The notes under the pieces: generated by a model
The model's database searches: none
Told to the model about the DNA's origin: nothing
What the model saw: the letters and a program-made list of their open reading frames with translations, nothing else
Shown: piece by piece, positions 1 to 34,196 of the stretch
Layout: the number at the start of each line of letters is the position of its first letter
How positions within the stretch are numbered: the first letter of the stretch is position 1
Source of the DNA: Candidatus Pelagibacter sp.
GTDB lineage: Bacteria > Pseudomonadota > Alphaproteobacteria > Pelagibacterales > Pelagibacteraceae
Direction: 5' to 3'
Assembly: GCA_028224115.1 (NCBI GenBank)
Contig: JAOIVP010000006.1
Coordinates: forward strand, 1-34,196
Length of the DNA stretch: 34,196 bases
Translations under genes and position numbers: made by a program

Positions 1-953
1 ATACCGATAAAAGTTTATATTACCCATTATTATTAAATATTCTTAATGCTCCAACAATTTTAATTAATATCTTCCCATTCATTTTTTTAATATCAGCACA
101 GTTTTTACTAATTAATTTAATCGAAAAAAATGAACTAATAATCCTTAAAAATTTTGGAATCGATAATATTAAATTAATTGCTATTCTATCTTTGGTTTCA
201 TTTGTTGCCAGCCTAATAATAATAATTTTTTTTTATAATTTTTCAGCAAAATTAAAACATTTATATCTTGAGATTAAAAATGATTTTGCAAATGACAATA
301 AATATCTTGCAGTCATTACTGAAAATGGAATTTGGATTAAAGATGAGATTGAGAACAAAAAAGTCATAATTAATGCTAATTTAATTGAAGGAAATATTTT
401 AAAAGATGTAGTAATTACTCAATTTGACAATAGTTTTGCTCCCAAAAAATATATATATGGTGAAAAAGTAGATATTAAAAAAAAAGAATGGATTATTGAA
501 AAAGCAATCATAATCGAAAATAATGTTAGAGTAATAAAAGATAATTTTTTATTTCAATCTAATTTTAATTCTGAAAAAATTAATACTCTTTTTTCAAACT
601 TGACATCTTTAACGATATGGGAATTGTTTAGACTTAAAAATGAGTATATTTCAGTAGGCTATTCTGTTAAAGAAATAAATTTACATTTGCAAAAAATTTA
701 CTCTTTTCCTATCTATTTAACAATATTAACTGTTTTTGCATCTGTGTTAATGTTAAGTCTGCCTATTAATAAACCAAAATTTTTTTATTTATTAATGGGC
801 ATTTTTATATCTGTATTAATATTTTATATAAATCATTTTTCTTCTTTGCTGGGAGAAAATAATAAACTTCCAATTATGTTATCTGTTTGGTTGCCACATG
901 TTATTGTTTCTATCTTAACTGGAATTGGTATGGTGAGGATTAATGAAAAATAA
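1..953 (+). CDS. lptG: LptG, LPS export permease (5' end cut by window)
   Basis: Inner-membrane permease subunit of the LptB2FG ABC transporter, which pulls lipopolysaccharide out of the inner membrane and passes it to LptC/LptA. The open frame runs in from base 3 with no stop, so the start lies outside the window; the TTG at 192 is not a real start. Visible are the end of the N-terminal membrane half (hydrophobic runs at about bases 50-120 and 180-240, with the LptF/G-type segment LIEKNELIILKNFG), a polar periplasmic domain, and three C-terminal membrane helices ending in a short Asn/Lys tail. The last 11 bases overlap lptD. LptF and LptG look alike; the call as LptG rests on its position directly before lptD, as in the usual lptF-lptG-lptD-surA order. 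Confidence 0.85.
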   Translation, partial: TDKSLYYPLLLNILNAPTILINIFPFIFLISAQFLLINLIEKNELIILKNFGIDNIKLIAILSLVSFVASLIIIIFFYNFSAKLKHLYLEIKNDFANDNKYLAVITENGIWIKDEIENKKVIINANLIEGNILKDVVITQFDNSFAPKKYIYGEKVDIKKKEWIIEKAIIIENNVRVIKDNFLFQSNFNSEKINTLFSNLTSLTIWELFRLKNEYISVGYSVKEINLHLQKIYSFPIYLTILTVFASVLMLSLPINKPKFFYLLMGIFISVLIFYINHFSSLLGENNKLPIMLSVWLPHVIVSILTGIGMVRINEK

Positions 954-3423
954 AAAAAGATTTATATTTTCTTGTTTGATAATAACAATTTTTTTTAATA
1001 TTGGCTTGGCAAGTGAAAGAATTGACTATTCAAGTAATAAAATAAAAATTTTAGAAAATGGAAAAGTTATCTCTGGTGAGGGGGATGTGCAGATTATAAT
1101 TGATAATAATATATTTATTAGCTCTGAAACATTTGAGTACAGTAATGAAACTGGTCTATATAGAATTTTTAACGATGTTAAATTTAAAGATAGTGAAAAT
1201 AATATCGAAGCTTCAGGATCAGAATTTATTTTTTCTTCATTTGACAATAAAATTTCATCAAATACAAAATCTAAAGTTATTTACAATGAAACTTATAATA
1301 TTGAACTTAATAACTTTGAGTATGATATTAATGATCAAAAAATAAACTCTGATGATTTTGTAAAAATTAAAGATAATATAAATAATTATTTTGAACTTTA
1401 CGAATTTTTATTTGATTTAAAAACAAATAAATTTTTAGGTAAAGAAATAAAATTTATCGATAATCAACAAAATAAATATTTTTTAAATGAAGTTATGGTT
1501 GATACTAATAATGACAAACTTTATGGCAAAGAAATAAAGTTTCTTGATAATCAACAAAATAAATATTTATTAAATGAAGTAATAATTAATACTGATAATG
1601 ATAATCTTTATGGTAAAGATTTAAACATAGAGTTCAACAAATCCTTATTTGGTAATAATGATAACGACCCAAGACTAAAAGCAAAAAGTGTCAAAATAAA
1701 AGATCAGTCCTCTTTTTTAAGAAAAGGAGTATTTACCTCATGTAGCAAAGATAATGATTGCCCTCCATGGAGCATGTATGCTGAAGAAATTGAGCATGAT
1801 AAAATTGAACAAACAATAAAATATAAAAATGCTTGGTTAAAAATTTATGATATACCAACTGTATATTTTCCAAAATTTTCTCATCCAGATCCAACCGTTA
1901 ATAGAAAATCTGGTTTTTTACCTCCAACATTTAGTAGCTCAAAAAATATTGGGTCCTCTGTAACTATTCCTTATTTTCATGTGGTATCTGAAAATAAAGA
2001 TATGACATTTAAACCAAAACTATTTTTAAATAATGAGGTTGTTTTGCAAAACGAATATAGACAAGAAAACAAAAATAGTAGCCATATAGCCGACTTTAGT
2101 ATCTCTTCATCAGATTTTCTTTCTTCAAAAAACACAACAAAATCTCATTTTTTTTCAAATTCTAAATTTGAATTAAACAATGACTTTTTTAATCAAAGCA
2201 ATATTGAGGTCAATATAGAAAATGTGACAAATGACGAGTATTTAAAAATCTATAAGATTGATAGTGATCAGATTGAAATCAACACAAATACATTACACTC
2301 ATATCTATCAATCGATGTTGAAAAAAATGATATCGAATTTAATACATCGCTTGAAGTTTATGAAGATTTAACAAAAGATAAACAAAGTAGACATGAATTT
2401 ATTTACCCTAACTACACTATTCAAAAAAGAATTTTATCTGAAAAAGGTAATGATTTTGTTTTAAAATCTTATGGAAGTCAAAGAAAGTATAATACCAATG
2501 TATATGAAGGAATTATAATAAATGATTTAGAATTTAATGCTTTCTCAAAATTCTCAAATGAAGGGTTTGTGACTAATTACAAAATATTATTTAAAAATAT
2601 TAATATTGATGCAAAAAACTCAAATAAATATAAAGATAAATTTGAACAAAGTTTAGCTTCAGTAGTACAATACAACATGGAATTACCTTTAAAAAAAGAA
2701 GGTTTAGAATTTATAAACAATTTTACTCCTAAAGTTGCGTTTATGTATAGTCCAAATAAAACAAAAAATATAAGGTCAGATAATCGAAGAATGGACACAA
2801 CTAATATTTTTTCTATAAATAGAATTGCAAATAATGAAACCGTTGAAGGGGGAGCTTCTTTAACTTATGGAACAATTTTTAATAAAATAAATAAAAAAAC
2901 TAATCAAGAAACATTAAATTTTGAAATTTCATCACTTTTAAGAATAAAAGAAAATCCTGATTTATCAAATTCCAGCACAATTGGAAAAAAAATGTCAGAT
3001 ATTTTTGGAAATATAGAATTATATCCTAATGAAAATTTATCTTTAAAATATAATTTTTCTATCGACAATAATTTTGACAAAACAAATTATGATAGCATAT
3101 CATCAAAACTTAAGATTAATAAATTTGTAACTTCTTTTGAATATTCTGATGAAAAAAATAATTTAATAAATGAAAGCTTCACATCAAATTCATCATCTTT
3201 TAAAATCGACAAAAATAATAGTATTAATTTTAATTTAAGAAGAAATAATGAAAAAAGTGCTACTGAATTCTATAATTTGATATACAATTATAAAAATGAT
3301 TGTTTGGTTGCATCAGTCAAATTTAATAAAGAGTTCTATAAAGACTCAGATTTAGAACCAGAGAAAGAAATTTTCTTTACATTAAGTTTGATACCATTTG
3401 GTGGTTTGACAACAGCAAATTAA
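943..3423 (+). CDS. lptD: LptD (OstA/Imp), LPS-assembly outer-membrane protein
   Basis: Outer-membrane beta-barrel that inserts lipopolysaccharide into the outer leaflet together with LptE. Length is 826 residues, normal for the family. It has a signal peptide (residues 1 to about 24, hydrophobic IFSCLIITIFFNIGLA), an LptA-like beta-jellyroll (about 30-235), then a long barrel domain. The family signature CPPW follows Cys267/Cys273 (SCSKDNDCPPW). The C-terminus has the conserved Cys region (Cys787) and ends LSLIPFGGLTTAN, close to the family's ending. Only three Cys are visible in the mature chain; E. coli LptD has four. An in-frame tandem duplication lies in the jellyroll (residues 167-224). 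It overlaps lptG by 11 bases and its stop shares one base with the next start, so translation is probably coupled. Confidence 0.93.
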   Translation: MKNKKRFIFSCLIITIFFNIGLASERIDYSSNKIKILENGKVISGEGDVQIIIDNNIFISSETFEYSNETGLYRIFNDVKFKDSENNIEASGSEFIFSSFDNKISSNTKSKVIYNETYNIELNNFEYDINDQKINSDDFVKIKDNINNYFELYEFLFDLKTNKFLGKEIKFIDNQQNKYFLNEVMVDTNNDKLYGKEIKFLDNQQNKYLLNEVIINTDNDNLYGKDLNIEFNKSLFGNNDNDPRLKAKSVKIKDQSSFLRKGVFTSCSKDNDCPPWSMYAEEIEHDKIEQTIKYKNAWLKIYDIPTVYFPKFSHPDPTVNRKSGFLPPTFSSSKNIGSSVTIPYFHVVSENKDMTFKPKLFLNNEVVLQNEYRQENKNSSHIADFSISSSDFLSSKNTTKSHFFSNSKFELNNDFFNQSNIEVNIENVTNDEYLKIYKIDSDQIEINTNTLHSYLSIDVEKNDIEFNTSLEVYEDLTKDKQSRHEFIYPNYTIQKRILSEKGNDFVLKSYGSQRKYNTNVYEGIIINDLEFNAFSKFSNEGFVTNYKILFKNINIDAKNSNKYKDKFEQSLASVVQYNMELPLKKEGLEFINNFTPKVAFMYSPNKTKNIRSDNRRMDTTNIFSINRIANNETVEGGASLTYGTIFNKINKKTNQETLNFEISSLLRIKENPDLSNSSTIGKKMSDIFGNIELYPNENLSLKYNFSIDNNFDKTNYDSISSKLKINKFVTSFEYSDEKNNLINESFTSNSSSFKIDKNNSINFNLRRNNEKSATEFYNLIYNYKNDCLVASVKFNKEFYKDSDLEPEKEIFFTLSLIPFGGLTTAN
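1441..1614 (+). repeat. In-frame tandem duplication of 87 bp inside lptD
   Basis: Two adjacent 87-base units (1441-1527 and 1528-1614) encode near-identical 29-residue blocks. Both begin KEIKF and share DNQQNKY, LNEV and LYGK. A third KD start at 1615 returns to single-copy sequence. The block lies in the LptA-like jellyroll, so it probably adds beta strands to that domain. Confidence 0.9.
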
Positions 3424-4361
3424 TGAAAACAAAAATATTTTTCTACATATTAATCATTTTTCATCTATGTACGAAGCAAGTAATTAGCCTAGAAAATAAG
3501 ATAATTTTAAAAGTAAATAATAAAATAATAACAACTTTTGATATTGAGCAAGAGAAAAAATATTTGATAGTTCTAAATAAAAACTTAAAAAAAATAGACC
3601 AAAATAAATTAAATATCCTTGCAATAGATTCTATTATTAAAGAAAAAATAAAAGAGATTGAATTAATTAATTATTATCAATTAGAAAAAGCTTTAGATGA
3701 CGCAAACTTGGCAAAAATATTGAAAAATCTTTATCAAACCATTGGGTTTAAAAATGAAAACGAATTTAAAAAATATTTAGAGTCTCAAAATCTAAAATTC
3801 TTATCAATAAAAAGAAAATTAGCGATTGAAATGCTTTGGAACAATCTAATATTTAAAAAATTTAACAACCGCGTTGCTATTGATGAAATTGAGATAAAAA
3901 ATAATCTAGATAAAGAAATAAAAAATCTAAATTTTTCAAGAGAGTTATTTTTATCAGAAATATTGATAAGAAATTCTAAAGATTTAAAATTAGATTTAGT
4001 TTACTCAGAAATTTTAGAAAGTATTAAAAATGTTGGTTTTGCTACAACTGCAAATATTTTTAGTAAATCTAGTACATCTAAAATTGGAGGAAAAATAGGA
4101 TGGGTGAAAGAAACTTCTTTGTCAAAACAAATACAAAAAAATGTAATTAAATTAGAAAAAGGACAAATCTCAAAACCTATAAGGATTAATGAAAATTTTC
4201 TCATACTTAAAATTGATGATACAAAAATTAATAAACAAAAAATTGATAAAGAAAAAATTTTATCGAATAAAATTTTATTCAAAAGAAACCAACAGCTTGA
4301 AAGATTTTCTTTGGCTTATTTTAGTAAAGTGAAACAAAAAATGCAGATTAATGAATTATAA
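3423..4361 (+). CDS. surA: SurA-like periplasmic chaperone / peptidyl-prolyl isomerase
   Basis: Periplasmic folding factor for outer-membrane proteins such as the LptD encoded just upstream. It is 312 residues, shorter than the ~430 of E. coli SurA, and seems to keep one parvulin domain instead of two. The N-terminus is a signal peptide (FFYILIIFHLCTKQVISLEN), followed by the SurA_N start (IILKVNNKIITTFDIEQE) and a helical chaperone part to about residue 165. The parvulin-like section (about 170-280) contains EILIRN, SKIGGKIGWV and FLILKIDD. The ATG shares base 3423 with the lptD stop codon, and the end overlaps pdxA by 11 bases. The sequence is very Lys/Asn-rich and diverged. Family membership is clear; that it is the true SurA rests mainly on gene order. 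Confidence 0.8.
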   Translation: MKTKIFFYILIIFHLCTKQVISLENKIILKVNNKIITTFDIEQEKKYLIVLNKNLKKIDQNKLNILAIDSIIKEKIKEIELINYYQLEKALDDANLAKILKNLYQTIGFKNENEFKKYLESQNLKFLSIKRKLAIEMLWNNLIFKKFNNRVAIDEIEIKNNLDKEIKNLNFSRELFLSEILIRNSKDLKLDLVYSEILESIKNVGFATTANIFSKSSTSKIGGKIGWVKETSLSKQIQKNVIKLEKGQISKPIRINENFLILKIDDTKINKQKIDKEKILSNKILFKRNQQLERFSLAYFSKVKQKMQINEL

Positions 4362-5316
4362 GCCTATAATAATTGTTCATGGAGAACCTAACAGTGTTTT
4401 TTTAGAAATTTTTTTTAAATCACTTAAATATAGAAAATTTAAAAATCCATTGGTCTTAATCTGCTCTCTAAAAATATTAAAATTTCAAATGAAAAAAATG
4501 AAATTTCAAATGGGTATAAAAATAATTAATCCATCGTTACTTAATAAAATTAAATTGAATAATAAAATGATAAATATTATTAATATTAATTATAGTGAAA
4601 GATTATCGTTTAAAAAAATTGACAACAAATCAAATAAATATATTGAGAATTGTTTTAAAACATCATTTAAAATTTTAAAATCAGGAGTGACAAATAAATT
4701 AATTAATGGACCTATTTCAAAAAACTCATTTTTAAATAAAAAATTTTTAGGTATTACTGAATATTTAGCCAAAAAAACTAAAGCTAACAAGTATGCAATG
4801 CTTATTTATAATAAAGAATTATCTGTTTGCCCAATAACAACTCATTTACCCTTAAAATCTGTTGTTAAAAATATAACAAAAAAAAAATTGATAGAAAAAA
4901 TTACTTTAATAAATAATTTTTATAAAAATTATTTAGGCTTTAAACCAAAAATAGTTGTACTAGGATTAAATCCTCATTGTGAAAGTGTTAATAAATTTAA
5001 CGAAGATGAAAAAATACTTAAACCAACTATAAAATATTTATCTGATAAAAAGATCAAAATTAAGGGACCTTATTCAGCGGATACTGCTTTTTTAAAAAAA
5101 AATAGAAAGGATGTTGATGTTGTTATTGGAATGTATCATGATCAAGTTTTAACACCTATCAAAACTTTGTATGAATATGATGCAATTAATATAACTTTAG
5201 GTTTACCTTTTATAAGAATTTCACCCGATCATGGTCCTAATCAAAAAATGCTTGGGCAAAATAAATCAAATCCTCTAAGTTTAGTTAGAGCAATAGAATT
5301 TTTAGAAAAAAATTGA
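4351..5316 (+). CDS. pdxA: 4-hydroxythreonine-4-phosphate dehydrogenase PdxA
   Basis: Cytoplasmic NAD-dependent enzyme of the DXP-dependent pyridoxal phosphate pathway. It oxidises 4-phosphohydroxy-L-threonine to a product that PdxJ condenses with deoxyxylulose phosphate. Length is 321 residues, normal. Family landmarks appear in order: LINGPISK, the metal-ligand His motifs TTHLPL and GMYHDQVLTPIK, LGLNPHCES, GPYSADTAF, and LGLPFIRISPDHG near the C-terminus. The N-terminal part is more diverged and Lys-rich. It sits between surA and rsmA with overlaps at both ends (11 and 4 bases), the order common in alphaproteobacteria. Confidence 0.94.
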   Translation: MNYKPIIIVHGEPNSVFLEIFFKSLKYRKFKNPLVLICSLKILKFQMKKMKFQMGIKIINPSLLNKIKLNNKMINIININYSERLSFKKIDNKSNKYIENCFKTSFKILKSGVTNKLINGPISKNSFLNKKFLGITEYLAKKTKANKYAMLIYNKELSVCPITTHLPLKSVVKNITKKKLIEKITLINNFYKNYLGFKPKIVVLGLNPHCESVNKFNEDEKILKPTIKYLSDKKIKIKGPYSADTAFLKKNRKDVDVVIGMYHDQVLTPIKTLYEYDAINITLGLPFIRISPDHGPNQKMLGQNKSNPLSLVRAIEFLEKN

Positions 5317-6104
5317 TTAAAGCAAAAAAAAGTTTAGGTCAAAATTTTCTAATAGATAGAAATATTTTAGAAAAAATTACACAAACAGTTCCTATAAAAG
5401 ATAAACATATTCTAGAAGTAGGACCTGGAACCGGGAATCTAACATCGTTTATTCTTAAAAATAATCCAAAAGAAATGTTAGTAATTGAAAAAGATGAAGA
5501 GCTAGCAAACAATCTAGATAAAATTTTTAACGAACAAATTACAATTGTAAATGATGATATTTTAAATGTTGATGAAACTTCCTTGTTTAAGGAAAAAGTA
5601 AAAGTAACAGTATTTGGTAACCTTCCTTACAATATTTCAACCGAAATATTAAGTAAATGGATCATAAACTTAAAAGAAAATTATTGGTTTGATCATTTAA
5701 TTCTAATGTTTCAAAAAGAAGTAGCAGATAGAATAATTGCTAAATCTAATACCTCAGCTTACGGTAGGCTATCTATATTAAGTCACTGGAAATTAAAAAT
5801 AGAAAAAATTTGTGACATTAAACCAGAAAGTTTTTCACCACGACCAAAAATTGACAGTTCTTTGTTGCTTTTTTCACCTAAAGAAAAATTTTTTAAAATT
5901 AAAGATCCAAAAAATTTAGAGAAAGTTACTAGAGTTTTTTTTAATCAAAGACGAAAAATGCTAAAAAAACCATTTAACCAATTATTTAATGGAAATCAAA
6001 AAGTGTTAGACAAACTTAAAATTGATTTAAATTTAAGACCTCAAAATTTGGATTTTGATACATATTATCAATTAACAAGCTTGTATGAGAATTCAAGAAG
6101 TTAA
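5313..6104 (+). CDS. rsmA: 16S rRNA dimethyladenosine methyltransferase RsmA (KsgA)
   Basis: Uses S-adenosylmethionine to dimethylate two adjacent adenines near the 3' end of 16S rRNA late in 30S assembly. Length is 263 residues, normal. The N-terminus has the family start KSLGQNFL, then the SAM-binding motif [11 protein letters not shown], the acidic VIEKDEEL, and the catalytic motif [10 protein letters not shown]; the C-terminal part has [12 protein letters not shown] and FNQRRKML. The start is TTG at 5313, inside the pdxA stop region (4-base overlap), and gives exactly the family N-terminus. The 3' end overlaps the convergent gmk by 12 bases. Confidence 0.95.
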
Positions 6105-6725
6105 CTTATTCACATGACTTCTTATGTACTCTAAATCATAGTCTTTTGAGCCATTTGTTTTTTCTGCATCTATAAGATTTTTAATTTTTGAAAAACATTT
6201 TTCTAAATTATCATTTATAACAACATAATCATAATTAATCCAATGCAATACATCTCTTTCAAATTGTTTCATTCTCTCTTCAACTATCAACTTATCTTTC
6301 ATATCTCTATTTGAAAGCCTATCAAATAACTCCTCTTTGCTTGGAGGAAGTATAAAAAAAGTAATTAACTTATAATCTAATTTTTTATTTTTAATCTGGT
6401 CAGCTCCTTGCCAATCTATGTCAAATAAAACATTCTTTTCTTTATTAAGTTTGTCTATTACTGGTGTTCTCGTTGTGCCATAAAAATTATTAAACACTTT
6501 TGCATACTCAAGAAATTCCTCATTTTTAATTAGTCTATTAAATTCACCTTCATCAACAAAAAAATAGTCTTTATTAGGTACTTCACTAGGTCTTGGTTGG
6601 CGGGTTGTGTGTGAAATGGAAATTTCGTAATTATCTATTTTAGATAACATTTTAACTAATGTGGTTTTACCCGCTCCAGACGGAGAGGATAAAACAATCA
6701 TTACGCCATCATTTTCTGAGGGCAT
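6093..6725 (-). CDS. gmk: Guanylate kinase
   Basis: Phosphorylates GMP to GDP with ATP, a required step in guanine nucleotide supply. Length is 210 residues, normal. The P-loop [11 protein letters not shown] is near the N-terminus, followed by the GMP-binding region ([30 protein letters not shown]), [10 protein letters not shown], and the lid region with RLSNRD. It is the last gene of the minus-strand fabD-fabG-acpP-gmk run, 8 bases after acpP, and converges on rsmA with a 12-base overlap of coding sequence. Confidence 0.96.
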
Positions 6726-6733
6726 TTAAATTA

Positions 6734-6973
6734 TTAGTTCGCTTTTCCTTCGATAAACTTAACTGCATCGCCAACAGTTAAAATTTTCTCAGCTTCACTA
6801 TCTGAAATTTCAGATCCAAATTCTTCTTCAAAAGCCATCACTAATTCAACTGTATCTAAACTATCAGCTCCCAAATCATCTATAAAACTAGACTCTTCTG
6901 TTACTTTTGCTTCATCGATACCCAAGTGATCAGCTACAATTTTTTTTACTTTGCTTGAAACGTCTTCTGACAT
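6734..6973 (-). CDS. acpP: Acyl carrier protein
   Basis: Carries growing acyl chains on a phosphopantetheine arm for fatty acid and lipid A synthesis. It is 79 residues, acidic and helical, with the attachment site Ser38 in the invariant [20 protein letters not shown] clear Shine-Dalgarno AGGA lies about 5 bases before the ATG (reading the minus strand). It follows fabG after 48 bases, a long gap for this strand, and that gap holds a good promoter, so acpP is likely also transcribed on its own, as is common for this abundant protein. Confidence 0.98.
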
Positions 6974-6997
6974 ATTGATCCTTTTTGTTATAAATTC

Positions 6998-7025
6998 TTA
7001 ATAGTTTAAAAAGCTATTTTGTCAA
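6998..7025 (-). promoter_or_regulatory. Sigma70-type promoter for acpP overlapping the fabG stop
   Basis: On the minus strand a perfect -35 TTGACA (7020-7025) is followed, after 16 bases, by TATTAA (6998-7003). The -35 box contains the fabG stop codon TGA. Transcription would start about 20 bases before the acpP ATG, leaving room for its AGGA ribosome site. It was predicted by eye. Confidence 0.6.
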
Positions 7026-7759
7026 GCCATATACATGCCCCCATTAACATGCAATGTTTCCCCATTTATATAATTAGATTGATCTGAACTTAAGAATAAC
7101 ACAGCATTTGCAATATCATCAGGCTCTCCAAGACGAGCTGATGGTATTTTCGATACTATAATCTCTTTAAACTTATCATCAATTTTGTCTGTCATTGCTG
7201 TTTTAATAAATCCTGGCGAAATACAATTTATATTGATATTTTTCTTTGCATATTCTATCGCAAGACTTTTAGACATAGCAACAATTCCTGCTTTTGACGC
7301 TGTATAATTAGCTTGCCCTAAATTACCAGTATGGCCAACAACCGATGTAATATTTACAATTTTTCCAGATTTATTTTTAAGCATTTTTTTAATAGCAAAT
7401 TTACTCATTAAGAAAGTTGAAGTTAAATTAATATTTATAACTTTTTGCCATTCATCTAAGCTCATTCTAATTGCAAGATTGTCTTGAGTTATACCAGCAT
7501 TATTAACCATACCATCTAAACTTCCACCTAATTCAATTGTTGCATTTTCAATAAATTCCTCAATTTTATCACTTTGAGATATATCAAATTTTAATATTTT
7601 AATGCCTTCAAAATTTTTTTTAAGTTCTTCTAGTTTTTCAATTCTAGTTCCAGAAGCTATAATATTTGCTCCTGCTTCATTTAACCTTTTAACTATTGCA
7701 TTACCTATTCCGCCAGATGCACCAGTAACAATGATATTTTTTTTTTTTAAATCTCTCAT
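7022..7759 (-). CDS. fabG: 3-oxoacyl-ACP reductase FabG
   Basis: NADPH-dependent short-chain reductase of the fatty acid elongation cycle. Length is 245 residues, standard. The N-terminal cofactor site is TGASGGIG; NNAGITQDN follows, the catalytic Ser-Tyr-Lys are in NITSVVGHTGNLGQANYTASK, and the end LHVNGGMYMA is typical. It starts four bases inside the end of fabD (ATGA-type overlap), so the two are translationally coupled, and acpP follows. Confidence 0.97.
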   Translation of the reverse strand: MRDLKKKNIIVTGASGGIGNAIVKRLNEAGANIIASGTRIEKLEELKKNFEGIKILKFDISQSDKIEEFIENATIELGGSLDGMVNNAGITQDNLAIRMSLDEWQKVININLTSTFLMSKFAIKKMLKNKSGKIVNITSVVGHTGNLGQANYTASKAGIVAMSKSLAIEYAKKNININCISPGFIKTAMTDKIDDKFKEIIVSKIPSARLGEPDDIANAVLFLSSDQSNYINGETLHVNGGMYMA

Positions 7760-8682
7760 ATTTTTAAACCTTCAATATCTCCTTGATTATTTATAGTATT
7801 AATTTTTACTTCTCTATTAATTCTTTTAACTAAACCAGATAAAACTTTCCCTGGTCCAATTTCAATAAAATGATCAACATCAGTATTAATCATATTAATT
7901 ATACTTTCTCGCCATCTAACTCTATTTTCTATCTGTTTGATTAATAATTCTTTTAGCTCATCTGTATTTGAGATTTCTTTAGCGGTAACATTTGAAATTA
8001 GTTTATTATTACCTTGATTAAATCTTAGTTTATTTAACTCTTTACTCATTATCTCTGTTGCTTTACTCATTAAACTACAGTGGAATGGAGCACTTACTGG
8101 TAGCTTAATATTTTTAATAGAATTATCTTTTAAAATTAAAATTAATTTATCTAAATCATCTATTTTGCCACTTAAAACTATTTGACCTTCGGAGTTATCA
8201 TTTGCAATTTGAGCTTTAAAGTTTTGGTCATTATCTTTTAATATTTTTTCAATCATCCCAACTGTTGAGCCTAAAACTGCAACCATACCCCCCTCTCCTT
8301 TTGGAACAGAATTTTGCATAGCATCTCCTCTTATTCTTAAAATTTTTAATGTGTCTGAAAAACTTAAATACCCAGCACAAGATAAAGCAGAATATTCACC
8401 TAATGAGTGTCCAGCAAAATATTTTGCTTTATTAAGATCAATATTAAATTCTTTTTTTATGACATTGAAAATTGAGTAACTAATTAGAAAAATTGCAGGC
8501 TGAGTATTGGTAGTTAGGTCCAATTCTTCTTTAGGACCCTCTAATATTAGCTTTGAAAGTGAAAAATTGAGTTTTTCATCAGCTTCTTTAAATAAATTTT
8601 TAACATGATCAAACTTGTCATAAAATTCCTTTCCCATTCCAACTATTTGAGAACCTTGACCTGGAAAAATTACTGAAAACAT
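7756..8682 (-). CDS. fabD: Malonyl-CoA:ACP transacylase FabD
   Basis: Moves malonyl from CoA to acyl carrier protein, supplying fatty acid elongation. Length is 308 residues, normal. FPGQGSQ lies at the N-terminus, the nucleophile elbow is in AGHSLGEYSAL, the Arg region is RIRGDAMQ, and the catalytic His is in VSAPFHCSLM. It is first in the fabD-fabG-acpP-gmk operon. Its start faces rpsF across 87 bases, so both promoters should lie in that gap. Confidence 0.97.
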   Translation of the reverse strand: MFSVIFPGQGSQIVGMGKEFYDKFDHVKNLFKEADEKLNFSLSKLILEGPKEELDLTTNTQPAIFLISYSIFNVIKKEFNIDLNKAKYFAGHSLGEYSALSCAGYLSFSDTLKILRIRGDAMQNSVPKGEGGMVAVLGSTVGMIEKILKDNDQNFKAQIANDNSEGQIVLSGKIDDLDKLILILKDNSIKNIKLPVSAPFHCSLMSKATEIMSKELNKLRFNQGNNKLISNVTAKEISNTDELKELLIKQIENRVRWRESIINMINTDVDHFIEIGPGKVLSGLVKRINREVKINTINNQGDIEGLKI

Positions 8683-8708
8683 ATAAAAAAAACTATTTAT
8701 TTCGCCTT

Positions 8709-8737
8709 TTTAACTATTGTAATTGAACATTTATAAT
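8709..8737 (+). promoter_or_regulatory. Likely promoter of rpsF-rpsR-rplI
   Basis: A perfect -10 box TATAAT (8732-8737) lies 33 bases before the rpsF ATG. A weak -35 TTTAAC (8709-8714) precedes it at 17 bases. An alternative pair is TTGTAA with TATATC a little downstream. This is the only gap between the divergent fabD and rpsF genes. Confidence 0.5.
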
Positions 8738-8769
8738 AGTATATCCTCACTTTTTATTAAAGAACTTAA

Positions 8770-9123
8770 ATGAATTTATACGAACATACTATTATTGCCA
8801 GACAAGATGCTTCTCCGAGTGAAATTAAGCAATTAACAGAAAAATATTCTAAAATTGTTGAAAAATTTGAAGGTGAGATTGTTAAAACTGAAAATTGGGG
8901 TTTACTTGACCTGTCTTATTTAATCAAGAAAAATAAAAAAGGGAGCTACATTCACTTTAAGATTAAGAGTAAAGGCAATGTTATTGATGAACTAGAAAAA
9001 AATGAAGCAATTGATAAAAAATTATTAAGATATCTTACTGTTAGAGTAAAAAAATTTAATTTAGAAGAAAATTATTTTATAAAAAAAGATTATGATGACA
9101 AAAAAGAAAGTAATAAAAACTAA
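8770..9123 (+). CDS. rpsF: 30S ribosomal protein S6
   Basis: Small-subunit protein of the platform that binds S18. It is 117 residues with the typical start [19 protein letters not shown], then the conserved [15 protein letters not shown] and GSYIHFKI, and a Lys-rich tail. It is first in the rpsF-rpsR-rplI operon, two bases before rpsR. I saw no S6:S18 autoregulatory leader; the leader is probably under 30 bases. Confidence 0.96.
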
Positions 9124-9125
9124 TT

Positions 9126-9398
9126 ATGCCAAAGAGACAAAGTGGAAATAAAAAAGGTAAACAAAGTAATTTTGCAAAGCTAAGCATTTTTCAACCAAAT
9201 AAATACAAGTTCAAAAAAACTTGTCCCTTATCAGCTAAAGGTGCTCCAGAAGTTAATTACAAGAATGTTAGACTTTTAAAAAAATATATGTCTGAAAATG
9301 GTAAAATTTTACCTTCAAGAATTACAAATGTTTCACAAAAGAAACAGAGAGAATTATCCCTTTCAATCAAAAGAGCTAGAAATTTAGCATTAATATAA
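9126..9398 (+). CDS. rpsR: 30S ribosomal protein S18
   Basis: Small-subunit platform protein, partner of S6. Length is 90 residues. It has a basic N-terminal extension ([14 protein letters not shown]), the central region [19 protein letters not shown], and the conserved end [27 protein letters not shown]. It sits two bases after rpsF and one base before rplI. Confidence 0.97.
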
Positions 9399-9399
9399 A

Positions 9400-9858
9400 A
9401 TGAAAGTTATTTTACTAGAAAACGTAAAAAGAATTGGTTCTATCGGCGAAGTGATAGAAGTTAAAAGAGGTTATGCAAGAAATTTTCTAATTGCCAACAA
9501 AAAAGCATTATACGCTTCAAAAGAAAATATTTCAGAAGTTGAAAAGATAAAAGCAGATTTATCAAAAAAAGATAATGAAAAGAAAAAAGAGGCGACACAA
9601 ATTTCAGAGCAAATTAATAGTAAAGAGTACGAAGTTAAAAAACTAAGTACTGAAAATAACGAATTATATGGTTCAGTTAAACCAACTGAAATTGCAAAAC
9701 TAATTCAAGAAAAAAATAAAATTGATATCAAGCCATCAATGATTCAACCAATTAAAGAAATTAAATCTTTAGGAAAATTTAAAGTAAAAGTTTCTTTACA
9801 CTCTGAAGTTGATGCTGAAATTACAGTTAACGTTACTTCAGCAGATACAATTCAATAA
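9400..9858 (+). CDS. rplI: 50S ribosomal protein L9
   Basis: Large-subunit protein with two RNA-binding domains joined by a long helix. Length is 152 residues, normal. The N-terminal signature appears as MKVILLENVKRIGSIGEVIE followed by VKRGYARNFL. The connecting helix is Lys/Glu-rich (about residues 45-75), and the C-terminal domain has LYGSVKPTEIA and the end KVKVSLHSEVDAEITVNV. It is last in the ribosomal operon; I saw no convincing hairpin terminator in the 68 bases before dnaB. Confidence 0.98.
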   Translation: MKVILLENVKRIGSIGEVIEVKRGYARNFLIANKKALYASKENISEVEKIKADLSKKDNEKKKEATQISEQINSKEYEVKKLSTENNELYGSVKPTEIAKLIQEKNKIDIKPSMIQPIKEIKSLGKFKVKVSLHSEVDAEITVNVTSADTIQ

Positions 9859-9926
9859 TTATACATTCTTTTCCCCAAGCTTTAATAGTAATTTTATTTA
9901 AAAGATAATTCTGTAAACTAGACTTT

Positions 9927-11345
9927 ATGGAAAACAATTTAAGCATCGTCAAAGATCAATTTAAAGAATTACCTAATAACATTGAAGCAGAACAGGCTGT
10001 TATAGGCTCCATATTAGTTAGTAATGATATATTTGATGAAATTAGCACAATAATTTCAAGTATTAATTTTTATGACCCAATGCATCAAAAGATTTATGAG
10101 GCAATCGAAAGCTTAGTTTATAAAGGAATGTTAGCGAACCCTATTACACTTAAAAATTATTTTGAAGATGAGAAAGATGATTTAAATGTTCCAGAATATC
10201 TAGTCAAAATTACAAAATTTTCTACATCAGTTCGACAAGCAGTTGAATATTCAAAAATAATCTATGATATGTTTGTAAGACGTGAATTAATTAAAATTTC
10301 CGAACAAACAATCGATAGTGCAAAATTAAATGAGTTAGATACTAATGGTCAAACCATTATTGAAAATTCAGAAAGACTATTATTTGATTTAGCAGAAAAA
10401 GGTTCGTTCAATTCTTCACTGGTTAAATTTGATGAAGCCATGAAACAAACCATTGAGATGGCATCTGCAGCTTATAAAAATGAAGAAGGTATTGTTGGAG
10501 TACCAACAGGACTTAGAGATTTAGATGATAAACTTGGTGGCCTTCATCAGTCAGATTTAATTATTATTGCAGGACGTCCATCAATGGGTAAAACATCTCT
10601 TGCAACAAACATTGCATTCAATGCTGCGCAAAAATTACAGGAAAGTGGTAAAAAATCTTCTATAGCTTTCTTTTCATTAGAGATGTCTTCTGAACAACTA
10701 TCTACAAGAATTATCTCAGAACAGGCCCGTATAAGTTCAAATGATATTAGAAGAGGCAGAATTTCAGATGAACAATTTGATAAATTTTTAGAAACTTCAA
10801 AAAATATAGCCGAACTTCCATTGTATATTGATGAAACACCAGCGATAAGTATTGCTGCAATGAGTAATAGAGCTAGAAGAATAAAAAGATTATTTGGTCT
10901 TGATATGGTTGTGGTTGATTATATTCAATTAATGAGAGGAACTACATTTAACAAAGATGGAAGAGTTCAGGAAATATCACAAATCACACAAGGATTAAAA
11001 GCGATTGCAAAAGAATTGGCAGTTCCAGTTGTTGCTCTATCACAACTTTCGAGACAAGTTGAACAAAGAGATGACCATAAACCTCAATTGTCTGATTTAA
11101 GAGAGTCTGGTTCAATTGAACAAGATGCTGATGTTGTAATGTTTGTTTATAGAGAAGGATATTACTTATCAAGAAAAGAGCCAAGAGAAGCAACTGTTGA
11201 GCATGCTGAATGGCAAGCAAAAATGAATGAAGTTGCACACTTAGCTCAAATTATTATTGGAAAACAACGACACGGACCAATAGGTAATGTAACCCTTGAG
11301 TTTGAAGAAAGATTTACGAAATTTAAAGATACTCAAATTAATTAA
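9927..11345 (+). CDS. dnaB: Replicative DNA helicase DnaB
   Basis: Hexameric 5'-3' helicase that opens the replication fork. It is 472 residues with an N-terminal helical domain (PNNIEAEQAVIGSIL), a linker, and the RecA-like ATPase domain: VGVPTGLRDLDDKLGG, Walker A AGRPSMGKTS, FSLEMSSEQLSTR, Walker B region VVVDYIQLM, PVVALSQLSRQVEQR, and LRESGSIEQDADVVMF. No intein is present. In many alphaproteobacteria alr and radA come next; here an exporter gene follows. Confidence 0.97.
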   Translation: MENNLSIVKDQFKELPNNIEAEQAVIGSILVSNDIFDEISTIISSINFYDPMHQKIYEAIESLVYKGMLANPITLKNYFEDEKDDLNVPEYLVKITKFSTSVRQAVEYSKIIYDMFVRRELIKISEQTIDSAKLNELDTNGQTIIENSERLLFDLAEKGSFNSSLVKFDEAMKQTIEMASAAYKNEEGIVGVPTGLRDLDDKLGGLHQSDLIIIAGRPSMGKTSLATNIAFNAAQKLQESGKKSSIAFFSLEMSSEQLSTRIISEQARISSNDIRRGRISDEQFDKFLETSKNIAELPLYIDETPAISIAAMSNRARRIKRLFGLDMVVVDYIQLMRGTTFNKDGRVQEISQITQGLKAIAKELAVPVVALSQLSRQVEQRDDHKPQLSDLRESGSIEQDADVVMFVYREGYYLSRKEPREATVEHAEWQAKMNEVAHLAQIIIGKQRHGPIGNVTLEFEERFTKFKDTQIN

Positions 11346-11365
11346 ATTCAAATATAAAAGAGCTA

Positions 11366-13762
11366 ATGTTTGCTCAGTTGTATCAAAATGGAATTCTAAA
11401 AAACCCAAAAACAGTTTTTATATTATTAATTATTACAATATTAAGCTTTGGTTATTATTCCAAAGATTTTAGATTAGATGCGTCATCTGAAACCTTATTA
11501 ATAGAAGGAGATCCTGATTTAGCATACTTAAAAGAAGTTACGGATAGATATGGTTCAAAAGACTTTTTAATTCTCACTTATACTCCAAATGAGGGAATGA
11601 TATCTGATAACTCAATAAATAATCTACTAAGCTTAAAATACAAAATTCAAAGTTTAAATTGGGTGCATAGTGTCATCACACTTTTAGACGTGCCTCTTTT
11701 AAGTAATTCAGAATCACCATTACAAGAAAGACTGGAAAATTTTAAAACCCTTAAAGATGAAGGAGTTGATAAAGATCGTGGTTTTAAAGAAATTTTAAAC
11801 AGTCCTGTTTTTAGAAATTTTGTTATTAGTGAAGATGGAAATACAAGTGGAATTATCGTTAACATCAAGGAAAATAAAAAATTAGACAACATTGAAAATT
11901 TATCAAAAGTTGAAATAGAAGCTTACAAAGATAAATTAAAAAAACAAAATCATGAAAATATATTAGAAATAAGACAAGTTATTCAAAGTTATCAAGATGT
12001 AGGCAACATCTATCTTGGAGGAATTCCAATGATAGCTGACGACATGATGACTTTCATTAAAAGTGATATTGTAGTTTTTGGTTTAGGAGTTCTTTTATTT
12101 ATAATTGCAACCTTATGGTTTGTTTTTAGAAAATTAATTTGGATTATTGTTCCAATTAGTAGTTGCTTGTTTTCAGTTATAATTATGATGGGGTTACTTG
12201 GAATTCTTGGCTGGAAAGTAACAGTAATTTCATCAAACTTTATCGCCTTAATGTTAATCCTAACGATGGCAATGAACATTCATATGAGCACTCGTTTTCT
12301 TCAACTTAGAAAAGATTTTCCAGATAAAAATAACTTTGAAATCATTACGTTAACTAGTAATAAAATGTTTTGGCCTATTATTTATACAGTGCTTACAACT
12401 GTGTTTGCTTTTTTGTCTTTAATTTTTAGTGGAATTAAACCGATAATAGATTTTGGGTGGATGATGACTTTTGGCTTAATTACATCATTCATAATAACTT
12501 TTACTTTGCTCCCCACCCTTTTAAATTTTGCACCAACAAAAAATATTTCTATCAAGAAAGAACAAGAGTCTAAAATTACGATTTTTTTAGGATCAGTTTC
12601 GCTTAATAATAAAAATACAATTTTTGGAATAACAGGAATAGTCATCATTTTAAGTATTTTTGGTATCAGTAAACTTGAAGTGGAGAATAGTTTTATCAAC
12701 TACTTCAATAAAAATACGGAAATATATAGAGGTATGAAACTTATAGATGAAGAGTTAGGAGGCACAACTCCCCTTGAAATAATTTTAAAATTTCCAGCAA
12801 AAGAAGAGGGAAAGAAAAAAACATCAACTGAGGATGATGAATTTGAAGATTGGGGTGATGAAGAAGATGTAAATGATGAAAAATATTGGTTTACTAAGGA
12901 TAAAATTGACAGAATTGCTTCAGTCCATAATTATTTAGACAGTCTTCCTCAAGTTGGTAAAGTTTTATCCTTCTCATCAATCATTGATGTTGCAACACAA
13001 CTAAACAACAACAAACCTCTTGGAACTTTAGAAATGGGAGTTTTATATTCTAAAATTCCAGAAAGTATTAAAACAGAAATTATTGATCCCTATTTATCCA
13101 TTAAAGACAATGAAGCTAGAATAAGTTTAAGAATTATAGACTCACAAGAAAATTTAAGAAGAAACGATCTAATTAACAAAATAAATTTTGATCTCAAAAA
13201 TGAGATTGGCTTAGATGAAAGTGAATTTAAACTAGCAGGAGTTTTAATATTATTTAATAATTTACTTCAAAGTTTATTTAAATCACAAATCTTAACCTTG
13301 GGTTTAGTAATGGTTGGAATTTTTTTAATGTTTATAATTTTATTTAGAAATATAAGATTATCCTTAATCGGGGTTGTTCCAAACTTTATTGCAGCTTTTT
13401 TTATTTTAGGAATTATTGGTCTCCTTGGAATTCCACTTGATATGATGACAATTACTATCGCAGCAATTACTATTGGAATAGCAGTAGATAATAGCATTCA
13501 CTATATTTATAGATTTAAAGAAGAGTTTAGTAAAATTAAAGATTACAATAAAACTTTAAAAAAATGTCATTCAACAGTTGGGGTTGCAATACTTAATACA
13601 TCCATAACTATTGTCTTTGGATTTTCAATTTTAGTTTTATCTAAATTTATTCCTACAATTTATTTTGGAATGTTCACTGGTCTTGCAATGTTACTTGCAA
13701 TGATATCAGTTTTAACACTATTACCTGCTTTAATTTTAACAATAAAACCTTTCGGAAAATAA
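11366..13762 (+). CDS. RND/MMPL superfamily membrane exporter
   Basis: Predicted inner-membrane exporter of 798 residues in the COG1033/MMPL-like branch of the RND superfamily, probably moving lipidic or hydrophobic compounds with the proton gradient. Two matching halves are visible. Each has one helix (residues about 15-30 and 415-435), a large periplasmic loop, then five helices (about 235-400 and 635-795). Both halves carry the Gly/Met-rich core helices (LMLILTMAMNIHMSTRFLQ; ITIAAITIGIAVDNSIHYI). The second loop carries a very acidic stretch at about residues 477-507 (EDDEFEDWGDEEDVNDE). The substrate cannot be told from sequence. It follows dnaB by 20 bases and precedes cvpA by 4. Confidence 0.85.
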   Translation: MFAQLYQNGILKNPKTVFILLIITILSFGYYSKDFRLDASSETLLIEGDPDLAYLKEVTDRYGSKDFLILTYTPNEGMISDNSINNLLSLKYKIQSLNWVHSVITLLDVPLLSNSESPLQERLENFKTLKDEGVDKDRGFKEILNSPVFRNFVISEDGNTSGIIVNIKENKKLDNIENLSKVEIEAYKDKLKKQNHENILEIRQVIQSYQDVGNIYLGGIPMIADDMMTFIKSDIVVFGLGVLLFIIATLWFVFRKLIWIIVPISSCLFSVIIMMGLLGILGWKVTVISSNFIALMLILTMAMNIHMSTRFLQLRKDFPDKNNFEIITLTSNKMFWPIIYTVLTTVFAFLSLIFSGIKPIIDFGWMMTFGLITSFIITFTLLPTLLNFAPTKNISIKKEQESKITIFLGSVSLNNKNTIFGITGIVIILSIFGISKLEVENSFINYFNKNTEIYRGMKLIDEELGGTTPLEIILKFPAKEEGKKKTSTEDDEFEDWGDEEDVNDEKYWFTKDKIDRIASVHNYLDSLPQVGKVLSFSSIIDVATQLNNNKPLGTLEMGVLYSKIPESIKTEIIDPYLSIKDNEARISLRIIDSQENLRRNDLINKINFDLKNEIGLDESEFKLAGVLILFNNLLQSLFKSQILTLGLVMVGIFLMFIILFRNIRLSLIGVVPNFIAAFFILGIIGLLGIPLDMMTITIAAITIGIAVDNSIHYIYRFKEEFSKIKDYNKTLKKCHSTVGVAILNTSITIVFGFSILVLSKFIPTIYFGMFTGLAMLLAMISVLTLLPALILTIKPFGK

Positions 13763-13766
13763 TTTT

Positions 13767-14312
13767 ATGATTGATACTTTAAAAGATTTTTATGACGCTG
13801 TATCTATCATTGACCTTATATACTTAGTAATAACCATCTTCTCTCTTATCACCTGTTATAAAAAAGGATTTGTTTTAAGTATTTTATCAATGGCTAAGTG
13901 GTTGCTTGCTTATGTTATCACTTTAATTTTATTTCCAAGGGTAAAACCTTATTTCAAAAATATCATTGATAATGAGTATGTTTTGGATGTGGGTCTTGGA
14001 ATTATTATATTTGTAGTGGTAATTTTCTTAGTATTACTCGTCAATAAAGGAATAAGTAAAGCTGTAAATTATACTGGTATTGGTGGACTAGATACAACAT
14101 TTGGATTCTTTTTTGGTTTTATCAGAGCTTATATAATTTCAGTTTGTATTTTTTCAGGTTTTCACATTGTCTACAATCACGATAAATGGCCGATAAATAA
14201 AGATCAATCATACATCTTTCCTTACCTTAAAAAAGGTAGTAATTATCTCATAAAAGAATTTCCTAATGAAAAAACATATCAAGATTCTAAAGAAAAAATT
14301 GAAGAACTTTGA
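13767..14312 (+). CDS. cvpA: CvpA family membrane protein
   Basis: Small inner-membrane protein of 181 residues, first named for colicin V production; it is usually found next to purF, and its role is still poorly defined. Four hydrophobic segments are visible (about 16-32, 42-60, 72-95, 108-130), with the family features YKKGFVLSILSMAKWLLAY and GIGGLDTTFGFFFGFIRAYII. The C-terminal tail is polar. The last 47 bases overlap the purF start in another frame. Confidence 0.88.
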   Translation: MIDTLKDFYDAVSIIDLIYLVITIFSLITCYKKGFVLSILSMAKWLLAYVITLILFPRVKPYFKNIIDNEYVLDVGLGIIIFVVVIFLVLLVNKGISKAVNYTGIGGLDTTFGFFFGFIRAYIISVCIFSGFHIVYNHDKWPINKDQSYIFPYLKKGSNYLIKEFPNEKTYQDSKEKIEEL

Positions 14313-15747
14313 TCCTAAATTAAAAGAAGAGTGTGGTGTATTTGGAGTAAGCAATGCAAAGGATGCTTCAGCATTAACGGCTCTTGGTCTTCATGCACTT
14401 CAACACCGTGGTCAAGAAGGTTGTGGAATAGTAACTTTTGATGGAAAAAAATATTATTCAGAAAAAAGATTTGGATTGGTTGGTGATAATTTTAATAAAG
14501 AAAAAGTACTTAAAAACCTTATAGGAAATCATGCTATTGGTCATAACAGGTACAGCACAACAGGCGAAAATACTTTAAGAAATATTCAACCTTTTTTTGC
14601 TGATACAAATGCAGGTGGGATTGGAGTAGCCCATAATGGAAATTTAACAAACTCTATTGCTCTTAGAAAAAAATTAGTTGAGGATGGAGCTATTTTTTAT
14701 TCAACTTCTGACACAGAGACCATTGTTCATTTAATTGCAAAATCAAAAAGAGCAAAAACAATTGACAAAGTGGTTGATGCTATATTTCAAATTCAGGGTG
14801 GTTACGCTTTAGTTATGTTAGCACAAAATTCATTGATTGGAGTTAGAGACCCTTACGGTATTAGACCACTTGTAATTGGTAAATTAGGTAACAGTTATGT
14901 TCTTGCGTCTGAGACTTGTGCGCTTGATATTATTGGTGCTAAATTTGTAAGAGATGTTGAAAATGGAGAAATTGTTTTAATTGAAAATGATAAACTAGAA
15001 AGTATCAAGCCCTTTCCTCCTAAAAAAGTAAGACCATGTGTTTTTGAATATATTTATTTTGCAAGACCTGACAGTATTCTTGACAACAAAACCGCTTATG
15101 AGCATAGAAAAAATATTGGAGCTGAACTTGCAAAAGAAAATGATATAGATGCAGATATAGTTGTTCCTGTTCCAGATAGCGGTAATGCTGCAGCTCTTGG
15201 CTTTGCTCAATATTTAAAAATGAATTATGAACATGGTTTAATAAGAAATCATTATGTAGGAAGAACATTTATTGAACCTAGTCAAAAAATTAGAAGCTTA
15301 GGTGTTAAATTAAAATTAAATGCTAATCAAACCACTATAAAAGATAAAAAAATTATTTTAATAGATGACTCGCTTGTAAGAGGTACTACTTCGCACAAAA
15401 TTGTTAAGATGCTATATGATGCTGGAGCTAAAGAAGTGCATGTTAAAATTGCTTGTCCTGAAATCAGATATCCAGATTTTTATGGAGTTGATACTCCAAC
15501 AAAAAAAGAATTGTTAGCCGCTAATAAAACTAATGATGAAATTTGTGAATATATTGGAGCAAAATCTTTAAAATTTTTATCGCTTAATGGATTATATAAA
15601 GCTATTGGTTTTGACAACAGAAATGAGACTTATCCTCAACTAACTGATCATTATTTCACTGGGGACTACCCTGTAAAACCTATTGATGAACTTGGGGATA
15701 ATAAAATCACTCAATTATCTTTACTAAGTACAGCCTCTAATAATTAA
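14266..15747 (+). CDS. purF: Amidophosphoribosyltransferase PurF
   Basis: First committed enzyme of purine synthesis; it makes phosphoribosylamine from PRPP and glutamine. It has an N-terminal glutamine amidotransferase domain and a C-terminal phosphoribosyltransferase domain with the PRPP motif IILIDDSLVRGTTS. The expected nucleophile is Cys23 in EECGVFGVS, as in the B. subtilis-type enzymes with a cleaved propeptide; LHALQHRGQEG, GHNRYSTTG and DTET follow. From ATG 14266 the propeptide would be 22 residues, longer than the ~11 of B. subtilis; an in-frame TTG at 14299 (codon 12) would give 11. Either start overlaps cvpA. Confidence 0.95.
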   Translation: MKKHIKILKKKLKNFDPKLKEECGVFGVSNAKDASALTALGLHALQHRGQEGCGIVTFDGKKYYSEKRFGLVGDNFNKEKVLKNLIGNHAIGHNRYSTTGENTLRNIQPFFADTNAGGIGVAHNGNLTNSIALRKKLVEDGAIFYSTSDTETIVHLIAKSKRAKTIDKVVDAIFQIQGGYALVMLAQNSLIGVRDPYGIRPLVIGKLGNSYVLASETCALDIIGAKFVRDVENGEIVLIENDKLESIKPFPPKKVRPCVFEYIYFARPDSILDNKTAYEHRKNIGAELAKENDIDADIVVPVPDSGNAAALGFAQYLKMNYEHGLIRNHYVGRTFIEPSQKIRSLGVKLKLNANQTTIKDKKIILIDDSLVRGTTSHKIVKMLYDAGAKEVHVKIACPEIRYPDFYGVDTPTKKELLAANKTNDEICEYIGAKSLKFLSLNGLYKAIGFDNRNETYPQLTDHYFTGDYPVKPIDELGDNKITQLSLLSTASNN

Positions 15748-15749
15748 AA

Positions 15750-16307
15750 ATGAAAAAAGTAAATTTCACAGAGATGAAAAATGGTACTAAAGAAGATTAT
15801 CAACTGTTAGAAAAATATGAAAAAGATTTTGAAAGACAAACTGCTGATAGAATTTTAAAATATTTAGCATCACAAACATCAACTCTTGAAGGATACCAAA
15901 TAACAAGATTAGAACATTCGTTGCAAGCTGCAACTAGAGCTTATAAAAATGGTGAGAGTGAGGAGATGGTTGTTGCTACATTGATACACGATATTGGTGA
16001 TGATTTAGCTCCAATGAACCACTCTCAATATGCTGCTTCAATATTAAGACCATACGTATCAGAAAAAACATACTGGATAATTCAACACCATGGATTATTT
16101 CAAACTTATTACAGCGCTCATCATTTAGGTGGAGATAGAAATGCTAGGGATAAATTTAAGGATCATGAGCATTATCAGGCAACTATTAATTTCTGCGAAA
16201 ATTATGACCAATCCTCTTTTGATCCAAATTATAAAAGTATGAGTTTAGATGAATTTTCACCTATGGTTAAAAGAATATTTTCTAAAACACCTTATTATTA
16301 TCTTTAA
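15750..16307 (+). CDS. HD-domain metalloprotein, PhnZ/MIOX-like
   Basis: Protein of 185 residues with one HD domain. Candidate metal ligands are His56 (RLEHSLQAA), His80-Asp81 (LIHDIGDD), His91 and His113/His114 (IIQHHGLFQ). Tyr49, in GYQITRLEH, sits where the mixed-valent di-iron oxygenases related to PhnZ have their Tyr. The pattern EH-LQAA, HDIG and later QHHGLFQ resembles the PhnZ/myo-inositol-oxygenase side of the HD superfamily more than nucleotide phosphohydrolases. Substrate is unknown; options are an organophosphonate or another small polar compound, or a plain phosphohydrolase. It lies two bases after purF and 30 before gshA, so it may share their transcript. Confidence 0.7.
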   Translation: MKKVNFTEMKNGTKEDYQLLEKYEKDFERQTADRILKYLASQTSTLEGYQITRLEHSLQAATRAYKNGESEEMVVATLIHDIGDDLAPMNHSQYAASILRPYVSEKTYWIIQHHGLFQTYYSAHHLGGDRNARDKFKDHEHYQATINFCENYDQSSFDPNYKSMSLDEFSPMVKRIFSKTPYYYL

Positions 16308-16337
16308 ATTATATAATAAGATACTATCTAACTATCC

Positions 16338-17633
16338 ATGATTAAGTCTAAAGAACAAATAATTGAATATTTTAAATCTGGCATCAAACAGACAAACGAT
16401 TTTAGAATAGGAATTGAACATGAAAAATTTCTTTTTAATAATCATAGTAATAAAAGAATTAGTTATTCAAAAATAAAAGAAATGTTTGCAGCTTTATTAG
16501 AGTTTGGCTGGAATCCTATTTTAGAAAAAGATAATATTATTGGATTAAATAAAGGTGGTAAAAATATTACTCTTGAGCCTGGAAACCAAATAGAACTATC
16601 AGGAGAAAAACTTAACCATATACATGAGGCATGTGCCGAGTCTCAAGATTATTTATTTGAGTTAAGACAAGTTACTAAAAAATTAGATATTAATATTATT
16701 AGCGCTGGTTTTGATCCAATCTCAAAGTTAGAAGAAATTCCAAATAATCCTAAACAGCGATATGAGCTAATGACTAAAGATATGCCATTAGGTGGTGAGC
16801 TTAGTTTGGATATGATGTATAGAACCTGCGGAACTCAACTAAACATTGATTACAATTCAGAAAATGATTTTATTAAAAAATTTAAAGTAGTTAACTCTAT
16901 TGTTCCAATTTCTATCGCCTTATTTGCAAACTCATCAATAGTTGAGAAAAAAGATAGTGGTTATTTATCTTATCGATCAAAAGTTTGGCAAAGCACTTCC
17001 AGAGGAGGATTGCCAAAACTATTTTTAGAAAATTTAAATTTTGAAAAATATGCTGAATTCATAATGAACTTTCCAATTTTATTTATTCAACACAAAGACA
17101 CTTACATTTCAGGAAGAAAATATACCTTTAAAGATTTTATGGATGGTAAAATTGATGAAATAGAAAACCGGTTACCTTCAGAAAATGATTTAACCACTCA
17201 CTTAAGTACAATTTTTACCGAAAACAGACTTAAAAAATATATTGAACTTAGATCTATGGATACTTGTGGTTGGGATTGCCTATGCGCAGGCCCAGCATTT
17301 AATGTTGGAATGCTCTATGGAAACTTAGATGAAGTTCATGAAGTAATTTCAAGTTGGGATAAAGATAAAATTATTAACGCCTATCTTGAAGCTCCTCAAA
17401 AAGGTTTCAATACTCAATTAATGGGCAAAGATCTTCTTTACTGGGCGAAGGCTTTGTTGGATTTATCTAGAAAAGGTTTAGAGAAAAGAGATATTTTAAA
17501 TAAAAGCGGTAAAAATGAAACTTTATTTCTAAATCATTTACAAAAAGTAATTGATAACAAAGTAACGAACGCAGATCATATGATTAGTAAATTTTCTAAA
17601 AATGAAGATTTAAGTGAATTATATGACAAATAG
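16338..17633 (+). CDS. gshA: Glutamate-cysteine ligase
   Basis: ATP-dependent first step of glutathione synthesis, joining glutamate to cysteine. Length is 431 residues, in the range of the plant/alphaproteobacterial (GCS2-type) enzymes, which are unrelated in close sequence to E. coli GshA. Visible landmarks are FRIGIEHEKFLF at the N-terminus, NITLEPGNQIELSGEK, the MYRTCGTQLNIDYNSE region, and YIELRSMDTCGW. The end overlaps gshB by 11 bases from its ATG, giving a gshA-gshB pair. Confidence 0.92.
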   Translation: MIKSKEQIIEYFKSGIKQTNDFRIGIEHEKFLFNNHSNKRISYSKIKEMFAALLEFGWNPILEKDNIIGLNKGGKNITLEPGNQIELSGEKLNHIHEACAESQDYLFELRQVTKKLDINIISAGFDPISKLEEIPNNPKQRYELMTKDMPLGGELSLDMMYRTCGTQLNIDYNSENDFIKKFKVVNSIVPISIALFANSSIVEKKDSGYLSYRSKVWQSTSRGGLPKLFLENLNFEKYAEFIMNFPILFIQHKDTYISGRKYTFKDFMDGKIDEIENRLPSENDLTTHLSTIFTENRLKKYIELRSMDTCGWDCLCAGPAFNVGMLYGNLDEVHEVISSWDKDKIINAYLEAPQKGFNTQLMGKDLLYWAKALLDLSRKGLEKRDILNKSGKNETLFLNHLQKVIDNKVTNADHMISKFSKNEDLSELYDK

Positions 17634-18549
17634 AATCGTTGCTGTTCAAGGAAATCACCCTTCTAAACTAAACCCTATTACTGATACGAGTGTTTTTCTT
17701 GCAAACGAAATTCAAAGTAAAAACTACAAAATCTTTTATTACGATCCTAAAGATTTATCAGTAATTAATTCAAAAGTTATAGCTTCAGGATTTTTTATTA
17801 AATTTGACTATTCAAAAAAGAAATTTTTTAAAATATTAAAAAAACAAAAATTAGATCTTACAAAATGTAAGTTTATTCTAATTCGTCAAGATCCTCCATT
17901 TAACCTAGAATATATTTCAGCAACTTATATTCTAGATACTATTAAAGATAAGGTTAAAATTTTAAACAACCCTACTGCAGTAAGAAATGTATCTGAAAAA
18001 CTTTATTCAGTTAAATATCTAAAATATATGCCAAGCACTATTTTTACTCAAAATATCAATGAGATTAAAAATTTTTTTAAAATACATAAAAAAGTAATTT
18101 TAAAACCTATCCATAGTTATAGTGGAAATGACATACATCTTTTAAGTAAATTTAATTCAAAATTAATTAATCAATTTATTAAAAAACATGATCATATTAT
18201 GTGTCAAAAATTTTTACCTGAGATTGCTAAAGGAGACAAAAGAGTATTTTTAATAAATGGTAAAATTTGTGGCGCTATATCTCGAGTTCCAAAACAAGGT
18301 TCTTTTTTAAGCAACATGAGTAAAGGAGCAAAACCAATTAATATCAAACTAACTCATACAGAAAATAAAATTTCAAAATTAATTGCTAAAGATCTTAAAA
18401 AAGAAAATATCTTTTTTGCAGGAATTGATTTTATTGATCAGAAATTAAATGGGGACATTAATGTAACCTCTCCTACAGGATTAAAAACATTGTATGATTT
18501 ATCAGGAATTAATCTTGCAAAAATATTTTGGAAAGAATTAAAAGCATGA
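17623..18549 (+). CDS. gshB: Glutathione synthetase
   Basis: ATP-grasp ligase that adds glycine to gamma-glutamylcysteine. Family landmarks: IRQDPPFNLEYISATYIL, NNPTAVRNVSEKLYSVKY, ILKPIHSYSGNDI, QKFLPEIAKGDKRVFLINGK, FFAGIDFI, and the end motif INVTSPTGLK. I chose ATG 17623 (308 residues); an upstream GTG at 17614 adds three residues that the family does not need. The 3' end shares ATGA with the following transporter. Confidence 0.93.
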   Translation: MTNRIVAVQGNHPSKLNPITDTSVFLANEIQSKNYKIFYYDPKDLSVINSKVIASGFFIKFDYSKKKFFKILKKQKLDLTKCKFILIRQDPPFNLEYISATYILDTIKDKVKILNNPTAVRNVSEKLYSVKYLKYMPSTIFTQNINEIKNFFKIHKKVILKPIHSYSGNDIHLLSKFNSKLINQFIKKHDHIMCQKFLPEIAKGDKRVFLINGKICGAISRVPKQGSFLSNMSKGAKPINIKLTHTENKISKLIAKDLKKENIFFAGIDFIDQKLNGDINVTSPTGLKTLYDLSGINLAKIFWKELKA

Positions 18550-19406
18550 AAAATTTATCAAACCAACATAAAGGATCTTTATTAGCGTTTGTTGCTGTCA
18601 TGTTAATAACTCCAGACTCTATATTTATTAGACTTTCTAATATTGAAACCTGGGGAATGCTTTTTTATAGAGGTGTAATCCCTTTTGTAGTTGTACTTAT
18701 AGGGCTTATTTTTTTTTATAAAAATAATCTCTTAAAAGCTTTAGTAGGTATTGGATATCCTGGTATTTTTTACGTTATAAGTTTTTCTATCTGTAATATT
18801 ACTTTCATAATATCTATTCAAAATACTAACGTAGCTAATACTTTAGTAATGATTGCAATGGCACCAATGTTGTCAGCTATATTGGGCAGCATATTTTTAA
18901 AAGAAGTTCCCGACCAAAAAACTTGGATTGCTATAATAATAACTTTAATTTCTGTGACTTATATTTTTCACGATTCAATGGAGATGGGTAATTTTTATGG
19001 AGATTTATTTGGTTTAATTACTGCTTTTGGTCTTGCTTGTAACGCTGTTATTGCAAGATATGCTAAGAATAGAGATTTGGTACCATCTGCTGTAATTGGT
19101 AAGCTTTGTGTTGCAGTTTTTGCCTTTTTTTTCGTAGATAGTTTTTCTCTAGAAGGCACAGATTTAATAATTGTACCTTTAATGTGTGTAATGTGTGTTG
19201 CTATTCCTTTTGTATTAGTAACAATTGCGCCAAGATTTATTCCAGCTGAAGAAGTTAATTTATTTTTTCTATTGGAAACCATTATAGGCCCTTTTTGGGT
19301 GTGGATGATAATTAGAGAACAACCAAGCATCGAAACCATCCAAGGTGGAACGGTCATCATTTTGACAATTGCAATTCACTCCTTTCTTAAGCTTAAAAAA
19401 TCGTAA
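18546..19406 (+). CDS. EamA/DMT family membrane transporter
   Basis: Predicted ten-helix drug/metabolite transporter with two EamA repeats. From ATG 18546 it is 286 residues. That start forms an ATGA overlap with the gshB stop and removes six residues that a TTG at 18528 would add. Evenly spaced hydrophobic segments run the length of the protein, with the typical TNVANTLVMIAMAPMLSAIL and, in the second repeat, EVNLFFLLETIIGPFWVWM. The substrate is unknown. Tight coupling to gshB could mean transport of a thiol, peptide or amino acid, but this is only a guess. Confidence 0.85.
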   Translation: MKNLSNQHKGSLLAFVAVMLITPDSIFIRLSNIETWGMLFYRGVIPFVVVLIGLIFFYKNNLLKALVGIGYPGIFYVISFSICNITFIISIQNTNVANTLVMIAMAPMLSAILGSIFLKEVPDQKTWIAIIITLISVTYIFHDSMEMGNFYGDLFGLITAFGLACNAVIARYAKNRDLVPSAVIGKLCVAVFAFFFVDSFSLEGTDLIIVPLMCVMCVAIPFVLVTIAPRFIPAEEVNLFFLLETIIGPFWVWMIIREQPSIETIQGGTVIILTIAIHSFLKLKKS

Positions 19407-19463
19407 ATCCTAAAAGACAATTAACTTGATTTGGCCACAAATCAGAAATAGATACCGATTCAA

Positions 19464-20774
19464 ATGGAAAAAGTATTAAAAAATTCATGGGCTTTATTTT
19501 TAGGAATGGGAGCTCTTATGCTTGCCTATGGATTTCAAGGATCATTGCTTGGAGTTAGAGCGGTTAAAGAAGAATTTAGTTTGGTTGCAACTGGGTTTAT
19601 GATGTCCGGTTACTTTGTTGGTTATTTTATTGGAGCTAAAACTATTCCTCAAATAATTTCACGTGTAGGACACATTAGAGTTTTTGCGGCATTTGCATCA
19701 GTTGCATCACTAGTAGTTTTAATTCACGCAGTATATGTAAGTCCTTTTATTTGGTTTTTACTAAGAGTACTTACCGGGATTAGCATGGTCTCAATTTATA
19801 CTGTTGCTGAAAGTTGGCTTAATGACAGAGCAAGCAACAAAAATAGAGGCAGTGTTTTGTCTGTTTACATGGTGATTCTATATGGTGCCATGGGACTTGG
19901 AATGTTTTTACTTAACTTTAGTGATCCACTTAACTTTCAACCCTTTATATTGATTTCTGTTATAACTTCAGCTGCACTAATTCCAATTTTACTTACCAAA
20001 AGAAAAGCTCCAACATTTAAAAAGATATCAACGATGTCTTTGCAAGAAGCTTATTTATCATCTCCTTTTGGAATGGTGAGTTCTTTTTTCTATGGAACTA
20101 TTCAGTCAGCATTATTTACACTACTAGCAGTGTATGCAACTACTATGAACTTTTCTATTTTTCAAATTTCATTAGTAACTTTCTTACTTGCAATCTCGGG
20201 TGCAATTTCACAATGGCCAATTGGAAAATTGTCAGACATGTATGATCGGAGAAAAGTAATTATTATTGTAACATTTGCAGCAGCATTTTTTGCTTTATGT
20301 GCAATTTTTGCAAGTGGTACGATGTTTTATGATGGAATGTTGGGATCAAATAAGTTTTGGTTTTATATATTTTTAATTTTATTTTCTTTTTGCAGTCTAC
20401 CAATGTTTTCTTTAATTTTAGCACACACTAATGACTTTATTCCTAAAGAAAAGTTTGTTGCTGCAGGTGCTAGTTTACAGTTTACATTTGGCATGGGCGC
20501 AATGGGAGGTCCCTTTTTATGTTCTATTTTTATGGGCATTGTTGGGGCTAATGGTTTTTTTATTTTTCTAATTTTTTTTCATTCTTTGATTGGAATTTAT
20601 GGAATTTATAGATCAAGAATTAGACCTGTTGTTGAAAATTCAGACTCTCAATTTGTTGCAATGCCTCAATCAATCACACCAGCTGGAATTGAATTAAACC
20701 CATCTACTGAACCCATTGATGAACCTATTAAACCAATAGCTGATCCTATTGTGGAAGAAAATAAAACTTATTAA
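19464..20774 (+). CDS. MFS transporter, YcaD-like
   Basis: Major facilitator superfamily protein of 436 residues with about twelve membrane segments. The loop after helix 2 has GAKTIPQIISRVGHIRVF; helices 4-5 carry RVLTGISMVSIYTVAESWLN and NRGSVLSVYMVILYGAMGLG, which resemble the YcaD subgroup; the loop between helices 8 and 9 has the MFS motif GKLSDMYDRRKV. The tail after the last helix (about 395-436) is soluble and Pro/Glu-rich. Substrate unknown. It begins 57 bases after the EamA gene and converges on cmk. Confidence 0.85.
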   Translation: MEKVLKNSWALFLGMGALMLAYGFQGSLLGVRAVKEEFSLVATGFMMSGYFVGYFIGAKTIPQIISRVGHIRVFAAFASVASLVVLIHAVYVSPFIWFLLRVLTGISMVSIYTVAESWLNDRASNKNRGSVLSVYMVILYGAMGLGMFLLNFSDPLNFQPFILISVITSAALIPILLTKRKAPTFKKISTMSLQEAYLSSPFGMVSSFFYGTIQSALFTLLAVYATTMNFSIFQISLVTFLLAISGAISQWPIGKLSDMYDRRKVIIIVTFAAAFFALCAIFASGTMFYDGMLGSNKFWFYIFLILFSFCSLPMFSLILAHTNDFIPKEKFVAAGASLQFTFGMGAMGGPFLCSIFMGIVGANGFFIFLIFFHSLIGIYGIYRSRIRPVVENSDSQFVAMPQSITPAGIELNPSTEPIDEPIKPIADPIVEENKTY

Positions 20775-20793
20775 ATCAAGCTCTAATTACTTT

Positions 20794-21444
20794 TTAGACA
20801 TTTTTAGTTAGCAAATGATTTTCAACATAATCTGACATCTTACTTAACACTTGTTTTTTTGATAACTTATCAGATCTGATTAAAATGGAGTCTTTTACTC
20901 TGATAAGTGGGCTATGTTTTCTATTTTTGTCAATTTTTGTTCTTATATTTAAAGATTTTTTTACCTCTTTAAGTGGTACTGTTTTTTTTATATCCAACCA
21001 TCTTCTATAACTAGCAACATTTAAATTGCATTTAAAATAAAAAGCCAAGTCATATTTGGGTTTATTAGATAAAATTTTGCTTGCAATATCTCTTCCTTCT
21101 ACACAAATTTTATTATTTTTTTTTATAATTGACATTTGGACTTTATTTATAATTTCTCTAATTTTCTTATTCTTTGCAAGAATTGCAACATGATTACTAA
21201 TTTTTTCAGAATGCAATTTTAATTTAGAAATTTTTTTATAGGATGTATTTTTAAATTTTTTTTTTAAAAAATTTACTTCATTCTTTGGTTTATTTTCGAT
21301 AATAAGTTTACTTGCATATCTATATAAAAGACCTGAATTAATTAGTAATAAATCATATTTCTTAGAAATTAATTTTGCTGCTGTGCTTTTGCCACTTGCA
21401 GACTCTCCATCACAAGCAATTATAAGTTTTTTTAATTTTTTCAT
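20794..21444 (-). CDS. cmk: Cytidylate kinase
   Basis: Phosphorylates CMP and dCMP. Length is 216 residues, close to normal. The P-loop is GESASGKST (residues 13-21); VEGRDIASKIL corresponds to the conserved GRDIG segment, RRWLDI to the Arg-rich NMP-binding part, and NIRTKIDKNRKHSPLIRVKDSILI to the conserved Asp-Arg...SPL lid motif. The protein is diverged and Lys-rich. It stands alone with a hydroxyacid dehydrogenase, not in the frequent aroA-cmk-rpsA cluster, so it could be the only cmk, moved, or a second copy. Confidence 0.8.
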   Translation of the reverse strand: MKKLKKLIIACDGESASGKSTAAKLISKKYDLLLINSGLLYRYASKLIIENKPKNEVNFLKKKFKNTSYKKISKLKLHSEKISNHVAILAKNKKIREIINKVQMSIIKKNNKICVEGRDIASKILSNKPKYDLAFYFKCNLNVASYRRWLDIKKTVPLKEVKKSLNIRTKIDKNRKHSPLIRVKDSILIRSDKLSKKQVLSKMSDYVENHLLTKNV

Positions 21445-21483
21445 TATTTTTAGAAAATATTTCTTATATTAAAAATACCTCAT

Positions 21484-22503
21484 TTAATATCCTAATTTTA
21501 TATCAATTTGATTTATCAGTTCCTTTTTGTCTATAAATAGTTTTAAGTTTTTGAAGAAAATTTTTAATACCATTTCAATATAGTTGCCTTGGCTATCTGA
21601 TGAAATATGTGGTGTAATTATTAAATTAGGTGTATCCCAGAGCTTAGAGTTTTTTGGAATGGGTTCGTGAGAAAATACATCCAAAATTGCTCCTGCTAGT
21701 TCATTCTTTTCTAATTTAATTCTTAAAGCCTCATAATCTAAAACAGATTGTCTTCCAATATTTACAATTCCACAGCTAGATTTAAGACTATCTAATCTAA
21801 CCTTGTTAATCAGCCCTTTTGTCTCCTCTGTTTCAGGAACCGCAAGATATAAAAAGTCAGCAACTGGTAATACATCATCTATTTTATCAAAAGTAATTAC
21901 CTTTGAGCAACTTTCAACAGCTCTTCCCCTTCGGTTAACACCAATTACTTCAGCTCCAAGTTTACTGATATGCTTTATCATCGATCCACCTAATGAACCT
22001 GTTCCAACAACCACTACTTTAAATCCATCAATAGGTTTACTAAGCAAAGTAACAAAATCTTTATTTTTTTGATTTGTAACTATTTTTGTCATTTGGTTTT
22101 GAAGCATTAAGATACTCATTAAACCAAACTCTCCTGCTTTTTTTGCGTGCACGCCACTGCTATTTGTTAAAACAAGATCTCCCTTCATCCAATCAAAAGG
22201 AGATAAATGATTTACACCAGCAGAGCTGACGTGAATCCATTTAAGGTTTGGTGCAATTTCTCTAATATTATTTGTTGGGAACTGCCAACCTAATAAAATA
22301 TCTGCATCTTTCATAGACGAGAGATAATTATCGTCATCCCAATCTACTAAATACTCAATCTTGTCTTTAATTTCTGGATGTTCACTAAGTCCTTTTTCAA
22401 ATTCTTCCTTGGTAATTGTGCTATGTTTTTCACCTTCTAGATCACAAGGTAAAAAACCCTCTTTCCAGTGGTTATTCCTTATATGAATTTTAATTTTATT
22501 CAT
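21484..22503 (-). CDS. D-2-hydroxyacid dehydrogenase family protein
   Basis: NAD(P)-dependent oxidoreductase of 339 residues. The cofactor fold shows VVVGTGSLGGSM (GxGxxG at 167-172) and a basic VNRRGR after the second strand, which hints at NADPH. Catalytic residues are in place: Arg251 in NIGRQSVLD, Glu280 in DVFSHEPIP and His299 in ITPHIS. The substrate is not readable; glyoxylate/hydroxypyruvate reductase or another 2-ketoacid reductase are options. It is divergent from yajQ across 73 bases and lies upstream of cmk on the same strand. Confidence 0.87.
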   Translation of the reverse strand: MNKIKIHIRNNHWKEGFLPCDLEGEKHSTITKEEFEKGLSEHPEIKDKIEYLVDWDDDNYLSSMKDADILLGWQFPTNNIREIAPNLKWIHVSSAGVNHLSPFDWMKGDLVLTNSSGVHAKKAGEFGLMSILMLQNQMTKIVTNQKNKDFVTLLSKPIDGFKVVVVGTGSLGGSMIKHISKLGAEVIGVNRRGRAVESCSKVITFDKIDDVLPVADFLYLAVPETEETKGLINKVRLDSLKSSCGIVNIGRQSVLDYEALRIKLEKNELAGAILDVFSHEPIPKNSKLWDTPNLIITPHISSDSQGNYIEMVLKIFFKNLKLFIDKKELINQIDIKLGY

Positions 22504-22576
22504 GTTTGAAAATTATCTTATCTTTAATTTCTTTATATTGGGAATATATATTATTATATAAATTAATTAAAAAATT

Positions 22577-23062
22577 ATGCCTACATTTGATGTAATCAGT
22601 AAAATCAATTATCAAGAATTTGATAACGCTCTTGCTAATTGTTTAAGAGAGATTAGCAATCGTTATGACTTTAAGGGACTTAATATCTCTATTGAACGAA
22701 AAGATAAAACTATCACAACACTTGCTACAGATGATCTAAAATTAAAGCAAGTAAATGAGTTGTTAGAAACCCACCTTGTAAGAAGAAAAGTAGACCCTAG
22801 AGTATTAAGTGTTAAGAATTCAGAAGGCGCAACTGGTGGAACCATTAGACAAGTAAGTGAATTAAAAGAAGGAATAAGCCAAGAAAATGCTAAAAAAATA
22901 ATTGGAGATATAAAAAAACTTAAACTTAAAATCCAAATCAAAATTCAAGGAGAAGAATTACGTGTAGATGGAAAGAAAAGAGATGATCTTCAAGAGGCAA
23001 TTGCTGCAATTAAAACAATAGATATCGGCCTTCCAATTGAATTTATTAATTTTAGAGATTAA
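22577..23062 (+). CDS. yajQ: YajQ family nucleotide-binding protein
   Basis: Small protein of 161 residues (DUF520). The family is conserved, and some members bind cyclic di-GMP. Landmarks: MPTFDVISKINYQEFDNAL, ISNRYDFKG, LRVDGKKRDDLQEAI, and the end GLPIEFINFRD. It marks the conserved chromosome on the left of the cassette region: the first copy of the ACTAG element begins 18 bases after its stop. Confidence 0.93.
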   Translation: MPTFDVISKINYQEFDNALANCLREISNRYDFKGLNISIERKDKTITTLATDDLKLKQVNELLETHLVRRKVDPRVLSVKNSEGATGGTIRQVSELKEGISQENAKKIIGDIKKLKLKIQIKIQGEELRVDGKKRDDLQEAIAAIKTIDIGLPIEFINFRD

Positions 23063-23079
23063 GTAGGTTTAAGCAACAA

Positions 23080-23131
23080 ACTAGAGACCCTATTAGAGAC
23101 TTTTGAGACAAATCAATTACCTGTTTTTAAG
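23080..23131 (+). promoter_or_regulatory. ACTAG-pair element, copy A (before the aminotransferase)
   Basis: First of seven related elements. Half-sites ACTAG (23080) and ATTAG (23092) are 12 bases apart, then TTGAGA (23103-23108) and an AT-rich -10-like stretch 17 bases later (23126-23131). The run TTTAAGCAACAAACTAGAG is shared exactly with the copies before hydrolases 2 and 3, so this is the same element at the left edge of the array. Confidence 0.6.
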
Positions 23132-23170
23132 TAGTTGGACTCATGGTTCAGTATTTGTTAGTCTTGGATT

Positions 23171-24073
23171 GTGAGTGATATTTTTCCAAAAGGTTCGGCA
23201 TGGATGAACAGTGAATTCATTCAACTTTCTGAAGCAAAAATTCCTATTTTAGATTGGGGGTTTTTAAGATCAGATGCAACATATGATGTTGTCCATGTTT
23301 GGAAAGGTAGTTTTTTTCAATTAGATAAACATATTGATCGTTTCTTTAAATCAACAGAAAAACTTAGAATGCCATGCAGACTTAGTCGTGAAGAAATAAA
23401 AAGAATATTAGCAGGCTGTGTTAAAAAAGCTGATCTCGAAGATTCTTATGTCGAGATGATACAAACAAGAGGAATGTCTCCAAATTTTGTTAGAGATCCT
23501 CGTAAAGCGACACCACGCTTTATGGCTTTTGCAGTACCCTTTGGCTGGATACTTAGGCCAGAAGATTTTGAAAAAGGATTAGATGTATATTTAACTGATA
23601 TAACAAGAATTCCTCCAAGTTCAGTTGACCCAACAATTAAAAATTATCATTGGATGGATTTAGTTACGGGTATGCTTGATGCGTATGACAGAGGACATCA
23701 TACTGCTATATTAGTAGATGAAAATAACAATGTATCTGAGGGACCTGGCTTTAATATTTTTTCTGTTGATGAAAATGGAATTAATACACCAGACCATGGA
23801 GTATTAGAAGGTATCACAAGACAAACTGTTATTGATTTAGCTAAAGAACTGAATATCAAAGTTAATAAAAAACCCATAACAATTAAAATGCTAAAATCAT
23901 CTGAAGAGTTGTTTGCAACTTCAACAGCAGGAGGTGTGATGCCAATAACAAAAATTAGTGGAAAAAATATTAATAAAGGAACTGTGGGAGATATCACAAG
24001 AAAAATTCATAAAGTCTATTGGGACAAACATTCTGATCCTAATTGGAGCACATCTATAAAAGAGATAAAATAA
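23171..24073 (+). CDS. Class IV PLP aminotransferase (BCAT / D-amino acid type)
   Basis: PLP-dependent aminotransferase of fold type IV, 300 residues. The PLP lysine is Lys157 in PTIKNYHWMDLV; the cofactor-binding Glu190 is in VSEGPGFNIF; LEGITRQTV and the end motif LFATSTAGGVMPITKI are typical. It may act on branched-chain amino acids, D-alanine or 4-amino-4-deoxychorismate; the sequence does not decide. The start is GTG 23171, with MSDIFPKGSAWMN as N-terminus. It follows a copy of the ACTAG element, and 13 bases after its stop comes the first truncated copy of the small gene, as if the two once formed an operon. Confidence 0.88.
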   Translation: MSDIFPKGSAWMNSEFIQLSEAKIPILDWGFLRSDATYDVVHVWKGSFFQLDKHIDRFFKSTEKLRMPCRLSREEIKRILAGCVKKADLEDSYVEMIQTRGMSPNFVRDPRKATPRFMAFAVPFGWILRPEDFEKGLDVYLTDITRIPPSSVDPTIKNYHWMDLVTGMLDAYDRGHHTAILVDENNNVSEGPGFNIFSVDENGINTPDHGVLEGITRQTVIDLAKELNIKVNKKPITIKMLKSSEELFATSTAGGVMPITKISGKNINKGTVGDITRKIHKVYWDKHSDPNWSTSIKEIK

Positions 24074-24086
24074 GAAATAGGTCAAT

Positions 24087-24155
24087 GTGAATAAAGAAAA
24101 CGCAAGTAAACTCTGGAAAATGATACAGGAAGCTGGCGATTATTTACGGAGTTAG
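24087..24155 (+). pseudogene. Truncated copy 1 of the small gene (22 codons, GTG start)
   Basis: Starts like the full protein at 29179 (NKENASKLW, QEAG, YLR) but then reads Ser and TAG. The start codon here is GTG; other copies use ATG and TTG at the same place. It lies 13 bases after the aminotransferase stop and has no ACTAG element directly before it, so it would be read from the aminotransferase transcript. It may be a scar of cassette insertion or a translated 22-residue leader peptide. Confidence 0.75.
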
Positions 24156-24160
24156 CAGGA

Positions 24161-24200
24161 CAACCTAACCCACACTAACCTACACTATTCTACAGTACTT
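24161..24200 (+). repeat. 10-base-period ACACTA array, copy 1
   Basis: Four degenerate 10-base units begin six bases after the truncated ORF stop. The cores at 24162, 24172, 24182 and 24192 read ACCTA, ACACTA, ACACTA and ACAGTA. Period 10 is about one helical turn, so all cores face the same side of the DNA. It is the most diverged of the three arrays. Confidence 0.6.
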
Positions 24201-24263
24201 ATGTAGGTAATTAAAAATTAACTTAAAATAAATCACTTAAAGACTCATCAATTTAAAAAACAA

Positions 24264-24315
24264 ACTAGGACAAAAACTAGAACTTTTTGAGATAAATCAA
24301 ATAGTCAATTCTAGA
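24264..24315 (+). promoter_or_regulatory. ACTAG-pair element, copy B2 (hydrolase 1 promoter)
   Basis: ACTAG at 24264 and 24276 (12 apart), TTGAGA at 24287-24292, then 17 bases to TCTAGA (24310-24315), 21 bases before the hydrolase ATG. An alternative -10 is GATAAA, just after the second half-site, in the style of PhoB/OmpR promoters whose direct repeats replace the -35. Confidence 0.55.
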
Positions 24316-24336
24316 AGTTTTTGATAACATTTTATT

Positions 24337-25755
24337 ATGAAAAAACTTTTAGGGATCCTGGTTCTGTTTTTGTTATGGTGCAATATTAGTTTTGCAGATG
24401 ACAAACATTTAGATGATTTTAATCAGTGGCTCTTTGACAATAATTATCATCAATATGTAAGTTTAAATGAAGATGAATGTGCAGGATGTAGTGACTATAG
24501 TACTAGAAAAGTTGAAAACTGTTTTGACAAAGATGGTCCCAAAAAACAATGCTGGATAGAGGGTGATGGTGTAGGAGTTGGGGAAGGTAAATGGAAAGAA
24601 GTTGATTCTAAATATAAAAATAATCTTAAAATTAAAATTTATAAAAATAGATGGAGTATGCCATGGGACGCAAAACCAAACATGGATACATTGCTTTATT
24701 ATTTTTATAAATATCAACATAGTCATAATGTTAAAGGATCTAGAACTAAAAAATGGGATTGGTATGAGGCTAAGCCCTCAGGTAATTTTTTTAAATTTAA
24801 ATCTAATTTGAAAGAGGACAAGTACATTAAAAAACAAATGAGCAAAACTGCCATGCTCAGTTATATACTTTATGAAGACGGTAAAATCACTATTGATGAA
24901 ATATCACCCAAAGATCGATTTGGTAATTTTGTAAATAATGAAACTAAATTAAGATCTATGTCTGTTGGTAAGACTATGGTTTCCTATGTTATGGGACATG
25001 CTATTTGTAAAGGATATATAGGCAGTATCGATAGTACTTTAAATGATTGGGATCTGGCAAACAATACTCTTTATAAAAATCAAAAAATAATTGATCTATT
25101 AAATATGGCAGCTGGAGATCAAAAATATGTTTATACATCTGATTTTAAAGATGGGGGTGATACTGACACTATAACAGCTAAAGAGGCAATGAAAAAAATG
25201 TCGAACAAAAAAAAATCTAAATCTATGTACAACTACAATGGTCTATTACCTCATTTATTAATAAATTATATTTTATTTAAGTCAGGTGATGATTTTGAAA
25301 ACTTATTAGAGGATATTTTTCAAAATGAAGCAAAAATAAAACATAGTGTATATTTTTTTAAACATCCTAAAACTCGCAAAGATGAAGGGAATGCCAATAG
25401 TATGTTTTTTGCTACAAGATATGACTATCTTCGTATTGCAAAAAGTATGCTTGATGATTGGCAAAACGATACATGTTTTGGAAAATATTTAAAAACTATT
25501 CATGAAAGAAGAATTCCAAAAAATGATAAATGGAAAGATACAAAAAGTTCATTTTTTAATCCAACTGCATATGCTGGTTTTTTTCATACTAATTATTCAG
25601 GTATGAAGAAAAGAGCTGTTTTAGGAATGGATGGTTTCGGTGGACAACAAATAATCATAGATTTTGATAGATCTAGAATTGTAGTGATAAATTCTATACA
25701 TCAAAATTATAATTGGAAAAAAATAGCTCACTCTGTAATTAAAAAAGGTAAGTAA
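24337..25755 (+). CDS. Secreted serine hydrolase, beta-lactamase/penicillin-binding fold (paralogue 1)
   Basis: Predicted exported hydrolase of 472 residues. The signal peptide is MKKLLGILVLFLLWCNISFA with cleavage likely before Asp21. The serine-hydrolase Ser-x-x-Lys is S209-V-G-K212 (RSMSVGKTMVSYVMGHAICKG). The usual Tyr-x-Asn region is around Tyr300 (YNYNGLLPHLLINY), but the third residue is Gly where paralogue 2 has Asn. Four Cys in an N-terminal insert (about 48-72) could form disulfides. The C-terminal part (FFHTNYSG, GMDGFGGQQIIIDFDRSRIVVINSIH) holds the family's last conserved Gly-rich strand. It is closely related to the next hydrolase, and both end on the same residues (AHSVIKKGK). 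Substrate unknown; antibiotic resistance is not implied. Confidence 0.8.
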   Translation: MKKLLGILVLFLLWCNISFADDKHLDDFNQWLFDNNYHQYVSLNEDECAGCSDYSTRKVENCFDKDGPKKQCWIEGDGVGVGEGKWKEVDSKYKNNLKIKIYKNRWSMPWDAKPNMDTLLYYFYKYQHSHNVKGSRTKKWDWYEAKPSGNFFKFKSNLKEDKYIKKQMSKTAMLSYILYEDGKITIDEISPKDRFGNFVNNETKLRSMSVGKTMVSYVMGHAICKGYIGSIDSTLNDWDLANNTLYKNQKIIDLLNMAAGDQKYVYTSDFKDGGDTDTITAKEAMKKMSNKKKSKSMYNYNGLLPHLLINYILFKSGDDFENLLEDIFQNEAKIKHSVYFFKHPKTRKDEGNANSMFFATRYDYLRIAKSMLDDWQNDTCFGKYLKTIHERRIPKNDKWKDTKSSFFNPTAYAGFFHTNYSGMKKRAVLGMDGFGGQQIIIDFDRSRIVVINSIHQNYNWKKIAHSVIKKGK

Positions 25756-25767
25756 AATTTTAGATTA

Positions 25768-25824
25768 ATGAAAAAACTTTTATGGATCATCGTTCTGGGT
25801 TATAGGATTTTATGGAACAACTAG
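25768..25824 (+). pseudogene. Signal-peptide stub of a lost hydrolase
   Basis: The first 33 bases match the hydrolase starts (MKKLL, then VLG), closest to paralogue 3. The frame then runs into the TATAGGATTTT start of the R1 element and stops at TAG after 18 codons. No R2 promoter lies before it; it follows the hydrolase 1 stop by 12 bases. It looks like a deletion that joined a signal-peptide start to the downstream R1 element and removed the gene body. Confidence 0.65.
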
Positions 25825-25871
25825 GACAAGAACTAGAACTTTTTGAGATGTTTCAAGGTTTGAGGTAGTAT
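25820..25871 (+). promoter_or_regulatory. ACTAG-pair element, copy C1 (before truncated copy 2)
   Basis: ACTAG at 25820 and 25832, then TTGAGA (25843-25848) and TAGTAT 17 bases later. That -10 would overlap the ORF start at 25870, so transcription from it would begin inside the ORF; a closer -10 would fit better. The first half-site overlaps the stop of the signal-peptide stub. Confidence 0.5.
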
Positions 25872-25938
25872 GAACGAAGATAACCGGCGTAAACTGTGGA
25901 CTTTGATACAGGAAGCCGGCCTTTATTTACGGAGTTAG
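25870..25938 (+). pseudogene. Truncated copy 2 of the small gene (22 codons, ATG start)
   Basis: Same length and end (LYLRS, stop) as the other two truncated copies, but the most divergent: MNEDNRRKLW, with Lys to Glu, Ala-Ser to Arg-Arg and Lys-Met to Thr-Leu changes in the middle. The frame is fully open and the core RKLW...IQEAGLYLR is kept. The changes look like a different allele more than random decay, which fits import of this unit from another strain. Confidence 0.75.
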
Positions 25939-25940
25939 AG

Positions 25941-25980
25941 GTACACACTACCTCACACTAGCTCACTCGACCTTACACTA
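25941..25980 (+). repeat. 10-base-period ACACTA array, copy 2
   Basis: Four 10-base units; units 1, 2 and 4 end in ACACTA, and unit 3 is degenerate (ends CTCGA). There is one unit more than in the copy before hydrolase 3, so the unit number varies between otherwise 95% identical flanks. Confidence 0.75.
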
Positions 25981-25982
25981 GT

Positions 25983-26022
25983 TATGCGGACTATTTATCT
26001 TTCATTAAAAATAAATCGCATA
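25983..26022 (+). repeat. Imperfect inverted repeat (TATGCG ... CGCATA)
   Basis: TATGCG (25983-25988) and ATTTAT (25993-25998) pair with ATAAAT (26011-26016) and CGCATA (26017-26022). This leaves a four-base bulge and a 12-base loop. In the copy before hydrolase 3 (27701-27740) the stem is weaker. It could be a terminator-like hairpin for the truncated ORF or a protein-binding site. Confidence 0.5.
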
Positions 26023-26046
26023 CAGACTCATCAATTTAAGCAACAA

Positions 26047-26098
26047 ACTAGAGGATGAACTAGAGGATTTTGAGATAAATCAAATTGTCAATTATAGA
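26047..26098 (+). promoter_or_regulatory. ACTAG-pair element, copy C2 (hydrolase 2 promoter)
   Basis: ACTAGAG at 26047 and 26059 (12 apart), TTGAGA at 26070-26075, exactly 17 bases, then TATAGA at 26093-26098. This is the best sigma70-like pair in the family and puts the transcript start about 15 bases before the ATG at 26120. The half-sites lie just upstream of the -35, a usual place for an activator. Confidence 0.6.
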
Positions 26099-26119
26099 GG
26101 TTTTTGATAACATTTTATA

Positions 26120-27523
26120 ATGAAAAAGTTTTTAGGGATTTTGGCACTTAGTTTCTTATGGAGCAATATTAGTTTTGCAAATGATAGTTTTTTAGATGAT
26201 TTTAATGAATGGCTATCAAAAAATGGTCATTATAATTATGTAAATAAGACTAAAGTACCTGAAATTTGTAAAAAAGAAAAACGATACTCTTTTATATGGT
26301 ATTATAATAATTGTGATGAAATCAAATCAGAAAATACTTTAAATATTAAATTTTATAAATCAGGAGAAATACCTTGGGATGCAAATCCTAATAGAGATAC
26401 TTTACTTTATTATTTATTTAGATCTTTGGCAGTAGAAAATAGATATGACCAGGCTGGCTCTAAAGGATCAAAAAATCCTTATAAATTTAATACTGAATTA
26501 AGAGATGATAAAATTTCAAAATACATCAAAAAACATATGCAAGAAACGGCACTGCTTAGTTATTTGCTTTATGAAGATGGTAAAATTACAATTGATGAAA
26601 TAACACCAAAAGATCGACTCGGAATTTTGTATAAAGACTATACTCAGTTTACAAGTGCATCAGTAGGAAAAAGTATAGTTTCTTATGTTACCGGTCATGC
26701 AATATGCAAAGGATATATAAATGGAGTTGATCATAGACTAAATGATTGGCCATTATTAGAAAATACACTCTTTTATGATCAAAAATTAATAAATCTTTTA
26801 AACATGGCTACAGGTCATCAAAGGTACGCTGATTTTGATTTAAAAACAAAAAAATATAATAAAAATGGAAATGCAAACACCGTTGAATTTCACATGAAAA
26901 AAGGAGTTTTTAAAGACTCAAAAAAGGGAAAAAACAAATATCAATACACCAATGTTCTTAGCAACATTTTAATTAGTTATGTTCGGTTTAAATCTGAAGA
27001 TAAATTTCAAAATCTTTTAGATGAAATATTTATAGATAAAGCAAAAATTAAGAATGATGTGTGGTTTTTAAAAATGAACGACAGAACTGTTGAAATGGAT
27101 AATCGAAATAATACAATCTTGAAAGAATATAAAGTGAAAGATGAAGATGGTCTTTTAAGATATTCATTTAGAGCTTCAAGGTATGATTATCTAAGAATAG
27201 CTAAAGCAATGTTAGATGATTGGCAAAATGATACTTGTGTTGGAAAATATTTAAAAACTATTTATGAAAGAAGAATTCCAAAGAGACACGAATGGAAAAA
27301 TGATAAAGATCATGATCTAAACTCAAAAAGTTATGGAGGTTTTTTTCATACAAATTATTCGGGAATTAACTCAAAAAAAAGAAATGTTATGGGTATGAGT
27401 GGATATGGTGGTCAATCAATAATGATTGATTTTGATAAAGGTAGAATAAACGTAATTAATGCTATTCACACAAATTATAATTGGAAAAAAATAGCTCACT
27501 CTGTCATTAAAAAAGGTAAGTAA
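26120..27523 (+). CDS. Secreted serine hydrolase, beta-lactamase/penicillin-binding fold (paralogue 2)
   Basis: Exported hydrolase of 467 residues, paralogue of the preceding one. Signal peptide MKKFLGILALSFLWSNISFA. Catalytic Ser-x-x-Lys is S181-V-G-K184 in TSASVGKSIVSYVTGHAICK, and Tyr276-Thr-Asn278 (YQYTNVLSNILISY) gives a regular Tyr-x-Asn motif. Shared blocks with paralogue 1: LLSYLLYEDGKITIDEI, LINLLNMATG, SRYDYLRIAKAMLDDWQNDT, YERRIPK, and GGFFHTNYSG. The N-terminal insert between the signal peptide and the catalytic domain differs most. It is flanked by R2 upstream and R1 downstream. It is likely active on an ester, amide or peptide in the periplasm or outside. Confidence 0.82.
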   Translation: MKKFLGILALSFLWSNISFANDSFLDDFNEWLSKNGHYNYVNKTKVPEICKKEKRYSFIWYYNNCDEIKSENTLNIKFYKSGEIPWDANPNRDTLLYYLFRSLAVENRYDQAGSKGSKNPYKFNTELRDDKISKYIKKHMQETALLSYLLYEDGKITIDEITPKDRLGILYKDYTQFTSASVGKSIVSYVTGHAICKGYINGVDHRLNDWPLLENTLFYDQKLINLLNMATGHQRYADFDLKTKKYNKNGNANTVEFHMKKGVFKDSKKGKNKYQYTNVLSNILISYVRFKSEDKFQNLLDEIFIDKAKIKNDVWFLKMNDRTVEMDNRNNTILKEYKVKDEDGLLRYSFRASRYDYLRIAKAMLDDWQNDTCVGKYLKTIYERRIPKRHEWKNDKDHDLNSKSYGGFFHTNYSGINSKKRNVMGMSGYGGQSIMIDFDKGRINVINAIHTNYNWKKIAHSVIKKGK

Positions 27524-27530
27524 TGCTTTC

Positions 27531-27659
27531 TAGGATTTTGTAGGATAACTAGGTAAAAAACTAGAGGATTTTTAGATAAAACAAGGATTGAAATAGTTTG
27601 AACAAAGAAAACGCTAGTAAACTGTGGAAAATGATCCAGGAAGCCGGACTTTATTTACG
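27531..27659 (+). repeat. R1 block, copy before truncated copy 3
   Basis: 129 bases aligned without gaps to 29112-29240, with two differences (at about 27615 and 27646). Begins TAGGATTTTGTAGG, contains the ACTAG pair at 27548 and 27560, continues through the TTG start of the small ORF and ends at TTTACG, where the two copies part. That sharp end marks the presumed recombination junction. Confidence 0.88.
27548..27599 (+). promoter_or_regulatory. ACTAG-pair element, copy D1
   Basis: ACTAG at 27548 and ACTAGAG at 27560, followed by TTTTTAGATAAAACAAGG. GATAAA could be the -10, and AAGG then lies about 11 bases before the TTG start at 27598. A 17-base spacing would put TAGTTT on the start codon itself, so the nearer box is the better fit for this version. 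Confidence 0.5.
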
Positions 27660-27666
27660 GAGTTAG
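27598..27666 (+). pseudogene. Truncated copy 3 of the small gene (22 codons, TTG start)
   Basis: Protein identical to the first 21 residues of the full gene at 29179 (MNKENASKLW to LYLR), then Ser and TAG. Only two bases differ from the full copy over this stretch, both silent or first-position neutral (GCT AGT against GCA AGT; GCC against GCT). It was split from, or converted by, the downstream gene recently. Confidence 0.78.
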
Positions 27667-27670
27667 CAGT

Positions 27671-27700
27671 ACACACTAGCTCGCACTAGCTTACACTAGT
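27671..27700 (+). repeat. 10-base-period ACACTA array, copy 3
   Basis: Three regular 10-base units with CACTAG at 27674, 27684 and 27694. The cleanest of the three arrays. The ACTAG core is the same pentamer found in the 12-base-spaced pairs, so one DNA-binding protein could read both. Confidence 0.75.
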
Positions 27701-27837
27701 TATGCGGGCTATTTAACTTTCATTAAAAATAAATCCCATACAGACTCATTAATTTAAGCAACAAACTAGAGGATGAACTAGAGGATTTTGAGATAAATCA
27801 AATAGTCAATTATAGAGGTTTTTGATAACATTTTAGT
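27699..27837 (+). repeat. R2 flank, copy before hydrolase 3
   Basis: Second copy of the 139-base R2 block, aligned without gaps to 25981-26119. It reaches exactly to the ATG at 27838, although the two genes that follow have strongly different bodies. Confidence 0.85.
27765..27816 (+). promoter_or_regulatory. ACTAG-pair element, copy D2 (hydrolase 3 promoter)
   Basis: ACTAGAG at 27765 and 27777, TTGAGA at 27788-27793, 17 bases, TATAGA at 27811-27816, ATG at 27838. Same layout and nearly the same bases as copy C2. Confidence 0.6.
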
Positions 27838-29025
27838 ATGAAAAAACTTTTAGGGATTGTGGTTCTGGGTTTTATCTTAAGCAACACGTCTTCGGCTACA
27901 CCACCAAAACATCAATGGTCACCATCTATTGAAAAATGGAAAAAGATTTTTAAAAAAGTAGAGTACCCTCCAAACGACTGCAAGTATTGTACTGAGAGAC
28001 ATGATTATTGGGCCTATAACACCTATCGAAAGGCAAGTTTAAAAAATAGAGATTATAAAAATAATGGGGGTTTAAAAAAAATTATCATTAAACCTGCGAA
28101 AAGTAACTCAGTTAGAATTATAAAAAAAAATACCAAACCTCTTCCAAAAGAAATTTATGATTATGTATATTACAGAGATATATCTAGTCTAATGGTATTT
28201 GATAAAGGAGTGTTAATTCACGATTGGAAAAGAGATTATATTTTCAATGACAAACCTATTAACGGAGAGTCAAGAAGTAAGTCTATAGTTGGAATAGCAG
28301 CTATTAAAATGGCTTGCCAAAATATTTTAGATTTAAATAAAACACATGGTGAATATTCATCTGAAATTAAAGACTCATTTTATGGTCATGTTACATTAAA
28401 AGACTCTTTGAATATGCTTGCCAGAGATCAGTACGTTATTAACTATAATATTTTGAAGGAGACACATAGAAAAAAATCTGACTTAACCACTATACTAAAT
28501 AGACATCCTAAAAGATTAGAAACCGAAGGACCAAAAGAATTCAAATACTCAAATCCTAATACTGATTTAATAACATTAGATATGATAAATGTATTAGGAG
28601 GAAAAAAAAAGTTTGTAAAATGGTTTCAAAAAAATATTTCAGAAGCTGCAGGTTTTGCATCAAAGGGTAAGATTTTGTTAGATAAAAAGGAAGCTCCGAT
28701 TTCATCGTCGTCTATCATGCTTACAAGAGAAGATTGGTTAAGGTTTGGAATGTACGTTATTGAATTAATGAAGGATAAAAAATCTTGTGAAGCAAAAAAG
28801 TTGCGAGAAGCTTTTGAGAATGCTGTTCCCACAAAGAAAAAATTTGCTCCTAAATATGCAATGTTCTTTTGGCTAAATGGGTATGGTGTAGAAGATTTAG
28901 TTCAAATGAGAGGCCATGGTTTAAGACTATCTTTAATTGATTGGAAAAATGACAAAATAATTCAGACGAATGGTTTTGCTATTAGTTGGAAACCTCAAGA
29001 GTTAGTAAATCTTATTTGGAAATAA
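27838..29025 (+). CDS. Secreted serine hydrolase, beta-lactamase/penicillin-binding fold (paralogue 3)
   Basis: Exported hydrolase of 395 residues. The signal peptide MKKLLGIVVLGFILSNTSSA is nearly that of paralogue 1, but the mature protein is only distantly related to the other two. Catalytic Ser-x-x-Lys is S145-R-S-K148 in NGESRSKSIVGIAA; Tyr237-Ser-Asn239 (FKYSNPNTDLITL) gives a clean Tyr-x-Asn; SLMVFDKGVLIHDW and VQMRGHGLRLSLIDW fit the fold. Two Cys pairs are possible (Cys48/Cys51 near the N-terminus). A conserved promoter and signal peptide joined to a diverged body suggests cassette exchange downstream of the signal sequence. Confidence 0.82.
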   Translation: MKKLLGIVVLGFILSNTSSATPPKHQWSPSIEKWKKIFKKVEYPPNDCKYCTERHDYWAYNTYRKASLKNRDYKNNGGLKKIIIKPAKSNSVRIIKKNTKPLPKEIYDYVYYRDISSLMVFDKGVLIHDWKRDYIFNDKPINGESRSKSIVGIAAIKMACQNILDLNKTHGEYSSEIKDSFYGHVTLKDSLNMLARDQYVINYNILKETHRKKSDLTTILNRHPKRLETEGPKEFKYSNPNTDLITLDMINVLGGKKKFVKWFQKNISEAAGFASKGKILLDKKEAPISSSSIMLTREDWLRFGMYVIELMKDKKSCEAKKLREAFENAVPTKKKFAPKYAMFFWLNGYGVEDLVQMRGHGLRLSLIDWKNDKIIQTNGFAISWKPQELVNLIWK

Positions 29026-29111
29026 ATTACGTCACAGTTGCAGATAGAATTATTAAAAAAACTTTAAAAGAAATCTAGCTAGCCACGCCTCAGGCTTATT
29101 GAATATTGTTA
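29026..29111 (+). other. Intergenic stretch after hydrolase 3
   Basis: 86 bases between the hydrolase stop and the R1 block with no ORF. A short weak hairpin AGCC...GGCT lies at about 29079-29096, with no T-run after it, so it is not a convincing terminator. It has no counterpart after hydrolases 1 and 2, where R1-like sequence begins almost at once. Confidence 0.5.
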
Positions 29112-29240
29112 TAGGATTTTGTAGGATAACTAGGTAAAAAACTAGAGGATTTTTAGATAAAACAAGGATTGAAATAGTTTGAACAAAGAAAACGCAAGTA
29201 AACTGTGGAAAATGATCCAGGAAGCTGGACTTTATTTACG
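29112..29240 (+). repeat. R1 block, copy leading into the full small gene
   Basis: Second R1 copy (127 of 129 bases equal to 27531-27659), with the ACTAG pair at 29129 and 29141 and the TTG start at 29179. It gives the intact small gene its only visible promoter-like sequence. Confidence 0.88.
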
Positions 29241-29406
29241 CGGTCAGCTGCCCGACCACCCCAATCACCCAAAAGGGCGCAACCCCTATGCTCATGTTGC
29301 AATATGTGTGAAAGAACATTTTAAAAATAGTTACAAAGATATTCCTGATGAAAAATTTGATGAAGTTGTAGAATATATTGAATTTTTAAAACAAAATCCT
29401 AATTAG
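29179..29406 (+). CDS. Small protein, target gene of the cassette array
   Basis: 75 residues, cytoplasmic by appearance, from TTG 29179. I do not recognise it as a named family. The N-terminal half (NKENASKLWKMIQEAGLYLR) is what the three truncated copies repeat. The middle (GQLPDHPNHPKGRNPYAHV) is encoded by unusually GC-rich DNA (about 60% GC over 29237-29299) for this genome. The C-terminal part (NSYKDIPDEKFDEVVEYI) resembles the short end domain of some phage antirepressor-like regulators, where SYKDIP and a late Tyr-Ile recur; this likeness is from memory and weak. Start codons at this position vary among copies (GTG, ATG, TTG, TTG), which supports it as the true start. Its end overlaps the convergent threonine aldolase gene by 8 bases. 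Confidence 0.75.
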   Translation: MNKENASKLWKMIQEAGLYLRGQLPDHPNHPKGRNPYAHVAICVKEHFKNSYKDIPDEKFDEVVEYIEFLKQNPN

Positions 29407-30451
29407 AATTTTTTAAAGTCTCAAGTAATTGATCGACATCACTATCTTTAGTATTCCAAGCTGCAACTAATCTCACTGCTTTACCATCTAGTTCGTCTTC
29501 ATTCATTTTGTAACCTTCAGAATTTAAATGCTCGATCATATTTCTTGGGAATTTTGCAAAAACCTCATTTGCTTCTGTGGGATATGCTAATTTGATATCT
29601 GAATGATTATTTAATCCTTCACTTAATTTTTTTCCCATTTTATTAGCGTGTCTTGCATTTCTAAGCCATACATCATCTGAAATGTAAGCATCTAATTGAG
29701 CAGAAACAAATCGCATTTTTGATAGTAAATGCCCTGCTCTTTTCATTAAAAAAGCAATGTTACCAACCAAGTCTTTTTTAAAAAAAATTATAGCTTCTGC
29801 AGCTAAACAACCATTTTTAGTTGCACCAAATGACAATACATCAATACCTGATTTCCAAGTCATCTCTGCTGGAGTTGCATCTAATGATACCAAAGCATTT
29901 GCAAATCTTGCTCCATCCATGTGCATATTTAAATTATGTTTATGAGCAACATCTGAAATCTTTTTAATTTCTTCTAACTGATAAACCTCTCCACTTTCAC
30001 AAACTTGAGTAATGCTTACAGATGATGGCTGAGTATGATGCACAATTCCTTTTCCTCCAATAGCTTCATCTAATTCGTCGGCTGTTATTTTTCCTCTAAT
30101 TCCCTGTAGGGTAACAAGTTTTCCACCACCAGTATAAAATTCTGGAGCACCACATTCATCAGTATTAATATGAGATAGTTTGTGGCAATAAATATTGCCA
30201 AATGATGGTGTCATTGTTGATAAAGCTAATGCATTAGCTGCTGTTCCTGAGGCTGTTGGAAAAACAATTACTTCTTTTTCAAATATTTTAGAAAATTTAT
30301 CTTGTAACTCTGTTGATATCTGATCATTTCCATAAGGAGTGCTATCCCCTTCGTTTGCTTTAATAATTGCATCCAATACCTCAGGACAAGCACCAGCAAC
30401 ATTATCAGAAGCGAATTTTACTCGCTCTCTTTTTGTTTTAATTTTTGCCAT
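29399..30451 (-). CDS. ltaE: Low-specificity L-threonine aldolase
   Basis: PLP enzyme that splits L-threonine or allo-threonine into glycine and acetaldehyde. Length is 350 residues, normal. It has the family start KFASDNVAGACPEVLDAI, then YGND, FPTASGTAANALAL, the Asp179 region MHMDGARFANA, and the PLP lysine Lys212 in LSFGATKNGCLAAEA. It is last in a four-gene minus-strand operon, two bases after the amidinotransferase gene. SAR11 cells are known for unusual glycine needs, so a glycine-producing enzyme beside guanidino-compound enzymes is a plausible link. Confidence 0.93.
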   Translation of the reverse strand: MAKIKTKRERVKFASDNVAGACPEVLDAIIKANEGDSTPYGNDQISTELQDKFSKIFEKEVIVFPTASGTAANALALSTMTPSFGNIYCHKLSHINTDECGAPEFYTGGGKLVTLQGIRGKITADELDEAIGGKGIVHHTQPSSVSITQVCESGEVYQLEEIKKISDVAHKHNLNMHMDGARFANALVSLDATPAEMTWKSGIDVLSFGATKNGCLAAEAIIFFKKDLVGNIAFLMKRAGHLLSKMRFVSAQLDAYISDDVWLRNARHANKMGKKLSEGLNNHSDIKLAYPTEANEVFAKFPRNMIEHLNSEGYKMNEDELDGKAVRLVAAWNTKDSDVDQLLETLKNSN

Positions 30452-30453
30452 AT

Positions 30454-31569
30454 CTATTGTTTTGGAAAATAATCTTTTAGTTCACCTTCACGATATACAT
30501 CTGCGGTACAACAATGAAGACCTCCACCAAATGCATAGGCATCTCTTAATTCAACTGGTACAACTTCCATTCCAAGTTTATCTAATTGTTCTGCTTGATA
30601 TACTTCACTTTTTTCAACACATACTGTTTTGGGATCTAGGATTAAGACGTTCATTGACAACCATGTTGATGAATAGCATAAAGGTGGTGGTTCGTTATGA
30701 GCAGGTTGTGCACTATCAACAATTTCCCACCCATTGTCTTCAAACAATTTTCTTTGTTCTTTTGGAAGTCTTCTTTGAGGATTGTTAATTATTAATCCTT
30801 CTTTTATTGGAGTAAATGTTGCATCAATATGAATTGGATAAGGATCACCTGGAAAATTAACTGCATGAACTCTGTGATCTTTATAATGTCTTTTTAACCA
30901 ATCTATTCCTTTTAGATTTGTAGTAAATCCATGCTGAACTACTAGATCTTTACCAAATCTCAAAACATCTGCTGCATCAAATAAGGGTTCTTCCTCAGTT
31001 GTTACAAAAAATTTATCTTCAGTCCATTTCAATCTTTTTTCAATTCCAATTTTATCAGATAAATAATCTTTTCTATAATCAGCATCAGTTAGTCTCGGTT
31101 TAGGAGCAGACTCATGTCTCATATTTGGATCAGAATTATAATATTCTTTTAGTAATGGTCGGTAGCAAAGATACTCAAACCATCTACAACGATAACTCAT
31201 TGTTGCTTCTAATATTTCGTTACCAACAGTGAGCAAAACATCTCTTGGGGGCATGCAGCCAAACATAGTTTCTGCTTCCCAATCAGGCGTTGAAGTTTTT
31301 TGGTTAAAGTCTATCGGTGTTGGTCTATCTACCTTAATACCTCTTTTAATTAACATGTTTGAAAAATCATCTAAAAGTTGATTAGCTTTATCAACAGTGT
31401 CTTTGGTTCTTGGACCAAATTGACCTCTCATATCTGAGTCTTCTGGGACTTTAGCATCAAGCGCTGGCTCTGGAGCTGGAATACATGTTCCATCAGCTCT
31501 TCCAACAATTACATGTTTTAGTGGATCCCACTCATTCCAACTATTAACTATTGTTTTGCTATCACTCAT
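30454..31569 (-). CDS. Arginine:glycine amidinotransferase-like enzyme
   Basis: Member of the AGAT/inosamine-phosphate amidinotransferase family, 371 residues. These enzymes move an amidino group from arginine to an amine such as glycine through a Cys intermediate. The triad is complete: Asp201 (LFDAADVLRFGKD), His247 (YPIHIDATF) and Cys353 (GGGLHCCTADVYR). Other family blocks are PRDVLLTVGNEILEA, FEYLCYR and STWLSMNVLILD. Ile246 stands where I recall a Met in the vertebrate enzyme, so the acceptor is uncertain. I chose ATG 31569 (MSDSKTIVNSW); the open frame reaches 31677, but that part overlaps the creatinase gene. It lies 7 bases after creatinase. Confidence 0.88.
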   Translation of the reverse strand: MSDSKTIVNSWNEWDPLKHVIVGRADGTCIPAPEPALDAKVPEDSDMRGQFGPRTKDTVDKANQLLDDFSNMLIKRGIKVDRPTPIDFNQKTSTPDWEAETMFGCMPPRDVLLTVGNEILEATMSYRCRWFEYLCYRPLLKEYYNSDPNMRHESAPKPRLTDADYRKDYLSDKIGIEKRLKWTEDKFFVTTEEEPLFDAADVLRFGKDLVVQHGFTTNLKGIDWLKRHYKDHRVHAVNFPGDPYPIHIDATFTPIKEGLIINNPQRRLPKEQRKLFEDNGWEIVDSAQPAHNEPPPLCYSSTWLSMNVLILDPKTVCVEKSEVYQAEQLDKLGMEVVPVELRDAYAFGGGLHCCTADVYREGELKDYFPKQ

Positions 31570-31576
31570 AATTTTT

Positions 31577-32794
31577 TTAATTTTGTATAATATTATGTTC
31601 TGGGCCGAAAGGAAATTTTGTAATGTTCTCTGCTCCTTCTTTGCCAATGACAAGTATATCGTGCTCTCTATATCCACCTGCTCCTGGGTTTCCTTCAGGT
31701 ATCATAATCATGGGTTCCATTGAAACCACCATGTTCTCTTCAAGTACGGTATCAATATCTTCTCTCAATTCTAATCCTGCTTCTCTACCATAAAAATGAG
31801 AGAGAACTCCAAAAGAATGCCCGTATCCAAATGTTCGATAATGTAAATAACCAAGCTCTGCAAAAAGTTCATTTAATTCATGACAAATATCAGAACATTT
31901 AACACCTGGTTTGATAAGCTCTAATCCTCTTTTATGCACCTTAACATTTGCTTCCCATGCTTTTAACGACTCATCATCTGCATGATCTAAAAATAATGTT
32001 CTCTCTAATGCTGTGTAATATCCAGAGATCATAGGAAAAGTATTTAAAGACAAGATATCTCCTTTTGCTAATTTTCTATTTGTTTTTGGATTGTGAGCTC
32101 CATCAGTATTAATTCCAGATTGGAACCAAACCCAAGTATCCATATATTCTGCATCAGGATAAGTTTTGACAATTTCCCTTTCCATTCTATCTCGTCCAGC
32201 AATTGATATTTCTATTTCTGTGTTACCTTCTCTAATATTTTTTACAATCTCTTCTCCTCCTAGATCAGCAATCCTTGCACCATTTTTAATTATTTCAATT
32301 TCTTCATTAGATTTAATCATTCTAAGTTCCATTAAATGTTTTGAAACATCACTAAAAACAGAAAAAGAAAAAAGGGATCCAATTTTTTCTCTCATTTCTA
32401 AAGTAACATGGTCATTTTCAAGACCTATATTTTTTGGAGGTTCATCTCTTCCAATGATAGATACAATTGCTTTTAAAAAATTATCTCTCTTCCAATCAGT
32501 ATAAATTACATTATCACAATGCGACCTTCTCCAAGGTTGGCTAGCATCAATGTTTGCAGAAATTGTTGAAATTTTATTTTTTGTTACAACGCACCCGTAA
32601 GGTCTACCAAAAGAACAATAAATAAAGCCTGTATAGTATGCAATGTTATGCATTGAAGTTAGAATAACCATATCCAGGTTATTTTTATCCATTACAGTTC
32701 TTAGATTATTTATTCTTCTGTCGTATTCAATTTTTGAAAATGGAAGTTTAACTTTTTCTCCATTTTTTAATGTAAAAAAATCTGGTCTTTCCAT
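31577..32794 (-). CDS. Creatinase (creatine amidinohydrolase)
   Basis: Hydrolyses creatine to sarcosine and urea. Length is 405 residues, the length of the characterised pseudomonad enzyme, with long matching blocks: YCSFGRPY, SANIDASQPWRRS, FQSGINTDGAHNP, GDILSLN, GYYTALERTLFLDH, YRTFGYGHSFG, YGREAGLELREDIDTVL, and MEPMIM. Catalytic His234 is present, with Glu264, Arg337 and Glu360 at the creatine-binding sites. It has the pita-bread fold of M24 peptidases; the close match points to creatinase, not a peptidase. It sits between an EamA transporter (4 bases upstream) and an amidinotransferase (7 bases downstream), so uptake or export, synthesis or breakdown of guanidino compounds may be linked. 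Confidence 0.9.
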   Translation of the reverse strand: MERPDFFTLKNGEKVKLPFSKIEYDRRINNLRTVMDKNNLDMVILTSMHNIAYYTGFIYCSFGRPYGCVVTKNKISTISANIDASQPWRRSHCDNVIYTDWKRDNFLKAIVSIIGRDEPPKNIGLENDHVTLEMREKIGSLFSFSVFSDVSKHLMELRMIKSNEEIEIIKNGARIADLGGEEIVKNIREGNTEIEISIAGRDRMEREIVKTYPDAEYMDTWVWFQSGINTDGAHNPKTNRKLAKGDILSLNTFPMISGYYTALERTLFLDHADDESLKAWEANVKVHKRGLELIKPGVKCSDICHELNELFAELGYLHYRTFGYGHSFGVLSHFYGREAGLELREDIDTVLEENMVVSMEPMIMIPEGNPGAGGYREHDILVIGKEGAENITKFPFGPEHNIIQN

Positions 32795-32798
32795 AAGA

Positions 32799-33704
32799 TT
32801 AATTCAGGCCAATATATCTTTTGTTCCATCTCATTACCAAACTGTAATAAGTCAAAGAAATAAACAGAAAAAAACCACCAATAATTGTGTTTGTTGCTGG
32901 AACTTCATTTATTCCAAATAAAGGAAGCCATACCCAAAATATTCCACCAATTACTTCTGTTAATGATAGCAAAGTTAATTCAGCAGCAGGAATAGCTTTT
33001 GATCCAATTGAATATAAAATTAATCCAAGGCAAACCAATGTTCCATGAAGAGAAAATAATGAACTATTATAGCTTGATGAAAAGAATACTAAATCCTTAC
33101 TCAAAATCATTATCGATGCAAATACAACACAGAATAGGCCTGCAAAAGCAGTTGTAGTAAATTTTGGAGTTTCTTTACGCCATCTTAATGATACTGAAAA
33201 CACTGAAAAACCTACAGATGAAGTAATACCAAAAACAAATCCAATCAGTGAAGTCTCAGAAGTATTGCCTATTGCCATTATACCTATTCCAACTGATGCA
33301 ATAATTATTGATACCCAAACATTTAAAGAAATTTTTTCTTTTAAAAATAAAAAAGCTAACAACGCAGTAAAGAAAGGCATCGCCGCTAAACACAACAAAG
33401 TAATTGCTGCACTAGTATTTGTGATTGAAAACATAAAAGAGATCATTGCAACACCAAGCCCTGAACCTCCCACTAAACCGGAAATACCTATTTTAAAATA
33501 ATTTTTGTAAAAATCTTTTCCTTCTTCAAAAAATAAGTACAAATTTAATAAAATAAAAATTGTAAGACCTCTTCCAAAAATATATTGCCAAGGTATTAAG
33601 TGTGGACTGTCCATATATCTAACAACTAGAGGTCCAAAAGACCAAACAAGACCTGCAAACAAAACAACAGGAACAGCTATTTTGGGATTTTTAAGAACAA
33701 GCAT
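32799..33704 (-). CDS. EamA/DMT family transporter, first gene of the creatinase operon
   Basis: Ten-helix drug/metabolite transporter of 301 residues with two EamA repeats. Landmarks: GLVWSFGPLVVRYM at helix 1, TNTSAAITLLCLAAMPFFTALLAFLFLKE at the end of repeat 1, and AELTLLSLTEVIGGIFWVWL in repeat 2. It resembles the transporter at 18546 (LLETIIGPFWVWM) and is probably a paralogue. Its position four bases before creatinase suggests that it carries creatine, sarcosine, glycine or a related compound, but direction and substrate are not shown by the sequence. Confidence 0.85.
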   Translation of the reverse strand: MLVLKNPKIAVPVVLFAGLVWSFGPLVVRYMDSPHLIPWQYIFGRGLTIFILLNLYLFFEEGKDFYKNYFKIGISGLVGGSGLGVAMISFMFSITNTSAAITLLCLAAMPFFTALLAFLFLKEKISLNVWVSIIIASVGIGIMAIGNTSETSLIGFVFGITSSVGFSVFSVSLRWRKETPKFTTTAFAGLFCVVFASIMILSKDLVFFSSSYNSSLFSLHGTLVCLGLILYSIGSKAIPAAELTLLSLTEVIGGIFWVWLPLFGINEVPATNTIIGGFFLFISLTYYSLVMRWNKRYIGLN

Positions 33705-33755
33705 AAGCTGTTATTTAATTGTAAATAGATTTAACTACAACAAAAATGAGATGAC

Positions 33756-34196
33756 TTATAAAAATGATTGATTGGAATGATTAGGCAAAAAGCAATCTAC
33801 AATCTCACCTTTTTTAAATTTAGACTTGCCGGCTGGTAATAAAGCCCAGATATTTGATTTAACAAAAGATTTAATTCTAAAGGACTCTTGTCCCTTTAAG
33901 ATTTCAACTTCAATTTTTCCATTTTTAGTTGTGTTTAATTTACTTTTTGCAAACCTTGTAAAACTCTTCTTCTTAATAAATTGATTTTTTAAAATTGCAC
34001 GCACAGGAATTTCTTCACGAAGACCCAATAAATTAGCAATATAAGGATACACAAAAAACCTAAAACAAGCAGCTGATGACATTGGATTACCAGGTAATCC
34101 AAAAATTGCTTTTTGCTTGTCTTTAATCTTTGCAAACAAAACAGGTTTTCCAGGTCGGATAGCTACACTTTTAAAATAATCAGATAAACGAAAGTT
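33756..34196 (-). CDS. moeA: Molybdopterin molybdenumtransferase MoeA (5' end cut by window)
   Basis: Last step of molybdenum cofactor synthesis, putting molybdate into adenylylated molybdopterin. Only the C-terminal ~146 residues are in the window; the frame is open to base 34196, so the start is outside. The diagnostic part is VAIRPGKPVLFAKI followed by FGLPGNPMSSAACFRFFVYP, then the C-terminal beta domain (FRIKSFVKSNIWALLPAGKSKFKKGEIVDCFL). It ends 51 bases before the creatinase operon start; that gap and the moeA end must hold the operon promoter. Confidence 0.9.
   Translation of the reverse strand, partial: NFRLSDYFKSVAIRPGKPVLFAKIKDKQKAIFGLPGNPMSSAACFRFFVYPYIANLLGLREEIPVRAILKNQFIKKKSFTRFAKSKLNTTKNGKIEVEILKGQESFRIKSFVKSNIWALLPAGKSKFKKGEIVDCFLPNHSNQSFL

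Follow-up and report, generated by a model that had tools for sequence, protein, structure and literature searches.

Truncated gene copies and cargo in a SAR11 genome: a probable stack of integrase-less cassettes at codon 20 of a small gene

In the window, a 34,196-nt stretch of Candidatus Pelagibacter sp. DNA (contig JAOIVP010000006.1), we confirm that truncated copies of one small gene alternate with cargo ahead of the intact gene. Judged from its sequence, this array is very probably a stack of integrase-less integrative cassettes, with an attachment site (attB) that would lie at the end of codon 20 of this small SAR11 gene. Three copies of codons 1-20 of the target gene, each with a stop at codon 23, are interleaved with the cargo (Table 1). 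All three end in YLRS before the stop and lose similarity past TTTACG, the break point given in an earlier note on this DNA, and a blastn search within the window using positions 29020-29406 as query returned them at E = 5.5e-19, 7.2e-24, and 7.2e-62, values that exclude a chance resemblance. The repeated block is longer than the ~21 codons described earlier, taking in ~70 bp upstream (the right end) and ~200 bp downstream, the latter made up of a left end with 10-bp repeats, an inner arm site, and the DNA up to the start of the cargo. The intact window gene would be a chimera, with codons 1-20 borne by a cassette and the remainder resident. The new promoter that the earlier note assigned to each insertion finds no support in a consensus scan of 23000-29500, where promoter-like sites were not in excess (29 against 35.5 +/- 7.1 in shuffled sequences).

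Table 1. Array features and left neighbor, in positions of the window.
Feature	Position	Strand	Basis
yajQ, left neighbor of the array	22577..23062	+	ORF list, comparison of relatives
Cassette left-end relic (inner arm site, LSNKLETLLETFETNQ), between yajQ and the aminotransferase	23068..23119	+	repeat search, blastn to other inner arm sites
Class IV aminotransferase, probable cargo of the oldest cassette	23171..24073	+	PF01063 E 7.4e-43
First truncated target-gene copy (codons 1-20, with a stop at codon 23)	24087..24155	+	blastn, comparison
Left end, four 10-bp tandem repeats: ACAACCTAAC CCACACTAAC CTACACTATT CTACAGTACT	24160..24199	+	
Inner arm site, cassette H1	24252..24303	+	
H1, putative secreted serine-hydrolase-like protein, cargo	24337..25755	+	ORF; homologous to H2
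Right end of cassette H1, its arm repeats agreeing at 0.90 with the inner arm site of this cassette	25800..25869	+	
Truncated copy 2 of the target gene	25870..25938	+	
Left end after copy 2, four 10-bp repeats	25942..25981	+	
Inner arm site, cassette H2	26035..26086	+	
H2, putative secreted serine-hydrolase-like protein, cargo	26120..27523	+	ORF, family alignment
Right end of cassette H2	27528..27597	+	
Truncated copy 3 of the target gene	27598..27666	+	
Left end after copy 3, three 10-bp repeats (1 unit fewer)	27670..27699	+	
Inner arm site, cassette H3	27753..27804	+	
H3, putative secreted, weakly beta-lactamase-like protein, cargo	27838..29025	+	PF00144 E 0.048
Right end of cassette H3, at present 5' of the intact gene	29109..29178	+	
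Intact 75-residue target gene	29179..29406	+	5358 relatives; break mapped in relatives
Crossover region, nt 58-66 of the target gene, where helix 1 of the model ends	29236..29244	+	

The same layout was found in 25 of 80 related SAR11 loci; as these 80 are the best of at least 521, ranked by similarity to the window protein, this fraction is not a prevalence. Across the 26 arrays (25 loci and the window), 39 truncated copies lose their match at nt 60-66, with values against the intact consensus of 0.91-0.93 up to nt 60 and 0.19-0.22 past nt 66. These are the copies retained from 44 extra 5' copies after five were dropped, namely two lacking a left end (L072 at 8033, L080 at 2470) and the minus-strand matches in L012, L040, and L050. 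At filled sites, the resident 5' end stands as a stopped remnant at the left and the intact gene at the right, and a right end stands before the later copies in 37 of 39 cases and before the first copies in 7 of 26. Remnants are absent from 55 of the 80 loci (a count in which L040 and L050, a single contig, figure twice), and in 44 of these 55, two tests found no right end either. Other cargo lies between remnants whose match ends at the same nucleotides, an outcome that the earlier note had proposed looking for in relatives. Its central proposal, that insertion recurs at a fixed site, supplying fresh upstream DNA, a start, and a 5' end each time and leaving a remnant, is supported by these data, and the relatives showed none of the patterns that it had named as refuting: copies as stable parts of operons, a lack of empty sites, or scattered break points. 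In a broader sample of 297 genomes, left ends scored above 39 bits in 32, a figure obtained with strict filters on incomplete genomes, some of which had supplied the left-end model. Two members of this sample (G197 and G185) hold secondary-site copies. A fold search with a model of the 75-residue protein returned no match at E<=0.001.

Each cassette unit runs from a left end with 10-bp repeats through the cargo to a right end that carries paired repeats and leads into a replacement 5' end for the gene, and the same core bounds every unit. The left side consists of 10-bp tandem repeats, three to four in number, and, mostly, an inner arm site, and the right side of a paired arm site followed by target-gene codons 1-20 with their upstream DNA. 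The inner left and right arms of the same cassette agree at 0.77 versus 0.57 for shuffled partners, a value that 0 of 20,000 shuffles reached (n=35), and at 0.77 versus 0.56 among 26 de-duplicated cassettes, the test having omitted L014, whose two arms are one site, and three cassettes with unparsed arms. A cassette's own right arm ranked alone at the top of its matches in only 21 of 35 cases (17 of 26 de-duplicated), and the arms of the third cassette of L078, the first of L030, and the second of L003 do not match. Cargo shared by L057 and L079 is 99.8% identical over 2108 bp versus 82.5% over 1327 bp of flank, and the shared block stops at nt 61 of the target gene; of five cargo pairs shared over long stretches, two show no excess identity over their flanks (99.3 versus 98.8% for L003/L013, 89.8 versus 90.5% for L006/L063). 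Searches of the 26 array segments (133,726 bp) detected neither an integrase (E<=0.01) nor a satellite gene (E<=0.001). We also considered a hairpin in the cassette left end and dropped it, as RNAalifold paired no bases in 28 left-end sequences.

An integrase is encoded instead by circular, satellite-like elements of ~9 kb, which have this fragment of the gene enclosed by the same ends as in the cassettes, next to a 568-residue integrase, and are a possible form of the agent that the earlier note had imagined acting from elsewhere. Their attP is an uninterrupted core with arms similar to those of the cassettes, adjoining the integrase, and three such circles (L089, L186, L187) have exact terminal overlaps of 29, 98, and 81 bp; in L104, which lies in a SAR11 genome, attP is likewise beside the integrase and a terminal overlap was not found. 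With these, candidate attL, attR, attP, and attB sites sharing a common core are all present, as for a tyrosine-recombinase integrative element. The L089-type integrase matches a PHROG integrase at E 8e-23, falls just under the cut-off for PF00589 (26.0 versus 27.1 bits), and has no match among PDB sequences at E<=0.01. The circles also encode a RusA-like resolvase and a primase with AEP and DUF5906 domains, the latter (PF19263) found in the L089 and L188 primases at E about 1e-12. Sister elements L094/L095 are located behind tRNA-Leu halves.

L089 and L186-L189 are IMG/VR contigs, although listing there does not prove packaging. Searching IMG/VR with the L089 integrase alone returned only itself, an integrase alignment returned five contigs, L089 among them, and the left-end consensus pattern, which was derived from cassettes, returned 0 contigs; 50,697 INPHARED phage records held no match to the L089 integrase protein or attP DNA at the limits used. 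Integrase relatives are rare (6 of 397 genomes), and in none of five integrase-bearing genomes checked do integrase-less cassettes coexist with this type of integrase in intact form: the only left end in G412 is that of the element itself, left ends are missing from G137 and G173, and G007 and G248 have arrays but carry the integrase only as fragments. In L107, an integrase N-terminus is fused to the C-terminus of yajQ behind a left end. The cassettes share a left stretch and, at the right, TATAGGATTTTATAGGATAAC, both absent from the four attP contigs listed, and are therefore not simple deletions of those contigs.

Cassettes also occur at places without the target gene (L143/L144, L141, L142). 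One such secondary site is filled in L143 and L144 and empty in L151 and L155, and Rfam returned nothing at gathering score at the L143 site. A cassette in L139 occupies a recA-alaS site that is uninterrupted in 9 of 9 relatives among the matches listed, and the core of circles L188 and L189 is the recA-alaS intergenic 22-mer, the exact place of the cassette in one SAR11 genome. The empty and filled secondary site, together with a recA-alaS target that has its own circles and cassette, argues for site-specific recombination. These sites bear on the alternative that survives best, though we consider it unlikely, namely that homologous recombination or unequal crossing-over between the ~60-nt copies and ends shuffled cargo without a recombinase. 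While the similarity of the ends would allow exchange, H1 is related to H2 (with DNA blocks of about 71-84% identity), the arms of some cassettes are mismatched, L003 and L013 have no more of a cassette in common than its left 618 bp, and L014 resembles a collapse between two arm sites, such exchange is at odds with insertions where there is no target gene, with a recA-alaS insertion sharing the core of circles, and with an attP adjoining an integrase. As the sole engine, which the earlier note had allowed, crossing-over is not supported, given a secondary site without homology.

We regard it as less likely still that cassette movement is due to the one Xer/Cre-like recombinase encoded on the SAR11 chromosome, in the manner of Xer-using elements. 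Of the array genomes, 19 of 24 encode this recombinase outside the arrays, as do 3 of 5 other genomes, and the serine recombinase domain PF00239 occurs in 0 of 29 genomes, but elements with the same attP encode their own integrase beside it, the cassettes have arm-type repeats, which to our knowledge are not expected for Xer, and 8 of 8 recombinase neighborhoods (about 3.5 kb each) gave no left-end match. Least likely of all is that the truncated copies are retained because they serve each cargo operon as leader peptides or regulators, since, despite a frame kept to the codon-23 stop in 37 of 39 copies and a helix predicted for residues 3-20 of the full protein, the remnants are located at cassette junctions, two of the 39 stop earlier (codons 10 and 15), and the stop lies in left-end DNA common to cassettes with different cargo.

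Site-specific insertion of cassettes remains our preferred reading. We infer that the cassettes derive from integrase-bearing circles in which cargo would have replaced the integrase and replication genes while the cis sites were retained, and that their excision and insertion may be carried out in trans by an integrase from a satellite that is resident in the cell or entering it, perhaps by way of phage particles. New cassettes would enter at the intact gene, such that the array would grow on the gene side. We lean slightly toward a broader reading, in which SAR11 would possess an integron-like acquisition system without integrons: cassettes with full cis sites (core, 10-bp repeats, and paired arm repeats of several specificity classes) would be addressed by an arm-class-matched satellite integrase, satellites would write defence and secreted-protein genes into the chromosome, and each insertion would repair its own target.

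The aminotransferase is probably cargo too, because its final codons pass into part of a right end (AAAAGAGATAAAATAAGAAATAGGTCAAT), 5' of it lies a left-end relic stripped of its remnant and 10-bp repeats, and it has no relatives in any of the 80 related loci (tblastn, E<=1e-5), where relatives of the three hydrolases were likewise absent. The pre-insertion order suggested earlier, yajQ-aminotransferase-target gene, is not supported, as relatives place either yajQ or an MFS gene immediately upstream of the target gene. In L003, L019, and L051, yajQ directly precedes the intact gene or a remnant, and once (L046) it lies between two remnants; it may itself be cargo in some relatives. Reading H1-H3 as secreted hydrolases, as the earlier note did, is plausible, but the proteins are divergent: PF00144 matches 3 of 18 aligned H1/H2-family members (best E 7.5e-7), H2 itself matches neither PF00144 at E<=0.001 nor any PDB sequence at E<=1, and H3 has only the weak PF00144 match of Table 1 and one to 6-aminohexanoate-dimer hydrolase (E 9.7e-4). 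Residues S181 and K184 of H2 are invariant in the H1/H2 family alignment. Cargo size is 0.5-8 kb per cassette, and the cargo of relatives' arrays includes matches to type I, IIG, and III restriction-modification systems among the families listed (25 of 65 and 25 of 189, with Pfam and PADLOC covering 71 of 84 cargo ORFs).

SAR11 genomes are streamlined, and the route by which they gain flexible genes had been an open question. The cassettes offer a concrete and testable route, with defined attachment sites, circular integrase donors, and cargo that includes restriction-modification matches, and their short junction sequences make gene acquisition traceable in reads for some of the most abundant ocean bacteria. 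A search of the open-licence literature found no such SAR11 cassettes, the closest known systems being tycheposons, VEIMEs, PICMIs, and CALINs. Tycheposons are integrative elements of Prochlorococcus and, like the system described here, carry cargo with a tyrosine recombinase in streamlined aquatic bacteria. They differ in that insertion in SAR11 is into a protein gene, in its 5' part (or into the recA-alaS intergenic site), with no need for a tRNA, and in that the SAR11 cassettes have no tyrosine recombinase of their own, the recombinase being in the circles; the tRNA border of tycheposons is accordingly missing from the array, whereas the sister elements sit at tRNA-Leu. SXT/R391-type elements insert in the 5' end of prfC and supply a new 5' end for the interrupted gene, as the SAR11 cassettes do for theirs, but are large and conjugative rather than tandem and integrase-less.

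Tycheposons have also been reported for Methylophilaceae, and the available text of the same paper describes a Methylopumilus additive genomic island in which the last 20 bp of tRNA-Lys recurs (PMC10872708); this array too is marked by a repeated target piece, although its target is a tRNA end and that text describes no integrase or circular counterpart. Within Pelagibacterales, the accessible portion of a 2025 paper places tyrosine recombinases and tRNA genes beside phnCDEubiE, a published sign of recombinase-linked gene gain in SAR11, but describes no cassettes, protein-gene remnants, or circular elements (PMC12416821). A 2007 survey detected no attC sites at SAR11 variable regions (PMC2217521), and homologous recombination was favored for phosphate islands of the HIMB59 order, since these had no IS or tRNA borders (PMC10734472). 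PICMIs and VEIMEs (PMC10803314) are likewise small elements with an integrase, a DUF5906 primase, and a circular form; the SAR11 circles, known from sequence alone, differ in their 9-kb size, RusA-like resolvase, and AEP primase domain. Compared with PICMIs, the circles have the integrase and the cassettes do not, the DUF5906 primase is present in circles L089 and L188, AlpA was undetected in 6 of 6 candidates of 91-115 residues (no Pfam match at E<=0.01), and the cores correspond to the codon-20 or recA-alaS site rather than to a fis-adjacent one. CALINs are tandem cassettes without an integrase that are moved in trans by one encoded elsewhere (PMC11389934), and the SAR11 arrays are also tandem and integrase-less. 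In contrast to CALINs and integrons, however, the SAR11 cores are pieces of a chromosomal target flanked by arm repeats, and each cassette rebuilds the target gene.

In the window, cargo alternates with three truncated 5' copies of the target gene, and the array closes with one intact copy, as the earlier note had described (see table). Remnants of this kind recur in related SAR11 loci: among the best 80 of at least 521 loci confirmed in a scan of genome contigs, 25 carry one to three extra 5' copies, each with a left end, ahead of the intact gene. With the window added, these make 26 arrays and 39 truncated copies, all of which were considered as a set, and the proposed break at one shared point is borne out. 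Agreement with the intact consensus is 0.91-0.93 to nt 60 and 0.19-0.22 beyond nt 66, the match before nt 60 being partly a matter of selection, since the copies were detected with a 66-nt profile, while the common break is not. The first stop falls at codon 23 in 37 of the 39 copies and at codons 10 and 15 in the remaining two. Beyond the break the copies share a left end in which 10-bp tandem repeats (roughly YYCACACTAS) number three or four; window copy 3 and L016 have lost one unit, and a single copy (L006, at 8572) is disrupted.

Positions of target-gene copies in the window and of sister elements at tRNA-Leu(TAA)
Feature	Position	Description
Truncated target-gene copies 1-3	start 24087, 25870, 27598	gene 5' end only, cargo between
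Intact 75-residue target gene	29179-29406	far end of window array
Sister elements at tRNA-Leu(TAA), L094	10314 and 2538 (minus strand)	
Sister elements at tRNA-Leu(TAA), L095	691, 6243, 9190	

The intact gene product has 5358 relatives by protein search. Its predicted structure consists of three helices (mean pLDDT 86), with helix 1 (residues 3-20) corresponding to the duplicated part and the break mapping to the start of a lower-confidence loop (pLDDT 64 for residues 21-30 and 73 for residues 31-40). Residue 21 varies among 81 intact genes (DYLVGQL 37, DYLQGQL 17, DYLKGQL 6, DYLRGQL 5 and rarer forms), which is what a crossover at that point would leave.

Insertion at the intact gene would leave native upstream DNA before the leftmost copy and a cassette right end before every one that follows. 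A consensus scan for promoters, such as the right end might supply, gave no excess over shuffles. With a leave-one-locus-out profile, right ends were present at 37 of 39 later copies versus 7 of 26 leftmost copies (Fisher p 8e-9, the rows not being independent); a cruder repeat test gave 27 of 39 and 7 of 26. The seven leftmost copies with a right end probably have older cassettes ahead of them, with a left end that has disappeared or lies beyond the contig, and the window was grouped with these by eye, its aminotransferase ending in a partial right end. Right ends are also present in 11 of the 55 loci without left-end remnants (7 by profile, 8 by repeat test), and the other 44 look like empty sites, even though three of them (L031, L053, L073) appear arm-like by eye. 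Examples of such sites, which the insertion reading anticipated, have yajQ (L051) or an MFS gene (L044) directly before the gene. One cassette consists of ends only, with no cargo (227 bp, L014 9774-10001); a collapse from one arm site to the other may have produced it.

Cassettes shared between genomes bear on their movement. The cassette common to L057 and L079 is 99.8% identical over 2108 bp of cargo versus 82.5% over 1327 bp of 3' flank, with six mismatches in 7649-10061 and dense mismatches from 10062, which is nt 62 of the gene. Cargo also exceeds flank, with a less sharp border, in L033/L049 (99.4% vs 93.0%) and L006/L019 (98.1% vs 93.4%), while by the comparison made it does not in L003/L013 (99.3 vs 98.8%) and L006/L063 (89.8 vs 90.5%). 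For shared cassettes that have a further neighbour on just one side, the extra neighbours lie on the gene side in L045 relative to L033 (two more cassettes, 99.1% over 1704 bp shared), in L006 versus L019, and in L003 versus L013, the last with only 618 bp in common. L079 has an extra cassette on the side far from the gene, which the model permits as an older insertion.

Of 297 Pelagibacterales genomes, 32 have left ends that score above 39 bits. A scan of 71 of the 84 cargo proteins gave matches to, among others, type I, IIG and III restriction-modification proteins, TetR regulators and dehydrogenases, and many other cargo proteins start with a signal-peptide-like leader; PF00144 is matched by 3 of 18 members of the family of H1 and H2, two of the window's predicted secreted hydrolase-like proteins. 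A leader DNA, ATGAAAAAACTTTTAGGGATCGTGGTTCTGGG, precedes various secreted cargo genes (window 24337, 26120, 27838; G022 and other genomes) and also lies just before right ends; at up to 2 mismatches it has 20 matches in 6 of 10 genomes, against 0 for a reversed-pattern control. The 26 array segments, window included, yielded no integrase or satellite gene, in keeping with the earlier statement that no recombinase gene is visible.

One candidate donor, L089, came from a core-sequence scan of IMG/VR. This contig of 9070 bases, whose termini overlap exactly by 29 bp, carries a copy of the gene 5' end, then left-end repeats, then a 568-residue integrase (P0121), and also encodes a primase (AEP-TOTE and DUF5906 domains) and a RusA-like resolvase. 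Integrase alignment added four contigs of 9.0-9.3 kb with terminal overlaps of 77-120 bp and matching genes in the same order. The gene 5' end is the core adjoining the integrase in L089, L186, L187 and L104, the last of which comes from a SAR11 genome, is 8864 bases long and has no terminal overlap. L090 (IMG/VR) has a related primase region and, at a right end, an intact gene, the arrangement expected of an integrated element. Relatives of the integrase number 354 in the protein collection. Among genomes, 6 of 397 have such relatives; the matches are long in three of the six, and one (L104) has a target-gene attP. Separately, a single Xer/Cre-like recombinase (311-337-residue frames; L081-L088) is present in 22 of 29 SAR11 genomes, the only further PF00589 match being partial and in G016.

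In the four attP contigs the first integrase codons contain the inner arm site, and cassettes keep this site with the integrase gone. Behind a left end, L107 8859-9278 has an integrase N-terminus fused to a C-terminal piece of yajQ, and L046 1953-2810 has yajQ whole; because of these two cases, yajQ may be old cargo in both lineages. Since two short stretches common to cassettes are absent from the attP contigs, cassettes look like a separate, old lineage and not fresh deletions of attP elements. In none of five genomes checked did an intact integrase of this type occur together with integrase-less cassettes.

Unequal crossing-over had been offered as another way of building the array, but as the sole engine it does not fit cassettes that lie outside the target gene. 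L143 and L144 share a cassette where no target gene lies, with junctions TTTAATGTGG-AGTTAG and TTTACGG-TGCTCTAAAT; relatives L151 and L155 have this secondary site uninterrupted as TTAATG(T/C)GG-TGCTCTAAAC. In L139 a cassette sits between recA and alaS with GGGAAAAAAGGCGCTTAAATTA on both flanks, while recA-alaS is uninterrupted in all nine relatives listed, three of which have the exact 22-mer. Exactly this 22-mer is the core of circles L188 and L189, which turned up when the L139 cassette was already known and so provide an independent check of the model. Left ends occur at two more places in one genome (G227; L141 and L142), where the sequence read shows no intact target gene, and one of these places holds several cassettes in tandem. 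Judging from these loci, insertion appears to be site-specific, with homologous exchange not the sole process. A 5' half of tRNA-Leu(TAA) precedes sister elements; L094 has one such half and the intact gene, and L095, which also encodes a protein very similar to cargo of L056, has three halves.

In the open literature examined, nothing of this kind (cassettes, sites or circular elements) is described for SAR11, which is no proof of novelty, as most subscription papers lie outside that literature. Tyrosine recombinases and tRNA genes are reported to adjoin phnCDEubiE in Pelagibacterales (PMC12416821).

Right ends carry two repeats of about 11 bp; at most left ends another such pair lies further in. 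Arm pairs are 0.77 alike within a cassette versus 0.57 across cassettes (35 cassettes; 0 of 20,000 shuffles), or 0.77 versus 0.56 after de-duplication to 26 cassettes, which argues that left end, cargo and right end form one unit. In only 21 of the 35, however, does no other arm match better than the cassette's own partner; given the mismatched arms in some cassettes, homologous exchange between cassette ends probably adds to the shuffling. The pattern of likeness suggests that several arm-specificity classes exist, as with integrase arm-type sites.
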